From positions 1 through 64,000 of the IMG/VR virus record IMGVR_UViG_3300044638_004201: a DNA stretch of 64,000 nt. The stretch is one strand, 5' to 3'. The stretch is from a virus. The translations under genes were made by a program, and so were the position numbers. How positions within the stretch are numbered: position 1 is the stretch's first letter; each line of letters starts with the position of its first letter. Under the pieces are notes generated by a model that did not search any database, had not been told where the DNA came from, and saw only the letters and a program-made list of their open reading frames with translations. Shown here in pieces: positions 1 through 64,000 of the stretch.

Positions 1-214
1 CCACATCAAACATATTGTTCTGAACAATCAACAATAGTTTTTCTATTTCTTCATCTGTTATATCTAAAAGCAATACACCAATATAAGAATTTGCCTCATC
101 GACTGTGGCAAAGGCTTCTAGCCTAGGATCATTCTTTGAGGTGCGACTCATATCCCCTAGAGATGTAGTTCCGTCATCGCCAGTCTTTGTATAAATTCGA
201 GTTAGGTGGACCAT
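1..214 (-). CDS. pduO: PduO-type cob(I)alamin adenosyltransferase, N-terminal part (runs off window)
   Basis: Reading leftward from an ATG at 212-214, the frame is open to the window edge (71 residues). It has the PduO signature order: a short basic start, TKTGDDGTT (the ATP-binding segment near residues 9-17), a VDEAN motif (VDELN in the family) and a helix ending VQNNMFDV (family IQxxLFxxG). PduO enzymes transfer the adenosyl group of ATP to cob(I)alamin to make adenosylcobalamin. Its ATG overlaps the TGA of the 43-residue gene upstream (TGATG), and AGGA lies about 8 bases before it. The operon also encodes an adenosylcobalamin-dependent ribonucleotide reductase, so the likely job is cofactor supply. 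The C-terminal half, including its catalytic residues, is outside the window. Confidence 0.85.
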   Translation of the reverse strand, partial: MVHLTRIYTKTGDDGTTSLGDMSRTSKNDPRLEAFATVDEANSYIGVLLLDITDEEIEKLLLIVQNNMFDV

Positions 215-345
215 CAGTGTCCTGTCATTGAGCGCCAAATATCTACAGTAATTTTGTTGGCTACATACATAGTAATCAAAGTTATTGATAGTTGAAGAAT
301 AATTTCAGCAGAAGTCTTGCTTTTAGTTTTTAACATCAAGGCCAT
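214..345 (-). CDS. 43-residue single-pass membrane protein in the B12/nrdJ operon
   Basis: ATG at 343-345 overlaps the end of the DUF4430-like gene by 10 bases, and the TGA at 214-216 overlaps the ATG of pduO (TGATG). The product has a lysine-rich N-terminus (MALMLKTKSK) and then one hydrophobic stretch (about residues 14-30), so it is a small membrane protein. An alternative in-frame ATG at 334-336 would remove three residues. I do not recognise a family. Its coupling to both neighbours argues that it is translated and acts with them, perhaps as a membrane partner of the DUF4430-like protein; that role is inference. Confidence 0.6.
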   Translation of the reverse strand: MALMLKTKSKTSAEIILQLSITLITMYVANKITVDIWRSMTGH

Positions 346-788
346 TGTAGGTCTCCATTTGTAGAAAATACTAAACCTAAAGAGTCGCCTTCAGATAAAG
401 AAATTTCGTTGATTCCTGTTTGAGCCCAGCCCCACTCGTTAAAAAATGGAAGTAGTTTCTTTTCTTTTACTATGACAGCCCAGTAGGCATCTTCTGGTGG
501 CATAACTTCGCAAGTCTCTACAGATTTATCTGGAAGACCATTAAGTCTACAAATAACAGCATCACCATATTTTTGTGTGCCTTCTGTTATATAGCCAGAG
601 ATTTTTAGCAATTCTAACGCGTTTGTTTCAGCAGAAATATCTATACATTTTTCTACTTTTGTTTCAGCATTGAGAGAACCAAAATCAACATACAAGTTCA
701 CGCAATTACTGTCGGGCTTACTTAAAAAAGACAAACCAATGTAAGTAAAACTAATAATTAAAAAAGACAGTATTAGTTTATTCTTCAC
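336..788 (-). CDS. Membrane-anchored DUF4430-like (transcobalamin-like C-terminal domain) protein
   Basis: 150 residues from a GTG start whose GTGA overlaps the TGA of nrdJ, so translation is coupled to the reductase. The N-terminus is a signal or anchor segment (residues 3-22, hydrophobic, after MKNK). The rest shows the DUF4430 layout: a beta-rich start, an ALELLKISGY helix, EGTQKYGDAVICRLNG, a paired cysteine segment (ICRLNG and ETCEVMPP), DAYWAVIV, and a C-terminal LSEGDSLGLVF strand. Family members of this fold include the C-terminal domain of transcobalamin, a B12 carrier. The resemblance is from motif reading only. Position between the B12-dependent reductase and the B12 adenosyltransferase supports a role in binding or taking up cobalamin at the cell surface (inference). 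No lipobox is seen. Confidence 0.65.
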   Translation of the reverse strand: MKNKLILSFLIISFTYIGLSFLSKPDSNCVNLYVDFGSLNAETKVEKCIDISAETNALELLKISGYITEGTQKYGDAVICRLNGLPDKSVETCEVMPPEDAYWAVIVKEKKLLPFFNEWGWAQTGINEISLSEGDSLGLVFSTNGDLQWP

Positions 789-2827
789 TGGTTTTCCCTA
801 ATAAGTTTCACCTCGCAAGCGTCAGTAGTGCAGTATGCCTCACCGATAGCATCAGCCGCAAGTCCCGCATAAACTCCTGAGAAGTCAATTGGAAAGAGTT
901 TTAGAGTTCCCTCTTCTTCATATTCTTCTTCAGTGATTTGTGTGTATGGCATCTGTGGGTATGTAAAGTTTCCTGATGGAAGGAATGAAACTGTTTTTAG
1001 TTGACCATCGTAAAGATGGAGAACAGTTCCGACTGCGCTTGCTTCCTTTTCAGGGTCAAAGGAGATAGTTACTGAGACAGAGTTATCTGACCAATAGCGT
1101 TGTGCGTATGCTGCTAACGCCATCTTTTCGTAGATTGAGACATCCTTCTCAGCCCTCTTGGACTCAGACTTGATTGGAAAATAGACAACCGATGTAGTGT
1201 TCGGTGATTCCGACGCTGGTTCAACTTTGTAGTTCGCCATCTTAAATAAGGGAAGCATAGGGTCCGAATTAGCAAAGCGAATGGTACGCATAAAATACTT
1301 ACCGCCAGGAGTCCAATGTACGCCAGGACTTTCACCAGCAAGAATGGAAACCGTGCCAGAAGGCTTAATGGTTGTTGTCTTGATAGATTCACGGATTCCG
1401 AGCCATTCTGAATAAGTAGTGTCGTAATACTTAATTGTCTCGTATCCCTTGTCCATCCATTCACGAAGAAGTGGAAGACCACGGTTGTCTGCAAAGTTTG
1501 CTACGCCTGACATTGAAGTTCCAATGCGACGGTTACGCTGCATAATTGCGTTTGTCTCTGCCCAGTGGGTAGGAAGAAGTGTCACGGTTTTTGCGTAAAG
1601 ATAAGCAAACTTAAGAGTGCGCTTGTAATCTTCCAGTGACTCGTGTCGGTTGAGATATGTTTCAACAAGAGTACACATTTCGTAAGACTCAAGTGATTGC
1701 TCAGCGCAAGGGTTATAACCTTCTACACGATAATCTTTATTGTTAGGTGGGTCAACCAAACGTCCATACTGTCTAGAGACATCTAGCCAAATAACTCCAG
1801 GTTCTCCGTTGCGAGCAATACCTTCAACAATAGGGTCAAGGTTTGCGCCAACGTAAGCCTCTACAGAATTGTTAGACATCCAAGCCCAGCCAGGATTTTC
1901 TGGGTCATAAGAGTTACGCTCTGGATAAATCTCTGCGTTCTTCAAGTTCAAAAAGTCTTCGTCATCAATGCGACCAATAAGAAGTTCTGCGGAACGACGA
2001 ACGTTTCCTGATACAACGCAAACGCCAATCATATTTCCAATGTCAGCAATGTCTCTGCGAGTTACTTTCTCTCCCTTGCGACCTGCGAACAACTTAGTAA
2101 TGTGATTGTGTAAACGCTCTAACGGTTGGTGTCCTGCTGCTGTTCCTCCGAAGGTTTTGATTGGGGTGCCTTCTGGACGGACTTCTGAGTAGTCAAATAG
2201 TGGAGTCTTCTGATCTGGTCGTAGGTAAGCATTGATGATGAGTTCGAGGGATTTGACCCAACCTTCTCTGGTATCTGGGACGACATATGTTTCTTCTCCT
2301 TCTGGTTCATAGATTTGGAATTCTTTATCAGCACCCTTGTCATCAAATCCAACACCAACGCCAAGCATTGATGCTTCCATTAAAAATGTAAATGGTTTTG
2401 ATGGGTCTGCCTTACTCATTTCTTTTGTTGAAACAAATGCGCAATTTTGAAGTGCAGCAGAGTTGCGTTGAGTATTAACAATTGGAGTTCCCATAACCCA
2501 TAGACCACGTCCTGGAGGAGACCACTTCAACTCAAACAAACGCTCGAATGCTTCTTTAGCAGAAGCCGCTGCTTTAGTGTCAGACCAAGGAAGACGGTTG
2601 TTCTTAGCGTGTTCCTTCTGTAATGAATACATTCCGTTGATAACACGTTCGCATACATCAACCCAAGTTTCTTTATGTCCATCTTCTTTTAGTCGTGAAT
2701 ATGTTCGTAGAAAAGTAATTTCTCCTACAGAGTTTCCAGCAGCATCACGATAACCAAATGGTGCTTTTTTATTGCGGAAGCCCTCTACGAAATCATCAGA
2801 CAACTTGAAAGAAAATGAAACAGACAT
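785..2827 (-). CDS. nrdJ: Adenosylcobalamin-dependent (class II) ribonucleoside-triphosphate reductase
   Basis: 680 residues, close to the length of monomeric class II enzymes such as that of Lactobacillus leichmannii. It reduces ribonucleotides to deoxyribonucleotides using adenosylcobalamin to generate a thiyl radical. Visible active-site elements: Cys129 (ALQNCAFVST), NPCAEQ with radical Cys374 and Glu376, and Cys385 eleven residues later; Cys129 and Cys385 are the expected redox pair. A C-terminal CTTDAC (Cys666, Cys671) matches the swinging-arm dithiol. GVGVGF and GNVRRSAE segments fit the barrel. AGGGAG lies just upstream of the ATG. The stop overlaps the next gene's GTG (GTGA). No thioredoxin or glutaredoxin partner is seen in the window, so the host presumably supplies the reductant. 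Confidence 0.95.
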   Translation of the reverse strand: MSVSFSFKLSDDFVEGFRNKKAPFGYRDAAGNSVGEITFLRTYSRLKEDGHKETWVDVCERVINGMYSLQKEHAKNNRLPWSDTKAAASAKEAFERLFELKWSPPGRGLWVMGTPIVNTQRNSAALQNCAFVSTKEMSKADPSKPFTFLMEASMLGVGVGFDDKGADKEFQIYEPEGEETYVVPDTREGWVKSLELIINAYLRPDQKTPLFDYSEVRPEGTPIKTFGGTAAGHQPLERLHNHITKLFAGRKGEKVTRRDIADIGNMIGVCVVSGNVRRSAELLIGRIDDEDFLNLKNAEIYPERNSYDPENPGWAWMSNNSVEAYVGANLDPIVEGIARNGEPGVIWLDVSRQYGRLVDPPNNKDYRVEGYNPCAEQSLESYEMCTLVETYLNRHESLEDYKRTLKFAYLYAKTVTLLPTHWAETNAIMQRNRRIGTSMSGVANFADNRGLPLLREWMDKGYETIKYYDTTYSEWLGIRESIKTTTIKPSGTVSILAGESPGVHWTPGGKYFMRTIRFANSDPMLPLFKMANYKVEPASESPNTTSVVYFPIKSESKRAEKDVSIYEKMALAAYAQRYWSDNSVSVTISFDPEKEASAVGTVLHLYDGQLKTVSFLPSGNFTYPQMPYTQITEEEYEEEGTLKLFPIDFSGVYAGLAADAIGEAYCTTDACEVKLIRENQ

Positions 2828-2863
2828 AGATATGCTCCCTTAGTAATTACGAATTTGTTTTTT

Positions 2864-2890
2864 CGTCTATGGTATTTCGAACCCTAGACG
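2864..2890 (-). promoter_or_regulatory. Hairpin in the nrdJ leader
   Basis: CGTCTA (2864-2869) and TAGACG (2885-2890) can pair around a 15-base loop. On the minus strand the stem is followed by a run of A, not U, so it is not a usual terminator. It sits between the upstream small gene and nrdJ. It is far too short to be a cobalamin riboswitch. Confidence 0.35.
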
Positions 2891-2906
2891 TAAATTTTAC
2901 AGCGTC

Positions 2907-3134
2907 TTAGAACAACTCAGGTTGCTCTTCTGAAGCCTTTCCCTCTTTATGTAAGTCTAGTACTACAGCAAGACCGAGTTCCATTCCAGAAATGAAATGA
3001 TTCGTTACTCCACGAGAGCGTGCTTGTTCTATTTTTTGTTCTATAACTTCAGCAATTTTATGTCTCGTCTCATATTCAATACGAGTCCTGTGTTGGTCAT
3101 AACTGCTCCAAGTAAAGGCTGTGTCTTCAGACAT
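2907..3134 (-). CDS. Hypothetical protein, 75 residues
   Basis: ATG at 3132-3134 overlaps the end of the DUF4406 gene (its TGA is 3127-3129), so it is co-transcribed and probably coupled. A TTG one codon upstream is possible but less likely. The product is mostly helical and charged (KIAEVIEQKIEQARSRG), without cysteines or membrane segments. It lies 79 bases upstream of nrdJ. Family not recognised. Confidence 0.6.
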   Translation of the reverse strand: MSEDTAFTWSSYDQHRTRIEYETRHKIAEVIEQKIEQARSRGVTNHFISGMELGLAVVLDLHKEGKASEEQPELF

Positions 3135-3450
3135 CAAATATCTGTCCTTCCGTCGCTAGTAGTTCTTGAAGTAATCTAACAGGAATACCGCACTGGGTCG
3201 CAACTGCAACTTCAAGTTGAGCCCCTGTGGATAACTCCCATCCTGGAAGTAAAGCAACTACATCTGATTTCAAAAGTTCTTCAATGTCTTTTCGCATATA
3301 AACTTCTTTTGGTAGGTCTGTTGCTCCCTCAAATGCTTCTGACGGATCAAATACAAAGTGCCCTAAATCTCGTAAAGTTTTAGATGCTTGTCTAAAAGCA
3401 GGGTAGTTGTATTCAGGGATTCCTGTCATCGGTCCCGATAAATAAATCAA
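3127..3450 (-). CDS. DUF4406 family protein (nucleoside deoxyribosyltransferase-like fold)
   Basis: The start is set at a TTG (3448-3450) with AAGGAG seven bases upstream, giving MIYLSGPMTGIPEYNYPAF at the N-terminus. That glycine-rich YLSGPMTG motif is the hallmark of DUF4406, related to nucleoside 2-deoxyribosyltransferases. SDVVALLPGWELSTGAQLEVAVA later in the chain (about residues 62-84) matches the family's second conserved block, with an E that could be the nucleophile. A longer reading frame with a 21-residue extension exists but has no support. It lies in the nrdJ operon, consistent with nucleotide metabolism. The exact reaction is unknown. Confidence 0.75.
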   Translation of the reverse strand: MIYLSGPMTGIPEYNYPAFRQASKTLRDLGHFVFDPSEAFEGATDLPKEVYMRKDIEELLKSDVVALLPGWELSTGAQLEVAVATQCGIPVRLLQELLATEGQIFDV

Positions 3451-3458
3451 TGTTCTCC

Positions 3459-3719
3459 TTAGTGAGGTGGGTGCGTAGCAAGCAGAATATCTTGGTAGTC
3501 GCACTCTCCGCAATAGATTGTTTCAGCAGACGGGTCTTCTAAATCTAGACACAAAAACAAAGAGCCTTCAATCTCTGTGCTATCTGGCAGATTCAATTTC
3601 TCTACCTCTGTAAGCCACGCCTTTACATCACTTATGGAAAGTGCTTCTCCATCTTCGGCTTTGGCAAAGATAAAAACACTTGCTGACTTCTTTATGTTGT
3701 TCTTAATTTTCTTGGACAT
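3459..3719 (-). CDS. Hypothetical protein, 86 residues
   Basis: ATG at 3717-3719 with GGGTGAAG upstream overlaps the preceding gene by 17 bases, and the TAA is followed directly by the AAGGAG of the DUF4406 gene. A short lysine-rich N-terminus (MSKKIKNNIKKS) precedes a mixed alpha/beta region ending in CGECDYQDILL. No family recognised. Part of the minus-strand operon leading to nrdJ. Confidence 0.6.
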   Translation of the reverse strand: MSKKIKNNIKKSASVFIFAKAEDGEALSISDVKAWLTEVEKLNLPDSTEIEGSLFLCLDLEDPSAETIYCGECDYQDILLATHPPH

Positions 3720-3906
3720 CTTCACCCGTAGTTTCATAGCCAACTGGAAAACTGGCTGCAAAAAATGCTAGGCAGTCAGTAGAGTGAAAGTACCTTACTT
3801 GGTTGCCCCATACAAGAACCATTATCCCTGAGCCACTTACATTTGCCCTAGTGTGAGACGGACAGCCTTCCCAACTGCAACGGATAGTCAGAGTCGGTGA
3901 GGTCAC
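3703..3906 (-). CDS. Small cysteine-containing protein, possibly zinc-binding
   Basis: 67 residues from a GTG at 3904-3906. It contains CSWEGCPSH near residues 10-18 and a later STDC, a spacing (Cx4CxxH...C) compatible with one zinc site. It is the first gene of the minus-strand operon; only 36 bases separate it from the divergent glycosyltransferase start, so both promoters must overlap there. Function unknown. Confidence 0.5.
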   Translation of the reverse strand: MTSPTLTIRCSWEGCPSHTRANVSGSGIMVLVWGNQVRYFHSTDCLAFFAASFPVGYETTGEDVQEN

Positions 3907-3942
3907 TAGATAATCTTAACAGTTGAGGGTAGACTTTCGGCT

Positions 3943-4602
3943 ATGACAACACGCTCTGACATTTTGATAGCAACTCCTGGACATTCAGCAAAAATGGAGT
4001 ATGTAAAAAGCCTTGTAAAGACTTGTAAAGCCTTAGATGAAAGAGGGCTGACATATCGCTTTATTTCGCAGTATTCATCATTTGTGCCAACCGCCAGAGA
4101 ACTAACTGCTTTAGACAGCACGCAACACGACTTCGGAACAACTTCGGTTGCTGGGGGCTGGGATTATAAAAAGATTATCTGGATTGATTCAGATATAGAA
4201 TGGGAGCCTGAAGACTTCCTAAAGTTGTATGAAAGTGATTTGGATATTGTCTCTGGGCTTTATCAGTTGGACTGGGCTGGAACTGTGGCTGTGAATTACC
4301 CTAATGAGTATGGGGCGCCAACAAGGGTCAATAAGGTTGAGTTCCTGCTCCACGATGCCCCTGTAGAGGTCGGTGGGGTGGGGTTTGGGTTTGTGGCTAT
4401 CAAGGCTGGGGTCTTTGAAAAGATGGCTAGACCTTGGTTTCTAATCAACAGGGTTCAATGGAGCCCCTTAAATCCTGACCTGAAAGTCAATGTTGGGGAA
4501 GATTATTCTTGGTGTGCCAATGCTTCAAGGGCTGGTTTTAAGATTTTTGTAGACCCTCTGGTCAAGGTAAAACACCATAAAGAAACTGTCTACGAGGTTT
4601 GA
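3943..4602 (+). CDS. GT-A fold glycosyltransferase (family 2-like)
   Basis: 219 residues. The N-terminus (DILIATPGHSAKMEYVKSL) fits a nucleotide-sugar-binding beta-alpha unit. IIWIDSDIEW carries a DxD metal-binding motif (Asp82 and Asp84), and GEDYSWC near residue 190 resembles the acceptor-side ED motif of GT2-like enzymes. It would transfer a sugar from a nucleotide sugar to an unknown acceptor. Similar phage enzymes modify DNA, virion proteins or host wall polymers, and the sequence does not say which. It faces away from the nrdJ operon and is followed by a long leader-like gap. Confidence 0.85.
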   Translation: MTTRSDILIATPGHSAKMEYVKSLVKTCKALDERGLTYRFISQYSSFVPTARELTALDSTQHDFGTTSVAGGWDYKKIIWIDSDIEWEPEDFLKLYESDLDIVSGLYQLDWAGTVAVNYPNEYGAPTRVNKVEFLLHDAPVEVGGVGFGFVAIKAGVFEKMARPWFLINRVQWSPLNPDLKVNVGEDYSWCANASRAGFKIFVDPLVKVKHHKETVYEV

Positions 4603-4967
4603 TTTCTTACTAAAAGTGTAGTAGGATTGCCCTTTTTTCTGCCCTTTTGGGGTATAGTATCCTAGTTGGATAAAGTGTCAAATAATGAAAATTACGGTCT
4701 AGAAATAGTGATGCCGTAATTGATTTTTGCTGACCGTATCACTATTATTGAATTATGTAATATCTTAAAAGTTAAGTAATATTTTAGAGGCTTCGGAACG
4801 AAACCCTTAACGCGTAAGGAAAATATAGTTGAGTTTTGAATAATCAAATAATAGTTGAATTGAAAAATAGTGGTAGGATATTTAAGTGGATTCTTTGGAT
4901 AGAGGAATTCAGATTAGACAAAAAGAAAGGGTAGGAGTATGTTAAAGGAAAGCAAAAGGAGAGACAA
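4603..4967. other. 365-base gene-free region, structured leader candidate
   Basis: No convincing reading frame on either strand. It holds a weak promoter-like TATAGT (4653-4658), the paired inverted repeats at 4691-4746, and GTTAAG/CTTAAC (4771-4776 and 4805-4810) around a GC-containing loop. The downstream gene has a good Shine-Dalgarno (AAAGGAG). If transcription starts near 4665 the 5' leader would be about 300 bases, unusually long for a phage gene. Confidence 0.5.
4691..4746 (+). promoter_or_regulatory. Interleaved inverted repeats, pseudoknot candidate
   Basis: ATTACGG (4691-4697) pairs with CCGTAAT (4714-4720). AATAGTGAT (4704-4712), inside that loop, pairs perfectly with ATCACTATT (4738-4746) downstream, giving the 5'-A B A' B' order of an H-type pseudoknot. 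A competing pairing, ACGGTC (4694-4699) with GACCGT (4732-4737), would exclude the first stem, so two alternative folds exist. It lies in the leader of the 4968 gene. Confidence 0.5.
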
Positions 4968-5276
4968 ATGACGCAAGACGAAAGAGAAGTTGAGACACGT
5001 TTGCACCTTGTGGACAACCCATCAACTCCAGAAGAGATTGATATGGAGACAGAGTTTCTACAAAAGATTTCTGAGATGGAAGAGTTTCTTATTGAAGAAG
5101 TTGCTACTGCTTTGTTGAAGCGATGGTTCCCAAAAAGATTGCCAGTAGGTGATGATTTTGAAAAGTGGACTGAGATTGCTTTGGCTGATTCAACTGCTGT
5201 AGTCAAGCACTTGATTGAGAAGCAGATTCTTTTAGTAGAGGCGGTAACAGGTGTTGAGCCAACTCAGTCCAGTTGA
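4968..5276 (+). CDS. Hypothetical acidic protein, 102 residues
   Basis: ATG preceded by AAAGGAGAG. Highly charged and probably helical (DNPSTPEEIDMETEFLQKISEMEEFLIEEVATALLKRWF). No cysteines, no membrane segment. Its end overlaps the start of the next gene by 26 bases. Family not recognised. Confidence 0.7.
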   Translation: MTQDEREVETRLHLVDNPSTPEEIDMETEFLQKISEMEEFLIEEVATALLKRWFPKRLPVGDDFEKWTEIALADSTAVVKHLIEKQILLVEAVTGVEPTQSS

Positions 5277-5481
5277 GATATTGGTAATTGCTATAAGCCT
5301 TTATTTCATTGTATTTCTAGGTCATACATCTTCATTGTATTTCTTTAGATGGAGAGAGCAGATGTTTAGAAGAAGAATGATTGAGGATTTCATAGATAAC
5401 CTTCAATCAAAGATTCAGACAGAAGAAGATTTCAACGAGATAGTAAAACGATTCAGAAAGGACTTTGGCAATGAGCAATGA
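5251..5481 (+). CDS. Small membrane protein with cytoplasmic helical tail
   Basis: 76 residues from a GTG at 5251 inside the end of the previous gene. One transmembrane segment (about residues 8-27, VEILVIAISLYFIVFLGHT) is followed by a basic stretch (RWREQMFRRR) and a charged helix, giving N-out/C-in topology by the positive-inside rule. The stop overlaps the next gene's start. Function unknown. Confidence 0.6.
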   Translation: MLSQLSPVEILVIAISLYFIVFLGHTSSLYFFRWREQMFRRRMIEDFIDNLQSKIQTEEDFNEIVKRFRKDFGNEQ

Positions 5482-5956
5482 GACTACCCCTAAAAACTCT
5501 TCATTAGAAGCATTGGCTGCTACTGGTCTGAGTTATGAAGCAATCCAAAAAGTTTCTGAAACATTACTAACAACTCCTACAAAGGATGACCGAGTCTGCA
5601 TCTGCGGACACACTATGTCTAAACACAAGACCACATCTAGCGGATTGATTAGTTGTGTGCCTTCAAGACATCGCTGTCCTTGTAAGAGAATGCACGCAGT
5701 TCTAAAGTCAGACAACATCAGACCATTTATGAGAAAGACAAGTGGTCATGGGGAACAACACGCTTTGATGCTAGGTATGGTCAAATCTATAGAAGTGGGA
5801 GCAACGGTCAGTTGGATTAACACCCCTCTTACTTGCGAACGCTGTGGAGAAGAAAAAGCAGTAAGACCAGTCTGCTTGACTCAACAGGGATATAAGACTC
5901 CCTATAGCGTTGGCTACGATGCCTTGCTATGTGATGACTGCTTCGAGGAGGTATAA
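5471..5956 (+). CDS. Protein with two cysteine clusters, probable zinc-binding
   Basis: Start chosen at ATG 5471 (AAAGGA upstream) over an in-frame TTG two codons earlier. 161 residues. The first cluster is CICGHTMSKHK with C and HRCPCKRMH further on (about residues 42-75). The second is CERCGEEK...CDDC (about residues 122-158), a treble-clef-like CxxC...CxxC pair. Two independent zinc sites suggest a nucleic-acid or protein-binding adaptor. Family not recognised. Confidence 0.7.
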   Translation: MSNETTPKNSSLEALAATGLSYEAIQKVSETLLTTPTKDDRVCICGHTMSKHKTTSSGLISCVPSRHRCPCKRMHAVLKSDNIRPFMRKTSGHGEQHALMLGMVKSIEVGATVSWINTPLTCERCGEEKAVRPVCLTQQGYKTPYSVGYDALLCDDCFEEV

Positions 5957-5958
5957 CA

Positions 5959-6264
5959 ATGGATAACAAACTTATGAGACAAGCCTTCATTGGGCACTTA
6001 GAAAACCTTGTCTATGAAAAACAACTTGACCCTCAAACTGGGTTGAAGATTATTGAAGTCTTTGATTTAGTAATACGAGACAGAGACGCTGGCATCATTG
6101 AGACTCTAACTTCTAAGATTCGTAACTGGGAAGATACAATGGATGGAGACGATAAATCTCTCTATACTTTAGGACTTCGCCATGGTGTTGATGCCATCAG
6201 AGGACTTGCGCCAACCAATTCCAAGGAATATAAACCGATTGATGAAGAAGACTTTAGGGCTTAA
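5959..6264 (+). CDS. Hypothetical helical protein, 101 residues
   Basis: ATG with GAGGAGG eight bases upstream, 2 bases after the previous stop, so clearly the same operon. Predicted mostly alpha-helical, acidic, without cysteines. No family recognised. An imperfect AGGGAAA/TTTCCT pairing and an ATTGTA/TACAAT inverted repeat (6323-6344) follow it. Confidence 0.7.
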   Translation: MDNKLMRQAFIGHLENLVYEKQLDPQTGLKIIEVFDLVIRDRDAGIIETLTSKIRNWEDTMDGDDKSLYTLGLRHGVDAIRGLAPTNSKEYKPIDEEDFRA

Positions 6265-6502
6265 CTATCATACTTTTTAGGGAAAGCAAAAGCACTTTTT
6301 AGATTCTTTTCCTAAAGTTTTTATTGTAGATATTTAATTACAATAAACCCTTATTTTGTGCGGGGTTTCGGCATTTTTAGATTTTGTTGTTTATGTAAAA
6401 GTAGGGGCTATCAGCCCACTTTTCCAAAATTCGTCGGCATCATATAGCCCTATATTGGTGTATTGCTGGACTTATATCAATGACCAGCAGAAACGAGTAC
6501 TC

Positions 6503-6781
6503 GTGATTAACAAAGCAGCAATCGAGTCGTATGTCCGCAACCTTCTAGGTCAGGTAATTGGCGCAGTAATGATTGTCAGCCAGACCTCAGGTATCGGTTC
6601 ACCTCTCGACTTCGGTTCAGGTGAATGGCTCCTAGTAGCCAACGCACTCTGGGCATCAGTAATCCCTGTCGCCTTACGTTGGGTCAATAAGAAAGACCCT
6701 GCATTCGGGCGTCTTGCAGAAGTAGCGGCAAAAGAAGTTTCAAAGAAATTGGCAGCGGCTCCAAAAAAGAAAGCCAAGTAG
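6503..6781 (+). CDS. Holin-like membrane protein
   Basis: The frame is open from 6356, but the first 49 codons look noncoding. The start is placed at a GTG (6503) giving VINKAAIESYVRNLLGQVIGAVMIV. The product (92 residues) has two hydrophobic segments (about residues 13-30 and 40-60) and a lysine-rich tail (KKLAAAPKKKAK). This layout matches small actinophage holins, which form pores that end infection. No endolysin is adjacent, so the assignment rests on architecture alone. The Shine-Dalgarno is weak and the start uncertain. Confidence 0.55.
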   Translation: MINKAAIESYVRNLLGQVIGAVMIVSQTSGIGSPLDFGSGEWLLVANALWASVIPVALRWVNKKDPAFGRLAEVAAKEVSKKLAAAPKKKAK

Positions 6782-6802
6782 AAACAACTTCTGTAGATTT
6801 GT

Positions 6803-6857
6803 CAAGTCCCCGTCCCAGGTAAAAAATAATCAAAATATTCCTCTGGGGCGGGGCTTG
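6803..6857. promoter_or_regulatory. Long GC-rich hairpin before the small terminase gene
   Basis: CAAGTCCCCGTCCCAG (6803-6818) pairs with CTGGGGCGGGGCTTG (6843-6857) over 15 base pairs, with one bulged base and one G-U pair, around a 24-base AT-rich loop. No T-run follows on either strand, so it is more likely an RNA processing or protection element or weak terminator than a standard terminator. Confidence 0.55.
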
Positions 6858-6868
6858 ACTCTAACAAA

Positions 6869-6883
6869 GGCAAAAAGTAAAAA
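6869..6883 (+). repeat. Motif A copy (GGCAAAAAGTAAAAA), at start codon
   Basis: Exact 15-base copy whose last A is the first base of the ATG at 6883. Confidence 0.8.
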
Positions 6884-7815
6884 TGGCAGATGACATCAAC
6901 ATATTTGAATCAGACGAAAAAGAAGACGAGACGGCTTCCCTTCCTGACATTAACACGGCTTACGACCTACGGCCTGATTTGTCCGAATTGGGCATTATGG
7001 AACATGAACGCGGCGTCTGTGAGGATACCTCCGAGAACCGCACAACTCTAAGACGGGCTGGCCTGAAATGGGATACGGTCTATGACGGCATGGGTCGCCC
7101 AATGGGTCTCATCATTGCCCGCTCCGAAGAAGCGCTCCGCGAGCGCCGAATACTTTCGCTAACCGAAAAGCGTCCGCTGCTGTCGGACCCAACTAACAAC
7201 AACTCAGATTTCTTAACGGGCCTGGATCTAATCTTGGAAGATGCCGCCATCAAACTCTCACCCCCTTGGGTCGTAGCGGCAAGTCGCAAATATGTAGAGC
7301 AACAACGCAAAGGCGGCTCGGACAATCCGAACCGTAAGCCACTGGCTCTACCACACCGTTGTCGGATGATAAAGACGGACGGCATCAGATGTATGTTATG
7401 GTCCAGCGGAAGGCCAGCCGATGACGGCCTCTGCCGTTTACACCTAGGTGGACTGCGTCGGCCAGGTCAAGATGTGGAACGGGCTCGCGCCAAGATTGTC
7501 CAGTCAGCGGCTTACGCTGTGGACGTTGTAGAAGAACTAATGGAGACGGCTCAGTCAGAACCCGTCCGACTCAAAGCGGCTACTGAAATCCTTGACCGTG
7601 CTGGAGTTCGAGGCGGCGTGGAGATAGATGTCGGCGTGGACGTAAGCCTGCGCTCACCCGCAGACATTATTGCTGAACGGTTACAACGGCTTGCCTCTAG
7701 CGCTGTGTATGCAGCGGCGAGTCTGCCAGATGTGAAAGTTATTGATGCTGAACCAGTGCTTGAAGAATCAACTAAACCAACGGATGACGAGGGACCTCAA
7801 GATGACGGCAAGTGA
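6883..7815 (+). CDS. Putative terminase small subunit
   Basis: 310 residues. The C-terminal half has the pattern of actinophage small terminases: repeated helices AAYAVDVVEELMETAQSEPV, RLKAATEILDRAGVRGGVEI and then a SPADIIAERLQRL segment. The central part has two cysteine pairs (HRCRMIKTDGIRC and LCRLHLGG, about residues 162-192) that could bind zinc. Small terminases recognise packaging sites and activate the large subunit. No large terminase gene is nearby and the portal lies 25 kb away. The gene is richer in G and C than its neighbours, with frequent CGG and GGC codons. A generic DNA-binding protein remains possible. Confidence 0.6.
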   Translation: MADDINIFESDEKEDETASLPDINTAYDLRPDLSELGIMEHERGVCEDTSENRTTLRRAGLKWDTVYDGMGRPMGLIIARSEEALRERRILSLTEKRPLLSDPTNNNSDFLTGLDLILEDAAIKLSPPWVVAASRKYVEQQRKGGSDNPNRKPLALPHRCRMIKTDGIRCMLWSSGRPADDGLCRLHLGGLRRPGQDVERARAKIVQSAAYAVDVVEELMETAQSEPVRLKAATEILDRAGVRGGVEIDVGVDVSLRSPADIIAERLQRLASSAVYAAASLPDVKVIDAEPVLEESTKPTDDEGPQDDGK

Positions 7816-7978
7816 AAACAACTTGGAGATGTTAGTGGAGCGGCTAGCGGCCAGACTCCAGGAGGACATCGAACTAAGTAAAACCCGCGAGGAACATATC
7901 CGAGTAACGGCCCGCGCTAATGAAGCCGCTGAATTGTTGACGGTTGTAAGAACGGCGAGCGCTAACACAGTTCTTTAA
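7802..7978 (+). CDS. Small coiled-coil-like protein, 58 residues
   Basis: ATG at 7802 overlaps the end of the terminase-like gene by 14 bases, with GAGGGA upstream. The chain is strongly helical and charged (LEMLVERLAARLQEDIELSKTREEH) and lacks cysteines. Coupling suggests a partner of the upstream protein. Family not recognised. Confidence 0.6.
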   Translation: MTASENNLEMLVERLAARLQEDIELSKTREEHIRVTARANEAAELLTVVRTASANTVL

Positions 7979-8005
7979 CTAGACTGTCCTAACGGATAGT
8001 CTAGT
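7978..8005. terminator. Perfect hairpin after the small terminase operon
   Basis: ACTAGACTGTCC and GGATAGTCTAGT pair over 12 base pairs (one G-U) around TAAC, starting at the last base of the stop codon. No T-run follows, so termination is uncertain; it may stabilise the 3' end. Confidence 0.45.
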
Positions 8006-8076
8006 AAAAGAACTTACATTTGTCAAATCCAAAAAGCGGCCTGGGGAAAGCCCGCGCCTATATATGCCTAACGGAT

Positions 8077-8191
8077 AGCAAAAAGTAAAAGCGGCGTGCG
8101 CCAATAAGCGGCGAGCGCAAAGCGCTGGATATATAACGGGTGCTGCCTGGATCGCAGATCCGACTAACGGGTACCAGAGTTGTCTGTAGTT
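8077..8191. repeat. Module: motif A (8077-8091) plus inverted motif B (8178-8191)
   Basis: AGCAAAAAGTAAAAG followed by AGTTGTCTGTAGTT. Spacing is wider (about 100 bases) than in other modules. CAGATCCG lies between them at 8154-8161. Confidence 0.6.
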
Positions 8192-8286
8192 GCACCAGGA
8201 AGACCGTTGATAACCGTCACGGTATGTTAGGGTTCGTACAAGGTTAGTTCTAAGACTGTACGTATAACGGATGGACTCAGTCGGAG

Positions 8287-8340
8287 TTTGAACGTTTGAA
8301 CGTAGCCCCTAAAAGTTCAGAACGTTTGAACGTTTGAACG
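8287..8340. repeat. TTTGAACG iterons, two tandem pairs
   Basis: TTTGAACG at 8287-8294 and 8295-8302, then a partial AACG at 8321-8324 followed by 8325-8332 and 8333-8340. Head-to-tail 8-base repeats with an internal AACGTT palindrome at the junctions resemble iterons bound by initiator or partition proteins. Confidence 0.6.
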
Positions 8341-8446
8341 GCTGCCTGGTGATCGAATTTAACAACCAACAACTTCTCCACTTTAACGTCCGCCGCCTCC
8401 TCCAGAACCAGAACCACCGCCTCCGCCGCCTGGTTGCATCTTTCAT

Positions 8447-8539
8447 AAGTTGTTTATAGTTTGACAGCGGCCAGGGCCCATGAGCAAAAAGTAAAAACGG
8501 TGACGGATCTGCTGTGGACTTCTAGAGTTGTTTGTAGTT
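8447..8539. repeat. Module: inverted B (8447-8462), A (8483-8497), inverted B (8526-8539)
   Basis: AAGTTGTTTATAGTTT, AGCAAAAAGTAAAAA and AGTTGTTTGTAGTT with start-to-start distances of 36 and 43 bases; CGGATCTG sits between A and the second B. Confidence 0.7.
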
Positions 8540-8700
8540 TGGACCAGGCGGCCCGCTGCCAGACACCTCCAGACACTTGAGCGTGTCGGCTTGACAACGG
8601 AGGGGTTTCGATACTAAACTCGCTTTGCGGCTTTAGCCGCAAAGTCAAACACGAACAACTCAACAACTTTTCGAAGCGGCCCGCGCTTAGCGGCGAGCCC

Positions 8701-8729
8701 TTGACACATTGATAACGGGTGTGTAATCT
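8701..8729 (+). promoter_or_regulatory. Promoter TTGACA-N17-TAATCT
   Basis: TTGACA 8701-8706 and TAATCT 8724-8729 with 17-base spacing. The expected transcription start (about 8736) coincides with the ATG at 8737, so the message would be leaderless. Confidence 0.7.
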
Positions 8730-8736
8730 GTAGATT

Positions 8737-8916
8737 ATGTTAATAGAACTTTTTATAGCGGCCCGCCTAAACAGTGCTGCGAAATCCCTTAAGCAGAGTG
8801 AACCGCTGTCCTTTTCTGAGCAGACGCTTGCAAACATCCTTGACGACTGGTATTTGAAATTAGTTGACCGTGGTGAAGAACGGCGTGCCCTAAAAGCAGA
8901 ACTTGACAAGGAATAA
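8737..8916 (+). CDS. 59-residue protein, apparently leaderless
   Basis: ATG lies 8 bases after the -10 box of a strong promoter and has no Shine-Dalgarno, as in leaderless genes common in actinobacteria. The product is helical and ends ERRALKAELDKE. The last codons share an identical 16-base string (AACGGCGTGCCCTAAA, 8879-8894) with the leaderless gene at 10408, in the same frame. The -35 box of the next promoter lies inside its final codons. Family not recognised. Confidence 0.55.
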   Translation: MLIELFIAARLNSAAKSLKQSEPLSFSEQTLANILDDWYLKLVDRGEERRALKAELDKE

Positions 8917-8931
8917 CAGTAGGGGTAGCGT
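8903..8931 (+). promoter_or_regulatory. Promoter TTGACA-N17-TAGCGT
   Basis: TTGACA at 8903-8908 overlaps the last codons of the preceding gene; TAGCGT at 8926-8931. Serves the secreted protein at 8982. Confidence 0.5.
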
Positions 8932-8981
8932 TGTTGTAAGGACCGTAGTAACGGATGAGACCTATAGAGAAAAGAGACGAA

Positions 8982-9167
8982 ATGAAAAAAGTATTAGCGG
9001 TGCTGTTGATTTCAGCAGTATCAACATTGGTGGTTCCAGCAAGTGCTCAAGCAAGTGACCCAACCCCACCCGCTGAGTGGAAGATGCCAGCAACCAGCAA
9101 GTACATGAAGTACAAGGGAATGGATTGTTGGAAGTGGTGGCGAATCACCAAGTGTCTTCCAAAGTAA
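8982..9167 (+). CDS. Small secreted protein with signal peptide
   Basis: Start chosen at ATG 8982 (AAGAGACG upstream) rather than nine codons earlier, because it begins a classical signal peptide: MKKVLAVLLISAVSTLVVPASAQA, cleavage likely after SAQA. The mature part is about 37 residues, aromatic and basic, with two cysteines (DCWKWWRITKC) that could form a disulfide. It would act outside the host membrane. Role unknown; a wall-active or superinfection-exclusion peptide is possible but unsupported. Confidence 0.65.
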   Translation: MKKVLAVLLISAVSTLVVPASAQASDPTPPAEWKMPATSKYMKYKGMDCWKWWRITKCLPK

Positions 9168-9170
9168 AAC

Positions 9171-9199
9171 TTGACAATCTAGATTTACTATGTTTTAAT
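9171..9199 (+). promoter_or_regulatory. Promoter TTGACA-N17-TTTAAT
   Basis: TTGACA 9171-9176 and TTTAAT 9194-9199. Predicted start near 9206 places the base of the following hairpin at the very 5' end of the transcript. Confidence 0.6.
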
Positions 9200-9206
9200 T
9201 AGTTTT

Positions 9207-9283
9207 GTTCGGAAGGCAGAAACCTGATGCGGGATGATGTAGAGGGGTGCGGACCTAGGCCAAAAACCCAGTTCCTTCCGAAC
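9207..9283 (+). ncRNA. Structured leader RNA, copy 1
   Basis: GTTCGGAAGG (9207-9216) and CCTTCCGAAC (9274-9283) form a perfect 10-base-pair closing stem around a 57-base loop. The loop carries CCTGA, GC, AGGGG and GCGGA words in the same order as the second copy at 22025-22101. The stem begins at the predicted transcription start, and CCTAAAAG plus a Shine-Dalgarno follow. It could be a ligand-sensing or protein-binding leader. No known riboswitch class was recognised. Confidence 0.55.
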
Positions 9284-9306
9284 ACCTAAAAGACAAAGGA
9301 GACAGG

Positions 9307-9483
9307 ATGTCTACAAAAGTAAAGATGGCAGTTATTCCCCAATGCGACATCTGCCAAAACGAAATCGCAAAGTATGACGCAATGACAACACGAGGACCTT
9401 GGGCTTACCAATGCGAAGGTTGCTTCGCTGACTATGGCGTAGGGCTTGGACTTGGCAAGGGTCAAGAATTGGTGGTGGCGTAA
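9307..9483 (+). CDS. 58-residue zinc-ribbon-like protein
   Basis: ATG with AAAGGAGACAGG upstream. CxxC pairs CDIC (near residue 13) and CEGC (near residue 36), 23 residues apart, form a typical small zinc knuckle pair. The TAA overlaps the next gene's ATG (TAATG). It is the first gene of a unit controlled by the structured leader at 9207. Confidence 0.7.
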   Translation: MSTKVKMAVIPQCDICQNEIAKYDAMTTRGPWAYQCEGCFADYGVGLGLGKGQELVVA

Positions 9484-9740
9484 TGAAGGCACGAGAGTTA
9501 GTAGACCAACTACAGAAGTATGACCCTGATGAAGAAGTCATTGCTTTAGTTTGGTTCAAAGATACATTTGATTTTGATAACAATGACGACCTCACCCTTA
9601 CTGATGAGGCATGGCTTAAAGTCGTGAAAGAGATGGAAGAGTCTGGCGGGATTGATTCAGGCGAGCAACAAATCTCTGAGCACATTTCAGAATCAGTAGT
9701 TGAACATTCAACCATAAACATAAAAGCAGAGGAGAAATAA
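9483..9740 (+). CDS. Hypothetical protein, paralogue of the 17183 gene
   Basis: 85 residues, coupled to the upstream gene by TAATG. The N-terminus (MKARELVDQLQKYDPDEEVIAL) matches that of the 17183 product (MKVKNLIEQLQAYTPDTELIVA), and both contain LTDEAWLKVV or LTDDQWLDVV. This is a small phage family of unknown role. The C-terminal tail is acidic and divergent. Confidence 0.7.
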   Translation: MKARELVDQLQKYDPDEEVIALVWFKDTFDFDNNDDLTLTDEAWLKVVKEMEESGGIDSGEQQISEHISESVVEHSTINIKAEEK

Positions 9741-9741
9741 G

Positions 9742-10131
9742 ATGGGTCAATATCACATCCTTGTCAATGTAGACAAGAAAGAAACTGTTGTGCCTCACGG
9801 GCTCGGCTTGGGTCTAAAGCAATACGAACACATTGGCGAGTTCAACGGCACGCTCGCAGATGCCATGTACATTTTAATGATGACCAGTCCAGCCAGAGGC
9901 GGTGGAGACTTCCCATCTACAAACATCTCTAGCCGTTGGGCTGGCGACAGAGTTCTAGTTCTTGGAGACTACACGGAAGATTCCGATGTGCCGTCTATCC
10001 CTAATGTCGGCTCGCTCTATGCGGAGTCTGAGTCCTACACGGACATAACGGATTTGGTTGCCGAAGCCTTTGAGCAAGTGTTCCGATTAAAGTTTTCAGG
10101 CGAGGGTTGGAAGAAACGGGTTTCTGTGTAA
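9742..10131 (+). CDS. Hypothetical protein of the MGQYH type
   Basis: 129 residues starting MGQYHILVNVDKKETVVPHGLGLGLKQYEHIG, a pattern I associate with conserved phage and actinobacterial proteins of unknown function. A glycine-rich centre and a RVLVLGDY strand follow. No catalytic motif is evident. AGGAG upstream; same operon as 9307 and 9483. A strong hairpin closes the operon. Confidence 0.65.
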   Translation: MGQYHILVNVDKKETVVPHGLGLGLKQYEHIGEFNGTLADAMYILMMTSPARGGGDFPSTNISSRWAGDRVLVLGDYTEDSDVPSIPNVGSLYAESESYTDITDLVAEAFEQVFRLKFSGEGWKKRVSV

Positions 10132-10139
10132 TACTCTCT

Positions 10140-10200
10140 ATACAAACGGCGAGCGCTTTAAGTTCCGTGCAGTGATACGGGCAAGCGCTCGCTTTTGTAT
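10140..10200 (+). terminator. Hairpin with T-rich 3' side
   Basis: ATACAA (10140-10145) with TTGTAT (10195-10200) and GCGAGCGCT (10149-10157) with AGCGCTCGC (10184-10192) form a long stem closing the 9307-10131 operon; TTTTGTATTT follows the GC part. Confidence 0.65.
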
Positions 10201-10248
10201 TTAACGGCAAGCCCACATCGTGAAACAGAACCCGCTGTCAATCTAAAT

Positions 10249-10336
10249 AAGTTGTTCCGATGTGCACCAGAAGATCCGTGCATTTTTACTTTTTGCTCAG
10301 ATCCGGCGTTCGGGCTTGCTGCACTACAAACAACTT
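10249..10336. repeat. Module: inverted B, inverted A (10283-10297), B (10323-10336)
   Basis: AAGTTGTTCC at 10249, TTTTTACTTTTTGCT at 10283 and ACTACAAACAACTT at 10323. AGATCCG lies on each side of A (10271-10279 and 10298-10305). Motif A is inverted relative to the surrounding genes here. Confidence 0.7.
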
Positions 10337-10372
10337 CTTGATGTCCGCCCGATAAGTTGCTACTTCCTACGC

Positions 10373-10401
10373 TTGACAAAAAGAACGGCGTGCTCTATGA
10401 T
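10373..10401 (+). promoter_or_regulatory. Promoter TTGACA-N17-TATGAT
   Basis: Near-consensus boxes at 10373-10378 and 10396-10401. The expected start is at or next to the ATG at 10408, implying a leaderless message. Confidence 0.75.
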
Positions 10402-10407
10402 ACGGGT

Positions 10408-10557
10408 ATGAAAAAGAGAAACCCACTTGACGGCTTGCTTCGCTTGCGAGGTCGCTTCGTGCTGAACCAAAAAGCACAGGTGTTTGCGGATAAGCGGTCT
10501 AAGAGAAACAAAAGTCGTGCCGAACAAAAACGGCGTGCCCTAAACGAACAGGAGTAA
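10408..10557 (+). CDS. Small very basic protein, apparently leaderless
   Basis: 49 residues, rich in Lys and Arg (RGRFVLNQKAQVFADKRSKRNKSRAEQKRRALNEQE), likely to bind nucleic acid. The ATG is 7 bases after the -10 box and no Shine-Dalgarno is present. An upstream TTG start would lie inside the promoter and is rejected. Shares the in-frame 16-base string AACGGCGTGCCCTAAA (10529-10544) with the 8737 gene. Confidence 0.6.
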   Translation: MKKRNPLDGLLRLRGRFVLNQKAQVFADKRSKRNKSRAEQKRRALNEQE

Positions 10558-10564
10558 AAAGTAA

Positions 10565-10810
10565 ATGACGAAAGACACAACGGAACAACGCTGGAATCAG
10601 GGATACTACTCAGCACTCAACGGGGCGAAGATTATCAACTTCGTAGGAACAGATGAGGACGAGTTTGGTGGAACTGGCTTTCCTAAGTTCTTGGCACAAC
10701 TTTCTAATGGCGAAATTGTAGAACTTGTTTTATCCCAAGACCCTGAAGGTAATGGTGGTGGATTTATGTTTGGACTTCCTGATTTTACTTTACCTGAGTT
10801 TCGCAAATAA
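10565..10810 (+). CDS. Hypothetical protein, 81 residues
   Basis: ATG preceded by AGGAGTAAAAAGTAA, a degenerate motif A placed between ribosome site and start. Glycine-rich C-terminal half (EGNGGGFMFGLPDF). No known domain; no membrane segment. Confidence 0.65.
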   Translation: MTKDTTEQRWNQGYYSALNGAKIINFVGTDEDEFGGTGFPKFLAQLSNGEIVELVLSQDPEGNGGGFMFGLPDFTLPEFRK

Positions 10811-10812
10811 AC

Positions 10813-10840
10813 TTGACAAAGGAATAAAAAAGAGTAGTAT
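10813..10840 (+). promoter_or_regulatory. Promoter TTGACA-N16-TAGTAT
   Basis: Boxes 10813-10818 and 10835-10840, just after the previous stop codon; drives the 10869 gene. Confidence 0.65.
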
Positions 10841-10868
10841 GTAGTTGTCTTCATAGAAAGGGGAACAA

Positions 10869-11543
10869 ATGCCAAACTGGGTATTTAATCATCTGACCAT
10901 AGAAGGTTCAGAGGAAGACATAGCAAAAGTAAAGGCTCAACTCAATAAACCATTTACAAAACAATTCAGCGAGGAAAAAGACCCAGCAGTTTATTCCAAT
11001 CCTGTAATTGCGTTTTGGAACATTGTTGCGCCACCTGAGGACAAACTAGAAGAATACTTTGGTGTTCATGGATACGCTGATGGTGGAAAGCAAGGCGATA
11101 CTGAATACAACTGGTATAACTTCAATAACACTAAGTGGGGAACTAAGTGGGACATTGGCGTTGTTGATGGAGAAGGTTATTCAGAAACTTCTTTAGAAGA
11201 TGATGAACCAACTCATTTACGCTATCGCTTTGATACTGCGTGGTCTCCACCAACTCCAGCAATTCAAGAACTATCAAGTCAATACCCTGAACTGACAATA
11301 ACTCTTTCTTACGAAGAAGAGGGAGAGTGGGGTGGCGAGATTGAGTATCTTGCTGGCGAAGAAGTGAGTGTTGATGAATACGACTCTCCAGACTCTCATA
11401 AAGATTATGTGGATAGAGATAGAGAAGATAGTTGTGTCTGCTCTCGTGAAGAAGATAAAAGCGAGTGGTATGACGATTGCCCCGGTGCTAAAGGAAAAAC
11501 AATAACTCTAAAAGCAGTAAAAGAAATGGAGATAGTCAAATGA
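10869..11543 (+). CDS. Api92-like protein (ferredoxin-like fold)
   Basis: 224 residues starting MPNWVFNHLTIEGSEEDIAKVKAQL, the characteristic opening of Api92-like phage proteins, where MPNW is nearly invariant and an alpha/beta ferredoxin-like fold follows. The centre is rich in Trp and Asn (WYNFNNTKWGTKWD), also typical. The C-terminal third is acidic with CVCSREED. Function in phages is not established. Strong AAAGGGGAAC ribosome site; stop overlaps the next ATG. Confidence 0.75.
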   Translation: MPNWVFNHLTIEGSEEDIAKVKAQLNKPFTKQFSEEKDPAVYSNPVIAFWNIVAPPEDKLEEYFGVHGYADGGKQGDTEYNWYNFNNTKWGTKWDIGVVDGEGYSETSLEDDEPTHLRYRFDTAWSPPTPAIQELSSQYPELTITLSYEEEGEWGGEIEYLAGEEVSVDEYDSPDSHKDYVDRDREDSCVCSREEDKSEWYDDCPGAKGKTITLKAVKEMEIVK

Positions 11544-11680
11544 GTAATGATGTGGCTTGGCAATCAACTCTCACAGAAGAAATGATTGCCCACCTGAGCG
11601 AACAAGAAATAAGTTTGCTTATCAACTCCCTCAATGAGTCAGTAGAAGAAATCTGCAACATCTACGAAGTCAAGGGATAA
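11540..11680 (+). CDS. 46-residue acidic helical protein
   Basis: ATG overlaps the TGA of the Api92-like gene (ATGA). The product is a single amphipathic helical stretch (LTEEMIAHLSEQEISLLINSL) with an acidic tail. Coupling and lack of overlap with other frames support expression. Function unknown. Confidence 0.55.
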   Translation: MSNDVAWQSTLTEEMIAHLSEQEISLLINSLNESVEEICNIYEVKG

Positions 11681-11690
11681 AAAGTAAAAA
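11676..11690 (+). repeat. Motif A variant at start codon
   Basis: GATAAAAAGTAAAAA ending on the first base of the ATG at 11690. Confidence 0.65.
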
Positions 11691-11890
11691 TGGGAAAACT
11701 TATTTCAATAGAACCAACCACAGACAACTCAACTACCTACTTTGCTCTGGACGGAAATTATGGCGAAGCGCAAGGCATGGTTGTCATTGACACGACCAAA
11801 TGGTCTGAGGACGATTGGACTCAGATTGACGAAGCAGGAGACTCAGACAGGGCGCAGGTTGCTCTTGATTTGACAAACAAATACGCTTAG
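11690..11890 (+). CDS. Hypothetical protein, 66 residues
   Basis: ATG directly downstream of a motif A copy, with weak AAGGGA before it. Acidic, mixed strands and helices (GMVVIDTTKWSEDDWTQIDEAGDSDRAQV). The -35 box of the next promoter lies in its last codons. Family not recognised. Confidence 0.6.
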   Translation: MGKLISIEPTTDNSTTYFALDGNYGEAQGMVVIDTTKWSEDDWTQIDEAGDSDRAQVALDLTNKYA

Positions 11891-11898
11891 TGTATTGT
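11870..11898 (+). promoter_or_regulatory. Promoter TTGACA-N17-TATTGT
   Basis: Boxes 11870-11875 and 11893-11898, overlapping the end of the upstream coding region. Confidence 0.65.
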
Positions 11899-11930
11899 AA
11901 TTCTTACACCTACTAGAAAGGGGAAACCAA

Positions 11931-12290
11931 GTGGGAGACAGATTCGTAGTTGGATTTCAGGATAAGCCTGAAAACCCAATCCTCTATCTTTACTCACATT
12001 GGGGTGGCGAAGCACAAGAAAAAATCTTGGCTGAGGCACTCAACAAATCACAAGGTCGCTGGAACGATTCAGATTATGGAACTCGCATAGTCGTATCACA
12101 AATCATTGGCGATAGTTGGAAAGACAATCTAGGATTCGGTCTTTCTGTCAATAACTTCGCTATGCCTGACTACGACACAATTCAAGTCGTAGAGTGGCAC
12201 TCTCAATCAGTATCCACACGCCAAGCCTCTGCGCCTAGCGTAGAACTAGAAAACACACCCTTTGAGCATTACTGCCTAGAAAGGGTATAA
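11931..12290 (+). CDS. Hypothetical protein, 119 residues
   Basis: GTG start with AAAGGGGAAACC upstream. MGDRFVVGFQ...ILYLYSHWGGEAQEKILAEAL resembles a recurrent actinophage protein of unknown function. Globular and soluble in appearance. Confidence 0.65.
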   Translation: MGDRFVVGFQDKPENPILYLYSHWGGEAQEKILAEALNKSQGRWNDSDYGTRIVVSQIIGDSWKDNLGFGLSVNNFAMPDYDTIQVVEWHSQSVSTRQASAPSVELENTPFEHYCLERV

Positions 12291-12302
12291 GACACGCCAT
12301 AA

Positions 12303-12338
12303 GTGGGGGGCAACCCAAACTTGACAAAAGCCCCCCAC
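12303..12338. terminator. GC hairpin whose loop contains the next -35 box
   Basis: GTGGGGGGC (12303-12311) and GCCCCCCAC (12330-12338) pair perfectly over 9 base pairs. The 18-base loop contains TTGACA (12321-12326). As RNA it would close the upstream message; no T-run follows. Confidence 0.5.
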
Positions 12339-12349
12339 CTATGGAATAC
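12321..12349 (+). promoter_or_regulatory. Promoter TTGACA-N17-GAATAC
   Basis: Consensus -35 at 12321 with a weak -10 at 12344-12349 (or AATACT one base later). The spacer is the descending arm of the hairpin, so transcription and hairpin formation may interfere. Confidence 0.45.
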
Positions 12350-12390
12350 TTCGTAATAGCAAGACCAACACTAGACAAGGAGAAATACAA

Positions 12391-12846
12391 ATGTTGGACA
12401 AAGAAAAGAAGGTTCAAGGTATAGCAATCTATGCCGAGTTCCGTAAGCCCGGTGAGACTATGCAAATAGTTATCACACCTGACGCCTACACGACTTCAGG
12501 AAGTCTTATTCCTATGACTATGGTTCGTAGAATTGTAACTAAAATTACGCCAAAGAAACAATGGAAAATTACTTCTTTCAGAGATAACCTCAGCGAAATG
12601 GTTTCTAAAGGTGAATTGGTCGCAGATAGCGACAAGGAAACTTTCACAGAGACTCGTATGCGCTACGCAACTTCCTACTTTGACTTAGTAATAAATCAAG
12701 GTTGGGAACTAGAAAAAAAGCCAATCTTGCTAGAGACTTCTCGCCACGACGCAGATGATTTAGCAAAAGGCAAAACACCTAATAAATTACTTTACAGGGC
12801 GCACATCTCTAGGAAAGCACTTGGCTTCCCTGAGTTGTCAGCGTAA
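12391..12846 (+). CDS. Hypothetical protein, 151 residues
   Basis: ATG with AAGGAG upstream. Soluble alpha/beta protein (GIAIYAEFRKPGETMQIVITPDAY, then charged helices and a basic C-terminal region). It lies 17 bases before the MoxR-type ATPase and may work with it. No family recognised. Confidence 0.65.
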   Translation: MLDKEKKVQGIAIYAEFRKPGETMQIVITPDAYTTSGSLIPMTMVRRIVTKITPKKQWKITSFRDNLSEMVSKGELVADSDKETFTETRMRYATSYFDLVINQGWELEKKPILLETSRHDADDLAKGKTPNKLLYRAHISRKALGFPELSA

Positions 12847-12863
12847 GAAAAGGGGAAAATAAA

Positions 12864-13919
12864 ATGGAAACTATGAAAGAGCGTTATGCTTCACTTAGTC
12901 CAAATCTCACACCTACATTGTGGGAAATGATTATTGAAGTTGCCACACAGGGAGTAAATGAAAATGCTTCACTTACACTCAACGCAAGCGTTGCCCCACA
13001 GGGTCGCTATGTTGAAAGAGCGATTGGTTCAGAGCGTGCGCCAAGAAACTCCAAACTGAAAATGGAACTTCCAAATGTTGAAGGACTTATTGGTGCGGAA
13101 ACTTACCTGCGTCCAAATGGTTCTGCCTACCACGCTCGTATGTGGGGAGAACACAAAGATGTGGAAGCCCTACGCAAAGCACGAGAAGCAACAACTCAAT
13201 CTGTTCTTACAGGTGTTGGTTCTCCAATGTTCCCACTTCTTTATGGTGCGCCGGGGTGCGGAAAAACTGCGCTAGTTGAAGCGTCTTATGGAAATGAAGT
13301 TATTACTCTTATGGGTAATGGCGACATTGAAGCCTCTGACCTAATTGGTTCTTATGTCCAAACTCCAAGTGGAAACTTTGAGTGGATTGACGGCGGACTA
13401 ATTCGGGCTATGGAAAATGGTTGGGTTTATTTCATTGACGAAATTGGTCTGATTGACCCAAAGGTTCTCGCACTTGTTTATGGTGCTATGGACGGACGCC
13501 GAGAAATTGTTATCACTACAAACCCTGAGAGAGGTGTTGTCAAGGCACACGAAAACTTCTTCGTAGTTGCAGCGACAAATCCAAATGCTCCCGGAGTTCG
13601 TCTAAGTGAAGCGTTAGTATCTCGCTTTACTGTTCAGGCAGAAATGACAACTGATTGGGCACTTGCTCGTAAGTTAGGTGTGCCAACACTTTTGGTAACT
13701 TCTGCTCAAAATCTTTATCGCAAACAACTTGCTAGAGAAGGTGTTTCTTGGTCTCCACAAATGCGAGAACTTCTTGCGTTTAGAGACATAGCAATAACTT
13801 TCGGAACTTCGTTTGCGCTTTCCAACCTGATTGCTTCTGCCCCTGAAAACGATAGGGCAGTTGTCGCAGATGTTTTGTCTCGTGCCTTCGGGGAAGAGAT
13901 GAAACCAGCCAAAATCTAA
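12864..13919 (+). CDS. MoxR/CobS-like AAA+ ATPase
   Basis: 351 residues. Walker A GAPGCGKT at 128-135; Walker B VYFIDE at 188-193 followed by IG; sensor-like VVAATNP near 230-240; an arginine-finger-like SEALVSRF. The arrangement, with the short Walker B insert and a VWA partner gene 165 bases downstream, matches MoxR-family pairs, which include CobS/CobT of cobaltochelatase and several metal-insertion or complex-remodelling chaperones. It would hydrolyse ATP to remodel a client. No CobN-like large subunit is in the window, so cobalt chelation is only one option. Confidence 0.85.
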   Translation: METMKERYASLSPNLTPTLWEMIIEVATQGVNENASLTLNASVAPQGRYVERAIGSERAPRNSKLKMELPNVEGLIGAETYLRPNGSAYHARMWGEHKDVEALRKAREATTQSVLTGVGSPMFPLLYGAPGCGKTALVEASYGNEVITLMGNGDIEASDLIGSYVQTPSGNFEWIDGGLIRAMENGWVYFIDEIGLIDPKVLALVYGAMDGRREIVITTNPERGVVKAHENFFVVAATNPNAPGVRLSEALVSRFTVQAEMTTDWALARKLGVPTLLVTSAQNLYRKQLAREGVSWSPQMRELLAFRDIAITFGTSFALSNLIASAPENDRAVVADVLSRAFGEEMKPAKI

Positions 13920-13945
13920 GTATCCCTGTCCTTAGGTTTTGGTTC

Positions 13946-14002
13946 GGGGAGTTGGGGATTGAGCGTGGTTCATTGGGTGTCCTTCGCTCTCCCCAACACC
14001 CC
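13946..14002. terminator. Long interrupted hairpin after the ATPase gene
   Basis: GGGG/CCCC, GTTGGGG/CCCCAAC and GAGCG/CGCTC stack in order with small internal loops (13946-13965 against 13985-14002). Probably closes the upstream message; no T-run. Confidence 0.5.
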
Positions 14003-14012
14003 ACCTTTAGAT

Positions 14013-14041
14013 TTGACAAGGAAAAGCAAAAAGTGTAGTAT
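14013..14041 (+). promoter_or_regulatory. Promoter TTGACA-N17-TAGTAT
   Basis: Boxes 14013-14018 and 14036-14041. The spacer carries AGCAAAAAGTG, a partial motif A. Confidence 0.75.
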
Positions 14042-14047
14042 CTAATT

Positions 14048-14066
14048 GTTAGGTCGGAAGCCTGAC
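14048..14066 (+). promoter_or_regulatory. 5'-terminal hairpin, copy 1
   Basis: GTTAGG (14048-14053) pairs with CCTGAC (14061-14066) around TCGGAAG. It begins at the expected transcription start and has a close relative at 17866. Confidence 0.55.
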
Positions 14067-14083
14067 AGAAAAGGGGAAATAAA

Positions 14084-15862
14084 ATGGCTCATCTAAAAAT
14101 GGGTGAAACCAAAGCACAGGCTACTCCTGTTGAGTGGCTCAAAGTTGGTAGAGACATTGGCTACATGGCTAACAAGTGGTCTCTACGAGATGATTTAGTT
14201 GCGTATGTTGGTCCGGGTGCTGGTGGTCCGGCACCTGCGTGCTACTCACCTACACAAGCAGAAGTTGAAGTAAATGTTGATGTTGCGTTTGCTAAAGGTA
14301 TTACACCTGAGGAAATTGGCGACATAACACTTCGCAAAACACAATACGAGTTTCCTAAGGCGACAGGTGCGATTATGCACGAAGCCTTCCACGCTCGCTT
14401 CTCACAATGGTCTATGCCTAAGGCGTATGAGGAATTAGAGAAGGACGAATACAACGCACTTATTCTTTTAGAGGAAAGTCGCATTGAGTATCAAGGTGTC
14501 AAGTCTCTATCTATCGCTCGTCCTTTCCTTCGTGCTTGCGCTATGGAAATTGTTATTGGCGATACAAAAGAAGGTATGGAAAACGAAACACAAACACAAT
14601 CGCTAACTAATTTAGTTGGTCTTGTCTTTGCTCGCATTGACGCAGGTATCTTAGATGAACACGAAGTCTTTGCGATTACAGAAATGATTACAGACCAACT
14701 TGGTGTAGATGTTGTTGAGCAACTACGAACAATCGCTCGTTCAGCACAAATGCACGACAACCACAAAGACGCCACAGAACTTTATCCACTAGCAAAAGAG
14801 TGGGCACGAATTGTTCGTGAAACTGCTAAAGAGCGTGGAGATGAACAAAAGCCTGAAGGTAACAAAGGTATTCCTTCTGAAATCATGGAAGCAATCATGG
14901 AAGCGTTGTCTGAGGCTTCAGATGAAGTAATGGCAAACAACTTCTCCGACTTGGGCGACCAAGAGCAGGGTGAGGACATGAGAGAGGAAGTCAAGGCAAA
15001 AGCCTCTGACGCACAAGAGCAAAACGAAAATCGTGAAATTGCTAATCAAGTGTTCTCTAAATCTTCAGGGCCGGGGCAATCAAAAACCAATAGCAAGTTG
15101 ATTGAACAACGCCAACCAACAAGTGAAGAACTATCTGCCTCTGTTCGTATTGGACAATGGTTAGAGAAAGCAAAGTATCGTGAGCGAGATGAACTACAAA
15201 TCGCAAGCGTGCTTCCACCCGGACGCCTTCGCACTAGAGCAATCGTCCAAAATGCAGCCTTGAAATCTCGTGGAGTAAATCAGCGAGTAGAGCCTTTCCG
15301 TAGAACTGTTCGCAAACACACAGACGACCCAACACTCAATGTTGGAATTATGGTCGACATTTCAGGTTCAATGGGAAGTGCTATGAACCCTATGGCTACA
15401 ACTGCGTGGGTAATGGCTAACGCAGTAAATCGTATTCAAGGAAACTGCGCTATGGTCTATTACGGAAATGATGTGTTCCCAACTCTAAAGGTTGGACAAA
15501 AACTTTCTGAAGTAAATGTTTATTCTGCTTCGGACGGAACTGAGAAGTTTAGTAAAGCGTTCTCAGCATTGGAAGGCGCACTTAACTTACTTCACGGAAA
15601 TGGCGCAAAGTTGTTGGTAATTGTTTCGGACGGAGAATACACTTCAGATGAAACAAGAAATGCCAAAGAGATTGTTGCCAAATGTAAAGAGGCAGGTGTC
15701 GCAATTTTATGGCTACCTTTTGATAATGGCAGAAGTGCGAAAGCGATTGGTGGAGATTATGCCGAAGTTGTTTTGGACATAAGCCGACCTGCGGAAGCCT
15801 CTGAAATTATTGGTCGTTCAGCAGAAAAAGTAATGACGAGAATTGGGCAACGAGTGGCGTAA
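14084..15862 (+). CDS. VWA-domain protein with HExxH motif (CobT-like partner of the ATPase)
   Basis: 592 residues. The N-terminal half has MHEAFHARF (His99, Glu100, His103), a zinc-metallopeptidase-type HExxH, followed by LLEESRIE (about 128-135), similar to the LEDxRVE helix of CobT/NorD-type proteins. A long acidic, glutamine-rich linker (about 250-350) leads to a C-terminal von Willebrand A domain with an intact MIDAS start DISGS (Asp425, Ser427, Ser429) and VSDGEY later. Such proteins work with a MoxR ATPase. Whether the HExxH is catalytic is unknown. Strong AAGGGGAAATAAA ribosome site. Confidence 0.85.
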   Translation: MAHLKMGETKAQATPVEWLKVGRDIGYMANKWSLRDDLVAYVGPGAGGPAPACYSPTQAEVEVNVDVAFAKGITPEEIGDITLRKTQYEFPKATGAIMHEAFHARFSQWSMPKAYEELEKDEYNALILLEESRIEYQGVKSLSIARPFLRACAMEIVIGDTKEGMENETQTQSLTNLVGLVFARIDAGILDEHEVFAITEMITDQLGVDVVEQLRTIARSAQMHDNHKDATELYPLAKEWARIVRETAKERGDEQKPEGNKGIPSEIMEAIMEALSEASDEVMANNFSDLGDQEQGEDMREEVKAKASDAQEQNENREIANQVFSKSSGPGQSKTNSKLIEQRQPTSEELSASVRIGQWLEKAKYRERDELQIASVLPPGRLRTRAIVQNAALKSRGVNQRVEPFRRTVRKHTDDPTLNVGIMVDISGSMGSAMNPMATTAWVMANAVNRIQGNCAMVYYGNDVFPTLKVGQKLSEVNVYSASDGTEKFSKAFSALEGALNLLHGNGAKLLVIVSDGEYTSDETRNAKEIVAKCKEAGVAILWLPFDNGRSAKAIGGDYAEVVLDISRPAEASEIIGRSAEKVMTRIGQRVA

Positions 15863-15883
15863 GTCGTTCTTGCTCAAAAAGAA

Positions 15884-15939
15884 CTCTCGGTTCGGGTGCG
15901 TCCTTCCAACGCATTTCCCACCAAGAACCGAACCGAGAG
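15884..15939. promoter_or_regulatory. Long hairpin with 12-base-pair stem
   Basis: CTCTCGGTTCGG (15884-15895) pairs with CCGAACCGAGAG (15928-15939); inside, GTGCG pairs with CGCAT. First of two tandem hairpins between the VWA gene and the next gene. Confidence 0.55.
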
Positions 15940-15948
15940 CCTATGTAG

Positions 15949-15979
15949 GTGAAGCCCCACCCCCTTTTCGGGGCTTCAC
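15949..15979. terminator. Second tandem hairpin, 10-base-pair stem
   Basis: GTGAAGCCCC (15949-15958) pairs perfectly with GGGGCTTCAC (15970-15979). No T-run follows; a motif A copy starts 8 bases later. Confidence 0.5.
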
Positions 15980-15986
15980 TTACTCA

Positions 15987-16001
15987 ACCAAAAAGTAAAA
16001 A
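15987..16001 (+). repeat. Motif A variant before the 16015 gene
   Basis: ACCAAAAAGTAAAAA, directly followed by the ribosome site GGGGAGAG. Confidence 0.65.
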
Positions 16002-16014
16002 GGGGAGAGACAAA

Positions 16015-16428
16015 ATGACATACGAAATTAAATACAACGCTATTGACCCTGACCCAGCGCAACAAGACGCAATCTTTTATACGGGCATGGGTTTAATTGC
16101 TACTGTGATTTGGGAAGGTTTCCATGTTGATGTTTATTGCGACGGAGAAACGAGAGTAAATCTTTTAGACGCACCACAAGGGCAAGTTGTTTCTAGTCTC
16201 TACAATCCTTCAGATTTTATTGAAGCAGGGCTGGATACAGATGACGCCTTGCGAGTGGCTAACGACCAAGAACTTCTTGATTGGGTAAATAACTCTTGGT
16301 TTGATTTGTATTGCGAAGGCGAACACCTTGATGCGGTATCTCACGAACTCAATGAAGCCCTAGCCATAGCGACTAACTATGTGAAGCAAGAGTGGCAAAA
16401 CTCTGAAGAACTTGACAAAGCGTTCTAA
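16015..16428 (+). CDS. Hypothetical protein, 137 residues
   Basis: Start chosen at ATG 16015 (GGGGAGAGACAAA upstream); the frame is open 22 codons further up but through a hairpin and motif A. The product (MTYEIKYNAIDPDPAQQDAIFYTG...) is acidic with several Trp residues. The last codons (EELDKAF) contain the -35 box of the next promoter. No family recognised. Confidence 0.65.
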   Translation: MTYEIKYNAIDPDPAQQDAIFYTGMGLIATVIWEGFHVDVYCDGETRVNLLDAPQGQVVSSLYNPSDFIEAGLDTDDALRVANDQELLDWVNNSWFDLYCEGEHLDAVSHELNEALAIATNYVKQEWQNSEELDKAF

Positions 16429-16440
16429 ATATGATTTACT
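16412..16440 (+). promoter_or_regulatory. Promoter TTGACA-N17-TTTACT
   Basis: Boxes 16412-16417 (inside the upstream gene) and 16435-16440. Shares the string TATGATTTACT with the promoter at 19682. Confidence 0.6.
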
Positions 16441-16458
16441 AAGCAAAGACTAGGAAAG

Positions 16459-16473
16459 GGGAAAAAGTAAAAT
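16459..16473 (+). repeat. Motif A variant at start codon
   Basis: GGGAAAAAGTAAAAT; merges with the ribosome site and covers the first two bases of the ATG at 16472. Confidence 0.6.
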
Positions 16474-17005
16474 GCACACTTGTCATTTACTGCTCATTGA
16501 AGCAGAGGACGCAGAAGAAGCAAAGGCAAAGGTTCAATCAGCGATTGAGCCTGAGGAAGGAAACTATCCGACTTGGTCTGATTGGCACGGCGGATTTGAT
16601 GAAGGACTTGCTGGACGCTGGTCAGGTTTGTTTGAGGGCTGGGAAGAAAACAGAGATGTTCTTCAATACACCGAGAACAAGGTTCTTGCTGACGACATCA
16701 TCAAACAATTTGTTGGTTATCGTTTAGAAGAAATGAAAAGCCTTCTAAGTCAGATTGAAACTGCTGGGGACTTTGATTTCAATACTTATGTAAAAGCCTA
16801 CGACCCATACAAGCAAGAGTTCAATGACGCAGGTATGAACCTTTGGCGGGCACAGAGCCTTGTAAAGATACTCAATAACGATTGGTGTCCTTACACATAC
16901 ATTTACGACATACAAGACTATACGGCGAACCTAGAGTATTTCAAGGCACGGCTGGAAACCGCACCTGAAAAACAATTCATTGTTCCTGTTGATTTTCACT
17001 ACTAA
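16472..17005 (+). CDS. Hypothetical protein, 177 residues
   Basis: ATG after AAAGGGGAAAAAGTAAA. MHTCHLLLIEAEDAEEAKAKVQSAIEPEEG opens with a ferredoxin-like beta-alpha unit, then WSDWHGGFDEGLAGRWSG, a pattern I have seen only in phage hypotheticals. Rich in Trp and Tyr. Function unknown. Confidence 0.65.
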   Translation: MHTCHLLLIEAEDAEEAKAKVQSAIEPEEGNYPTWSDWHGGFDEGLAGRWSGLFEGWEENRDVLQYTENKVLADDIIKQFVGYRLEEMKSLLSQIETAGDFDFNTYVKAYDPYKQEFNDAGMNLWRAQSLVKILNNDWCPYTYIYDIQDYTANLEYFKARLETAPEKQFIVPVDFHY

Positions 17006-17021
17006 TAGAAACGGATAAAAA

Positions 17022-17162
17022 ATGGAAACCTGTAAGCATTGTGGCTGGGAAGTAAAACAAGATTTTGGCGTATGGATTGACGCTTGGGAACACCCTGTTT
17101 GTTTTTGGGTAGGAGATGAGCCACGCCAACACGAACCAATAAAAAAGTTTGCACACGCATAA
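17022..17162 (+). CDS. 46-residue zinc-finger-like protein
   Basis: ATG 16 bases after the previous stop. METCKHCGWEV gives a CxxC pair; HPVCFW and RQHEP could supply other ligands. Ribosome site weak (AACGGATAAAAA). One of many cysteine-rich micro-proteins in this region. Confidence 0.5.
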   Translation: METCKHCGWEVKQDFGVWIDAWEHPVCFWVGDEPRQHEPIKKFAHA

Positions 17163-17168
17163 CGGATA

Positions 17169-17183
17169 AGGAAAAAGTAAAAA
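17169..17183 (+). repeat. Motif A variant at start codon
   Basis: AGGAAAAAGTAAAAA, merging a Shine-Dalgarno-like AAGGA with motif A; the last A begins the ATG at 17183. Confidence 0.65.
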
Positions 17184-17431
17184 TGAAAGTAAAAAATCTG
17201 ATTGAACAATTACAGGCATACACACCTGATACTGAACTGATTGTTGCTTACTGGGATAAAGAAACAGTAGAAGGCTACGCCTCTGGCTGGGGCGAACAAG
17301 ATAGGTTCGTGCTTACGGACGACCAATGGCTTGATGTTGTTGATAAGTATGATGACGGAGAGTGGCATTGGCAATCCTCTGCTGCACAAGATTTTACTGA
17401 CATGGCTAGAGATGTTGTTGCTAGTGAGTAA
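17183..17431 (+). CDS. Hypothetical protein, paralogue of the 9483 gene
   Basis: 82 residues. MKVKNLIEQLQAYTPDTELIVAYW aligns with the 9483 product, and FVLTDDQWLDVVDKYDDGE aligns with its LTLTDEAWLKVVKEMEESG. The C-terminus differs. Duplicated small phage family, unknown role. Confidence 0.7.
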   Translation: MKVKNLIEQLQAYTPDTELIVAYWDKETVEGYASGWGEQDRFVLTDDQWLDVVDKYDDGEWHWQSSAAQDFTDMARDVVASE

Positions 17432-17588
17432 GACTTGGAAGGCTACCTTCGTATCCCACTTCGGAACTGAACTAGACGCTGATACCAAAAGAGAAGCAGA
17501 GACTAAAGCCCTTGCTTGGTTGCAGAACGAATACGGACACGACCTTGCTCGTGCCACAGAGTTTGATGTTGAAGTTGTTGAGGAGTAA
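17424..17588 (+). CDS. 54-residue protein overlapping the previous gene
   Basis: GTG at 17424 overlaps the TAA of the 17183 gene, giving MSKTWKATFVSHFGTELDADTKREAETKALAWLQ. A longer frame starting at 17331 is out of phase over the upstream gene and is rejected. Charged and helical; unknown family. Confidence 0.55.
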   Translation: MSKTWKATFVSHFGTELDADTKREAETKALAWLQNEYGHDLARATEFDVEVVEE

Positions 17589-17599
17589 TCTCTGCAAAG

Positions 17600-17614
17600 G
17601 CAAAAAGTAAAAAC
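17600..17614 (+). repeat. Motif A copy, exact
   Basis: GGCAAAAAGTAAAAA, 32 bases before the ATG at 17646, ahead of the ribosome site. Confidence 0.8.
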
Positions 17615-17645
17615 TCACCAAAATCGCTAGTCACGAAAGGGAACT

Positions 17646-17801
17646 ATGGACAACTTGGAGATGTATGCAAATGCCATGACTTGGTGGAACTCAAAGACCC
17701 CTGAGCAGAAACTAAAGATTGTGGGAGTAGAAACTTTGGACAAATGGGTTGAAGGGATAGTCCGAAAGGAGTATCTCGCCCCTGCCGAAAGTGTGGTCTA
17801 A
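17646..17801 (+). CDS. Hypothetical protein, 51 residues
   Basis: ATG with AAAGGGAAC upstream. MDNLEMYANAMTWWNSKTPEQKLKIVG; helical with a WW pair. No overlap with other genes. Unknown function. Confidence 0.6.
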   Translation: MDNLEMYANAMTWWNSKTPEQKLKIVGVETLDKWVEGIVRKEYLAPAESVV

Positions 17802-17828
17802 ATCACATAAGATTTATGCCCTTTTGAT

Positions 17829-17858
17829 TTGACAAGCGTAAGCCTACTCGTGTAAAGT
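17829..17858 (+). promoter_or_regulatory. Promoter TTGACA-N18-TAAAGT
   Basis: Boxes 17829-17834 and 17853-17858; TTGACAAGCGTAAG matches the -35 context of several minus-strand promoters near 29-30 kb. Confidence 0.65.
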
Positions 17859-17865
17859 CTGTTTT

Positions 17866-17884
17866 GTTAGGTCGGATACCTAAT
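17866..17884 (+). promoter_or_regulatory. 5'-terminal hairpin, copy 2
   Basis: GTTAGG (17866-17871) with CCTAAT (17879-17884) around TCGGATA; starts at the predicted transcription start, like the copy at 14048. Confidence 0.55.
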
Positions 17885-17894
17885 GAAGGACAAA

Positions 17895-17930
17895 ATGACA
17901 AACGAAAGAGGGAATTGGGCTTATGCCTAG
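17895..17930 (+). CDS. Possible 11-residue leader peptide
   Basis: ATG with GAAGGA upstream encodes MTNERGNWAYA and its stop overlaps the start of the 17923 gene (TTATGCCTAG). It would couple translation of the main gene to the leader. Expression is inferred only from spacing. Confidence 0.35.
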   Translation: MTNERGNWAYA

Positions 17931-18309
17931 AACCGAAATCGCACAAGAGGTAGTAGTCAAAACTACTATCGCAGTAGCAACAAAGGAAGTAGCACTTGAC
18001 GCTACAAACGCTGGCGCACTTATCGCAGAACTCAATGCGACAAAAGACGCAATCAAAACTGCTCAGGACAAGGCGAAAGCCCTTCAGGCAGACATTTATC
18101 CTCTACTTGGATACACACTCGTAAATGGTGAGTGGGTTGGCGAAGCAGAGGTTGGCACAATCGCTGGTAATGTTGTTGTGAAGGTCGCAACAATCAACGC
18201 AACAAAGTTTGAGAAGGATAGACTTCTCAACGACAAGCCTGAACTCGCACCTGTGTTCGAGGCATACACAATCCCAGCCCCTTACAAGGCTATGAAAACA
18301 GGGAAGTAA
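17923..18309 (+). CDS. Hypothetical protein, 128 residues
   Basis: Helical N-terminal two thirds (ALIAELNATKDAIKTAQDKAKALQADIYPLL), then a short beta region (LVNGEWVGEAEVGTIAG) and FEKDRLLNDKPELAPVFEAYTI. The C-terminal pattern of a short arginine/lysine segment, PEL, and a Y before the end is seen in phage proteins next to recombination genes, but no such gene is adjacent here. Followed by a clean terminator. Confidence 0.65.
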   Translation: MPRTEIAQEVVVKTTIAVATKEVALDATNAGALIAELNATKDAIKTAQDKAKALQADIYPLLGYTLVNGEWVGEAEVGTIAGNVVVKVATINATKFEKDRLLNDKPELAPVFEAYTIPAPYKAMKTGK

Positions 18310-18324
18310 TTTCCAAAGGAAAAG

Positions 18325-18351
18325 CCCCTCACCTTCGGGTGGGGGGTTTTT
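18325..18351 (+). terminator. Intrinsic terminator with TTCG loop
   Basis: CCCCTCACC (18325-18333) and GGTGGGGGG (18338-18346) around TTCG, followed by TTTTT. Confidence 0.85.
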
Positions 18352-18365
18352 CTATAAAGATGTTT

Positions 18366-18421
18366 GGCAAAAAGTAAAAATGGAAGTTAATCAAATCTTC
18401 GAGGGAAACTACGAACAACTT
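18366..18421. repeat. Module: A (18366-18380) and B (18408-18421)
   Basis: GGCAAAAAGTAAAAA and ACTACGAACAACTT, start-to-start 42 bases. Both lie within or at the start of a 15-codon frame. Confidence 0.75.
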
Positions 18422-18427
18422 GCGTAG
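18380..18427 (+). CDS. Possible 15-residue peptide
   Basis: ATG directly after motif A encodes MEVNQIFEGNYEQLA and stops 27 bases before the 18455 gene. The B motif lies inside it. It has no Shine-Dalgarno and may simply be repeat sequence. Confidence 0.25.
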   Translation: MEVNQIFEGNYEQLA

Positions 18428-18454
18428 AAAGGGAAAACCTGATAGGGTGCATTT

Positions 18455-19669
18455 ATGAAACCAACAGACGCACTAGACATACGCGCTAACTTCAAGAGTA
18501 AGTGTGGCGATGCTCGATGGAAAGAAATAGTAAAACAAAACATTATGATTTCTTCAGGGGCAAAGTTTCTTGCAGGAAACTTGGTCTCTATTCACCATAA
18601 GGACGAGAACACAACACTAAGAGAAAAAGCAATAGATGTTTATGTTCAGGACATTATTCGTGCTGGTTCTTCAGGAGAGTGCTTCTTCGTCAAAGATGAA
18701 ATGACTGACCTTGTTCTCTTTGCTTCAGAGAAGTTAGATGAAACAGATTTATTTGACCCAACCCTTGCGCCGACAGATAAAGGGTTTGCTTACTTTGAGA
18801 AGCCTATCCCACTTACAGATGTTCGAGGTAGAACACTTTTCATAAATGTTATTACTTGGGAAAAACTATTCAACAAAACAACTGGTGAGTTTCAAGTAAC
18901 TATGTCTTGCTGGAACGATACTGCAAGAACACCTGATGATGTTGCAGTTGAGATTATGTCTAACCCCGACAAAGACTATCAAGAGTTTGTAAGACAACTG
19001 GGTCGCTTCCAATGGATAAAGAGCCAAACTGTAAAGTCTGGAACTATTGTTGGTGCTAAGCAAATAGAACTAACAGAAGAACAGATGCAAGAAATTAGAG
19101 CAATCACTTTCCAAAATAGCCACGGGTTAGACAAGAGCGTGGAAGATGTTGATGGAACTAAAAAACTAATAGATAAAGTAGTCAAGGACAACACACACAG
19201 AACAAAAGAAATTGGCGCACAAATACAAAGCAACTTGGGTTGGGATAAACTTACAGATGAGCAATGGGAAGAATACAGAAAAAGAGTAGTTACAAACCCT
19301 ACAAACTTGGTGCGGATACTTCACGCTTACTGGCTACTTATGTCGCAGACGATTGTTGAAAAAGCAAAAGAAACTGGCGATAGAACACAACGCAGAAGAT
19401 TAGAACGCGAAAGTTGCCCAACAGAGGTTGTTGTTATTCAATTCCGCAAGCGTAAGTATTACAATGAAAAAGGCGAAGAAACTGAGGACAGTAAAAAGAT
19501 AGATTGGTCGCACAGGTGGTTGGTTGGTGGGCATTGGCGTTGGCAACCATACAAAGACCCTGCGAGTGGTGGGGAAATCAAAAAGCGTATTTGGATTAGC
19601 CCTTATGTGAAAGGTCCGGAAGATAAACCTCTAGTGATGAAGGAAAGGGTTTATGTTCTCGCTAAATAA
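18455..19669 (+). CDS. Conserved actinophage/actinobacterial hypothetical protein
   Basis: 404 residues. The last 60 residues (DWSHRWLVGGHWRWQPY...KKRIWISPYVKGPEDKPLVMKERVYVL) match a motif, HRWLVxGHWRxQ then PYVKGPEDKPL, that recurs in actinobacterial plasmid and phage proteins of unknown function. The N-terminal part is alpha/beta and lacks obvious catalytic motifs. The gene sits downstream of a terminator and an A/B module and is probably a separate transcription unit. Ribosome site weak (GGGTGCATTT). Confidence 0.7.
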   Translation: MKPTDALDIRANFKSKCGDARWKEIVKQNIMISSGAKFLAGNLVSIHHKDENTTLREKAIDVYVQDIIRAGSSGECFFVKDEMTDLVLFASEKLDETDLFDPTLAPTDKGFAYFEKPIPLTDVRGRTLFINVITWEKLFNKTTGEFQVTMSCWNDTARTPDDVAVEIMSNPDKDYQEFVRQLGRFQWIKSQTVKSGTIVGAKQIELTEEQMQEIRAITFQNSHGLDKSVEDVDGTKKLIDKVVKDNTHRTKEIGAQIQSNLGWDKLTDEQWEEYRKRVVTNPTNLVRILHAYWLLMSQTIVEKAKETGDRTQRRRLERESCPTEVVVIQFRKRKYYNEKGEETEDSKKIDWSHRWLVGGHWRWQPYKDPASGGEIKKRIWISPYVKGPEDKPLVMKERVYVLAK

Positions 19670-19681
19670 TTAAATAGATAC

Positions 19682-19710
19682 TTGACAAAACTATCAAAGT
19701 ATGATTTACT
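19682..19710 (+). promoter_or_regulatory. Promoter TTGACA-N17-TTTACT
   Basis: Boxes 19682-19687 and 19705-19710, right after the 18455 gene. Confidence 0.6.
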
Positions 19711-19737
19711 TAGGTATAAGGAAAGGGGGTTAGTCAA

Positions 19738-19992
19738 ATGACTAACGAAGTTATAAGTTTAGAGATTGACGCAGAAGAAGGCGCATTTATTAATATGGGC
19801 TTGGCTCTGCTACTTGAGATGTTGAGTGAGGACATTGACAGGGTGGCGAACTTAAAGAAAGACCACCACCTAGAAAAGTTGATGTTCCTTATGGATACAA
19901 AAATGGGCGTAGGTAGTTTGTGGCGCAAGGTTCTAGTTACCTGTGGTGCTGACCCTGAGGACATAGCAGAACACCTAAGAGAGCAGAACTAA
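19738..19992 (+). CDS. Hypothetical protein, 84 residues
   Basis: ATG with AAAGGGGG upstream. Acidic and helical (IDAEEGAFINMGLALLLEMLSEDIDRV). First gene of a four-gene operon with overlapping or close ends (to 20728). Unknown family. Confidence 0.65.
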   Translation: MTNEVISLEIDAEEGAFINMGLALLLEMLSEDIDRVANLKKDHHLEKLMFLMDTKMGVGSLWRKVLVTCGADPEDIAEHLREQN

Positions 19993-19994
19993 TA

Positions 19995-20165
19995 ATGGTA
20001 ATCAAAGAAGTAGAGTTGGAATACACGCCAAACACTCTTGCTAAGTTGGTAAGAGATAACTACGGAAAAAATGCCGTTGAGTATTTGATTGGCAGACTAA
20101 CTAGCGTCATAGACGAAAGACAACTAAAAGTTTTGATTGACTATGAAAGAGGTAAAAATGGATAG
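19995..20165 (+). CDS. Hypothetical protein, 56 residues
   Basis: ATG 2 bases after the previous stop; stop overlaps the next start by 8 bases. MVIKEVELEYTPNTLAKLVRDNYGKNAVEYLIGRL; helical. Unknown function. Confidence 0.6.
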   Translation: MVIKEVELEYTPNTLAKLVRDNYGKNAVEYLIGRLTSVIDERQLKVLIDYERGKNG

Positions 20166-20391
20166 CATACTTCTCAGTAGAACTGTGATGTTTGTTGGCG
20201 ATTACTTTACGCTAATGACCACTATTGTCTTAGACGAAAAACTACGCAACGAAAATGAAAGCGACAATGACTTTGCGGTTCGTGTTGCCTCTATTTTTAT
20301 GAACGAGTATTACGGATTTGATGTTGAGGCAGTATCTAATAGCATTGGTGTTGTTGATGAAAATGGAGATGAGGTAGAGGAAGATGTCTAA
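20158..20391 (+). CDS. Hypothetical protein, 77 residues
   Basis: Start at ATG 20158 with GAAAGAGG upstream; seven codons more are possible from a TTG but lack a ribosome site. Contains a hydrophobic SRTVMFVGDYFTLMTTIVLD segment and an acidic end (DENGDEVEEDV). Overlaps the next gene by 8 bases. Confidence 0.6.
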   Translation: MDSILLSRTVMFVGDYFTLMTTIVLDEKLRNENESDNDFAVRVASIFMNEYYGFDVEAVSNSIGVVDENGDEVEEDV

Positions 20392-20728
20392 CCTTGACTT
20401 TCTAGTATCTATTACTGAAGCCATTGAAACTGGCAAAGTAGATAATCAACTGGACACGATTGCTAAAGCAATTCAAGAGCGAAAGAACTTGTTGCGAACA
20501 GGAGTATCCATAGACGACTTCTCCATTGGGGATAGGGTTGTTATCAACGAAAGATGTGGCACAAAGTATTTGCGTGGTGAAGTAGCGACCATTGTTGGTA
20601 TTCGCAGAACCAAGATAACAATTCAGTTTGATAACCCTTCGGGCAGATTTGTTCGCAAGAACTCAGACGGAACTATCTACTCCTCAGATGTGGTTGTGCC
20701 GATTGAGATTGTTGATAGGAAAAAGTAA
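20384..20728 (+). CDS. Small protein with SH3/KOW-like beta-barrel
   Basis: 114 residues. An N-terminal helical part (DNQLDTIAKAIQERKNLL) is followed by FSIGDRVVINERCGTKYLRGEVATIVGIRRTKITIQFD, the pattern of a KOW/SH3-like barrel (GDRVxIN...GxxATIVGI...ITIQFD). Such barrels often bind nucleic acid or protein. Last gene of the operon; a motif A copy overlaps its stop codon. Confidence 0.65.
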   Translation: MSNLDFLVSITEAIETGKVDNQLDTIAKAIQERKNLLRTGVSIDDFSIGDRVVINERCGTKYLRGEVATIVGIRRTKITIQFDNPSGRFVRKNSDGTIYSSDVVVPIEIVDRKK

Positions 20729-20731
20729 AAA
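20717..20731 (+). repeat. Motif A variant across a stop codon
   Basis: AGGAAAAAGTAAAAA encodes the last residues (RKK) and stop of the 20384 gene. Confidence 0.6.
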
Positions 20732-20752
20732 ACCTAAAAGTATGTTAAAGTG

Positions 20753-20860
20753 GTAACTCCTTAGGTGTGGGAGTTATCCCCCTTTCACCCACCCTGAGAT
20801 GAGAGTGGCATACCCTTCCACTCCGCTAACCTCTTTCTCCCTGTCTGAGACTGGGGTTAG
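20753..20860 (+). ncRNA. Structured region with three consecutive hairpins
   Basis: GTAACTCC (20753-20760)/GGAGTTAT (20770-20777); GAGTGG (20803-20808)/CCACTC (20818-20823); CTAACC (20826-20831)/GGTTAG (20855-20860). No reading frame covers it. It lies between two transcription units and could be a small RNA or a processed 3' end. It does not fit a tRNA cloverleaf. Confidence 0.4.
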
Positions 20861-20874
20861 TGTCTAGAACTACT

Positions 20875-20906
20875 TGACTTCTGTGCGGTTTATGTTATGT
20901 TATAAA
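20875..20906 (+). promoter_or_regulatory. Promoter TTGACT with AT-rich -10 region
   Basis: TTGACT at 20875-20880 followed by an AT-rich region containing TATGTT and TATAAA; exact -10 uncertain. Confidence 0.5.
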
Positions 20907-20947
20907 ATCTAAAATCACTTCTTACAGACCCCATTACTATTTTGTGT

Positions 20948-21193
20948 ATGGAAATTGTCTCTAAGGATTATCACCCAAATGGTTCGGCTGCACCTTTTAT
21001 GATTGCGATTGTTGATGACCCTGCGGACGGGGACACTAAACTGGTAATAATGTTTGATGAAACTGACTATGTTGCGGTTTTATCACTTGACTCTCTACAA
21101 AGAGACGAGGACATTTCAGCAAGAAACAATGGATACCACGGGGATAGATACGAAAGATTGCGTTTAGACTTGTGGGACGGGTTTGCTGGCTAG
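20948..21193 (+). CDS. Hypothetical protein, 81 residues
   Basis: ATG at 20948 has no Shine-Dalgarno; an in-frame TTG two codons upstream is possible. Beta-rich (APFMIAIVDDPADGDTKLVIMFDETDYVAVLSLDSLQ), acidic. TACTAT at 20935-20940 could be a -10 box 8 bases before the ATG, but no -35 box fits. Unknown function. Confidence 0.55.
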   Translation: MEIVSKDYHPNGSAAPFMIAIVDDPADGDTKLVIMFDETDYVAVLSLDSLQRDEDISARNNGYHGDRYERLRLDLWDGFAG

Positions 21194-21207
21194 GCAAAAA
21201 GTAAAAA
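21193..21207 (+). repeat. Motif A copy, exact
   Basis: GGCAAAAAGTAAAAA starting on the last base of the previous stop codon, 24 bases before the proteasome-like gene. Confidence 0.8.
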
Positions 21208-21230
21208 CTTACGAGGGTTGAGGGTGCGCT

Positions 21231-21797
21231 GTGACTACGATTGCTGCTGTTCAGGGTGAAAACTGGGCTGTCGTTGGTTATGACTCACGAGTAACTGAAG
21301 AAAACGAAAAGATTTACACACTTCCAAAAGATAATGGGAAGTTATTTAAGAACGGGGCATACCTTATTGGGGTAGCCGGCGACATGAGGGCTATCAACTT
21401 ATTATCATTTGTGTTCAAGCCGCCTGCAATAACACCAACAACTTATGGAGTTAAACTCGACAAGTTTATGACTGCCATTTTTATACCTGAACTGAAGAAA
21501 TGCTTTGAGGACAACTCATACTCAAAAGATGGCGACCAAGATAGCCAAGTGATGGTTCTTATAAATGGAACTGTCTATGAGATTGGCAACGACTATTCGT
21601 GGGCACGGGACGAGAGTGGGGTTTATGCCATTGGTTCTGGAAGTGCTTACGCTCTGGGTGCTTTGCTGGGGACTCTAGAAACAAGAAAGAGGACTCTGGC
21701 AACTGCCAAGACGCTAATCAGACAAGCATTGACTATCTCTGCCAAACTTGACCCTAACACAAGTGCGCCTATCTATATAAATGTGCAGCATTTTTAA
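21231..21797 (+). CDS. Proteasome/HslV-like Ntn-hydrolase peptidase
   Basis: 188 residues from a GTG start. MTTIAAVQGENWAVVGYDSRVTE has the family layout: after Met removal Thr2 would be the N-terminal nucleophile, and Asp18 lies 16 residues later, as Asp17 in proteasome beta subunits and HslV. GKLFKNGAYLIGVAG supplies the Lys33-type lysine (Lys37) and the AG turn, and YAIGSGSAYALGAL matches the GSG/Ser129 region. It would be a self-compartmentalised protease. No ATPase such as HslU is adjacent, though the MoxR ATPase is 8 kb away. Target unknown. Confidence 0.8.
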   Translation: MTTIAAVQGENWAVVGYDSRVTEENEKIYTLPKDNGKLFKNGAYLIGVAGDMRAINLLSFVFKPPAITPTTYGVKLDKFMTAIFIPELKKCFEDNSYSKDGDQDSQVMVLINGTVYEIGNDYSWARDESGVYAIGSGSAYALGALLGTLETRKRTLATAKTLIRQALTISAKLDPNTSAPIYINVQHF

Positions 21798-21813
21798 TAC
21801 CTAGTTAAGGCAA

Positions 21814-21918
21814 ACTACAAACAACTTCTGTGCTGTGAGGACCGGCGTGCCGTAGATTTTTACTTTTTGCTGATGCACTGCTGCCGCTGCTGGTGACCTT
21901 CTGGAATTGTTGGTAGTC
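21814..21918. repeat. Module: B (21814-21827), inverted A (21857-21871), inverted B (21905-21918)
   Basis: ACTACAAACAACTT, TTTTTACTTTTTGCT and AATTGTTGGTAGTC; spacings 43 and 48 bases. CCGGCGTGCCG lies between B and A. Confidence 0.7.
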
Positions 21919-21988
21919 GTTAATACCTGGTTGAACAACCTATGAAACGATTTGCGTTAGCCCTTGTAAAAATAATTTGCGACACTAC

Positions 21989-22017
21989 TTGACTTGCCTA
22001 TCCTAAAATGCTATCCT
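21989..22017 (+). promoter_or_regulatory. Promoter TTGACT-N17-TATCCT
   Basis: Boxes 21989-21994 and 22012-22017; start predicted at about 22024, the base of the leader stem. Confidence 0.6.
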
Positions 22018-22024
22018 TCAGTTA

Positions 22025-22101
22025 TTCGGTAGGGGGAAGTCGCTGGTCACCTGAACGCCTATAACTTGCAAGGGGCGGAAACAATACGACTCCCTACCGA
22101 A
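22025..22101 (+). ncRNA. Structured leader RNA, copy 2
   Basis: TTCGGTAGGG (22025-22034) and CCCTACCGAA (22092-22101) form a 10-base-pair stem around a 57-base loop, the same loop length as copy 1 at 9207. CCTGA, GC, AGGGG and GCGGA recur in order while the stem sequence differs by compensating changes. CCTAAAAG follows in both. Confidence 0.55.
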
Positions 22102-22117
22102 CCTAAAAGGGGGAAAA

Positions 22118-22348
22118 ATGGATTCAGTAGAGTTTGACGAGTTTGGCAGAGTTTATCTTCGCCCAACTTATTACGCGGGTCGTGGTATTGCGGGGCCGGG
22201 TAGAACACCAACAAAAATAAACACAAAGATTCGTTTCTGCGTTATCTGCGAAAAGAAACTTTCTATTTACAACACCGACAAAGATAATGTTTGCTTTAGC
22301 GATACCTGCGAAAAAAAGTTTCAAGACTCAAAAAAGAATAAGAAATAA
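22118..22348 (+). CDS. 76-residue zinc-finger-like protein
   Basis: ATG with AAAAGGGGG upstream. FCVICEKKLSIYNTDKDNVCFSDTC gives CxxC and CxxxxC pairs about 15 residues apart, a single zinc site; the C-terminus is basic. First gene after the second structured leader, as the 9307 zinc-ribbon gene is after the first. Confidence 0.7.
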   Translation: MDSVEFDEFGRVYLRPTYYAGRGIAGPGRTPTKINTKIRFCVICEKKLSIYNTDKDNVCFSDTCEKKFQDSKKNKK

Positions 22349-22351
22349 TAC

Positions 22352-22380
22352 TTGACTTTACTTTGGTAAAGTGTTACACT
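22352..22380 (+). promoter_or_regulatory. Promoter TTGACT-N17-TACACT
   Basis: Boxes 22352-22357 and 22375-22380. Confidence 0.65.
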
Positions 22381-22412
22381 TGCTACAACAACAACTTACA
22401 GGGGGTAAGTAA

Positions 22413-22541
22413 ATGTCCGACATGATTCTAAAGCACCTAGCACTCTATGCGAGTGGCAAGGTTGTCCCTATTTGCGGTGAGTGCGAGAAAGCACTTACAC
22501 CCAATGAAATTGGGTATGGACACGATTGTGAGGTAGCGTAA
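22413..22541 (+). CDS. 42-residue zinc-finger-like protein
   Basis: ATG with GGGGGTAAG upstream. ICGECEKAL gives CxxC, and GHDC provides His and Cys. TAATG overlap with the next gene. Confidence 0.6.
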   Translation: MSDMILKHLALYASGKVVPICGECEKALTPNEIGYGHDCEVA

Positions 22542-22774
22542 TGAACACTATCTCAATGAGTTATCACTTGCGTGGAAACTTTTATCCACCACTACCACTT
22601 GACTATGCAGAACCTGCTATCAAGGCTTGGGAGTTTTATCAAGAAGAAAACTATGATGCGGTAGTCGTATTACCTGCCGACATAGTGCCTCACCCTGCTA
22701 CTGCCGTAAAGACAGATGCTGGTTGGGAAATAACTGCTAGCGAACTTGTAAGAATACTTAGATTGGATAGGTAA
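22541..22774 (+). CDS. Hypothetical protein, 77 residues
   Basis: Coupled by TAATG on both sides. MNTISMSYHLRGNFYPPLPLDYAEPAIKAWEFYQEENYDAVVVLPADI; alpha/beta, no cysteines. Unknown function. Confidence 0.65.
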   Translation: MNTISMSYHLRGNFYPPLPLDYAEPAIKAWEFYQEENYDAVVVLPADIVPHPATAVKTDAGWEITASELVRILRLDR

Positions 22775-23091
22775 TGAGCACACTAACAGAAGTATTTGAT
22801 ACTTTGGTAAAAGAAAGAGTTAGCGAGGCTAAGGCTATTGCCTTTGATACTTGCCACAAGATTTATCTGCTTATGGACAATGAACAGGTAGAACTAATGA
22901 GAACTTATGGCTACGACCCACTTATTACTAAAGAAGATGCCACACCTGATGTAATGCTTGCGACACTGCAAGAGTGGTATGAAGATTCTTGCGGGCTTAG
23001 ATTTATTGAAGCGGTTAGCACTAATCACGAAAATCCTAATGCTGGATTCGAAACCCTAATTGGTCAAGGAGATTTTGCTGAAGACGACTAA
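22774..23091 (+). CDS. Hypothetical protein, 105 residues
   Basis: ATG overlaps the previous stop (TAATG). Acidic helical protein (LTEVFDTLVKERVSEAKAIAFDTCHKIYLLMDNEQ). Last gene before a terminator. Confidence 0.65.
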   Translation: MSTLTEVFDTLVKERVSEAKAIAFDTCHKIYLLMDNEQVELMRTYGYDPLITKEDATPDVMLATLQEWYEDSCGLRFIEAVSTNHENPNAGFETLIGQGDFAEDD

Positions 23092-23107
23092 CAAACAATT
23101 AGAAATG

Positions 23108-23131
23108 CCCCGCCTAGTGCGGGGTATTTTT
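23108..23131 (+). terminator. Intrinsic terminator
   Basis: CCCCGC (23108-23113) and GCGGGG (23119-23124) around CTAGT, followed by TATTTTTATTT. Confidence 0.85.
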
Positions 23132-23155
23132 ATTTAATTTGCAGTGGGACGCTGT

Positions 23156-23212
23156 GGCAAAAAGTAAAAACCTGCAATAGCGCCCAGTGCATTTGCACAC
23201 TACAAACAATTT
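23156..23212. repeat. Module: A (23156-23170) and B (23199-23212)
   Basis: Exact GGCAAAAAGTAAAAA and ACTACAAACAATTT, start-to-start 43 bases, between a terminator and the next unit. Confidence 0.75.
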
Positions 23213-23312
23213 GAGAAGTCTAAAATCCCAGAAACCCTGACCCAAATGATGTGAAGACAAAACGGACATTTTGCCTGTGAAATAGGTCACAAAAATAATC
23301 CATTGAGAAATG

Positions 23313-23338
23313 CCTACCTCAATCGTCATAAGAGGTAG
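23313..23338 (+). promoter_or_regulatory. Hairpin with AATCGTC loop, copy 1
   Basis: CTACCTC (23314-23320) pairs with GAGGTAG (23332-23338); loop AATCGTCATAA. Followed by AGGGAAAAA and an AGGAGG site for the 23368 gene. Confidence 0.55.
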
Positions 23339-23367
23339 AGGGAAAAACAGAAAGGAGGAAAGCCTCA

Positions 23368-23460
23368 ATGGAAAAGACACTACAACAGAAACTAGACGAA
23401 CTAAGTAAAGCCTTAGAACCTGTCCTGTGGGATTTGCTAGATGAAGTGGAGAAAGACTAA
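23368..23460 (+). CDS. 30-residue acidic micro-protein
   Basis: ATG with a strong AAAGGAGGAAA ribosome site encodes MEKTLQQKLDELSKALEPVL and ten more residues ending DEVEKD. One amphipathic helix. The dedicated leader hairpin and ribosome site argue for real expression. Function unknown. Confidence 0.55.
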   Translation: MEKTLQQKLDELSKALEPVLWDLLDEVEKD

Positions 23461-23477
23461 GAGTCATTGACTTTTGG

Positions 23478-23503
23478 CTTACTTAATCGTCGTTAATAAG
23501 TAG
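23478..23503 (+). promoter_or_regulatory. Hairpin with AATCGTC loop, copy 2
   Basis: CTTACTT (23478-23484) pairs imperfectly with AAGTAG (23498-23503); loop begins AATCGTC as in copy 1, and TAGAGGGA follows in both. Confidence 0.5.
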
Positions 23504-23533
23504 AGGGATAAATAATCCCAAGAGGAGGAAGAA

Positions 23534-23701
23534 ATGCTAAAACTGAAACAAACAAGAAAGGCAAGAAAGCAATACGAGCCAGAAGATGAGTTAGTGCTAG
23601 TAATGGACACACCTGACCTAGACGCTATGGAACACGAAGCCTTTAGGCTCAACACGGAAGTTTGGCTAGATGAAGTCTTAGGTTTGGGTGGGGGTGAATA
23701 A
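23534..23701 (+). CDS. 55-residue protein
   Basis: ATG with AGAGGAGGAAG upstream. Basic N-terminus (MLKLKQTRKARKQYEPEDEL) and acidic, glycine-ended C-terminus. Shares a leader element with the 23368 gene. Unknown function. Confidence 0.6.
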   Translation: MLKLKQTRKARKQYEPEDELVLVMDTPDLDAMEHEAFRLNTEVWLDEVLGLGGGE

Positions 23702-23708
23702 AAGGTAT

Positions 23709-23737
23709 TTGACTTTTGTTTAGAGATGTAGTAAGAT
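23709..23737 (+). promoter_or_regulatory. Promoter TTGACT-N17-TAAGAT
   Basis: Boxes 23709-23714 and 23732-23737. Confidence 0.65.
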
Positions 23738-23769
23738 TAACTTATCAAAGAAGGAAGGGGGTGAAATAA

Positions 23770-23994
23770 ATGATTTCTTTCGGAGATTTTGTAAATTGGG
23801 TAGAGCCTAATGGCAACTACGAGAACTACTGTATTCAATGCGGACGCAAGACAGGTAAGAACGCTTACCTAGTAAATGTATCCACAGGTGGTGCGGTGCT
23901 ACACCCAGCCAGCGAAGCAGACTCACAGGGGTTCTGGAACATAGGCAGAGAGTGTGCCAAAGAGTTTGATAAAGCGGTTCTGGTCAAGAACTAA
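23770..23994 (+). CDS. 74-residue zinc-finger-like protein
   Basis: ATG with GAAGGAAGGGGGTG upstream. NYCIQCGRKTGKNAYLV gives CxxC; a third cysteine (GRECAKEF) lies near the C-terminus after a His. The WVEPNGNYENYC opening suggests a small zinc-ribbon fold. Monocistronic, ending in a terminator. Confidence 0.65.
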   Translation: MISFGDFVNWVEPNGNYENYCIQCGRKTGKNAYLVNVSTGGAVLHPASEADSQGFWNIGRECAKEFDKAVLVKN

Positions 23995-24016
23995 AGCCCA
24001 ACAGATTTTAGAGAAG

Positions 24017-24042
24017 CCCCCGTTGATGCGGGGGTTTTTTCT
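24017..24042 (+). terminator. Intrinsic terminator
   Basis: CCCCCG (24017-24022) and CGGGGG (24029-24034) around TTGATG, followed by TTTTTT. Confidence 0.9.
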
Positions 24043-24048
24043 TTGGCA

Positions 24049-24140
24049 ACTATAAACAACTTGGTCAAATCGAGGGCCCGGTGGTGCATTAGCAAAAAGT
24101 AAAAACTCTCCTTCAGATCCGCTGCAAGTAAAAACAACTT
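24049..24140. repeat. Module: B (24049-24062), A (24091-24105), B (24127-24140)
   Basis: ACTATAAACAACTT, AGCAAAAAGTAAAAA and AGTAAAAACAACTT; spacings 42 and 36 bases. CAGATCCG lies between A and the second B. Confidence 0.75.
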
Positions 24141-24160
24141 GGGTTGTTTGCTGAAGGGAC

Positions 24161-24190
24161 TTGACAAATGTCAGGAAGGTTTGATAGTAT
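24161..24190 (+). promoter_or_regulatory. Promoter TTGACA-N18-TAGTAT with operator-like spacer
   Basis: Boxes 24161-24166 and 24185-24190. GTCAGGAAGG (24170-24179) fills the spacer, as in the promoters at 24456 and 25066. Confidence 0.7.
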
Positions 24191-24215
24191 GTGGATACCT
24201 AAGAAGGGGGAACTT

Positions 24216-24449
24216 ATGTTTAGAGATTGGCTATTCGGTGATTTCAAATACGCATACCGAACAACGAAGGTAGAGAAGATTATCTATAAGAAAATCGCTT
24301 TAGTAGTTATTGCGGTTCTGTTCATTATGATAATGATTGACGCCTCTGCTCTAGGTCTTGTTCTGTTCTTTGGTCTTGGCTGGTATGCCAAGCAAAAGTA
24401 TGACTTGAAAAAGAAAGTAGTGCGTAAGCGCAAGAAAAAAGTTTCATAA
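24216..24449 (+). CDS. Small membrane protein with basic tail
   Basis: Start at ATG 24216 (AAGGGGGAAC upstream); earlier in-frame ATGs lie inside the promoter. 77 residues with two adjacent hydrophobic segments (about 28-43 and 45-60) and a very basic C-terminus (KKKVVRKRKKKVS). Topology would place both ends inside. Function unknown; a holin or channel role is possible. Confidence 0.6.
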   Translation: MFRDWLFGDFKYAYRTTKVEKIIYKKIALVVIAVLFIMIMIDASALGLVLFFGLGWYAKQKYDLKKKVVRKRKKKVS

Positions 24450-24455
24450 GCCGAT

Positions 24456-24485
24456 TTGACAAATGTCAGGAAGGTATGATAAACT
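24456..24485 (+). promoter_or_regulatory. Promoter TTGACA-N18-TAAACT with operator-like spacer
   Basis: Boxes 24456-24461 and 24480-24485; GTCAGGAAGG at 24465-24474. Confidence 0.65.
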
Positions 24486-24508
24486 CTCCATAGAAAGGGG
24501 AAATACAA

Positions 24509-25042
24509 ATGAACACTTCTCCACAAGATGAAGCACTAGAACTACTAGAAACAAAAATAGCACCACGCTCTTATACGATTGACTATCCAAAAGAATTGTG
24601 GTCTGAGTTATTGCCCGGCTTATGGCAGGGTGGAACTGATGATGACGACATTTATGACCAACTAGCAACGCCAGCAATTACAAAAAAGAACTTTGATTTT
24701 GTGATTACAGCCTACGCTTGGGCTAATCCTGTTGATTGGTTTGTCAAGGAAATCCGTTTCGGATTTTATGACAGCGACATGGCAGACTTTGACCCAAATG
24801 ATTTACAAGGAATTGTTCGTATGGCTCACGCAGAGTGGAAGCGAGGACAGCGTGTCCTTATTCGTTGCCAAGCAGGTATGAACCGAAGTGGTCTAATTAT
24901 GGCTCTAGTCCTTATTCGTGAGGGCTACACGCCACAAGAAGCGATTGACTTGATACGGGCTAAGAGAAGCAAGCACGCCTTGTTCAATGGTCGCTTTGAG
25001 AAGTGGCTGAGTGAAGTTGATGTTTCGGCGTGGAGAAACTAA
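24509..25042 (+). CDS. Dual-specificity phosphatase-like protein
   Basis: 177 residues. LLPGLWQGGTDDDD opens as in dual-specificity phosphatases. VLIRCQAGMNRSGLIMALVLI carries the Cx5R P-loop: Cys120 nucleophile, Arg126, Ser127; the usual HC is RC here. FYDSDMADFD (about 86-95) can supply the general-acid aspartate. It would dephosphorylate phosphoserine, threonine, tyrosine or a non-protein phosphate. It is alone in its unit under a GTCAGGAAGG promoter. A kinase-like domain exists elsewhere in this phage (3136-residue protein), but a link is speculative. Confidence 0.85.
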   Translation: MNTSPQDEALELLETKIAPRSYTIDYPKELWSELLPGLWQGGTDDDDIYDQLATPAITKKNFDFVITAYAWANPVDWFVKEIRFGFYDSDMADFDPNDLQGIVRMAHAEWKRGQRVLIRCQAGMNRSGLIMALVLIREGYTPQEAIDLIRAKRSKHALFNGRFEKWLSEVDVSAWRN

Positions 25043-25065
25043 GACACGCCGAAAGTCAGGAAGGT

Positions 25066-25094
25066 TTGACAAAAGGTCAGGAAGGCTGTAATCT
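25066..25094 (+). promoter_or_regulatory. Promoter TTGACA-N17-TAATCT flanked by two operator-like repeats
   Basis: Boxes 25066-25071 and 25089-25094. GTCAGGAAGG lies just upstream of the -35 (25055-25064) and again in the spacer (25076-25085). Confidence 0.65.
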
Positions 25095-25139
25095 TAGGGT
25101 ATTGACTAGGAAAGTCAATAGAAAAGGGAGAAAGACAAA

Positions 25140-25295
25140 ATGAAAACAGAAGCAAAGTTTATTAGACGCAGAATTGCCGTTGGACTTATTTTGCTTGCTT
25201 TGTTCGCTTGGGCTCTTGACGCTACTACACCTGAGATGTGTAAAGTGCCGACAGAACAAATGAATCAATTTTGTTTAGACCTGTTGTATCCATAA
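25140..25295 (+). CDS. 51-residue membrane or secreted protein
   Basis: ATG with AAAAGGGAGAAAGAC upstream. KFIRRRIAVGLILLALFAWALDA is an anchor or signal segment; the short outer part has two cysteines (EMCKV, QFCLD) that could form a disulfide. Unknown function. Confidence 0.55.
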   Translation: MKTEAKFIRRRIAVGLILLALFAWALDATTPEMCKVPTEQMNQFCLDLLYP

Positions 25296-25316
25296 TAACT
25301 AAAGGGGGTAGTAATA

Positions 25317-25568
25317 ATGTCAGGTTGGAGAACTAAAAAAGCAAATGCTTTAGCAAAAAGAGAAGCCTCTTTTATCAAAAGCAGAGAAAGACTTAGCACA
25401 CCTCGTGCGGAGTTTTTACTAAAGTTTGCTTTTATGAGTGATGAGCAGTTTGAGAAATGGTCTGAACTAAAGACAAGTGCCGAAGCAAGAGCCTTTATGG
25501 AAGCACTACCAATGCCTCAAATAAAAACAAATGAAGTGTTTATCAAACTAGACAAAGAAGAAAGATAG
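25317..25568 (+). CDS. Hypothetical basic helical protein, 83 residues
   Basis: ATG with AAAGGGGGTAG upstream. N-terminus basic (GWRTKKANALAKREASFIKSRERL), C-terminus helical. No cysteines. Ends one base inside a motif A copy. Confidence 0.6.
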   Translation: MSGWRTKKANALAKREASFIKSRERLSTPRAEFLLKFAFMSDEQFEKWSELKTSAEARAFMEALPMPQIKTNEVFIKLDKEER

Positions 25569-25582
25569 GGAAAAAGTAAAAA
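25568..25582 (+). repeat. Motif A variant at start codon
   Basis: GGGAAAAAGTAAAAA ending on the first base of the ATG at 25582. Confidence 0.65.
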
Positions 25583-25740
25583 TGAAGAAATGTATAAATG
25601 CTACTTGCGAAAGCACGGAGTTAGTTTATTCAGGCGTAGATGCGTTCTTGCTTGGTGGTATTGAAACAGAGAAGTGGTGCTACACCTGCGCCAATGCGAT
25701 TGCTTTATCTAACAGGAAGGAAGAATCAAATGTTGCTTGA
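25582..25740 (+). CDS. 52-residue zinc-finger-like protein
   Basis: MKKCINATCEST gives Cx4C and KWCYTCANA gives CxxC, about 24 residues apart, a likely zinc site. ATG lies directly after motif A. Overlaps the next gene by 11 bases. Confidence 0.6.
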   Translation: MKKCINATCESTELVYSGVDAFLLGGIETEKWCYTCANAIALSNRKEESNVA

Positions 25741-25897
25741 TAATGGAACAATGTTCGCAATAATTATTGCGCTTGCGGGTTCATGCTTTGTTATGGTTGT
25801 TGGTATCAGAGCGCAAGGTAAGTTGATACGGGAGAACAACAGACTTCGTAAAGAACTAACTGAACTTCACTACGAGAAGGTGAAGGGAGGAATCTAA
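25730..25897 (+). CDS. 55-residue membrane protein with coiled-coil tail
   Basis: ATG at 25730 with AGGAAGGAAG upstream. One transmembrane segment (MFAIIIALAGSCFVMVVGI) then a charged helix (ENNRLRKELTELHYEKVKGG), the layout of small phage bitopic proteins. TAATG overlap with the next gene, also a membrane protein. Confidence 0.6.
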   Translation: MLLDNGTMFAIIIALAGSCFVMVVGIRAQGKLIRENNRLRKELTELHYEKVKGGI

Positions 25898-26073
25898 TGG
25901 AAGAAACTAATGTAATGCTTGACCCAATGGATTGCGGTCTTGCCTGTCAGTTTGAGTGGATAGAAGTATCATCAAACTTCTTCAGCGTTGCTGTCTATAC
26001 ACCTGCGTTGATAGTTGGTGTGCTTTCTTATTTCATCTACAAAGCGATAAAAAAGAAGAAACGAAAGGCGTAA
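25897..26073 (+). CDS. 58-residue membrane protein
   Basis: Acidic outer N-terminus with two cysteines (DCGLACQFEW), one transmembrane segment (about 29-49) and a strongly basic tail (KAIKKKKRKA), giving N-out/C-in topology. Coupled to the previous membrane gene, so the two may form a complex. Function unknown. Confidence 0.6.
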   Translation: MEETNVMLDPMDCGLACQFEWIEVSSNFFSVAVYTPALIVGVLSYFIYKAIKKKKRKA

Positions 26074-26080
26074 TTCAGAA

Positions 26081-26284
26081 GTGGCAAAAAGTAAAAAGAT
26101 AGAGATTGATGCTGCAAAGTTATACAACTCTGGTCTTGCCATAGATGATGTGGCTGAAGAACTTGGTGTCTGTTATAGGACAGCGAGGAAAGCGATTCGT
26201 AGTAGTGGAGTTGTTTTGAGAGACCCTTCAGCCCGTCTCAGAGGTAGAACTAGCCCTAAAAGAAAGAAGGCAGGAAATGAATAA
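26081..26284 (+). CDS. Helix-turn-helix DNA-binding protein
   Basis: 67 residues from a GTG at 26081. AAKLYNSGLAIDDVAEELGVCYRTARKAIRSSGVVLR is a resolvase/Hin-type HTH (turn at ELGV, recognition helix YRTARKAIR), followed by a basic tail (RGRTSPKRKKAGNE). It probably binds DNA as a small regulator. Its first codons (MAKSKK) are themselves an exact motif A copy. Confidence 0.8.
   Translation: MAKSKKIEIDAAKLYNSGLAIDDVAEELGVCYRTARKAIRSSGVVLRDPSARLRGRTSPKRKKAGNE
26083..26097 (+). repeat. Motif A copy, exact, inside coding sequence
   Basis: GGCAAAAAGTAAAAA encoding residues 2-6 (AKSKK) of the HTH protein. Confidence 0.8.
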
Positions 26285-26432
26285 TCTCAATGTAGTTTGG
26301 TCTGCGGTAGTTGCCAGCGTGGCATCTGCGCTCGCTGTTGTAATGGCTATCTGGGGAGACTCAGATGTGTCCTTAGCCCTCGGCGCTGTGGCGATTACTT
26401 CGGCTGTTCTGTCCATAAGGGAGAAACCTTAG
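26277..26432 (+). CDS. Small two-segment membrane protein, holin candidate
   Basis: ATG with GGCAGGAA upstream, overlapping the HTH gene by 8 bases. 51 residues: two hydrophobic segments (VVWSAVVASVASALAVVMAI and SLALGAVAITSAVLSI) joined by WGDSD. The size and hairpin topology fit a small holin. The transglycosylase gene is about 450 bases downstream, which strengthens that reading. Confidence 0.55.
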   Translation: MNNLNVVWSAVVASVASALAVVMAIWGDSDVSLALGAVAITSAVLSIREKP

Positions 26433-26435
26433 GAC

Positions 26436-26464
26436 TTGATTTCCTGTCAATAGTATGACATAAT
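26436..26464 (+). promoter_or_regulatory. Promoter TTGATT-N17-CATAAT
   Basis: Boxes 26436-26441 and 26459-26464; followed by a short transcript ending at the hairpin at 26476-26517. Confidence 0.55.
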
Positions 26465-26470
26465 GAAGTT

Positions 26471-26524
26471 GGACTAGAGGCTCTCTGACACAAACCTTCC
26501 CCCGTCAGAGGGTCTCTATTCTTT
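26471..26524 (+). ncRNA. Predicted about 55-base small RNA
   Basis: From the expected start at about 26471 the transcript contains only a 14-base-pair hairpin, AGAGGCTCTCTGAC (26476-26489) with GTCAGAGGGTCTCT (26504-26517, two G-U pairs), and then TATTCTTTT. No reading frame lies inside. It could also be a promoter whose transcript is stopped at once by a terminator. Confidence 0.5.
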
Positions 26525-26535
26525 TGGCGTGTCGC

Positions 26536-26564
26536 TTGACAAAGAACTTGGACTATTGTATTGT
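26536..26564 (+). promoter_or_regulatory. Promoter TTGACA-N17-TATTGT
   Basis: Boxes 26536-26541 and 26559-26564, upstream of the 26586 gene. Confidence 0.65.
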
Positions 26565-26585
26565 TGTCTATGAAAGGGGAAGAAA

Positions 26586-26702
26586 ATGACAAAAACCAAG
26601 AAAAAACAAATCATTTACATAGCCTGTTGGAAGTGCGGTAGCCAGTTTTCCCTGTATGAAAACGACTACAACCACGGGGCTTGTTGCGGAAAGTGCCTGT
26701 AA
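26586..26702 (+). CDS. 38-residue zinc-ribbon micro-protein
   Basis: ATG with AAAGGGGAAG upstream. ACWKCGSQF and ACCGKCL give two CxxC-type pairs about 18 residues apart; N-terminus basic (MTKTKKKQ). Likely one zinc site. Unknown role. Confidence 0.6.
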   Translation: MTKTKKKQIIYIACWKCGSQFSLYENDYNHGACCGKCL

Positions 26703-26886
26703 AAGGCTACCTTCCTGACTTTCCTGTGATAGAGTATTACCTATGAACGACATACGACCTAACGACAAACTTAGGAAAGGTAAGTAATACCTGTCTCCCC
26801 AATGAGGGTGGCTCGGTTGGCTTAGTCAGCAACCCAACTGCGGTTTATACAACGCAGAGTCCATGTCCCCAAACAAAGGAAAATCA

Positions 26887-27519
26887 ATGCAGAAAACTAA
26901 GAGCAGAGTTGTCGAACAAATCTTGAGCGTATTGCTTTCGGTTGGAGTTATTTCGACTTTCTCTACCTATGTTCAAGCGTCCAACGCAGACGAACAAAAA
27001 GTAAAAACTGTTGTCGAAGTGCAGCAGCAACAGCAAGAAAAGAAAACCTACGAACAACTTATCGAGGCTGAAATCGTCGCCCATAAGGAAAAAATCAAGG
27101 CTCTACAACTCCAGAGGTTTGCTGACCAGCGAACCACCTTCACGGACGAAGAACTCGCTCAACTGCTCTATGCCGTTGGGTTTGAGGGCAAAGCCCTAAA
27201 GGTCGCTTGGGCTGTTGTGAAGAAGGAGTCTAATGGTCGCCCTATTGCCTTCAATGGCAATACAAGAACAGGCGACTCTTCATACGGAATCTTCCAGATT
27301 AATATGATTGGCGGACTAGGAGTAGACCGCCGAGAAAAGTTTGACCTCAAATCAAATGCGGAACTATTCAACCCAGTAGTCAATGCTGAGATTGCTTATC
27401 ACATGAGTAATGGTGGCGAAAAATGGGAGGCTTGGAAAGTTGGTAGCGGGTATAATGGTGTAGACCAAGAACGCTATGAATCTTGGCTCAAGAAGTTTCC
27501 CGAAGGAGTAACCCCTTGA
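26887..27519 (+). CDS. Secreted lytic transglycosylase / lysozyme-like protein
   Basis: Start chosen at ATG 26887 (AAAGGAAAATC upstream). Residues 1-34 form a signal peptide ending VQA. A Gln- and Lys-rich coiled part (EVQQQQQEKKTYEQLIEAEI) leads to a transglycosylase/lysozyme domain: VAWAVVKKESNGRP (catalytic Glu in KKES), SSYGIFQINM, AEIAYHMSNGGEKWEAW. It would cut the host peptidoglycan glycan strand. A signal peptide on a lysis enzyme implies export by the host Sec system. Motifs A (26993) and B (27047) lie within the coding sequence. Confidence 0.85.
   Translation: MQKTKSRVVEQILSVLLSVGVISTFSTYVQASNADEQKVKTVVEVQQQQQEKKTYEQLIEAEIVAHKEKIKALQLQRFADQRTTFTDEELAQLLYAVGFEGKALKVAWAVVKKESNGRPIAFNGNTRTGDSSYGIFQINMIGGLGVDRREKFDLKSNAELFNPVVNAEIAYHMSNGGEKWEAWKVGSGYNGVDQERYESWLKKFPEGVTP
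26993..27060. repeat. Module inside coding sequence: A (26993-27007) and B (27047-27060)
   Basis: AACAAAAAGTAAAAA and CCTACGAACAACTT, start-to-start 54 bases, in the transglycosylase gene. Confidence 0.6.
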
Positions 27520-27995
27520 TAGAGAACGCCAAAGAACCTGAGGTCTCAGAGCCAACACCCGTGCTTGAGAGTGCGGAAGTTGTCCCTACATTTGCCCCAC
27601 CAGCGCAACCCGAACCCGTGTGGACAGAGCCAGAAACTCTAGAAGCAGAAGTTGTTGAAGAAGTTGTTGCTGTTGCTGCACCTGTCGAAGAGGCAAAAAG
27701 TAAAAATGATGCACCAGCCCCGTCAAAACTTGCTGCATCTAAAAAAGTTGTTTCGTTGTCGAACCTTGTTTTCGAGTCGAAATCCAGAAATTCTGCATCA
27801 GTTGGTTTGGTGCAATTCCGTCTTGTCGAACTCGGCTTTCTCGATGCGGGTAGTGACAAGTTTGGTTGGCTAAGTGCAGGGACTATGAAGTCTCTCGCTC
27901 AGTTTGCTAAGACTTCGGTAGAAAAAGTCAATGCTCAGGACGAGAAACTAATCTCTTGTTTGTTCGAAGGGACTTCAGTAGAAGTCACTAACTAA
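27516..27995 (+). CDS. Wall-associated protein with Pro/Glu-rich linker and peptidoglycan-binding-like C-terminus
   Basis: TTG start at 27516 (AAGGAG seven bases upstream) whose TTGA overlaps the transglycosylase stop. 159 residues: an extended Pro-, Glu- and Val-rich stretch (about 1-75), then SVGLVQFRLVELGFLDAGSDKFGWLSAGTMKSLAQFAK, which has the spacing of a peptidoglycan-binding domain 1 helix bundle (LQxxLxxLGF...G...G..T...V..FQ). It has no signal peptide. It probably works with the upstream enzyme, as a split two-gene lysin (inference). An exact motif A copy encodes EAKSKN at 27692. Confidence 0.65.
   Translation: MIENAKEPEVSEPTPVLESAEVVPTFAPPAQPEPVWTEPETLEAEVVEEVVAVAAPVEEAKSKNDAPAPSKLAASKKVVSLSNLVFESKSRNSASVGLVQFRLVELGFLDAGSDKFGWLSAGTMKSLAQFAKTSVEKVNAQDEKLISCLFEGTSVEVTN
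27692..27706 (+). repeat. Motif A copy, exact, inside coding sequence
   Basis: GGCAAAAAGTAAAAA within the linker of the 27516 product. Confidence 0.8.
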
Positions 27996-28008
27996 GTATT
28001 AACAAAAT

Positions 28009-28056
28009 CAACGCCTTGCTCGTCACTTAAACTTGACTTGCAGGGCGTTGTTTTTT
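28009..28056 (+). terminator. Terminator of the lysis genes
   Basis: CAACGCC (28009-28015) and GGCGTTG (28044-28050) form a stem followed by TTTTTT. The T-run is the start of an inverted motif A copy. Confidence 0.7.
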
Positions 28057-28066
28057 ACTTTTTGCG
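28052..28066 (-). repeat. Inverted motif A forming a terminator tail
   Basis: TTTTTACTTTTTGCG directly after the terminator stem. Confidence 0.7.
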
Positions 28067-28113
28067 TCCTTGTGTGGAGTTTGGAAGGACGGCATAAGGC
28101 GTCAAAAAAGAAA

Positions 28114-28140
28114 CCCCCTAGCAAAAACTAGGGGGCTTTC
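28114..28140. terminator. Bidirectional terminator between convergent units
   Basis: CCCCCTAG (28114-28121) and CTAGGGGG (28128-28135), with AAAGAAA before and TTTCTTT after. It lies between the plus-strand lysis genes and the minus-strand unit. Confidence 0.85.
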
Positions 28141-28159
28141 TTTATTCCAGAACCAGAAC

Positions 28160-28825
28160 TTAGACTGTGCTTCTGTTTTTGTGTAGAACGGGCTTGTAGG
28201 AAGAAGATTTTCCTAGTGTAGTTGTGCGGTATCCATACCGAACCAAGCGGAAAGCAAGTGCCGAAGTAGTTACTCCTAATAACTTTGCCAAGCGATAGAG
28301 AGTAACTTTTTGTTCGTTGTGTGCTTGATTGAGTAGGTAGGTGTATTCCTCAGCCTCAGCGCGAAAGCGAGGGCTGTTTGCTCTTACCTGCTGTGCGTAG
28401 GGTTGAAGTTCCTTCAGCCTTGCCAGTAGTTCAGGTGTAGGCATTACATAACGAGATTGCCCTACCTTTGGTGCGTGCTTTGGAACGGGTGGAACAAATA
28501 GCGTTGGCGGAACGCCTGTGCTAGTGTGAGAGTTTAGAATTACTCTAATCATCTGCGGAGATAATTTAGACGCTCTCGCTACGGACGCTTGTGTCCAGCC
28601 AGCACCTACTAACGCCACTACATAATCGTTTCTCATTTTTTTATCTAGTGGGCTTGTCAGCATAGAAAAAGCCACAACCACATTTTCAGGTAGTTGTAGT
28701 TTTGCTATTTTGTTCTGCCCTGCCCTGCGATAGAAAGTAGGTCTTTCTGTTCTAATTGCGTAGCGTGCCCCGTGAGCCTTTTCTAGTTGGCCGGGGTTAG
28801 TGCGGAAGTTGATTGCGGTTGTCAT
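28160..28825 (-). CDS. DNA-binding protein with two HTH segments
   Basis: 221 residues. VALVGAGWTQASVARASKLSPQMIRVIL (about 70-97) and VTLYRLAKLLGVTTSALAFRLVRYG (about 173-198) each fit a helix-turn-helix. Between them lie a proline-rich linker (PPTLFVPPVPKHAPK) and PTPELLARLKELQPYAQQVRANSPRFRAEAEEYTYLL. The same order of parts occurs in the 31115 product on the opposite strand, so they are paralogues. Likely transcription regulators. Shares an operon with the DUF3846 gene 17 bases upstream. Confidence 0.75.
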   Translation of the reverse strand: MTTAINFRTNPGQLEKAHGARYAIRTERPTFYRRAGQNKIAKLQLPENVVVAFSMLTSPLDKKMRNDYVVALVGAGWTQASVARASKLSPQMIRVILNSHTSTGVPPTLFVPPVPKHAPKVGQSRYVMPTPELLARLKELQPYAQQVRANSPRFRAEAEEYTYLLNQAHNEQKVTLYRLAKLLGVTTSALAFRLVRYGYRTTTLGKSSSYKPVLHKNRSTV

Positions 28826-28842
28826 TTTGTCCTTTGTTTGAG

Positions 28843-29178
28843 TTAGTCAATACGGAGAAACTCACGAAGTTGTTTCGCGGTTTCATCATTGAGTCCTAGC
28901 GTTTCGCCTTCCTCACCTGTGCCACCTGTGAAGATTACATCTCCACAAATAAAGTCAGTAAGTCCGAAATACTTTTCCCATAAGAAAGTTGCCATAGGGT
29001 TGATTGGCAACCCATAAAGTTTTCCTTCTTCATTTACCCAGATTGTCAAGTCTGCGGTGAAGTCTATCGCTTGAACAAGTCCGCCTACGGCAGATTGAAG
29101 TTGCTCTAGTTGAGAACCTTCATCTGCTAGTTGGACTTCCTCTGCTTGTCCTTCAGCATTTAGTTTGATAGCAAGCAT
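28843..29178 (-). CDS. DUF3846 family protein
   Basis: 111 residues. AVGGLVQAIDFTADLTIWVNEEGKLYGLPINPMATFLW followed by ICGDVIFTGG is the DUF3846 pattern (VGGxIE..., NEEGKL, PxNxxA, GDVxxxG). These small proteins are common in phages and plasmids and have no established function. Own promoter at 29207-29236. Confidence 0.75.
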   Translation of the reverse strand: MLAIKLNAEGQAEEVQLADEGSQLEQLQSAVGGLVQAIDFTADLTIWVNEEGKLYGLPINPMATFLWEKYFGLTDFICGDVIFTGGTGEEGETLGLNDETAKQLREFLRID

Positions 29179-29206
29179 TTTATTTCCTTTCTGTTTGATA
29201 AGTGTA

Positions 29207-29236
29207 AGGCTAGACCATAGGAATAGCCCTTGTCAA
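29207..29236 (-). promoter_or_regulatory. Minus-strand promoter TTGACA-N18-TAGCCT
   Basis: Reverse complements at 29231-29236 (-35) and 29207-29212 (-10). Confidence 0.6.
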
Positions 29237-29239
29237 GTT

Positions 29240-29413
29240 TTATTTATAAATTACTTTGTGCGTTGCTTTTATTGCTTTTACTACGACCCAAGAGAATAAT
29301 TTACCAATTATTTCTGCTTGCTCGTCATAACTAACAATAGGTGCTTTACGCTTTGGCTTGCGGTGTAGGCGTTTGTAAGTTCCTACTATTGCGCTATCAG
29401 GTAGTCCTCGCAT
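29240..29413 (-). CDS. 57-residue basic protein with C-terminal hydrophobic helix
   Basis: ATG at 29411-29413 with GGAAAGGAAAG upstream. MRGLPDSAIVGTYKRLHRKP, more basic residues (KRKAP), then a hydrophobic helix (LFSWVVVKAIKATHKVIY). May attach to the membrane. Unknown function. Confidence 0.55.
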   Translation of the reverse strand: MRGLPDSAIVGTYKRLHRKPKRKAPIVSYDEQAEIIGKLFSWVVVKAIKATHKVIYK

Positions 29414-29442
29414 TTTCTTTCCTTTCCCTTGTCTTAGTGATA

Positions 29443-29471
29443 ATACTATGGCATAGCCTTACGCTTGTCAA
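29443..29471 (-). promoter_or_regulatory. Minus-strand promoter TTGACA-N17-TAGTAT
   Basis: -35 reverse complement at 29466-29471, -10 at 29443-29448. A TGTG/CACA palindrome lies just upstream (29480-29500). Confidence 0.75.
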
Positions 29472-29539
29472 GTCTTTAGGGTGTGTTTTAGGACACATTT
29501 AGTCTAGGGTTTAGAACGCTGTGTGCGGATAGTCTGCGA

Positions 29540-29588
29540 AAGTTGTTTGTAGAAGTAGAACCGGTTAGCCAGATTTTTACTTTTTGGC
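29540..29588. repeat. Module: inverted B (29540-29554) and inverted A (29574-29588)
   Basis: AAGTTGTTTGTAGAA and TTTTTACTTTTTGGC, start-to-start 34 bases. Confidence 0.65.
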
Positions 29589-29600
29589 TACCTTCGCCAG

Positions 29601-29621
29601 AAAAAAACCCCCTTTCGGGGG
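29601..29621 (-). terminator. Minus-strand intrinsic terminator
   Basis: GGGGG/CCCCC stem (29608-29612 with 29617-29621), followed on the minus strand by TTTTTTT. Confidence 0.85.
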
Positions 29622-29631
29622 CTTTTAGTTT

Positions 29632-29874
29632 TTAGACTAGGGTTAGCGAGGCTTCGCTTTCCCTTTGTCTTGATACCTGTAAGCGGTATTCAAGTCTGCT
29701 CTCTGGGCGATTTATGGCTTTTTGGCAACCTGTCCAGTCTGTGTGCGCTAGTGCCATAGTCTCTGCGCCTTTTTGTTTATGGACTAGTGCGGTGTAATCC
29801 TCGTTGCTCATAATCTCTACCGAGCAGGAATAGCAGACCTTTCCAAGTCCTACTACTTTCTTTTTGTTTTTCAT
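29632..29874 (-). CDS. 80-residue cysteine-containing protein
   Basis: GKVCYSCSVEIMSNEDYTALVHKQKGAETMALAHTDWTGCQ contains CxxC, two histidines and a later cysteine, compatible with one zinc site. N-terminus basic (MKNKKKVVG). Monocistronic with its own promoter and terminator. Confidence 0.65.
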   Translation of the reverse strand: MKNKKKVVGLGKVCYSCSVEIMSNEDYTALVHKQKGAETMALAHTDWTGCQKAINRPESRLEYRLQVSRQRESEASLTLV

Positions 29875-29903
29875 CTTTCCCCCTTGTTTGTGCTTATAAG
29901 ATA

Positions 29904-29932
29904 AGCCTATGCTAGTGTCTTACGCTTGTCAA
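29904..29932 (-). promoter_or_regulatory. Minus-strand promoter TTGACA-N17-TAGGCT
   Basis: -35 at 29927-29932, -10 at 29904-29909; same AGCGTAAG after the -35 as the promoter at 29443, and the same TGTG/CACA element upstream (29941-29960). Confidence 0.7.
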
Positions 29933-29971
29933 GTCTTTAGGGTGTGTTTCCTATCACATCTTTAGGGCAAA

Positions 29972-29994
29972 AGAAAAACCCCCCTTGCGGGGGG
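29972..29994 (-). terminator. Minus-strand intr. terminator
   Basis: GGGGGG/CCCCCC stem with TTGC loop (29979-29994), followed on the minus strand by TTTTTCTTTT. Confidence 0.85.
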
Positions 29995-30008
29995 CTTCTC
30001 TGTAAGTT

Positions 30009-30167
30009 TTAGTTAGTTGCCCAGAAGTTTTCTACTGCGAAGTTCTCAGGCTTGGACGCCTTGCGCTTTGGCTTGCTCACCTTGCGGGCTTCCATAATCC
30101 ATAGGATGATGAGAGGTGTGTTTAGAAGTAGTGCGCCTGCGATAATCTGAAGTAGTGCTGTTGTCAT
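30009..30167 (-). CDS. 52-residue single-pass membrane protein
   Basis: ATG at 30165-30167 with AAGGGGAAATAAA upstream. LLQIIAGALLLNTPLIILWIM is a transmembrane helix, then a basic segment (RKVSKPKRKASKP). N-out/C-in topology. Monocistronic. Confidence 0.55.
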   Translation of the reverse strand: MTTALLQIIAGALLLNTPLIILWIMEARKVSKPKRKASKPENFAVENFWATN

Positions 30168-30211
30168 TTTATTTCCCCTTGTCTGTAAGCACTCTCTGTG
30201 CTTATGAGATA

Positions 30212-30240
30212 AGACTATGATACTGTTCCACGCTTGTCAA
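30212..30240 (-). promoter_or_regulatory. Minus-strand promoter TTGACA-N17-TAGTCT
   Basis: -35 at 30235-30240, -10 at 30212-30217. ATGACTGGTCAT palindrome upstream at 30253-30264. Confidence 0.7.
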
Positions 30241-30280
30241 GCCCTAAAAGGCAGATGACTGGTCATACTTTTGGCAACAA

Positions 30281-30300
30281 AAAAGCCCCCTTGCGGGGGC
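30281..30300 (-). terminator. Minus-strand intrinsic terminator
   Basis: GCCCCC (30285-30290) and GGGGGC (30295-30300) around TTGC, followed on the minus strand by TTTTTTGT. Confidence 0.85.
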
Positions 30301-30316
30301 TTCCTTGCCTAGTTTA

Positions 30317-30538
30317 TTAGACTAGAGATAGGGCTGGCTTTGGGTGGTTGAGGACAATAGCCAAGATTTCCTCAGCGTTTAGCATACGGGCTTCCTTGCC
30401 GTAGCCTTCTTCCATAACAATTACCTCAGTAATTGGTGCGGTGGTGTTGAGTAGCAAGTCTCTAACCTGTGCGGTGGTATCTACTACGAAGTTGTAGTTA
30501 TGTCCTTCAGTTGTAATGCTTACCCCGTGTTGTGTCAT
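30317..30538 (-). CDS. Hypothetical protein, 73 residues
   Basis: MTQHGVSITTEGHNYNFVVDTTAQVRDLLLNTTAPITEVIVMEEGYGKEARMLNAEEILAIVLNH reads as a beta-alpha-beta small fold. Own promoter (30583-30611) and terminator. First gene of the minus-strand cluster next to the divergent region. Confidence 0.65.
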   Translation of the reverse strand: MTQHGVSITTEGHNYNFVVDTTAQVRDLLLNTTAPITEVIVMEEGYGKEARMLNAEEILAIVLNHPKPALSLV

Positions 30539-30582
30539 TTCTTTTCCTGTCTTTTCGTGTAGCCCCTTTGACTACATACCTA

Positions 30583-30611
30583 ACACTAGAACACGCCTAG
30601 ACTATTGTCAA
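30583..30611 (-). promoter_or_regulatory. Minus-strand promoter TTGACA-N17-TAGTGT
   Basis: -35 at 30606-30611, -10 at 30583-30588. The -10 box is one of the ACACTAG words. Confidence 0.7.
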
Positions 30612-30733
30612 GTATTGTCCTAGTCTTTGTTAGTGTTTTGTATCACACCTTTAGACAAGAGCCTAGCCCCCTTGTTATCTAATCGTTATCAAAAGCCTTG
30701 ACACTTAGCCCCCTTATGTCTAAGACACTAGCC

Positions 30734-30953
30734 AAGTTGTTTGTAAGTTAGTCAGCCGGAGAGATGACCAAGTGATAACACTAGACACTAGAGAAAGTTT
30801 AGAAAATAAAATAAATAATAATTGTTTGTAAGTTTTTAGAGACAAGAACGCCTCAATAAAAGTCTTATAGCCCAAATAAATAAATAAAATAATAAAAAAA
30901 GATTACCTAAGACTTCAGAACCTAAGAAAAAAATAAAAAGTTGTCTGTAGTTT
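30734..30953 (-). repeat. Three motif B copies without motif A
   Basis: AAGTTGTTTGTAAGTT at 30734-30749, TTGTTTGTAAGTTT near 30823, AAGTTGTCTGTAGTTT at 30938-30953. Confidence 0.55.
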
Positions 30954-31078
30954 ATTTTTATCCGGAAACGATTTGGAAAAGTGTTAATACTATGCAGAGC
31001 CTTGTCACAGGCCAAAACCAAAATATGGAAAGGTTCATATATTCGTCTTTGTCGTCCAATGATTTTGCTGCTTTAGTC

Positions 31079-31108
31079 TTGTACGGCATCTAAAAAACCC
31101 TGTAGGAT
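31079..31108 (+). promoter_or_regulatory. Promoter TTGTAC-N18-TAGGAT
   Basis: -10 ends 7 bases before the ATG at 31115, predicting a leaderless message. Confidence 0.5.
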
Positions 31109-31114
31109 AGGGGT

Positions 31115-31615
31115 ATGAAGAAAAAGACAAGACTCCCAGATGATGAGGTGAGATTTTTGTCCAGTCTTCCAGATGAAATGCTTCCCCCACGCCTCCGTGC
31201 CCTTTGGGAGGCTGGCTGGTCATTGGCTGTAATTGCTAACTCACTCAAACCTGTTCGTCCTAAGTCAACAGTTCACTTCTGGGTCAAGAATGCTAAGTCA
31301 GAAGAGCAGAGAAGGCCAGTCCCACCTACCCCACCTAAATCTTTAACCTCTACCGCCCCACTAAACAATGCCCCACGCATGAGGTCTATCTCCCCAAGCG
31401 TTCCGCCAGAGTTGAGACCTCAACTCAAGCAACTTGCTGACCTCTCAAAGAGATATAGAGCAAAGACACCAAGCAATAGCCCCCTTGCGATAGCCAACAA
31501 GGAACTCACAGCGATTGCAAAAGAACTTAGAGACCGTGGCGTACCCGCTGCGGACATCGCTGAAGCCGCTGGAGTTACCTACAGAGCAATGGCAAGGCGA
31601 CTAAGCAATGTCTAG
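31115..31615 (+). CDS. DNA-binding protein with two HTH segments, apparently leaderless
   Basis: 166 residues. LWEAGWSLAVIANSLKPVRPKSTVHFWV is a first HTH-like segment; a proline-rich linker (PVPPTPPKSLTSTAPL) follows; then SVPPELRPQLKQLADLSKRYRAKTPSN and a second HTH (RGVPAADIAEAAGVTYRAMARRL). This is the same architecture as the minus-strand 28160 protein. The ATG follows the -10 box by 7 bases with no Shine-Dalgarno, as in lambda cI from PRM. Likely a regulator acting on the divergent region. Confidence 0.75.
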   Translation: MKKKTRLPDDEVRFLSSLPDEMLPPRLRALWEAGWSLAVIANSLKPVRPKSTVHFWVKNAKSEEQRRPVPPTPPKSLTSTAPLNNAPRMRSISPSVPPELRPQLKQLADLSKRYRAKTPSNSPLAIANKELTAIAKELRDRGVPAADIAEAAGVTYRAMARRLSNV

Positions 31616-31955
31616 AACCTATAAAAACACTTCTGGCACATACTCTGAAGAAGACCTTGTAGTAGCAGTCTGGTTCAACCCTAAAAAAGTAAAGTCCAGA
31701 CCTAACGCCAGACGTTTAGAGACACTTACCTCTGAAAAATCACACTACCCTATTGCTTTTCCATTAGCAACACTTCAGGAAACAGAGTCTTGGATGTATT
31801 GCCCTGTTGCTAAACAGCCTAGCGACTTAGAAACCTTTCTAACACCAGAGAAAGCAACTAGAGAGAAGCCTCTACTAGTCCCACTAACTCTTGCTAAGTC
31901 TTATCTTGGCTGGCTTGAGTTCCACATACCATCTGAATACACGGAGACTAAGTGA
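31608..31955 (+). CDS. Hypothetical protein, 115 residues
   Basis: ATG overlaps the end of the HTH gene by 8 bases. Basic N-terminus (FNPKKVKSRPNARRLETL), a single cysteine (MYCPVAKQ). Its own end overlaps the next start (4 bases). Unknown function. Confidence 0.65.
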   Translation: MSRTYKNTSGTYSEEDLVVAVWFNPKKVKSRPNARRLETLTSEKSHYPIAFPLATLQETESWMYCPVAKQPSDLETFLTPEKATREKPLLVPLTLAKSYLGWLEFHIPSEYTETK

Positions 31956-32311
31956 GAGTACAAGCAGATGTATTTCCATCAGTAGTTGCTTTGGCAGAAC
32001 CGAATTCTTTAGAGGATTTGAGAGAGTTGATGCCCAAAGGTGCTGCCCCGAAAGGAACCAGAAGGCTTGATAGGTGTCGTGTCGTGGTTTTCAACAATAA
32101 GTTGCTTATCGCTGTAGACTCTCCGTCAGGACCTAATCTAGTGTTCCAAGAAAATATTACTTTTTATGAGAAATACGAAAAGGTACATCGAGTGATTACC
32201 GAAACAGGAAAACTTATAGCCTTCAAAAAGGATGACAACTGTGGATGCGGCTCACGCTTGCGTTCTTGGAGCCCTTATGGAAGCACTTTGATGGTTCAGG
32301 GGGATAATTGA
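31952..32311 (+). CDS. Hypothetical protein, 119 residues
   Basis: GTG start. Beta-rich (RLDRCRVVVFNNKLLIAVDSPSGPNLVFQE) with a C-terminal CGCGSRLRSWSPYG. The CGCGSRLR motif recalls short metal-binding ends in phage proteins. Overlaps the next gene by 4 bases. Confidence 0.65.
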   Translation: MRVQADVFPSVVALAEPNSLEDLRELMPKGAAPKGTRRLDRCRVVVFNNKLLIAVDSPSGPNLVFQENITFYEKYEKVHRVITETGKLIAFKKDDNCGCGSRLRSWSPYGSTLMVQGDN

Positions 32312-32601
32312 TTACAGACTTCTTCCAGTTAGCAATTGCTGGACTAGCGACCTACAGAATATCTAGGTTGATAGTTAGAGACGAGATTTTTGATAAACCC
32401 CGTAACTGGATATGGGAAAAGTTCCCTCCAGAGAGCAATAAGTTCGGGTATTTCTTTACCTGTATGTGGTGTACTAGTGTTTGGGTCGCATCATTACTTG
32501 TAATATCCCGTATCATTATTCCAGAGGCCACGCAAGTAGTTGAAATAGTCTTAGCGCTTTCTGCTATTGCTGGCTTGTTATCCGCACACGAGGATAGGTA
32601 G
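32308..32601 (+). CDS. DUF1360-like membrane protein
   Basis: 97 residues from a TTG whose TTGA overlaps the upstream stop. LAIAGLATYRISRLIVRDEIFDKPRNWIWEKF followed by FFTCMWCTSVWVASLLVI and a second hydrophobic segment is the DUF1360 pattern (TYRxxRLxxxD..., CxxCxSxW). Two transmembrane helices. These occur upstream of portal genes in several actinophages; function unknown. Confidence 0.8.
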   Translation: MITDFFQLAIAGLATYRISRLIVRDEIFDKPRNWIWEKFPPESNKFGYFFTCMWCTSVWVASLLVISRIIIPEATQVVEIVLALSAIAGLLSAHEDR

Positions 32602-32637
32602 TCCTGGTGTTCCGTAACGAAGACGAGGAGTAAATCT

Positions 32638-34407
32638 GTGGGCGTATTCAAACGCGAAGAACCATCCAGTGAACCTGTTCGTCCTGCCGTTCCCAAGAAA
32701 GCATCCTCGCCTAAAAAGGGTAAATCAAAATCTACTACTCGCTCTACACAATTAGTTGCTCGTCGTAGTTCTTCTAAAGTTTCTGGACCTGCCTCAGTAT
32801 TTTTATCATCACCTGCATCTTCTGTTGCATATTCAACTCCACGTTCTTTAACTGCTGCCGCAGTTCAAATCAAAATTAATGATAAAGGCGAGTTTGAACA
32901 ATTTAGACAACGTCGCGCCGCTGGTTCATCAGCATGGCAAGCAGAAGCATGGGAATACTACGACGCAATCGGTGAAGTGAAGTATGCCTTCAACCTTGTT
33001 GCATCAGTTGTTTCACGAATTAGAATTTATGCAGCGGTTGTAGAGAACGCATCTGAGTCCCCAACATCTGTACGCAATGCACGAATTATTGATCCACGTC
33101 TTGCTGCTGCCGCAGAAAGAGCACTTGCTCGTTTAGATTCTGCATACGGCGGACAAGCAGGACTTCTTAAGGATGCAGCACTTAATCTTTCAGTTGCTGG
33201 TGAATGTTATTTAGTTCAGATGCCAGAGAAAAAGGGATCAGGCGTTCCTGAATCTTGGGACATTCGTTCCGTTGATGAAATTATGGCAGATGCTCGTGGT
33301 GGATACAACGTTATTGGTCGCCGTGAACAAACAGCAGGTGGATCTATAGGAGTTAATCGTCTTGCTAATGGTGCATTCGTAGGACGCATTTGGCGTTCAC
33401 ATCCACGTTACTCAGATGAAGCAGATTCATCACTACGCGGTCTTCTAGACCTTTGCGCAGAACTTCTTTTGCTCAACAGAACATTCCGTGCAACAGCACG
33501 CTCTCGCCTAAACGCTGGCGCTCTTTACTTACCAGATGGTTTATCAGTTGCTGCACAAGGCGACCCTGACTATCCATATGATGAGGCAGACAGTGAATTA
33601 AATCCTGGCTTTACAGCAGAAGAAGCAGAAGATGAGTTTGAAGAACAACTTATTGATGCAATGACAACTCCGATTCGTGATGAAGAATCCGCATCAGCAG
33701 TTGTTCCGCTTATCATTCGTGGCCCTGCCGAACTTGGCGATGCCATTAAACAATTTAAGTTTGAGCGTTCGTTCGACCCTGCGTTGGCTCAACGTGCAGA
33801 CCGTGTTCTTGAACGTATCCTTCAAGGTTTAGATGTTCCAAAGGATGTAGTCACTGGTCTTGCCAATGTGAAATATTCGAACGCTCTACAAATTGACGAA
33901 GCACTCTACAAGGCACACATTGAACCATTGATGTTGCTCATTGCAGATGCTTTGACTATCGTCTATCTACGCCCATACCTCACTGCTCAAGGTTTCAACG
34001 CAACTGAGGTTGACAGAATTGTTGTTTGGTATGACCCAAGCGCAGTTTCAACTCGCAATGACAGAGCAATGGATGCTGACTCTGGATTTGACAGAGGAAT
34101 TATCTCTGGAGAGACATGGCGTCGTGCTCACGGCTTCTCTGCATCTGATACACCTACAGCAGAAGAAGTTGGAATCAGAATGCTCTTTGAAAAGGGAGCA
34201 ATCACACCTGAACTTACTGAAGCAATGCTTGGTGCACTAAGTCCTGAACTTATGATGAAGGTAAGAGAGGCTCAACAAGGCGCATCTGTTGCTCCGCTAC
34301 CTGAAAGTGTTGAACAACTTCTACAACAAGCAACTTCTGGAGCACCTGCGGAAGGCGGTGAACCAAATGTCGAAGACAATCAGCCAGACACCAGCACCGA
34401 AGTCTGA
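32638..34407 (+). CDS. Portal protein
   Basis: 589 residues from a GTG with GAGGAG upstream. Core: WQAEAWEYYDAIGEVKYAFNLVASVVSRIRIYAAVV, LLLNRTFRATARSRLNAGALYLP and VPKDVVTGLANVKYSNALQIDEALYKAHIEPLMLLIADALT, which is the actinophage portal pattern, where the latter block is the clip/stem region. It would form the dodecameric DNA gate at one vertex. N-terminus low in complexity (Ser- and Lys-rich). Overlaps the next gene by 41 bases. No terminase gene precedes it. Confidence 0.85.
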   Translation: MGVFKREEPSSEPVRPAVPKKASSPKKGKSKSTTRSTQLVARRSSSKVSGPASVFLSSPASSVAYSTPRSLTAAAVQIKINDKGEFEQFRQRRAAGSSAWQAEAWEYYDAIGEVKYAFNLVASVVSRIRIYAAVVENASESPTSVRNARIIDPRLAAAAERALARLDSAYGGQAGLLKDAALNLSVAGECYLVQMPEKKGSGVPESWDIRSVDEIMADARGGYNVIGRREQTAGGSIGVNRLANGAFVGRIWRSHPRYSDEADSSLRGLLDLCAELLLLNRTFRATARSRLNAGALYLPDGLSVAAQGDPDYPYDEADSELNPGFTAEEAEDEFEEQLIDAMTTPIRDEESASAVVPLIIRGPAELGDAIKQFKFERSFDPALAQRADRVLERILQGLDVPKDVVTGLANVKYSNALQIDEALYKAHIEPLMLLIADALTIVYLRPYLTAQGFNATEVDRIVVWYDPSAVSTRNDRAMDADSGFDRGIISGETWRRAHGFSASDTPTAEEVGIRMLFEKGAITPELTEAMLGALSPELMMKVREAQQGASVAPLPESVEQLLQQATSGAPAEGGEPNVEDNQPDTSTEV

Positions 34408-35320
34408 TCAGATTAAAGGTTCATCAAAAAACAAAAAAGATTCTGCTAAAGGAACTAAAGAAGCACGCAAAGTAAAATTTTCAGCATCAGTTGAAGCATC
34501 TTTGAAAGAAAAAGTTTCTAAGCATAATGAAAAAGCACCATCTGGACGTAAAGCATCGCTAGGAATGCTCAAAGCGGTCTATCGCCGTGGCGCAGGAGCA
34601 TTTAGTGTCTCGCATCGTCCTGGAATGAATCGCAATCAATGGGCTATGGGTCGCGTCAATGCTTTTCTAAAACTTCTCAAGTCTGGAAAGCCTACTAACT
34701 CTGCTTACACCACTGACAATGACCTTTTACCTTCTGGACATCCTCGTTCTACTAAAAAATTTAATTCAATTACAGCAGCAGGTCTTGTTCCAGAAGAACA
34801 AGAGTTAGCAGCAGCACTTGTTGAGATTGCTACCAAGTATGGAAAGTTTAATGAAGATGAAACTGGCATATGGGCTGGCTACACATCTGCGGCAGATAAC
34901 AAAGACCAAGAAATCGGCGTTCATTGCGCCAACTGCGTTCTTTATGCTGGCGGAGACCAATGCCAAATCATTTCCCTACCTGTAGAGCCAATGGGAGTAT
35001 GTCGTTTTGCTGTTCTTCCTGATGGCGTAATCAAAAAAGAAGGAAAAACATCTATGAAAGATGTTGAAGAGTTTGCATACGAGCAAGAACTTAATATTGA
35101 ACTAAAAAATAAAGAAGATTACCTATATCCAGAAGACGCTATCCTTGCTATGGCAGAGTATTCAGGTTATGGATATGAAGCAGAAGAAGCAATTAGAGCA
35201 AGTTGGCTTCGCGGCGTAAGAAATGGCGATGACCCTTTTCTTCGTGCTTCGCTTTTAGCATCTTTGGGTCATGCAAGTCTTGATGGAGATTTATTACCAG
35301 AGTTTGAGGAAGGTATATAA
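34367..35320 (+). CDS. Structural-module protein with DUF5872-like block and cysteine motif
   Basis: Start at ATG 34367 (GGCGGTG upstream), inside the portal gene. 317 residues. GMLKAVYRRGAGAFSVSHRPGMNRNQWAMGRVNAFLKLL is a repeated phage block (RRGxGAFS..RPGMxRxQWAxxRVNxFL). DLLPSGHPRSTKKF is shared with the next protein (DLLPISHPRSTRDH). VHCANCVLYAGGDQCQI...PMGVCRF is a four-cysteine motif of phage metal or iron-sulfur binding proteins. Probably a head-associated protein. Confidence 0.7.
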   Translation: MSKTISQTPAPKSDQIKGSSKNKKDSAKGTKEARKVKFSASVEASLKEKVSKHNEKAPSGRKASLGMLKAVYRRGAGAFSVSHRPGMNRNQWAMGRVNAFLKLLKSGKPTNSAYTTDNDLLPSGHPRSTKKFNSITAAGLVPEEQELAAALVEIATKYGKFNEDETGIWAGYTSAADNKDQEIGVHCANCVLYAGGDQCQIISLPVEPMGVCRFAVLPDGVIKKEGKTSMKDVEEFAYEQELNIELKNKEDYLYPEDAILAMAEYSGYGYEAEEAIRASWLRGVRNGDDPFLRASLLASLGHASLDGDLLPEFEEGI

Positions 35321-35322
35321 GA

Positions 35323-38300
35323 GTGAGCAGAATTCGCAGACTAAGTCACGCAATTTCAGAAGAGGGACGTCGCTCTCAATCAATGAGCCAGGCTCTTCGT
35401 ATTCGTGAGTCAGCACTTTCTGTAATTGAACAGGCGAACACAAATGCTAATACTTCTCGCCGTATCACAAAGAAGGCAGCATTTACTGTAGTTCTTCGCT
35501 CACTTCAAGCAACACGTCATCTTCCATTCTCACTACGTGAGCATATGGCTTTGAAGGAACTTACTCAGTACATCAACCTTGCTCAAAACAATAAGAACAA
35601 CTCTTTAACTCTTTCACACACAGATTTACTTCCAATCTCACACCCACGCTCAACTCGTGACCACTCTCTTACAGCATCTGCTTTAGAATCTTCTCGTGCT
35701 CGTTGGTTTGTTGATGACGCACGAATTACAGATGAACGTGCACGAGTAATTCTTGCATCAGCACTTACTTCAGAGTTTGGCTCTGTAGAACACACTTACT
35801 ACAACTCAATTCTTGCTGGTCTACCACAAGGAACTTTGCCAACCGAGACATTGCTTGCTGCTATGGGCGATGGAAATTCTCCAATTGCTCGTTCTCTTCG
35901 TGCAAAACTACAACGTCGTGACCGCAAAGGTCGATTCGCATACCAAGGCGGAGGTCTTCGTGCTCTAGTTCGTCGTGCTGGAAAAGTATTTAGCGTTGTT
36001 GGTAAAACTCTTATGGACTCCAATGATGGAGAAAATGTTCTTGTAGAACTTCCAGATGGTCGAATTGCTAAAATTCCACCTTCAAAGGGCGAGTTCGTAA
36101 AAGCAATCCTTAATCCAACTGCTGACGGATTTAGCAAAGCACCAGTTCGTTATTCAGTTAGCGATGATGTAATAAACGAAGAAGATATTGAATTTGTTGA
36201 AGCACCAGACGGCTGGGAAAAATTAGGTGGCTACACTTGGAAGAATGAAGAGTGGAGAGTTACTAAGGATGATTTTGGTAATCTAACTGCAAGCAATGGC
36301 AAAGGCCCAATTATCGATGCCAAATCTTGGTCAGAGATTTTAGATAAGATTGATGAAATTGATAAGCCTTCTCAGGAAACAGAATTTCCAGAAGCAAAAG
36401 AACAACAAAAACAAAAACAAGAAATTATAAAACCTAAAGAAAAAGCAGCGGCTTTTGCTTTTGCTATTCCTGAAGGCGCAAAAATAATTAACCCAGATTC
36501 ATCATATGACCCTGAAGGTCGTATTGATGAAGAGTCAACAGATTTTACTGATGACCCTGTAGAACTTGCACAAAAGTATGACCCTCGTGATTTAGTTGCT
36601 GCTTTAGAAGAAGCAGTTATTCCAAAAGAAGATGGCGAAAACGCAACTGGCTATGGAGCACTTGGTTTCAATAACGGAGACGAGTTTGTTCCAGCAGAAG
36701 CATTGTTTTTTGCTCTTCAAGAGGCTGGCGAAGATGCTCCTCTAGAACTTGCAAGAATCTACGACAAAAAACTTGGAACTAAACAAAACGAAGAAGCACT
36801 TGCTGACTTCCGTAAGGGCTCAGAGAATGTTAGTGGACCTAATCCAGATATTGCTGAAGCGTTTGAAAGAACTATTGAGCGCGACGCAGATGAGGCACCA
36901 GCAGCAGAGATTCCAGATTTCAATAAAGAAGAGATGGACCTAGTTCCACTTCCAGTTGTATTAGATGGTCTTGGCGAAGCCGAGATGGCTGAATTTATGA
37001 AAACTAAAGACCACACTCCTTATCTTCCAAAAAATGATGATATTGATATGCCAGCGGGATATCACAAAATCAATCCTGAGCCATACCAAAACTGGAAAGA
37101 AGTTACTGAAGAAGACCAGAATGAAAATCTTCCAGTTGGATTTAGCGACAACCCTGTTTTCTTGGCGCAGTCTGTTGAAAAAGAAAAACTTGTTGAAGAA
37201 CTAAAGCGTGGTATTGAGCCAGGTAATCCAATTCCAGGACACGCAAACGTGTCTATGAAAGATGATGATGGCGAAGAGTTTGTAGCAAACGTTCCTGTAG
37301 AAGCAGTGCGTGATGCTTTACAACTTCTTGGAGAAGATACAAACGCACTTGTTAAGTCAATTGCTGATGAAGGATTTGTTGGACAAGAAGAGCAACAAGC
37401 AGAACTTCCTCTAGACCTTCCAACTGAAGCAAAGCCAATGAATGCTTACGAGCGTTTGATGGCAGAGCAAGCAGCAGAAAGAAAGGCTGTCGAAGACCGC
37501 ATAGCAGAACTAAAAGCCAATGCTGAAGCCCGTGTTGATGACCAAGGACGTAATGTTCCTGAGGGTTGGGGAATCTCACAAACAGTAGGAAGAATGTTTG
37601 GCCGTGCTCTTCCAGAAAACTATAACAACGTTTATGGTTTGAATAACTTTGAAGCATCTACTGATAAAGATGGAAAGATAACTGTAAAAGACCGCAATGG
37701 TCTTGTTGAACCAAAGACTTATGAAAACTGGGATGAAGTACAGGCAGACCTAGATGCTCGCAAGGCAGAGTATGCAAAAGCATCTCGTGAAAAAATTAAA
37801 GAGTTTGCTAAAGGCTATGGTTTTTCTGACGAACAGATTGCCGCTTTTGATTCAATGACTCAAGCGGAGATTGCAGATTTCTTCGCTAACCCAGATAACC
37901 ATACAGAAGCCTACAAGAGCGCTTTAGATGATTTTGAAACATCATGGGCAGTTGATATGCCTCGTCCTGCTCAAAGAGAACGCTGGGCAGCCTTTGGAAA
38001 AGAAAAGCGTATTTCAGAACAGGCTGGAGATTTCCCAGATGGAAATGCACCAGTTGCAGAACTTCCAGTTGCAGCAGAGCGCAAGCCAGGCACTGCTACA
38101 GAAGGTGAAAAAGGTTTAGACATTGTTTCTGTTCCAGAAAACAAAAACATTAGACCAGCAGCCCCAGATGATTTTGAGGTTGATGGATTACAAGAGATTC
38201 CAGACGGATTTGAAGAATATCCAGCGGCAGCAAACGTTGCACCTGCTCCAGCCCCAGGGGACGGTGGAGATGGACCAACACCTCCAGGTGGAAATGGAAA

Positions 38301-41300
38301 TAGACCACCAATTCGTATTACTGTAAAAGCAAAAGACATTTTGCCTGGTGATATTACTGTTGGCGACCATTTTGTAATTACAGAAGTTGGCGAGAAAGTT
38401 CCAGGAACAGATCGCATAAAGATTAAGGGTTACTACCCAGGCCATGTCGAACAAGATACAAAGCAGTGGAATGAATGGCGTGAGATTCCAGTAATTCGTG
38501 GCGCACAGGCTCCTGAAATGGGAGACCTACCAGTTCTTTCTAAGCCAAAAGAAAAAGATTTTGGTCGCAGAAAGAAAAACGCAGATGGCTCTTGGGGATT
38601 TGCTAAGGCAGAAGACCAAGCAGCCTTTGATGCTGCTCGTGCTGACTACGACATACAACTAGACGCAGCAAAGAAGCGTTTTGTTGACCCAACAGAACCA
38701 GCAAACCAGCCACATCGTGTTATCTCTCGTGCTGCTGATTTGAAGGCTGGAGATGTAACTACAGACCCTAAGAAGGGTCACTTTGTAATTGAAAGAATTT
38801 TTGTTGACGAAAACACAAAGCCAGAGTTTGTCAGTGTTGAGGGTTACTACCCAGGACACGTCACTCAAAGAAAAGAGTGGAAGGCAAACGGCCCTATCGA
38901 TGTTATTCGTAACGTTGAACCACCTGCAAAGGGTGATTTAGAAGAGTTACACCAACCTCACAACGTTGTTGATGGTAAATGGCGTCCAGATAAGGACCCT
39001 GCCAAGCGTGCAGAGCATCAGAAGAAACTTGATGAGGCCGCAGCCTTGTGGCAAGCACCAGCAGACCTTCCAGTTATTAACCAGAAGGATAATGTTGCAG
39101 AGCAAGATAAAGATATTCCTAATGCTGTCGCTGTGCGACGCCCTACACCTCCACGTCAGATTGAAATGCCAGCCTTCCAAGGTGATATGGCTGCAATTGC
39201 TCGTGAAGCAGGTGGAGACTGGAATAAGTTCCGTGAACTTCTTAAGGATAAAGATTTAGTCTTCTTTGATTTTGAAACAACTGGAGTAGATCCAGAAGAT
39301 GGCAACGAGCCATGGCAAGTTGCTGGTGTTCGTGTTCGCAACGGTGAAATTATTGACCGCGTAAATATTTTTATGAACCCAGGTCGCTCTATTGCTGATA
39401 CATATGCTGGTCGTGATACAGATGGAATCCCTAACGCTGTAGATGACAAGGGCAACAAACTCAATGATGATTTCTTAGGTCAGCAACCAAACCAAGAAGA
39501 TGCAATGCGTCAGTTCTTGGAGTGGGCAGGACCAAATGCAATCTTCGGCGCACAAAATATGGTTTTTGATGATGAAGTTGCTCGTCGTCTTGCTGACCGT
39601 CATGGTCTTGACTGGGCTCCAGGAGGTCTATTAGACATTCTGCCAATGGCACGAGACATCTTCAAAGACCAACCTAAGGAAAACCGTCCTCAGGCTCCTA
39701 AGGGCCGTAAAAATCATTACGCTTTAGGAAACCTTGCTAAACATCTTGGCGTTGACTTAGAAAATTGGCACGCAGCAGATGCTGATGCAGAAGCAGCAGC
39801 AAAGATTTTCAATGCTCTTATTGACAAGGGAATTGAACTTGATGCTGGTAAAGATTTGTTTGATGTCGATGCTCGCAACGATGAGTATGTGGCAAAGATG
39901 GATGGATATAACGCAGCCTTCGATGCTTACGAAGGACAACTTGCTGAATACGCTGCTGCTAAGGCAATGCGAGATGGTCTCAATGGCAAGCCCGTAAACA
40001 CTGATGGTGCTGTAAAAGATGCTGTTGGTACTCCAAACCCTGGCGAAAATATTGATGCTGGTCCTGTCGGCCTTGAGCCAGAACCAGTTCGTGCTCGTGA
40101 TGAAGTTGTAGTTCTTGATTTCACACCTAACACGATGTTCCCTCAAGGAAAGATGAGAATGATGGACCGCGACTGGGTGCTTAACCCAGACAACGCCGTT
40201 CTTCTACCTCGTGAAAATATTCGTATGCGTGATTTACTTCCTGGAGACTTTATGTCTTCTAAGGATGGAAACATTATCTGGCAAGTAGTTGCTCTTCGTG
40301 GTGGAGAAGAGTTTGGTCTTGAGCCAGGAAAAGTTAGAGTTTATCGACGTAATATTGAAAACGGAGAAGTTTCTACATACGAACATTTCCATACAGTGTT
40401 CTTAGACGGAGTTCGTCGTCCTAAGAATCCAGAAGATTTGAATGTTCCAGAAGTTATGCCAGAAGGTGAAGCAGCACCGTTTATTGCTAACGACCCTGTT
40501 GATTTAGATAAGAATGCAGAAGAGGTAGGAGCAGAGAGAATTTGGCTTGATGCTTTTGGTCTTCCAGGCATTGGCATTGGCACAATTATTATTGATAAGA
40601 CACCTGGAGGAAGATTTGCACTTCGTGCACTTATCCACAATAGCGATGATGGAAATGAAATCTACAGAGTAGAAGAAGAGTACAGAACTGCTGAAGGTGC
40701 TAAAGCAGAGGGTGAAGCACTTATCAAACTTCATGCAAAAGATTTGCTTGACCAAAAGCGTAAGGAACAAGCAGAGCCAGAAGAGGCACGAGCAAAAGAT
40801 GTTCCTATTGCTCGCGGAGACATTCCAGGCGATGCCAACAATGCCCCACAAATTATTGAAGTACAAGACCTACCAGACAATCTTGCTGGAGACATCAAGA
40901 TTCAAAACGTTGGCGACGAGAAGCCAGACTTCCAAGCAGACGCTGTTGTTCGTGACCTTGACGGAGATTTGTTAGCAAATCAGACTACAAATCATCCTGA
41001 CAAAGATAAGGCAGAGAAAGAAGGCCGCGAGTTTATTGCTCGTGTAGTTGACGCTCTTCAAAATCCAGAACAACCAGTAGAAGATAAAGATGCGCCAAAG
41101 AACATTAATGGAAGACCTGTTGGCACTAAAGCCCGCGTTAAATTTATACCGAGTGCTCCTGGAGTTCCTCCACGAGAAGAAGTTTATATTCTTCAAGAAG
41201 ATGGAAAGTGGAAGAACGAAGAAACAGGTGCAGTAAGAGATGAACTTCCTAAAGCCTGGTCTGCTGAAAAAGATGGTTTTGGACGCGGAGGATATAACGA

Positions 41301-44300
41301 ACCTGTATTTGAAGAGCCAAAGAAGAAGAAAAAGAGAGAGCCAAAACCTCTATCTGAAGATGCAAAAGCAAAAATTGAAGAAGAAAAGGCAAAAGAAAAA
41401 GATAACGCTTGGGTTGAGGAAAACGCTGGTCGTTTAGCACCTATTGAAGCCCAAGAAGTTCAAGTTGGCGATTTCTTCTGGTCTCCATTCTGGGGTAACT
41501 TCGAGGAAGTTCTTGCAGCACGCTACATCGGTGTCCTTGATAGGTATGAATTCATGATTCAAAACCGTGTCAATGGAAGAATTGAACCTCGCTACTTCAA
41601 GGCTGACTCACCGCTTCGTAACATTCGTCGTCCTGGTGTTGAAGATCAAGAGTTTGAAATTATTGATGAGCCAAAGGGAACAAAAGCAGTTCCTGGAGCA
41701 AAGCGTGGACAAATTAAGCGTAAGCCTCTTGGAGAAAGAATTGTTGCTAAAGAGGGTCGCCCAATGGGTGGAAGATATAAAGAAGAAGGATTCTACGAAG
41801 ATAGAAATGGCATTGCCCTACAAGAGGGAGATGTTGTTCGCTTCAAGGACCCAGTAAAAAATGCTAAGTGGGGCCGTGGTGTTGTAAAGGCTCGTATGGG
41901 CGCACAAGTTGAAGAAGGTCAAAAGGCTGGTGGTCAAGGCCGTAAAGGAGTTATTTACCTAGACAAACTTATCATTCAATTTGAAGGTGAAGATGAAAAA
42001 TGGGCATTCCGTCAAGGTGGCCGTGAACTGAAGGGTAGAAATCTTATTCTTCAAAAGGGAGATAACACTGACATTGTTCTTCCTGATTTCCGTGGACCAA
42101 AAGCAAAGCCAGTAGATCGTGGACTTGGCATTGAAGGTCCTGGCGGACGTGTTGTAAAAGAGCCTAAGGTAGAGCCAGCATTACCTAAAGCAGAAGACGA
42201 CCAAAAGGCTAAAAAACTTAGAGCAAAAGAATTAGGACGTCAAGCATTTGCTAGAGGTGGTAGAGGAAATCAACTACCAGCAAACGACAAAGAGTTTATG
42301 GAAATGTGGGAGTTTGGACCTGCTGGACCTAATAAGGCTGAACTCTGGAACGAATGGCTTGCAGGGTTCCAAGAAGCAAAAGATGGGGCACCTGTTGATG
42401 TAGAGCCACAAGAACCAGTACGGGCTCAGGGGCAAAGGATTCGTGCTTTAGTTGACCGAAACCTAGGTAGAGACAAAGAAGAAGATTTGAAAGAGCAAAT
42501 TGAGCAAGCAATTGCTGATGGAGATGCTATTGCTTTTATGTACAACGGAAAAGCAAGAAACTTTACTCCTAAGCGCGTCTGGGTAAATCCACAAAATGGA
42601 AATGTAAATGTTGGTGGCTTTGAAGGTGGCCAAATGAAAAACTTTACAATTCAAAAAATGGACTTTATGCCAACTGATGAAAATGGAATTGTAGAAGGTA
42701 TTCCAGTAGAGGCTCCAGCCGCAGATAAGCCTGATGCTGATGCTGCTGATGCCAAATTAGAAAAATTCAAGGCTGACTTCGGGAACAAGTTTGACGACCT
42801 TGAGAATAGGGAAAATGTTGTCGCTGGGCTTCAGCAAATTGCTGATGCTCTTCCAAAAGCAAGAAACTACAAAGCCGCGTTAAACTTAAGAAACGCTCGT
42901 CAAGCACTAGATGATATTAATTCTAAATTTGCTGGAGGCGCTGGTGTAGACGAAATAAGCGAATACAATTTAGATGCAGCAATTCGCCGTTTGAGAAGAG
43001 AATCTAATGATGCTTTTGCTCAAGATGCAGCGGATAAACTTGAAAAAATATCTAAAGAGATAAAAGCAAAACGTCAAGAACTTGTCAACAAGAGACTTGC
43101 TGCACCGCTTCCTGAACTCCCTGAGCCTAAGGGCGTAGACAAAGATGGAATGAAGAATGTTATCAATGAGATTATTCAAAGACTTCCAGAGTATGGAGAC
43201 TATAACGCACGGAAGTCTGCTAATAGAGATGCTGGCATACAGAGAGATGCACTAAGAAAATATCTTAAGTCTATAGATCAAGATATGCTTGATTTGGATG
43301 ACATCATTCATTCAGACTTAGAAGAAATCGCTAATGCTTTAAGAAGAGTCGCTAGTGTAGAAGCAAAGGACGGCAATCAGCCTAATGCTGATAAGTATGA
43401 AAACTTTGCTGACATATTAGATGGCTACCGCACAGAGTTAGAAAGTCGCGGTGGCGGTCCAGTAGTAAAGCAACCATTAAATAATCTAGACCCTGAAGAA
43501 GTAGCAAAGCAAAGAATTGCTGATAAGGCAAACGAGTTTGCTCCTGTAGAAAAACTTCAAGCATTTATGGCTGATGATTTGAATGTTGATAACGACAGAC
43601 TTCTTCAACCATTCAAAGATGAATTACAAGAGTTTTTTGCCAACGGCGACCCTAAGCCACTAGCAATGTTAACTCCCGCTGCTCGTCAAGCACTTGGTTT
43701 TTTTGTTGGTAAGGCGCTGAAAGATTCTAATAATCCAGTTGATCCAGACAAGAGCGAAGAGGTAGTTAATAATCTTGGTGATTTGGCTGTACAACTTCAC
43801 GCTGAAAGACTTGCTTTTACTCCTAACGCTCCTGATTTAGGGGTTGGCGATGCTCTTCTTGATATGGACTTTTCAAAGATAAAAGAACTAGGAGACTTCC
43901 TATACAGGAACAGAGTTGAAAGAGATGTAAAACTAAAAATAAACGGTCAAGACACTGGATTCAATATAAAAGTAGCAATCGATGAAGATAAAGGTGTAAA
44001 CACAACTTATTTCATAACTCATAGAGCGTCTGGTCGTAAGTTTGTTATGAAGTTAGACACTATGGTTGGAGAGCGTGGTGCTGACGCAGAAATTGCATCA
44101 GCGGCCCTTAATCGTGCTTTAGGAAACATTGGCGCTTATCAAGTATTCCGTCATAGGAGTAGAAGAGATGTAGTTGTCACATCCTGGGCTGGAGAAATGG
44201 TTGACTTTGAGTCAGAGCCAAAGCGTATCGGAGACACCAAGTACCTAAGACAACATGAACAAGCCGCGATGAACGGTGCTTTTGTAGATGTTATTGGACT

Positions 44301-44733
44301 TGCTATTATGGATGCAATTCTTATCAATGGTGATAGACATAGAAATAATCTCCTTGTAGGAAAAGTAAAAAATCTTGATGGTGTAAATGCAAATGACGAC
44401 ACCGAAGCAGTTCAATTTATGGCTGTTGATCACGGACTAGCGGGACTTATCGTCAAAGGCGGAATGATGTCTCCAGACGATTACATCCAAGGCGCTGACA
44501 GTGACGATAGTCATAGAAGAGCAATAAATATTGCTTCTCAACTTGTCGACAAAATTGGCGTTGATTTGTACAAACGAATTAATGATATGACCATACAGCA
44601 AGCAGTTCAAGCACTAGAACGAGAGCGCGGAAAAGACATTACTGACGCTGATTTAGATGCAATAATTAAAAGACTAGAACTTCTTCGTGGAATTGATAAT
44701 TCCAAGTGGAAGCGCATATTGAGGAAAAGATAG
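35323..44733 (+). CDS. 3136-residue multidomain structural-module protein with DEDDh exonuclease and kinase-like domains
   Basis: GTG start with GAGGAAGG upstream; nearly one seventh of the window. In order: a helical N-terminus with DLLPISHPRST; DRKGRFAYQGGGLRALVRR (about 205); two repeats around FxDxPVxLAQ (about 410 and 609); two repeats ending GYYPGHV (about 1005-1190); an intact DEDDh exonuclease (DFETTG with Asp1316 and Glu1318, Asp1416, HAADAD with His1483 and Asp1488); charged linkers; and a C-terminal kinase-like domain (FVMKLD Lys2910, GDRHRNN Asp3004-Asn3009, VDHG Asp3036). Rich in Lys, Glu and Pro with coiled-coil stretches. It may be injected with the DNA or line the head (inference). 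Confidence 0.8.
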   Translation: MSRIRRLSHAISEEGRRSQSMSQALRIRESALSVIEQANTNANTSRRITKKAAFTVVLRSLQATRHLPFSLREHMALKELTQYINLAQNNKNNSLTLSHTDLLPISHPRSTRDHSLTASALESSRARWFVDDARITDERARVILASALTSEFGSVEHTYYNSILAGLPQGTLPTETLLAAMGDGNSPIARSLRAKLQRRDRKGRFAYQGGGLRALVRRAGKVFSVVGKTLMDSNDGENVLVELPDGRIAKIPPSKGEFVKAILNPTADGFSKAPVRYSVSDDVINEEDIEFVEAPDGWEKLGGYTWKNEEWRVTKDDFGNLTASNGKGPIIDAKSWSEILDKIDEIDKPSQETEFPEAKEQQKQKQEIIKPKEKAAAFAFAIPEGAKIINPDSSYDPEGRIDEESTDFTDDPVELAQKYDPRDLVAALEEAVIPKEDGENATGYGALGFNNGDEFVPAEALFFALQEAGEDAPLELARIYDKKLGTKQNEEALADFRKGSENVSGPNPDIAEAFERTIERDADEAPAAEIPDFNKEEMDLVPLPVVLDGLGEAEMAEFMKTKDHTPYLPKNDDIDMPAGYHKINPEPYQNWKEVTEEDQNENLPVGFSDNPVFLAQSVEKEKLVEELKRGIEPGNPIPGHANVSMKDDDGEEFVANVPVEAVRDALQLLGEDTNALVKSIADEGFVGQEEQQAELPLDLPTEAKPMNAYERLMAEQAAERKAVEDRIAELKANAEARVDDQGRNVPEGWGISQTVGRMFGRALPENYNNVYGLNNFEASTDKDGKITVKDRNGLVEPKTYENWDEVQADLDARKAEYAKASREKIKEFAKGYGFSDEQIAAFDSMTQAEIADFFANPDNHTEAYKSALDDFETSWAVDMPRPAQRERWAAFGKEKRISEQAGDFPDGNAPVAELPVAAERKPGTATEGEKGLDIVSVPENKNIRPAAPDDFEVDGLQEIPDGFEEYPAAANVAPAPAPGDGGDGPTPPGGNGNRPPIRITVKAKDILPGDITVGDHFVITEVGEKVPGTDRIKIKGYYPGHVEQDTKQWNEWREIPVIRGAQAPEMGDLPVLSKPKEKDFGRRKKNADGSWGFAKAEDQAAFDAARADYDIQLDAAKKRFVDPTEPANQPHRVISRAADLKAGDVTTDPKKGHFVIERIFVDENTKPEFVSVEGYYPGHVTQRKEWKANGPIDVIRNVEPPAKGDLEELHQPHNVVDGKWRPDKDPAKRAEHQKKLDEAAALWQAPADLPVINQKDNVAEQDKDIPNAVAVRRPTPPRQIEMPAFQGDMAAIAREAGGDWNKFRELLKDKDLVFFDFETTGVDPEDGNEPWQVAGVRVRNGEIIDRVNIFMNPGRSIADTYAGRDTDGIPNAVDDKGNKLNDDFLGQQPNQEDAMRQFLEWAGPNAIFGAQNMVFDDEVARRLADRHGLDWAPGGLLDILPMARDIFKDQPKENRPQAPKGRKNHYALGNLAKHLGVDLENWHAADADAEAAAKIFNALIDKGIELDAGKDLFDVDARNDEYVAKMDGYNAAFDAYEGQLAEYAAAKAMRDGLNGKPVNTDGAVKDAVGTPNPGENIDAGPVGLEPEPVRARDEVVVLDFTPNTMFPQGKMRMMDRDWVLNPDNAVLLPRENIRMRDLLPGDFMSSKDGNIIWQVVALRGGEEFGLEPGKVRVYRRNIENGEVSTYEHFHTVFLDGVRRPKNPEDLNVPEVMPEGEAAPFIANDPVDLDKNAEEVGAERIWLDAFGLPGIGIGTIIIDKTPGGRFALRALIHNSDDGNEIYRVEEEYRTAEGAKAEGEALIKLHAKDLLDQKRKEQAEPEEARAKDVPIARGDIPGDANNAPQIIEVQDLPDNLAGDIKIQNVGDEKPDFQADAVVRDLDGDLLANQTTNHPDKDKAEKEGREFIARVVDALQNPEQPVEDKDAPKNINGRPVGTKARVKFIPSAPGVPPREEVYILQEDGKWKNEETGAVRDELPKAWSAEKDGFGRGGYNEPVFEEPKKKKKREPKPLSEDAKAKIEEEKAKEKDNAWVEENAGRLAPIEAQEVQVGDFFWSPFWGNFEEVLAARYIGVLDRYEFMIQNRVNGRIEPRYFKADSPLRNIRRPGVEDQEFEIIDEPKGTKAVPGAKRGQIKRKPLGERIVAKEGRPMGGRYKEEGFYEDRNGIALQEGDVVRFKDPVKNAKWGRGVVKARMGAQVEEGQKAGGQGRKGVIYLDKLIIQFEGEDEKWAFRQGGRELKGRNLILQKGDNTDIVLPDFRGPKAKPVDRGLGIEGPGGRVVKEPKVEPALPKAEDDQKAKKLRAKELGRQAFARGGRGNQLPANDKEFMEMWEFGPAGPNKAELWNEWLAGFQEAKDGAPVDVEPQEPVRAQGQRIRALVDRNLGRDKEEDLKEQIEQAIADGDAIAFMYNGKARNFTPKRVWVNPQNGNVNVGGFEGGQMKNFTIQKMDFMPTDENGIVEGIPVEAPAADKPDADAADAKLEKFKADFGNKFDDLENRENVVAGLQQIADALPKARNYKAALNLRNARQALDDINSKFAGGAGVDEISEYNLDAAIRRLRRESNDAFAQDAADKLEKISKEIKAKRQELVNKRLAAPLPELPEPKGVDKDGMKNVINEIIQRLPEYGDYNARKSANRDAGIQRDALRKYLKSIDQDMLDLDDIIHSDLEEIANALRRVASVEAKDGNQPNADKYENFADILDGYRTELESRGGGPVVKQPLNNLDPEEVAKQRIADKANEFAPVEKLQAFMADDLNVDNDRLLQPFKDELQEFFANGDPKPLAMLTPAARQALGFFVGKALKDSNNPVDPDKSEEVVNNLGDLAVQLHAERLAFTPNAPDLGVGDALLDMDFSKIKELGDFLYRNRVERDVKLKINGQDTGFNIKVAIDEDKGVNTTYFITHRASGRKFVMKLDTMVGERGADAEIASAALNRALGNIGAYQVFRHRSRRDVVVTSWAGEMVDFESEPKRIGDTKYLRQHEQAAMNGAFVDVIGLAIMDAILINGDRHRNNLLVGKVKNLDGVNANDDTEAVQFMAVDHGLAGLIVKGGMMSPDDYIQGADSDDSHRRAINIASQLVDKIGVDLYKRINDMTIQQAVQALERERGKDITDADLDAIIKRLELLRGIDNSKWKRILRKR

Positions 44734-44742
44734 GATGACACT

Positions 44743-45504
44743 ATGACAATAAAAATATATCGCGGATATCCAGATAACGAAGTTTATACTGGCTATAACT
44801 ATGTGTTGTCTATCGTAGCAGCAGACTCCGATTTTATTTATATCTCAGACCCAGATAGTGGGTTTGATGATGAAAGAAAAGAGATGCTTATTGATGTTAT
44901 GAAGCATAATAAGAGAAGCCTTCCTAAAGATGCTGACGGCTGGGCTGCTCTTGCTATGTATAACATTTCTGGTCTCTCCTATAAAAATGTAACTGGAGAT
45001 GAAGAAATTTCAGACGACTCCTATGACGAGGTTGTTATGGATGAAATTGTTTCTTTTGAAGATGCAAGAGAATTTAGAGCAAGTCAAGAAGAGCCAATGA
45101 CCGCAGCAGTTGGAGATGCTTGCCCACCTGCTACTCAAGACATCGCTCTAAACCTAAAGAACCGTAAAAATGCTATTGACACTGCTATGTACGGTCCACT
45201 AAATCCAGATGAGCCAAATAATGAATATTGGCAAGCACTGGCAACAGAGTGGAGCGTAGATGTGGAAACTGCAAAGCAACAGCGCTGTGGTAATTGCGCT
45301 GTTTTCGTAGTCACATCATCAATGAAGGATTGCATCTCTCAAGGGCTGACTGGAGAAACTCAGTCCGATGAGTTTGATGCAATAGACGAGGCTGGAGAAC
45401 TTGGATACTGCGAAGCATTCGATTTCAAATGTGCGTCTGCTAGAACCTGCCGTGCATGGGTTTCGGGAGGTCCAATTGATGACGAAAAGGCTAAGGAGCA
45501 GTAA
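44743..45504 (+). CDS. Structural-module protein with cysteine cluster
   Basis: 253 residues. C-terminal QRCGNCAVFV...KDCISQ...GYCEAFDFKCASARTCRAW is a conserved phage cysteine motif (CGNC...C...GYC...FKCxxxRTCxAW) that probably binds metal or a cluster. N-terminal third is acidic. TAATG overlap with the next gene. Possibly head-associated; role unknown. Confidence 0.7.
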   Translation: MTIKIYRGYPDNEVYTGYNYVLSIVAADSDFIYISDPDSGFDDERKEMLIDVMKHNKRSLPKDADGWAALAMYNISGLSYKNVTGDEEISDDSYDEVVMDEIVSFEDAREFRASQEEPMTAAVGDACPPATQDIALNLKNRKNAIDTAMYGPLNPDEPNNEYWQALATEWSVDVETAKQQRCGNCAVFVVTSSMKDCISQGLTGETQSDEFDAIDEAGELGYCEAFDFKCASARTCRAWVSGGPIDDEKAKEQ

Positions 45505-45803
45505 TGGCATTCTCACCAAACAATCCAGAGTTTCCAACTGACTTAATATGTCATTGCGACACTGACCTGGATGAGGCAGCATTTCTTACTTACCAATCTG
45601 ATGATGGTGATTTTTACCGCGACAAAGGTCAATGGAAAGAAATCTCATTAGAAGACGATTGGGAGTTAGATTTTGATGGTTTAATTATCGTATACGTAGA
45701 CCCCGCCTTCATTTCTGTCTATGACGAAGCCGATGAGCAAGACTTGGCTATTCCGATTGAAGAAGTTGTGAAGTACGAGTCAGTAAGTCCAGAGACGGAG
45801 TAA
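45504..45803 (+). CDS. Hypothetical acidic protein, 99 residues
   Basis: Coupled to the upstream gene (TAATG) and 3 bases before the protease gene. CHCDTDLDEAAFLTYQSDDGDFYRDKGQW; very acidic, beta-rich. Unknown function, structural operon. Confidence 0.65.
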   Translation: MAFSPNNPEFPTDLICHCDTDLDEAAFLTYQSDDGDFYRDKGQWKEISLEDDWELDFDGLIIVYVDPAFISVYDEADEQDLAIPIEEVVKYESVSPETE

Positions 45804-45806
45804 AAA

Positions 45807-48800
45807 GTGCAATTTATTGGTCGCAGTGGCAATGAGGTTCTATTCGTTGCCGATAGCAAAGCCGTAATTGTTGACGAACAAACAAAACTCGTATGCTCTG
45901 TAGGTGATGCTGACTCTATGGTCGCATCTTTCATACCTGATGGCGACCAAACAAAACCAGAATCTTCTATCCCTTTTGAACTTGCTGTTGCTGCTACAAC
46001 AGACCTTGATATTAAAGTTTTTTCCAACAATGACCGCTTATACACAATTCCTAAATCAGTTCAGGCCGAAGCAAAACGAGCATTGGAATGGCGTAAGGAA
46101 GAAAAGCGTGGCGGAACTCCAGTCGGTCTAAACACTGCTCGCACTCTTGCTCGTGGTGGACAAATTGGTATTCGTAAAATTCGTCATATTGCTAAATATT
46201 TTCCACGCCATGAAGTAGATAAAAAAGGCAAAGGCTACAAGCCTGGACAAGAAAACTATCCAAGCAACGGACGTATCGCTTGGGCACTGTGGGGCGGGGA
46301 TGCTGCTAAGTCTTGGGCTACAGCAATTGTAAATCGTGAAAATAGAAAAGCCCAATCTAACTCTATTACCGCCTCTTTCGAGTATGTCATGTCTGACTAC
46401 GCTAAGCCAGAGTCAGTTGACCTTAACTCATTTATTGAAGCAGAAGTTATGCCAGAAGAAATGGCACCTCAATTTTATATGCGTGTTCGTTTAGATGGTT
46501 CAGGGATTGACCGTCTTTATAAAGTAAATCCAGATGGCTCTGTCTTTGTTTGGGACGATGCTATGTGGGAAGATTTAGGAAATATAAATCACGACTTTGA
46601 AACCTACGATAAGTCTCTTGACGATGCTTATGACAATGTATCAAAACTACACTTGCCTATAGATTCCAAAACAGCAGTAATTATTTCTGGTCTCTTTGAA
46701 GCAGACCCTTTCAAAGCAGTTTATGTTTCTCAAATTGAGCCAGAAGAGTCTCAACTATTTGTTGATGAGATGGATGGCGTCGACTGGGATTTAGTAGACG
46801 AAGTTGAATACGATGAAACTGATTATAGTGAGTATGAAGAATATTCAGAAGTAGATGATTCTCTAACTGCCGCAGGTGAAGCACCATCAAGTGGCGCACC
46901 AACAAATCAAGATGGAAACTACACCCCAGAAGAGCGCTCAGAAAAGGCTCGTGGTCAGGTTCGTGACAAAATGGGCAAGTTTGCTAAGGCTGGTGGAAAA
47001 GTTGTTATTGGTGGAAACCCTGAATACACGGGAACTATCGAGTCAATAAATCCAGAAAGTCAAAGCGTAAAAGTAAAACTTACAAATGGTAGTTATGTAG
47101 ATGTACCTGCTAATACAACAGAGTCAGTAGACACTTTCAAACCAATGCCTCAGGTTCAGTCTGCTGTTTCAACTAAGCAGTTAACTAAAAATATTCTTGG
47201 AGAGCCTCGCACTCCTATTGATAGACCAGCAGCAACTCTTACAGCAAAACTTCCACAGTTGCAGGTAAATCAAGTGAAAACAATTCTTAGTGATTTCTCC
47301 CCCTGGGCAGTAGACCTTAGACAAGCAGCACAAACTCCAGCATCTTCTCCAGATGCTCCAACCGAACTTCGTAAAACACCTAATGCCTATAACGACCCAT
47401 CTTTACGTGCATTTTTAGAGAAGACAGTAGTAAAAGATGGAAAGACTTCTAATCCAAATGCAATTTGGTACCGACCAGATATTTCTAAGACACCAGTAAA
47501 ACCTTCCGATGTTGAAGCATATAAACCAGCAAAAGATTTGAAACCATCTCCTGGTCTTACACCAGTGCCTTGGTTAACACAGCCAGCAAAAGGATTTACT
47601 TCTTCTGCTGAAGCAGCAGAGGTAGAACTTACTCCAGACACATCTGATGTTCCTCCTATCTATATGGCAATTGTTTCTCCAGATGACCCTCAGGCTGTTA
47701 TGGAATTAGTTTCATTAGTACCTGCTACTAATAAAACAACTACTCCAATGACTTATAAGCGTAAGCCAGGCAAGTGGGAAAAAGATGAGCAGATTCTCAA
47801 TGACCTAAACAGTCCTACTCCTCCACCAGTTATTGTTTTAGATAATGACAACCTTGCTTTGGTATTAGACCAAATTGATTCTGTAAAACCAGCAACTGCC
47901 TCTATCAGCAATATTGATTCAAGAATCATTGCTTTGATGGCAGCAGGTGGTGCTGATAGAAACCGTGGCAACGCTGAAAAACTTCGTCGCTACTGGTTAT
48001 ATGGAAAAGGCGCAGCAAAGATTCGTTGGAATACTCCAGGAGACTGGACACGCTGTGTTCGTCAACTTTCTAAATATATGGGACCTCGTTCTAAGGGCTA
48101 TTGCGCCTTACGCCATAAAGAAGCCACAGGTATGTGGACAGGCGATAAAGAGCATCGTCAACTGTTTGGTAAAAAAGGAAAAGCAAAGAATACTTTTAGT
48201 AATGATTTTGTCATTCCATCAGAGGCAGTTCTTGCTTCAGTAATTATGAAAGCAAGAATTGCTGACGCTAAGAATCGTGTTTTGACTGCTGGTGCTTCTA
48301 TGGAAGAGCCTGGAGTTGGGGCACAGTTTTATATTCCTCTAGTTATCCCTGAAGCCATAGAGTCTGGCGATGGACGTAAATTTGTTCCAGGGGCTATCTC
48401 AATGAGAGAACTACCACTACCTTTCTTATGGCAAATCAAGACTGGCGAAGGCCATTCCGGATCAGTTGTTATAGGAAAAATTACCAAGATGGAAAGAGTA
48501 GAAAATGGCATAGGAAATGCCTATGGCTATTTTGACACAGGTGAGTACGGAAAAGAAGCGGAAAGACTCGTTCGTGGCGGATTTATCCGTGGAGTTTCTG
48601 CTGACTTAGATATGTTTGAAGCAAATGAAGAAACAAATGCTTCAGAAAAAGAATCCGACGGCAAAGTCGGAGCAGGTAAAATGAAGATAACAAAGGCAAG
48701 AGTTATGGCTGTAACGCTTGTCCCTAAACCCGCTTATCAAGAGTGCACTATTGAACTCGTTGATGAGAGTGGGAGAGACCAGGAGGAAGAAGTGATTCAA

Positions 48801-50546
48801 GATGGAGTGTACGTCGAGGGAGTAAATCCACTCGATGCTTCAGCACTCGTCGCTTGCGGAATTGTTGCTGGTGCTATTCCAGTACATCCGCCTAAGGAGT
48901 GGTTTGATAACCCTGGCTTAAACAAGCCAACCGCTCTGACGGTAACTGATGAAGGAAAAGTTTTTGGTCACATTGCCGCTTGGCACGTTGACCACATTGG
49001 AATGTCTTTTGGAACACGACCACCACGCAGTAAGAGTAACTATGCCTATTTTCATACTGGCGTAGTTCGTACTGAGGAAAGTGTCGATGTTCCAGTTGGA
49101 CAATTAACATTGGCTGGAGGACACGCTTCTCTAGAAGCCAGTGCTTCAGAAGCAGTTCGTCACTATGACGACACAGCGTCTGCTATCGCAGATGTTCACG
49201 CAGGAGAAGATGCTTATGGCATCTGGGTTTCAGGAGCACTTCGCCCTGGAACAACTCCAGAGCAAATTCGTTCCCTTCGTGCTTCAGCACCATCTGGTGA
49301 CTGGCGCCCAATCAAGGGTTCACTTGAACTTGTAGCAGTTTGCCAAGTAAACGTTCCTGGCTTCCCAATTGCTCGTGCTCGTGTTGCATCAGGTCAGGTA
49401 ATGGCTCTTGTTGCTGCTGGAGCAAATGTTCTTGCTCAACTCAAGCATGACCCACTACGTGAATTAAATGAGCGTATTGACAAACTTGAAGCACCTATGG
49501 TTGCTGCTGCACAAGATGCTAAGTCTCGCATTGAGACAATAACTGCTGCTATCAAGGCTTCAGAACTTTCAAGCAGAATTGCAGAAACAAAAAATGCTGA
49601 CAGCGCTTATATGCTTCAGACACTAGAAGATGCTGATACTGAACTAGCAGTGATTTCCCGCAAGATGCGTGAAAAACTTGCTGGCGAAAAGAAAGCACTT
49701 CCAGATGGCTCATTCCCAATCAGAAATGTTTCTGACTTAAGAAATGCTGTTCAGGCATACGGACGTTCAAAGCCAGGAAAACGTGGACTAGTTCGTCGCC
49801 ACATCGTAAAGCGTGCCCGTCAACTTGAGAAGACAGACTTAATTCCAGAAAATTGGAAAGAAGCATCTGACACTTCAGACACTTTAATTGCCAGTATGAG
49901 AACCAAAATTGAAGCACTTAAAACAGTTGTTGCCGCAGCCGAAATCACCGAGAAAGACCTAGAAGGTCTGACCGATGAAGAACTTGACATACTAAAAAAA
50001 GAAGTTAAGGGCAAGAAACAAGCAGATGCAGAACGTGCCAAATACACACCTAAAACCCAACCCCGCGATGCCGCAGGGAAATTTCGACAAGTTCTTGCCC
50101 GGTTGAAATTAGACTTAGGTGATGCTGGCGCTGACGCTGCTCTAAAAAAGATTGAGCAAGCAGAAAACTTAGATAATGCTGGAAACTACGCTGGCGCAGC
50201 CAAGGCAGCGGGTGACCTTCTAGGCATTATTGACCGCTTGGACACTGGAGCACTAAATTCTGAATCTTTAGAAAATGTCAGAAGTAGTGCTGGTGAACTT
50301 GGAAAAGTTATTGCTAACCTTCCCTTTGCCTTTGGTCAGGACGCCCAAAAGATTCGTTTTAGCGATATCCCTCCTGCGCTACAACAACTTATGGAAGACA
50401 TGATTACACGGGTAGAGGCCAAGATTGGCAAGGATGACGCCGCTATTGCCACAAAGGATTTGAACACCTTTATGTCTGGCGGCGACTATTACAGCCAATC
50501 AGAGATTTCTAGTCAGATGGCTAAGTTACTTCGGTTACTTACCTAG
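45807..50546 (+). CDS. Capsid maturation (prohead) protease fused to long N- and C-terminal regions
   Basis: 1579 residues, several times a usual prohead protease. The central part has the HK97 gp4-like protease pattern: FYIPLVIPEAIESGDGRKF (about 841), GEGHSGSVVIGKI with His883, and GFIRGVSADLD with Ser931, then VTLVPKPAY. Next come GHIAAWHVDHIGMSFGTRPPRS, HYDDTASAIADVHAGEDAYGIWVSG and SGDWRPIKGSLELVAVCQVNVPGFPIARAR, the conserved C-terminal domain of actinophage maturation proteases. The N-terminal 800 residues include GGTPVGLNTARTLARGG and WTRCVRQLSKYMGPRSKGYC blocks. The last 200 residues are helical and may act as scaffold. Confidence 0.85.
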   Translation: MQFIGRSGNEVLFVADSKAVIVDEQTKLVCSVGDADSMVASFIPDGDQTKPESSIPFELAVAATTDLDIKVFSNNDRLYTIPKSVQAEAKRALEWRKEEKRGGTPVGLNTARTLARGGQIGIRKIRHIAKYFPRHEVDKKGKGYKPGQENYPSNGRIAWALWGGDAAKSWATAIVNRENRKAQSNSITASFEYVMSDYAKPESVDLNSFIEAEVMPEEMAPQFYMRVRLDGSGIDRLYKVNPDGSVFVWDDAMWEDLGNINHDFETYDKSLDDAYDNVSKLHLPIDSKTAVIISGLFEADPFKAVYVSQIEPEESQLFVDEMDGVDWDLVDEVEYDETDYSEYEEYSEVDDSLTAAGEAPSSGAPTNQDGNYTPEERSEKARGQVRDKMGKFAKAGGKVVIGGNPEYTGTIESINPESQSVKVKLTNGSYVDVPANTTESVDTFKPMPQVQSAVSTKQLTKNILGEPRTPIDRPAATLTAKLPQLQVNQVKTILSDFSPWAVDLRQAAQTPASSPDAPTELRKTPNAYNDPSLRAFLEKTVVKDGKTSNPNAIWYRPDISKTPVKPSDVEAYKPAKDLKPSPGLTPVPWLTQPAKGFTSSAEAAEVELTPDTSDVPPIYMAIVSPDDPQAVMELVSLVPATNKTTTPMTYKRKPGKWEKDEQILNDLNSPTPPPVIVLDNDNLALVLDQIDSVKPATASISNIDSRIIALMAAGGADRNRGNAEKLRRYWLYGKGAAKIRWNTPGDWTRCVRQLSKYMGPRSKGYCALRHKEATGMWTGDKEHRQLFGKKGKAKNTFSNDFVIPSEAVLASVIMKARIADAKNRVLTAGASMEEPGVGAQFYIPLVIPEAIESGDGRKFVPGAISMRELPLPFLWQIKTGEGHSGSVVIGKITKMERVENGIGNAYGYFDTGEYGKEAERLVRGGFIRGVSADLDMFEANEETNASEKESDGKVGAGKMKITKARVMAVTLVPKPAYQECTIELVDESGRDQEEEVIQDGVYVEGVNPLDASALVACGIVAGAIPVHPPKEWFDNPGLNKPTALTVTDEGKVFGHIAAWHVDHIGMSFGTRPPRSKSNYAYFHTGVVRTEESVDVPVGQLTLAGGHASLEASASEAVRHYDDTASAIADVHAGEDAYGIWVSGALRPGTTPEQIRSLRASAPSGDWRPIKGSLELVAVCQVNVPGFPIARARVASGQVMALVAAGANVLAQLKHDPLRELNERIDKLEAPMVAAAQDAKSRIETITAAIKASELSSRIAETKNADSAYMLQTLEDADTELAVISRKMREKLAGEKKALPDGSFPIRNVSDLRNAVQAYGRSKPGKRGLVRRHIVKRARQLEKTDLIPENWKEASDTSDTLIASMRTKIEALKTVVAAAEITEKDLEGLTDEELDILKKEVKGKKQADAERAKYTPKTQPRDAAGKFRQVLARLKLDLGDAGADAALKKIEQAENLDNAGNYAGAAKAAGDLLGIIDRLDTGALNSESLENVRSSAGELGKVIANLPFAFGQDAQKIRFSDIPPALQQLMEDMITRVEAKIGKDDAAIATKDLNTFMSGGDYYSQSEISSQMAKLLRLLT

Positions 50547-50611
50547 TCTGTCTAAAAATCGTACAAAACTAAAAATCACACTAATAGAAGTAATGTAGTA
50601 TTCAGTATTAG

Positions 50612-50693
50612 GTGGAGTGCCTCCACGCTATCTACACAGCGTTTCGGAGTCCCTCGGCCTCGATTGATTAGCGAGATAGGTAATAGACCTATC
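50612..50693 (+). promoter_or_regulatory. Two hairpins in the major capsid leader
   Basis: GTGGAG/CTCCAC (50612-50617 and 50621-50626) and GATAGGT/ACCTATC (50675-50681 and 50687-50693) within the 173-base gap before the capsid gene. They could mark RNA processing or translation control of a highly expressed gene. Confidence 0.45.
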
Positions 50694-50719
50694 GTGACTG
50701 GCCAGAGGAAGGACAGTTC

Positions 50720-52834
50720 GTGGACCAAATTAAAGAACAGATGGATCAACTCGCAGAGTTAGGCGACGATCAAGTTGTCGAACTTCAGAGTTCAATCTTG
50801 AAGCAATTTGAATTGGTTGAGAAAGAAGATCCTACCCCGCAAACAGTCGACGCGATGACGTCACTTGCCGATATGCTCGATGGAGTTAGAAACGAAGTCA
50901 AGCGCCGCGAGGCCGCAGCCATAGAACTCGCTCAGCGAGCCACTGAGGCCGCCTCCCGCGTTTACGGACAAGACGGCGAAAAAGAGGAAGAAAACATGGA
51001 AGCAAAAACAGAAGAGGCTCCAATGGCAGAGGAAGCACCAGTTGCTCCAATGACAGAAGAAGCACCTGCTGAAGAAGCACCTGTTTCTGACACTCCTGCT
51101 CCAATGGAAGAGGAGAAAAAGATGGATGAGGCAGCAGAGATGCCTGTCGCTCCTGAAAAAGAAACTCCTTCTGATATGGAAGAGGACGAGAAAAAGAAAG
51201 AGGAAAAAACCATGACCGAAGCGTCTACCGAAGCGGGAAAGAACACAGAGTTCTCAACTGAATCACAAATTGAAACACCAGCACCAGTTGCTGTTGTAGA
51301 AGAACCAGTTGTTGCCGCTGCTGAAGAATCAGTAGCACCAGCAGCAACAGAAGAGGCACCAACAGCAGAAGTTGCATCAGCAGAGGCACCAGTTGCCGAA
51401 GCAGTTGCAGAGACTGTTGTAGATGCTCCAGTGTCAGCAGAAGCATCTGTTGAAACTGTTGAAGGTGCAGAAGCATCTATTCAAGAAACATCAACCCAAG
51501 CAAGTGAACCAACCTTGGTTCAAGAAAATATGGAGGCACCCGTGACCGCCGCTGCAAATGCAGACAACCTCAACATTGAGGTCCCGGCTGACCGCCGTCC
51601 AACATCTCGGACATCTGCCGCTCCTGTGGCAATCACAGCGGGTGCAGATATTCCAGGATATACGGCTGGAAGCCCATTAACAGATATGAGCGCTGTTGCT
51701 GAAGCAATGGCAAAGCGTCTACATGGCCTACGCCGTGTAAACGGTGGAGATGGAGAACAACACATTGTTGCTTCTGTAACCACTTCATTCCCAGAAGACC
51801 GCACTCTTACACAAGATGCTGAATCAAACTGGGCAAAAATCAACGCTGTGACAAGCCCAGAAGCACTTGTTGCTTCAGGTGGACACGCAGCACCATTCGA
51901 GACCAAATACGACATTTTTGGACTTGGAACAACAGCACGTCCAGTACGTGATGCTCTTCCTCGTTTCCAGGCTGATCGCGGCGGTATTCGCTTCGTAACA
52001 CCACCAGTGCTTTCCTCATACGGAAACGCAGTTGGCGTGTGGACAAACGCAGTTGATACAGCACCTGGTACCGATGTTAAAGCAAGCCTCACCGTTTCAG
52101 CAGCAGCAGAGCAAACCGTCGCAACAGACGCAGTAACTTTGCAACTACAGTTCGGTAACTTGATGACTCGTGCTTATCCAGAACTCATCGCTCGTCACAA
52201 CGAGTTGGGTCTGATTCAGCACGCTCGTGAAGCAGAGCAAAACCTTCTTTCAAAGATTGGTACTGCTTCAACAGCAGTTACAACTACTTCCCTAATCGGA
52301 TTTGGTCGTGACTTCCTAGTACAACTAGGTCGCGCTTCTGCTGCTTACCGTTCACGTCATCGCCTAGAGGCTGATGCACCACTTCGTGCGATTATCCCAG
52401 CATGGGTTAAGGACGCGATGGCTGCTGACCTTGCTTTGGCAATGCCAGGAGATTCAACTCTCAACGCATACGCAGAAATCGACGGATACGTTGCTTCTCG
52501 TGGAGTCACACTAAGTGCTTCACTAGATCAGAACGTGTTTGGCGCACAATCATCGTCCGCTGCTCTAAACGAGTTCGCAGATTCATTCACTTGGTACCTA
52601 TTCGCAGAAGGTTCATTCTTGTTCCTTGATGGCGGTACTTTGGATCTAGGAATCATCCGTGATTCTACCCTTGTTGGAACTAACGATTACAAGATGTTTG
52701 TTGAAACCTTTGAAGGTATCGCATTCGTTGGCGTAGAAGCACTAGCAATTACTTCAACCATTTCTATCAACGGTGTGGCTGCTGCCCTCCGCGATACAAC
52801 TGGTGGAGCAACTGCTGCTGCTATTGAGTACTAA
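50720..52834 (+). CDS. Major capsid protein with fused N-terminal acidic scaffold-like domain
   Basis: 704 residues from a GTG (GGAAGGAC upstream). Residues 1-90 are helical, and about 95-270 form a Glu-, Ala- and Pro-rich low-complexity region (repeats like EEAPVAEEAP), probably the delta/scaffold part removed by the protease. From about 275 the HK97-like capsid begins: NIEVPADRRPTSRTSA, GGIRFVTPPVLSSYGNAVGVWT, AYPELIARHNELGLIQHAREAEQNLL, LRAIIPAWVKDAMAADLAL, LDGGTLDLGIIRDSTLVGTNDYKMFVETFEG. It assembles the head shell. Confidence 0.85.
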   Translation: MDQIKEQMDQLAELGDDQVVELQSSILKQFELVEKEDPTPQTVDAMTSLADMLDGVRNEVKRREAAAIELAQRATEAASRVYGQDGEKEEENMEAKTEEAPMAEEAPVAPMTEEAPAEEAPVSDTPAPMEEEKKMDEAAEMPVAPEKETPSDMEEDEKKKEEKTMTEASTEAGKNTEFSTESQIETPAPVAVVEEPVVAAAEESVAPAATEEAPTAEVASAEAPVAEAVAETVVDAPVSAEASVETVEGAEASIQETSTQASEPTLVQENMEAPVTAAANADNLNIEVPADRRPTSRTSAAPVAITAGADIPGYTAGSPLTDMSAVAEAMAKRLHGLRRVNGGDGEQHIVASVTTSFPEDRTLTQDAESNWAKINAVTSPEALVASGGHAAPFETKYDIFGLGTTARPVRDALPRFQADRGGIRFVTPPVLSSYGNAVGVWTNAVDTAPGTDVKASLTVSAAAEQTVATDAVTLQLQFGNLMTRAYPELIARHNELGLIQHAREAEQNLLSKIGTASTAVTTTSLIGFGRDFLVQLGRASAAYRSRHRLEADAPLRAIIPAWVKDAMAADLALAMPGDSTLNAYAEIDGYVASRGVTLSASLDQNVFGAQSSSAALNEFADSFTWYLFAEGSFLFLDGGTLDLGIIRDSTLVGTNDYKMFVETFEGIAFVGVEALAITSTISINGVAAALRDTTGGATAAAIEY

Positions 52835-52867
52835 GCCGTACCCAGTACTAGAAGTAAATCTTGTAGA

Positions 52868-52893
52868 GGGAGCGCTCAGCAATGGGCGCTCCC
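52868..52893 (+). terminator. Hairpin after the capsid gene
   Basis: GGGAGCGC (52868-52875) and GCGCTCCC (52886-52893) pair perfectly. No T-run; probably a 3'-end stabiliser or attenuator between capsid and downstream genes. Confidence 0.5.
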
Positions 52894-52944
52894 GATACAG
52901 AATAAGTAACTAAATTAACTTTTAAGTTAGAAAGTAGAGTAAAG

Positions 52945-53820
52945 ATGGCCTTTACGGGAGTTTTTGAAGCACCGAAGCATATGCCTTCACAGTACGGGCT
53001 ACTCTCTGTCGCAAAGCCAGAAGCAGGTCCTAAAGAGGATCAATGGATTCGTGGCTTTTCACAAGAGTGGACCACTCAGTATTACTCTGCAAAAAATATT
53101 GACGACACAGACACGACACTTATTACTGTTGCAACTAATGCAACCCCTACTCGTTATGACGAGATTAAACCATTTTTTATTGAAGTCGAAGATTACCGCT
53201 CAACCCTAGGATTACTTGGCGTTGACCCAATTGAAAGAATTAAGAATCAGTTAGAGGGAATTACACAGCACGCAATTGAAAAAGAACTTTGGGAAGGTGG
53301 AGTCCGCATTGGCGAGACTCACACTAACAGAGCACTAGTTAGCCCAGAAGCATCGATTCTAAACTCAGGCACTGCACTGTCTCCTCGTCGAGCACTGGCT
53401 CTTCTTGATTTCCAAATTGGCTCAGCATCTCCTTCTGGAGAACAAGGCGTTATTCACATGACTCGTGACGTTGCTGCGTTACTCGCAAGCGACGCTCAGT
53501 TGCTTATACATAGTGAAGGTAAAGACCACCTTCAAACAATAAGCGGAACGCCCGTAATTGTTGGTTCTAGTTACACAGGTGCAGGTCCAACTGACGCTGC
53601 TGGTGATACAGAGACGCCAACATCTACAAACAAATGGATGTACGCCACTGGTACTGTCAAGGTTATCCTTGGTGATATCGATGTCGTCACTGACACACTG
53701 GCACAGGGATACAACGTGTCGGGAAATCAGAATGATATGAACCTTAAAGCAATTCGCCCAGCGGCGGTTTACTTTGACACCTCTATTCACTTAGCAATCA
53801 GAGTAGATTTAACAGCGTAA
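52945..53820 (+). CDS. Second capsid-like head protein
   Basis: 291 residues. IERIKNQLEGITQHAIEKELWEGG, LSPRRALALLDFQIGSASPSGEQGVIHMTRDVAALL and TISGTPVIVGSSYTG fit a recurrent actinophage head protein placed directly after the major capsid gene. The overall size and E-loop-like start suggest an HK97-type fold (pentamer or minor shell protein), but a decoration role is also possible. Ribosome site weak (TTAGAAAGTAGAGTAAAG). Confidence 0.55.
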   Translation: MAFTGVFEAPKHMPSQYGLLSVAKPEAGPKEDQWIRGFSQEWTTQYYSAKNIDDTDTTLITVATNATPTRYDEIKPFFIEVEDYRSTLGLLGVDPIERIKNQLEGITQHAIEKELWEGGVRIGETHTNRALVSPEASILNSGTALSPRRALALLDFQIGSASPSGEQGVIHMTRDVAALLASDAQLLIHSEGKDHLQTISGTPVIVGSSYTGAGPTDAAGDTETPTSTNKWMYATGTVKVILGDIDVVTDTLAQGYNVSGNQNDMNLKAIRPAAVYFDTSIHLAIRVDLTA

Positions 53821-53858
53821 AATAAGAACAAGTAAGACCGACTAAAGGAGAAATCAGT

Positions 53859-54905
53859 ATGGCCACTCAGGACTACGCGGCAAGCGTCCAAGGTGTGGCG
53901 ATCCGAGTCACCAGACTGGACGCCTCAGGCAACTTACTCACCGAACCAGGTGATAGTTATACAACCTCGGCGTTCCTCCGCGCTTCATTCACACCAGAGT
54001 ACGAAGAAGGCGATGAAATTGTAGAAAAGTCAGCAGACGGTACAGTCTGTGTTTCTTACAAAGCCCCAGACACTCTAAAGCGCATCACAATGGAACTCGC
54101 AATTTGCGAACCAGACCCAGAACTAACAGCACTACTATCAGGTGGTTTGTTACTTCGTAAGAATTTTGGAACTTTTGCTTCACCAGACAACGAAAGCATC
54201 GGTTGGGCCGCGCCAGCCGTAGGAGACGATCCTGCTGGAAACGGCGTTGCTATTGAAGTTTGGTCATTCGCAGTAAAGGATGGAAAGCGTGCAACAACAA
54301 ATCCATACTTCTACTGGGTATTCCCATACGCAAAATTGCGTCAATCAGGTGACCGCGTAATTGAAAACGGTTTACTTGCTAACACATTTGAAGGTTATGG
54401 TTTAGGAAACGAAAACTTTGACACAGGTCTAGATGGCCGTTGGGAGTTCCCAATCGCAACAGAGCGTCCATACTCATACGCTCGTGCATCATGGGCACCA
54501 ACAGGTCTAAAGGGCTTCTACGAGTGGTACGACAACCTATCAGCCGTAGTAAACAACAAGTCTCTTACATCTAACGTAGCAACAATAACTACTGCTTCAG
54601 CCCACGGCTTTGAAGCAGGTCAGAGCGTTGTTGTAGCAGGTGTTGATGCCACATTCAATGGTACTTACACAATTACCACTGTTGGAAGCAACACAACCTT
54701 CTCTTACGCAAAGGTTGCTACAAACGTTGCTAGTGCTGCTGTATCCCCTGTGGGCTCAGCGGTTCGTCAACGTGGATACACAGCGGTTACAGACTTTGCC
54801 TCACAAGGCTCAACAACAACATACAACGTTCCTGGTAACTCAGATTACAACGCTGATGCTGCTGTTGACTTTATTATCGCATCGTCAGAAAACCCAACAG
54901 AGTAA
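53859..54905 (+). CDS. Major tail tube protein with C-terminal beta-domain insert
   Basis: 348 residues, AAAGGAG upstream. The first 210 residues read as a tail tube protein (FLRASFTPEYEEGDEIVEKSADGTVCVSYKAPDTLKRITMELAICEPDPELTALLSGG...). NNKSLTSNVATITTASAHGF...TYTITTVGSNTTFSYAK (about 225-280) is one copy of a beta-domain found several times in the tail proteins at 60954 and 62140. C-terminal AVDFIIASSEN. Position between head and connectors supports tail tube. Confidence 0.75.
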   Translation: MATQDYAASVQGVAIRVTRLDASGNLLTEPGDSYTTSAFLRASFTPEYEEGDEIVEKSADGTVCVSYKAPDTLKRITMELAICEPDPELTALLSGGLLLRKNFGTFASPDNESIGWAAPAVGDDPAGNGVAIEVWSFAVKDGKRATTNPYFYWVFPYAKLRQSGDRVIENGLLANTFEGYGLGNENFDTGLDGRWEFPIATERPYSYARASWAPTGLKGFYEWYDNLSAVVNNKSLTSNVATITTASAHGFEAGQSVVVAGVDATFNGTYTITTVGSNTTFSYAKVATNVASAAVSPVGSAVRQRGYTAVTDFASQGSTTTYNVPGNSDYNADAAVDFIIASSENPTE

Positions 54906-54919
54906 TTAGATAACTGAGG

Positions 54920-54976
54920 GCGGACGACGTGCCAGTCGTGTCATTAGCACACATGGTAAGTCGTCCGCTTTTAGTA
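54920..54976 (+). terminator. Terminator after the tail tube gene
   Basis: GCGGACGAC (54920-54928) and GTCGTCCGC (54960-54968) stem followed by TTTTAGTATTT. Confidence 0.7.
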
Positions 54977-54989
54977 TTTAGGAGACAAA

Positions 54990-56135
54990 GTGAGCAGTAA
55001 TCTTTGGACTAACGTAGAAGATTTAGGTAGCGCATATGCTGATTCTGACTACGCTTACGATGCTGTAAAAACTGCTTCCTATTTATTGTGGGGAATGTCT
55101 GGCCGCAAATACAGCGGAACAACAACTGTTACAGAACGCTATGTTTCTGTCTACGACCCATACCTTCGTGCTGGTGCATCAATAATGACTTACTCACCAA
55201 CTCTTATTCAAGGTGAGGTTAAGAACCTAAGAATTGGTGGCTCTGGTCTTTATGGAGACGATGACTACCTAGGTGATGGAACATCATCAAACACTCGTAT
55301 CCGTCTTCGTGGTCGTAAAGTTGTAAAAATTCATACTGTAAGAGATATTGATGGAAATATCATTGACCCGTCTCAATACTATTTAGTAGAGCACTCAACT
55401 CTTTTAGCAACACCTGGAGCCACTTGGACTCCATCAAACGTAGAGGTTACATATACCTACGGAACTCCTCCTCCAACAGCAGGTAAAAACGCTGCTCGTA
55501 TGTTGGCTATTGAACTTGTAAAACTTTATGAAGGCGATGACACTTGCGCCCTACCTCAACGTGTTACTTCTATTTCTAGACAAGGTATTTCTTATACAGT
55601 ACTTGACAATCAAGATTTTATTGATGACTTGCGTACTGGACTATACGCTGTTGATTTATTTTTGAAAACTTCTAACCCAGATAAAGCCCGTGCTCGTGCT
55701 CGTGTATTTAGTCCAGATGTTCCTAAGGCTCGTCGCATTACACCAAAGCCTTTCTTGTATACAGAAACAGCATTTGACCTAAGAGTCTTGCCAACAGGTG
55801 GAAGTGTTGTACTTTACTTAGATGAGGTAAGTGGAGATTTCTTACTAAACGACAATGCTTGGGTAGTCTCTATGACTGTCTCTGATTACACAGGATCTAA
55901 AACCGAGACTTTCACTGGCGCAGCCGTGTTGAATCGTGGAACTGAAAAGATAACTATTACAGTTAACTATTCAGACATCCTCGCTGTGCTGGGACCAAGA
56001 GAACCAGGTGTATACGATATTTACTGCACTAGACCAAGTTTGGCAAACCCTGCTGTAGATGAGGTAATCAATCTTCTTACAGCAAATGCATCAATCCAAC
56101 TTGGAACAAGAGTAGAGCCTATCTACACCTTGTAG
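54990..56135 (+). CDS. Head-tail connector (adaptor) protein
   Basis: 381 residues from a GTG (AGGAGAC upstream). LWTNVEDLGSAYADSDYAYDAVKTASYLLWGMSGRKY at the N-terminus and NAARMLAIELVKLYEGDDTCALPQRVTSISRQGISYTVLD fit actinophage adaptor proteins (HK97 gp6-like helical core with extra beta domains). Joins portal to neck. The C-terminal 130 residues are beta-rich, probably an immunoglobulin-like add-on. Confidence 0.7.
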   Translation: MSSNLWTNVEDLGSAYADSDYAYDAVKTASYLLWGMSGRKYSGTTTVTERYVSVYDPYLRAGASIMTYSPTLIQGEVKNLRIGGSGLYGDDDYLGDGTSSNTRIRLRGRKVVKIHTVRDIDGNIIDPSQYYLVEHSTLLATPGATWTPSNVEVTYTYGTPPPTAGKNAARMLAIELVKLYEGDDTCALPQRVTSISRQGISYTVLDNQDFIDDLRTGLYAVDLFLKTSNPDKARARARVFSPDVPKARRITPKPFLYTETAFDLRVLPTGGSVVLYLDEVSGDFLLNDNAWVVSMTVSDYTGSKTETFTGAAVLNRGTEKITITVNYSDILAVLGPREPGVYDIYCTRPSLANPAVDEVINLLTANASIQLGTRVEPIYTL

Positions 56136-56166
56136 AATTTACGTAAAAGACGAAAGAGAGACATAA

Positions 56167-56673
56167 GTGGCAACACCTATAAATAAGGCATCTGTTAGCA
56201 GTAATGCTAAAAATCTTGCTGTATTTTTGCAAGCAGTCTTAGACCAAGTTGTTTCTTCTTATGCTTCTTACAATATGCCTTTGCCTTCTAGAAGGTATTA
56301 CACCTTAGGACAACCAGCAGTCGACTGCGAACAACTTGTTGTTTCATTTATTCAGATGTATGTCGGCTCTCCAGGAGATGAAGCAACAGAACCCCGCCGT
56401 TGCCAAGACCCTCGAAGCGCGACAATCAACGTTTCTATCTCTAGAGAAGTGCCAGTCGTTGGTCAAAATGGAAGACCACCATCAGCAGACAACATTGAAT
56501 CTTTCGCTGAGATTTCAGCATACGATGCTTGGATTTTATTAGACAGCGCTGCTCAATTAGATACCTGGGAACCGTCAGGTTTTGGTATGGGAGTAATTGC
56601 AACTGTAGAAGTTCAGGCACCAGAAGGCGGATTTCAAACCGTAGTTCTTACATTGACAGCGGCGATTCCATAA
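56167..56673 (+). CDS. Head-tail joining / tail terminator-like protein
   Basis: 168 residues from a GTG. FLQAVLDQVVSSYASYNMPLPSRRYYTLGQPAVDCEQLVVSFIQMYVG then strands INVSISREVPV and MGVIATVEVQAPEGGF resemble the tail-terminator or neck proteins that follow the adaptor gene in siphophages. Assignment rests mostly on position. Confidence 0.6.
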   Translation: MATPINKASVSSNAKNLAVFLQAVLDQVVSSYASYNMPLPSRRYYTLGQPAVDCEQLVVSFIQMYVGSPGDEATEPRRCQDPRSATINVSISREVPVVGQNGRPPSADNIESFAEISAYDAWILLDSAAQLDTWEPSGFGMGVIATVEVQAPEGGFQTVVLTLTAAIP

Positions 56674-56674
56674 A

Positions 56675-57058
56675 ATGGCAACAGTAATTATTAGAAAAGC
56701 AGAACTAGATTTCATGCTCAATAATCCATCTGGTGATGTCGGAAGATATTTAGCAAAAAAAGGAAGAATAGTTCAGGCTGCTGCTAAGTCTCAGGTTGGA
56801 GTACGAACTGGAGCACTTCGTTCCTCTATTCATATGCGCCACCTTCGTGATTCTAGAGGTCAATTTGTAAAAATTGGCTCATCATTGAACTATGCACTAC
56901 TTCACCATGAGGGAAGTAAGCCTCATCTAATCGTTCCCAACAGGGCAACGGTACTTAGGTTTGTTAACAGGGGCCGTGTGGTCTATGCCCACGCAGTCAT
57001 GCATCCTGGAACAAAGGCAAATCGCTATCTTACTGACAACCTAAAGTTGGTAAAATAG
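56675..57058 (+). CDS. HK97 gp10-like neck / tail completion protein
   Basis: 127 residues. VGVRTGALRSSIHMRHLRDSRGQFVKIGSSLNYALLHHEGSKPHLIVP is the gp10-like pattern (TGxLRxSI..., G...YA.xxExGxxPH.I.P). Acts at the head-tail joint. One base between it and the previous gene. Confidence 0.75.
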   Translation: MATVIIRKAELDFMLNNPSGDVGRYLAKKGRIVQAAAKSQVGVRTGALRSSIHMRHLRDSRGQFVKIGSSLNYALLHHEGSKPHLIVPNRATVLRFVNRGRVVYAHAVMHPGTKANRYLTDNLKLVK

Positions 57059-57117
57059 TTAGTAATTTACTATGCCAATAGTAAATAAAGACATACGAGA
57101 AACGAGGATAAACAAAG

Positions 57118-57471
57118 ATGACAAATCCGAGATTTAGGGATTTTGGTGCTGGTGACAGCATTTCAGAACCCCTTTCTTTCAAACTCCATGGGGAAGAGTT
57201 TCACTGCAAGCCAGCACTCCAAGGAAAAGTTCTTTTGGACATGGTTGCTACTGCCCAGTCGGGTGCTGAAAGCGCTATTGCAAACAACCTAATTGAAACT
57301 TTTTTTGCAAAAGCACTTATTCAAGAAAGCCTTGTTCGTTTTGAGGCCTTACTACAAGACCCAGAAAAAATCGTAACTGTAGAAACGTTAGGAGAACTTA
57401 CTTCCTGGTTAGTGGAGCAATACTCAAGCCGCCCTACGCAGGGGCCAGGGGACTCCTTGAGTGGGCAGTAG
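57118..57471 (+). CDS. Tail assembly chaperone, short form (gpG-like)
   Basis: 117 residues. FRDFGAGDSISEPLSFKLHGEEFHCKPALQGKVLLDMVATAQSG and a C-terminal ETLGELTSWLVEQYSSRPTQGPG match the short chaperone encoded before tape measure genes. A -1 frameshift near its end would join it to the downstream frame. Confidence 0.8.
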   Translation: MTNPRFRDFGAGDSISEPLSFKLHGEEFHCKPALQGKVLLDMVATAQSGAESAIANNLIETFFAKALIQESLVRFEALLQDPEKIVTVETLGELTSWLVEQYSSRPTQGPGDSLSGQ

Positions 57472-57845
57472 ACCTTTGGCCTTATGTCAACGGGAAAGCA
57501 CTAATGAGCGGCCTACAGATTTCTGAGTTGTCTTCTTCTGAAATGTTAGACGTTATACACGTCTTATTTGAAGAAGATTACACTAGCGCTGTTAGTGGAG
57601 AACAAGTTGACGCAAAGAACAAGATTAGAAAAATTATGTATAAAGAGTTCTATGACAGAACTTATACATATGGCGGAGGTTCAAACGATTACTCTGAAGA
57701 GCCTTTAGGGTCTCAGGTGGATTACAGCGATGTAACTCCATTTGATCCAAAAAAGGCAGCAGTAAAGCCGTTTGTTCCTGCTACAGATATTAATGAAAAC
57801 TCTCCAAAACCATTTGGAAAAGTATTAGACGGCCCACTGGGCTAA
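57441..57845 (+). CDS. Tail assembly chaperone extension, expressed by -1 frameshift
   Basis: The -1 frame is open across the end of the short form and reads AGARGLLEWAVDLWPYVNGK before the ATG at 57504, then SGLQISELSSSEMLDVIHVLFEEDY. WAVDLWPYVNGK then MLDVIHxLFE is typical of the T extension of actinophage chaperones. Two GGGG runs (57441-57444 and 57448-57451) near CAGGGGCC are the likely slip sites. Internal start at 57504 is possible but would lose the conserved segment. Confidence 0.7.
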   Translation, partial: GARGLLEWAVDLWPYVNGKALMSGLQISELSSSEMLDVIHVLFEEDYTSAVSGEQVDAKNKIRKIMYKEFYDRTYTYGGGSNDYSEEPLGSQVDYSDVTPFDPKKAAVKPFVPATDINENSPKPFGKVLDGPLG

Positions 57846-57867
57846 GAATGTCGGGAGGTGATGGTAC

Positions 57868-60800
57868 GTGGCAGTTGTAGGTGATGCATATGTGGTTGTT
57901 CGGGCCATCACCACTGGCGTTGAAAAAGATATTAAAAACGCTTTTAATGGTACTGATCGTATTGGTGAAAATGCTGGAGATCGTGTCGGTAGGTCTTTTG
58001 TAAAAGGCTTTATGCGTGGTGGCGATGGCAGAAGTATGTTTTCCAACATTATTAGCCAAGCCACTGCTGCTAGAGAAAGATTTACTTCTTTAACTAGAGC
58101 AGGATACGCACTTGCCCCAGCCTTAACTGCCCTTGGTGGAATTATTGGTTTACTTGGCACAGGTCTACTCTCTCTTGGTTCAGTTATAGCCGCTGCGACA
58201 GCGCCTGCTTTTTATGTTCTTGCACAAAGTGTTACTGCTGTTGCTCAAGCGGCGATTACTCTTAAATTAGCATTTTCTGGAGTTGGTAAAGCAATCCAGG
58301 CTGGAAGTAAAGCCAAAAAGGCTGGAGCAGACAGAGCAAAAGCACTTGAAAAAGCAGAAGATAGGCTTACTAAAGCACAAAGGGCTCTAGCAAATGCTTA
58401 TGAAGATGCAGCAACTAGAGAAGTAAAAGCAAAGAAGACAATTACAGATGCAGAAAAAGAACTTTCTAAAGCCCGTGAACAAGCAATTGAAGATTTACAA
58501 CAAATTGGTTTTGAGTCAGAAGATGCCGCTATTGCTGAGCAAAAAGCAGCAATTGAACTTGAAAAAGCCCGTGAAACTCTTGCTCGTGTCTCTGACCTTC
58601 CACCAAACTCTCGTGCTCGTAAAGAAGCAGAACTGGCGTTTGCTCAAGCAGATTTGAATTATAGAAAAGCCATTGATGCAAACAATGACTTAAAAAAGAC
58701 AGAAGCAAAGAACGCTGAACTTGCTAAAAAGGGTCCCCAAGCCCTTATTGATGGTCAAGAAAATGTTGTTAATGCTTTGGCGTCAGTAGATGATGCTACA
58801 AATGCTTATAACGAAACAATAAAAGACAATGAACGTTCAATTCTTAGTGCCACTGAGGCACGAGACGAAGCGGCAGAAGCCGTAGATGATATAAAAAATA
58901 ACAAAGATGCGACAGATGCCTACGCCGATGCTCTAGCAGAGTTATCAAAAGAGGCAAGAGCATTTGCTGAGTATATGGTTAACACTTTTATACCAGCCCT
59001 TAAAGACTTAAAAGCAGCAGCAGGTGAAGAACTATTTCCAAAGTTAGAAACCGCTCTAGAAAATCTTAGAACTAAATTATTCCCGGCGCTAATCCCGCTC
59101 CTTAAGGAGACTGGCGGAGTTATCGGCGACATCGCTGTAAAGTTCTCTGAAGCAGTAACAAAGGGAGAGAATCTAGAAAGACTAGAAAGAATTTGGAAAT
59201 CTAACGACAAAGTATTGAAAAATTTTGGTGATGCTTTAGTTAGTCTTTACGAGAACCTGCTAATTATTCTTGACAACATTAGCCCTCTTACAGAAGAATT
59301 TTCTGCGTGGATTGCTGCTGTAACTGCGGGTTGGACAGAAACCCTCAAGGCTGATGAAGCCTCTGGAAAACTTAATGAAAAATTTCAAACTGCTAGAGGA
59401 ATCCTAAAAGACTTAGGTAAAATTATTGGAAACACTTTTGGCGGACTAGGCAAAATTATTGCTGCCAACGTTGGTCCAGGCAGTGGTGGTCAGTTCTTCC
59501 TAGACTATCTCAAAGAGGTTACTGGCAGATTTAAGAATATAACCGAAATTGATGGAAGACCTCTAAAAGACTTCTTTTTAGATGCTGCTGAAAACGGCAC
59601 TAGATTATTAGACTTAATTGGAAATATTCTTGGTGGATTTATTGGCCTGGCTGACAACGAAGGACTTGGAATTTTTCTACTTCAACTTAATGATGTAGTA
59701 GACATATTCCAAGAAATTGGCGAAAATCTTGATGCTTCTTTGCCATCATTTGGAAATTTCTTAATTCAGTTTGCAACATTTGTCGCTTTAGTTACAGAGA
59801 GCGGCTCAATTACAATATTTTTTGATACTCTTTCCAAAGTATTAGGAAAAATAAATGAATTTTTAGCAAGCGATTTGGGTCAAAAAATATTAAACATATC
59901 TGCTCAAGTCTTGCCGCTACTAGCAGCCATTGGTCTTATTGGTAGCGTTGCAAAATTTGCCTTTTTAGTTGTTCTTGGAGGAATTGTAAAACTAATTACC
60001 CCATTTATAACATTAGGCACTGTTATATTTAATGCATATAAGGCTTTTATGGGTTTGAAGATTGTTATGCTACTTGGTGCTGGACCTGTTTTAGCAATTG
60101 TTGCAGGGATTGCCGCTTTAGTTGCAATTGTTGTACTTTTATTTACAAAAAGTGAAAAACTTAGAGAAGCGTTTATGCTTCTTATAGATGGCGCTCTTGG
60201 TGCTCTTAAGGGAGCCTTTAATGACATTATGGGAGCAATTGACAGCATAATGCCATCAATTAGAAGTGTTGGTGAACTTTTTGAAAGCGTTGGAAACTTC
60301 TTAGCAGTAACCCTTGTTCCTATTTTAAGTTTTATTCTTGTTAGAGCCATTGGTGTTCTTTCTGGAGCAATTCAAAAAGTTATTTATGTTATTGGTGGAA
60401 TTATTGAAGCCTTCAAGGCTGTGTGGTACTTTGTAAAGGGTATCTTCCAACTCCTAACAGGTAACACCGAAGGTGCTGCCGACTCTATGAAGAAGTCTTT
60501 CTCGGCAGCATTTAGTGCTATCAAGAATGTGATTAAATCAATTGTTGCTCCTTTCACTGGAGTAATCAACGCAATCTCAGATGCTTGGAATAATTCTGTA
60601 GGTAAACTTAGTTGGACTATCCCTAAATGGGTGCCAGGTATTGGCGGAAATACCTTTAGTGTCCCTAAACTACCTCGCATTAACTTAGCAAATTTTGCCG
60701 AAGGTGGAACTGTATTCCCTCAAACAGGCGGAGTAATTGCTCGTGTTGCTGAAGCAGGTAGACCAGAGCGTATTGAGCCTTTAGACCCAGAAGGTTTGTC

Positions 60801-60954
60801 AGTTAGAGATAAAGCAATCATTGACAGACTTTCTGGTGGTGGTGGAAAGGGAGTTGTTATAAATGTTCATCCATCTGAAGGCATGGACGAGAGAGAACTA
60901 GCAGCAATAGTTTCTCGTCAGATTGCTTTTGCAACTCGTAGGGGAGCAGCATAA
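57868..60954 (+). CDS. Tape measure protein
   Basis: 1028 residues from a GTG (GGGAGGTGATGG upstream). N-terminal VVVRAITTGVEKDIKNAF, long coiled-coil stretch (AKALEKAEDRLTKAQRALANAYEDAATREVKAKK, about 150-330), several hydrophobic segments (about 80-115, 680-770) and a C-terminal FAEGGTVFPQTGGVIARVAEAGRPERIEPLDPEGL, a common tape measure ending. By the usual 1.5 angstrom per residue rule the tail would be about 150 nm. Confidence 0.9.
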   Translation: MAVVGDAYVVVRAITTGVEKDIKNAFNGTDRIGENAGDRVGRSFVKGFMRGGDGRSMFSNIISQATAARERFTSLTRAGYALAPALTALGGIIGLLGTGLLSLGSVIAAATAPAFYVLAQSVTAVAQAAITLKLAFSGVGKAIQAGSKAKKAGADRAKALEKAEDRLTKAQRALANAYEDAATREVKAKKTITDAEKELSKAREQAIEDLQQIGFESEDAAIAEQKAAIELEKARETLARVSDLPPNSRARKEAELAFAQADLNYRKAIDANNDLKKTEAKNAELAKKGPQALIDGQENVVNALASVDDATNAYNETIKDNERSILSATEARDEAAEAVDDIKNNKDATDAYADALAELSKEARAFAEYMVNTFIPALKDLKAAAGEELFPKLETALENLRTKLFPALIPLLKETGGVIGDIAVKFSEAVTKGENLERLERIWKSNDKVLKNFGDALVSLYENLLIILDNISPLTEEFSAWIAAVTAGWTETLKADEASGKLNEKFQTARGILKDLGKIIGNTFGGLGKIIAANVGPGSGGQFFLDYLKEVTGRFKNITEIDGRPLKDFFLDAAENGTRLLDLIGNILGGFIGLADNEGLGIFLLQLNDVVDIFQEIGENLDASLPSFGNFLIQFATFVALVTESGSITIFFDTLSKVLGKINEFLASDLGQKILNISAQVLPLLAAIGLIGSVAKFAFLVVLGGIVKLITPFITLGTVIFNAYKAFMGLKIVMLLGAGPVLAIVAGIAALVAIVVLLFTKSEKLREAFMLLIDGALGALKGAFNDIMGAIDSIMPSIRSVGELFESVGNFLAVTLVPILSFILVRAIGVLSGAIQKVIYVIGGIIEAFKAVWYFVKGIFQLLTGNTEGAADSMKKSFSAAFSAIKNVIKSIVAPFTGVINAISDAWNNSVGKLSWTIPKWVPGIGGNTFSVPKLPRINLANFAEGGTVFPQTGGVIARVAEAGRPERIEPLDPEGLSVRDKAIIDRLSGGGGKGVVINVHPSEGMDERELAAIVSRQIAFATRRGAA

Positions 60955-62111
60955 TGTCATTGACACAAGCGGAAGAAAATAATTATGTAGACCGCTCGCT
61001 CATTCCGCTACCGCAACCGCACCTAACAGGTATGAAGTTGCAGGAAGACATCTCGCTCAACGAGTTTGTTTTCAACAGGGTAGATGAGTTTGGCGTTGTT
61101 TGGGTCATTACAAATATTGAAGGATGGTGGCAACACCCTGCACCAGATGTTCCAGATATCAGACGCGGCTGGGGAGATGGCTCTTACGACGTTAAGGGTC
61201 GCTACAACGCTAGAGATATTACTCTTGAGGGTGTAATTCTTACACCTAACCCAAGCCTACTTGCTGCTGCTAGAGCACGATTTATTGCTGCTACAAACCT
61301 TGTCTATTCGGGAGGATGGTTAAAAACAGATGAAAACCCTACTAAGGCTTGCTGGGTTAGACTCAGTGGAGAGCCAAAGATTGAAACAGTCAATGCTCGC
61401 GGTAGAACTGAGTTTTCCATTGGTCTTCGCGCTGCTGACCCAATAAAGTATCAGTGGAATGCGGCAAATGAAAGTGGCTATTTTGAACAAGAGATTCTTG
61501 CTAAATCAGTAAGCCCTTCTCGCACAGGCTCCGCTGTTATTACAAATAGTGGTGATTACCCTGTCAGTACATATATAACAGTTGTAGGACCAGTTGTTGG
61601 TCCAGCAGTTATCTCTAACGAAACAAATGAAGAGTTTATTACTATTACTGGAACCCTTCGTGCTTTGACAACAAAAACTATCAACAACCGAGGAATCACA
61701 GACAACTTAGTCACTATCGGCACAACTGCGGCTCATGGGCTGACTGCTGGAGATTCTGTAACTATTAGCGGACTAGGTGCTCCATACGACGGAGTGCAGA
61801 TAGTTGCTAGTGTTGTTGGCTCAGAGTCTATTTCTACTCAATTTACTTTTGAAGTTAGTTCAGGAAATGTTGCATACGGTGCTGGCTCTGGCTCACTTGT
61901 TTATGGACCTGACCTACTTGAGATTGATACATACAACAGAACTGTCTACCTCAATGGTCAATACTTTGGAGCACGAACAAAACTTGAGGTCTACAACGAC
62001 TGGGTTACTCTTTCCCCTGGCGCAAATACAATTCTTTATTATGACAATGGAGCAGCCTCTGCTTCGGCTTCAAAAATTACAGTTGAATACAGGTCTGGCT
62101 GGCTAGGCTAA
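60954..62111 (+). CDS. Distal tail protein
   Basis: 385 residues, coupled to the tape measure gene (TAATG). Contains GYxGxG-like early region (ITNIEGWWQHPAPDVPDIRRGWGDGSYDVKGRYNARDITLEG), typical of siphophage distal tail (Dit) proteins, followed by WVRLSGEPKIETVNARGRTEFSIGLRAADP. One copy of the tail beta-domain (NNRGITDNLVTIGTTAAHGL..., about 242-310). Forms the hub below the tail tube. Confidence 0.75.
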   Translation: MSLTQAEENNYVDRSLIPLPQPHLTGMKLQEDISLNEFVFNRVDEFGVVWVITNIEGWWQHPAPDVPDIRRGWGDGSYDVKGRYNARDITLEGVILTPNPSLLAAARARFIAATNLVYSGGWLKTDENPTKACWVRLSGEPKIETVNARGRTEFSIGLRAADPIKYQWNAANESGYFEQEILAKSVSPSRTGSAVITNSGDYPVSTYITVVGPVVGPAVISNETNEEFITITGTLRALTTKTINNRGITDNLVTIGTTAAHGLTAGDSVTISGLGAPYDGVQIVASVVGSESISTQFTFEVSSGNVAYGAGSGSLVYGPDLLEIDTYNRTVYLNGQYFGARTKLEVYNDWVTLSPGANTILYYDNGAASASASKITVEYRSGWLG

Positions 62112-62139
62112 AAACAACAAAACAAAAGGAAAAAGTGAC

Positions 62140-64000
62140 ATGGCAACGAATGAAGTAACACCAGCGGATTATCGCTACTACACTGTTGATTTGCTGACCA
62201 ACAATGTAATTGCTGAAATCCCTTTTACTGGCGTTTCCTATTCTCGTGCTCTTAGCAAGGCTGGCTCATTTTCTGGCGATATTCCAATGATTGATGCCAC
62301 TTCCTCTTTTAATCTTTATGAAACAACTATGCCTGGAAAGACAGCACTCTATGTATTGCGTAACGGAGTCTGTGTGTGGGGCGGAATTATTTGGTCTCGC
62401 TCATACTCTCCAGCAAACAAAACCCTGACTATTGATGGTCAAGAGTTTATAAGTTACCTCTATCACCGTGCTGTTTGGCAGACTCTTTACTACGGCTCAG
62501 AGGGCGTCTACTGTTCTAAGTATCAAGCAGGATCTGGTACAGCAACTGTATTTACAGATGTAGACCACGGCTTTGCTATAGGAGACAAAGTAAGAGTTGC
62601 GTCCCTCAATCCAGCAATTAATGGAGACCACACCATTACTGCAACTCCATCTTTAGCAAGTTTTAGTTTTGCTAGCGCAGCGACTCTTGCCTTGAGTCCA
62701 TCAAGTACGGGACTGGCAAGAACTATCGTTGATTCTTACGAAGTTGTACGAGATATTTTAGGCTGGCTTTCTGATGATTTTGGTGATAACCAATTTATCA
62801 ATGATGAAATTAAGCCAGCAAGTGAAATTGAATACTCAATTGTAAATAAGGCTATGACAAGTGGCTTAGCAACCCTTACTACATCTCTGCCTCACGACCT
62901 TATTGAAGGACAACTTTTAGAGATTATTGATGTCGATGCTGCTATTGATGGATACAGAATAATTACATCTATACCTACCTCTACAAGTTTTACATTTCAA
63001 GTAGAAGGAAGTAGTGCAAATGTGGCTTCTGCTGCTACATCTGGTCTTTCTACATATAACGTAACCGCAAAAGCCATAGTAAATAATCTTTACTCTGTAA
63101 CCAATAAACTTGCCTCAAACAACATTGTTACTCTCACAACTAATGCTGCTCATAATTTAGTTCCAGGAGATGAAGTAAGCATTGCTAAGGTGGACTCCAA
63201 CCTCAACGGAACATATACTGTTCTTACCACCCCTGCTGCTAATACTTTTACATACGCAAAAACAGTAACTAATATTGCATCTACCGTTGTAACTGGCGGT
63301 GAGGCTTCATACAAGACTGCTGTTCTTGTGACCTCTACAAATCACGGACTTAGCGCTAGAAAAACTATTGTTGTTGATATAGATGATGCAGCGTATGACG
63401 GTGTAAAAACAGTGTCAAGTATTGTAGATGCTACGACTTTGAAGTTTACTCTATTTAGCACGCTCACCGCAGCAACAGAGAGTGTCTTTGGCGGAACTCT
63501 CAAGTGGGGCTCACGGGCTGTTGCTGGTACTTATGGTTCATACTCTTCTAACTCCAGTATTGGAATTGACACTACTAACAATTTGAGCGGAAAGTATCTT
63601 GGAGCAACCCAGCAGGTCTTTAGAGGCTCTGAGTTGAAGTACTTTGGAGAAATCCTCGAAGACTTTGCTAAGAATATTGACGGTTTTGAGTATAGGATTG
63701 ATTGCGACTTTACTAACGATGAGTTTACTCGTACATTTAGATTTGTTCCTTTTATCCCGCCTCCACAAAAAATCAATGTTGTAAATAAGCAACTTACATC
63801 TAATATTGCTACTTTGACAACTGAAGGCGCTCACGGGCTAGAAGTAAATGAAGAAATTGTTATTGCTGATGTTGGTTTGAACTTTAATGGAACCTATGTT
63901 GTTTTATCAACCCCAACTTCTAACACCTTTACATATCAGTCATATGGCAACAATGTTCCCTCTACTGCTTGTTTAGGTTCTATCGGCTCTGTTCATCCGC
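62140..64000 (+). CDS. Minor tail / tail-hub protein with multiple beta-domain repeats (runs off window)
   Basis: Open from ATG 62140 (AAAAGGAAAAAG upstream) to the window end, at least 620 residues. YRYYTVDLLTNNVIAEIPFTGVSYSRALSKAGSFSGDIPM and YVLRNGVCVWGGIIWSRSYSPANKTLTIDGQEFISYL match the N-terminus of tail-hub (Tal/gp27-like) proteins. Five copies of the tail beta-domain follow (near 62530, 62850, 63100, 63310 and 63780), each with T.AHGL or equivalent, an NGTY-like segment and NTFTY. Confidence 0.75.
   Translation, partial: MATNEVTPADYRYYTVDLLTNNVIAEIPFTGVSYSRALSKAGSFSGDIPMIDATSSFNLYETTMPGKTALYVLRNGVCVWGGIIWSRSYSPANKTLTIDGQEFISYLYHRAVWQTLYYGSEGVYCSKYQAGSGTATVFTDVDHGFAIGDKVRVASLNPAINGDHTITATPSLASFSFASAATLALSPSSTGLARTIVDSYEVVRDILGWLSDDFGDNQFINDEIKPASEIEYSIVNKAMTSGLATLTTSLPHDLIEGQLLEIIDVDAAIDGYRIITSIPTSTSFTFQVEGSSANVASAATSGLSTYNVTAKAIVNNLYSVTNKLASNNIVTLTTNAAHNLVPGDEVSIAKVDSNLNGTYTVLTTPAANTFTYAKTVTNIASTVVTGGEASYKTAVLVTSTNHGLSARKTIVVDIDDAAYDGVKTVSSIVDATTLKFTLFSTLTAATESVFGGTLKWGSRAVAGTYGSYSSNSSIGIDTTNNLSGKYLGATQQVFRGSELKYFGEILEDFAKNIDGFEYRIDCDFTNDEFTRTFRFVPFIPPPQKINVVNKQLTSNIATLTTEGAHGLEVNEEIVIADVGLNFNGTYVVLSTPTSNTFTYQSYGNNVPSTACLGSIGSVHP

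Follow-up and report, generated by a model that had tools for sequence, protein, structure and literature searches.

A small gene found in phages, orf150, forms a conserved unit with two neighbours, one encoding a single-spanning membrane protein of 41-61 aa and the other a PduO-type cob(I)alamin adenosyltransferase, while nrdJ, which encodes a class II ribonucleotide reductase (RNR), is a usual but optional fourth member. We think it probable that orf150 is a host-derived, transcobalamin-beta-like B12 binder, no longer under riboswitch control, that raises the supply of captured corrinoid to PduO and NrdJ. The ability to make B12 is missing from many abundant freshwater actinobacteria, and phages with a class II RNR need adenosylcobalamin (AdoCbl). 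Raised B12 uptake during infection has so far been a guess, and the module described here is a concrete and widespread candidate, in which a membrane partner and an activating enzyme accompany a binder of the transcobalamin type, the three together probably boosting B12 capture for the synthesis of DNA building blocks. Its carriers are freshwater phages, probably with actinobacterial hosts, and the module also points to the likely B12-capture proteins of streamlined actinobacteria.

The window analysed covers positions 1-64000 of a virus record that is 73,789 bases long and opens with four overlapping minus-strand genes that run toward the contig end. The first of these, nrdJ (785..2827), encodes a 680 aa monomeric class II (adenosylcobalamin-dependent) ribonucleoside-triphosphate reductase (PF17975, E=1.3e-28; phrog_367, E=3.9e-138), its TIGR02505 score of 346.8 bits lying above the 340.05 cut-off for monomeric class II RNR (RTPR). 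The orf150 gene (336..788, 150 aa) begins, as the preliminary description had it, within the nrdJ stop codon, its GTG start (788-786) overlapping the TGA (787-785) as GTGA, with a Shine-Dalgarno-like AGGG just upstream. Its end overlaps by 10 nt a reading frame (214..345) for a 43-aa single-TM protein with the C-terminus WRSMTGH. The preliminary description omitted this small membrane protein, which is present as consistently as the other module genes. The stop of the small gene in turn overlaps the pduO ATG as TGATG. Only the N-terminal part of pduO (1..214; PF01923, E=9.9e-21) is encoded before the contig ends, and even this truncated copy scores 75 bits against a cut-off of 24; a near-identical contig (L001) holds a complete PduO of 195 aa. 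The missing half of pduO was absent from the far end of the record, where it would be expected if the genome were circular. Genes that by eye resemble speD (S-adenosylmethionine decarboxylase) lie directly after pduO in L001 (7092-7571) and shortly before orf150 in L019 (7205-7621).

The first relatives of orf150 in viral contigs were 99, 87 and 54% identical to it, and profile searches extended the set to 89 and then 135 stretches. We take orf150 to be a real gene because relatives of near-constant length, at 46-99% identity, are encoded in at least 135 viral loci and because 24 columns, four of them cysteines, are invariant in an alignment of 31 diverse family members. A tblastn search of the INPHARED phages gave no match, and a first scan of genome contigs found no relatives. 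Residues 5-23 form a single hydrophobic segment (mean Kyte-Doolittle 2.09; helix 3-21 in the structural model) and the N-terminus has no lipobox, which suggests a signal anchor; the membrane anchoring originally proposed is thus upheld as a prediction. The original assignment to DUF4430, made by eye, found no such backing from sequence. PF14478 (DUF4430; curated cut-off 23.8 bits) matched neither the window protein nor any of the 31 family members, and a match to this profile was also absent from the genome record. An hhalign comparison with actinobacterial DUF4430-type proteins, of which there were only 6 sequences, gave a probability of 9.9% and an E-value of 0.003. Searches with the single protein against Pfam, PHROGs, NCBIfam and PDB sequences, and sequence-family searches with the family alignment, returned nothing above noise.

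Structure prediction was more informative on the fold. Two AlphaFold2 models were built, one from 31 sequences (pLDDT 83) and one of the 125-residue domain from 30 sequences (pLDDT 89.7, pTM 0.84), and both were compared with the PDB using Foldseek. In the first search, 15 of the first 17 matches were to transcobalamin, intrinsic factor or the DUF4430-type structure 3u7z, which was deposited as a putative metal-binding protein. In the second all of the top 16 were, the next match having a probability of 0.44, and in both searches every match with a probability of at least 0.97 belonged to this group. The E-values are modest (~2e-3) and the TM-scores range from 0.5 to 0.7, with 0.59-0.60 on the isolated transcobalamin beta domain and 0.68 on 3u7z. 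The predicted beta-grasp core therefore matches the C-terminal domain of transcobalamin, as had been suggested from the sequence; given these structural matches and the lack of any DUF4430 profile match, we consider the fold call good and the DUF4430 name not earned. Within the model a short strand (E43-46) and then a second (E50-57) come directly after helix 32-38, which fits a short hairpin. The superfamily glycine after strand 2 is not conserved in the alignment of phage and cellular proteins, and G70, which precedes strand 3, is the same in all phage members and varies across the cellular kin. Full-length transcobalamin and intrinsic factor join an alpha/alpha toroid to the beta domain, whereas the phage protein is one 150-aa domain. 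A fold search of BFVD with the orf150 model gave nothing convincing.

Anchoring the comparison of phage loci on different genes shows where the linkage lies. Among 103 loci, the order nrdJ, orf150, small TM gene, pduO occurs in 73, and the last three genes occur without an adjacent nrdJ in 23, some of which lie on contigs that are incomplete on the nrdJ side. When pduO was the anchor, orf150 lay beside 68 of the 71 phage genes with enough upstream sequence, among the matches listed, whereas with nrdJ as the anchor it lay beside just one of 75 close relatives, again among the matches listed. The tight link is therefore with PduO and not with nrdJ. The tie to the adenosyltransferase that was originally proposed is borne out; of the proposed coupling to nrdJ, the overlapping frames in the window stand, but nrdJ is optional to the module, and a link through nrdJ alone is unsupported by the nrdJ-anchored scan. 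Among the matches listed, the module is missing from most phages whose nrdJ is closely related, so it is not generally needed for a phage class II RNR. Two loci (L034 and L035) carry the module after an nrdJ that differs strongly (28% identity), which suggests that module and nrdJ recombine separately from each other. One locus, L055, has the order pduO, then orf150.

The first cellular relatives came from plasmid records. In Arthrobacter (L111) a lipoprotein-like gene overlaps at its end with an ECF T-A gene, and metH is convergent. The Streptomyces proteins (L112) combine the domain with alpha/alpha-toroid repeats and so have the same two domains as transcobalamin; genes for ECF T, A and S and metE come after them, and a cobalamin riboswitch stands ahead of the Streptomyces SAT1 gene. 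We then scanned 395 actinobacterial genomes of the class to which Aeromicrobium belongs and found an orf150-type domain in 82. Forty loci were read at length, these being the higher-scoring ones and not a random draw from the 82. ECF T/A/S genes are adjacent in 36 of the 40 and many face metH, which is the setting beside cobalamin transporters that the preliminary description had proposed to look for in host homologues. A cobalamin riboswitch is present in 18 of the 40 and lies upstream, on the same strand and within 4.5 kb, in 17; the 25 riboswitch sites observed compare with 1.3 expected if the background is taken, generously, as 10 per 4 Mb. Encoding of the surface protein with CbiO/CbiQ-type ECF genes is thus a feature of the cellular homologues, the phage copies not being beside ECF genes. 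The cellular kin resemble lipoproteins or wall-anchored proteins, and most keep the four cysteines that are invariant in the phage family. Three of eight DUF4430-profile matches in actinobacteria lie within ~3-7 kb of an orf150-family member (L261 in G090, L262 in G236 and L263 in G334), which suggests paired B12 surface proteins, one DUF4430-type and one orf150-type, in line with Burroughs et al.

The three best cellular matches (E 3e-49 to 3e-52; loci L148, L149 and L150) come from genomes G156, G229 and G126, each a single contig of 1.16-1.24 Mb with a local G+C of 41-44% and a rhodopsin, a profile that fits acI/Nanopelagicales-like actinobacteria. All three have the order riboswitch, orf150 homologue, small TM homologue; the AdoCbl/cobalamin riboswitch immediately precedes the orf150 homologue, ~80-115 bases ahead of its matched part. 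In two of the three this is the only cobalamin-class riboswitch; G229 (1.16 Mb) has a second cobalamin/AdoCbl riboswitch (L189, G229:C1:253658-253811) before nrdI-nrdE, which encode a B12-independent class I RNR. The PduO proteins of these genomes are 75-77% identical to the phage PduO. In a tree of the orf150 family the phage proteins form a clade (99/98) that joins the three small-genome proteins (100/98) and sits beside the ECF-linked lipoproteins (98/91). The best reading of this sequence relationship is that phage orf150 shares a lineage with the host-like proteins and would therefore be host-derived. The window and nine other phage loci contain no cobalamin riboswitch.

The three small genomes were also examined for a B12 importer. 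Searches with Pfam models detected neither an ECF S component (PF12822) nor a CbiQ (PF02361) above cut-off nor a BtuC-type FecCD (PF01032), and the ABC matches inspected in ~98% of G156 were branched-chain amino-acid, sugar and FtsE-type ATPases only, with no importer found. A weak CbiQ match in G229 was dropped, as it falls inside an FtsW/RodA-like ORF. PduO is present in G156, G229 and G126, with metH also in G156, but PF12822, PF02361 (over cut-off) and PF01032 reveal no B12 importer in them. Four acI genomes have been reported to carry ECF modules behind cobalamin riboswitches (PMC5301498), so either the module in our genomes is too divergent for the Pfam models or the lineages differ. The importer is the weakest link of the mechanism proposed below, given that neither the Pfam searches nor the inspection of G156 revealed one.

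The small membrane protein deserves attention in this context. Among 98 phage copies the C-terminus is GH in 97, mostly as WRSLTGH, and CNC in one. The three small genomes encode TM proteins of 52-53 aa in the same position after the orf150 homologue (one at L148:7715-7876), ending in WRYWGGHY, WRYWGGHY and WRLWGAC, and these are plainly the counterparts of the phage protein. The tail His is replaced by Cys in two cases, one phage and one cellular. The near-invariant WR...GH tail is probably located outside the membrane. In transcobalamin the axial cobalt ligand comes from the alpha domain. By analogy, and as speculation, the terminal His (or Cys) of the small protein could be a candidate axial cobalt ligand; a cysteine has this role in BtuM (PMC6072759). 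A bolder reading is that orf150 and its small partner make up a minimal pair for B12 uptake or hand-over, not described before, which would need neither BtuCD nor a recognisable ECF transporter. It draws on the cobalamin-class riboswitch standing directly before just the orf150 and small TM homologues in three streamlined genomes where FecCD, CbiQ (over cut-off) and ECF S were not found, and we regard it as unlikely, if worth keeping in mind.

Our preferred reading is that orf150 would be a phage copy of an actinobacterial corrinoid-binding surface protein. Its N-terminal helix would anchor it in the membrane of the infected cell, and the beta-grasp domain, probably disulfide-bonded, would lie outside and capture scarce cobalamin; the N-terminus bears a lysine, so it is predicted to be inside and the domain outside. 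Together with the co-encoded small TM protein, orf150 may then pass corrinoid to the host import route, after which phage PduO would adenosylate the imported cobalamin. The AdoCbl, whose level we infer to be higher during infection, would feed a class II ribonucleotide reductase, namely NrdJ in those phages that encode it, and so supply dNTPs for phage DNA. The AdoCbl riboswitch that would damp the host version when B12 is plentiful is missing from the phage copy, so uptake could stay high during infection.

One alternative concerns the ligand. That orf150 binds cobalamin is suggested by its modelled fold, and the domain could instead bind another soluble ligand or a metal, for example haem or cobalt. 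ECF transporters have many substrates, which would leave room for this, as would the deposition of 3u7z as a putative metal-binding protein and the varied ligands of SLBB domains (PMC1796856). We nonetheless find it rather improbable, as AdoCbl/cobalamin riboswitches precede the cellular homologues and the neighbours, metH or metE, PduO and NrdJ, are all linked to B12. Surface display raises a further alternative, namely that a copy of a B12-uptake protein serves superinfection exclusion or receptor mimicry, blocking or competing for incoming phages. B12 receptors, such as BtuB of E. coli, double as phage receptors, and the phage protein has a host surface protein among its relatives. This would leave unexplained the near-obligate linkage to a cytoplasmic adenosyltransferase (68/71, among the matches listed), the overlapping frames and the frequent nrdJ neighbour, and we hold it to be distinctly improbable. 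A third possibility places the function inside the cell, with orf150 as a membrane-tethered chaperone or regulator that hands corrinoid to PduO and takes no part in external capture. Although the tight linkage to PduO would suit such a role and some transcobalamin-like SLBB domains are intracellular regulators (PMC1796856), the invariant cysteines, the lipoprotein-like or wall-anchored nature of the cellular kin and the lysine-bearing N-terminus all point outward and make it very unlikely. That orf150 is a neutral passenger from a host B12 locus, of no benefit to the phage, is scarcely credible: it shares its lineage with host genes and most close-nrdJ phages live without the module (among the matches listed), but relatives with 46-99% identity are retained in at least 135 contigs, for the most part in a fixed gene order, and the module persists beside divergent nrdJ types as well as where no nrdJ is adjacent.

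The acI actinobacteria lack B12 synthesis (PMC5301498). A study of phages with a class II RNR (RTPR), the same enzyme type as that encoded by the upstream nrdJ, raised the speculation that these phages regulate B12 uptake or enhance it, and in the parts of that paper available to us no uptake gene is named (PMC10547690). Two papers on freshwater actinobacterial phages make no mention of B12, and in the open literature, with subscription journals outside the scope of the search, we found no report of a transcobalamin-like phage protein.

Among known proteins, the transcobalamin C-terminal (beta) domain (PDB 5no0 and 5np4) is the best fold match, with a probability of 1.00, and the isolated human beta domain alone binds cyanocobalamin (PMC5599065). 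Identity to it is ~12-14%, and the phage protein differs in having no alpha/alpha toroid domain, in being predicted to be membrane-anchored and not secreted, and in its four family-specific cysteines. Burroughs et al. (2007) defined a transcobalamin-like SLBB clade, mainly from low-GC Gram-positives, planctomycetes and some archaea, predicted that it scavenges B12 together with CbiO/CbiQ operons and noted paired surface proteins (PMC1796856). With this clade, which includes 3u7z, orf150 has its predicted fold and surface location in common, and the cellular homologues add the ECF CbiO/CbiQ-type context and the Streptomyces toroid fusions; orf150 differs in lacking a DUF4430 profile match, in being phage-borne and in having PduO and a small TM protein, not ECF genes, as its linked partners. 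A further close relative is the actinomycete ECF-associated lipoprotein or wall-anchored protein (Arthrobacter L111, Streptomyces L112), whose kinship plain BLAST detects (E down to 1e-24) and which shares the CR..G.P and AYW motifs and most cysteines with orf150. Those versions, by contrast, are chromosome or plasmid genes beside ECF T/A/S genes, often under a cobalamin riboswitch, with a lipid or wall anchor and in some cases a toroid fusion. The fold clade and the enzymes are therefore known; the novelty lies in the viral module, which is widespread, and in its small partner.
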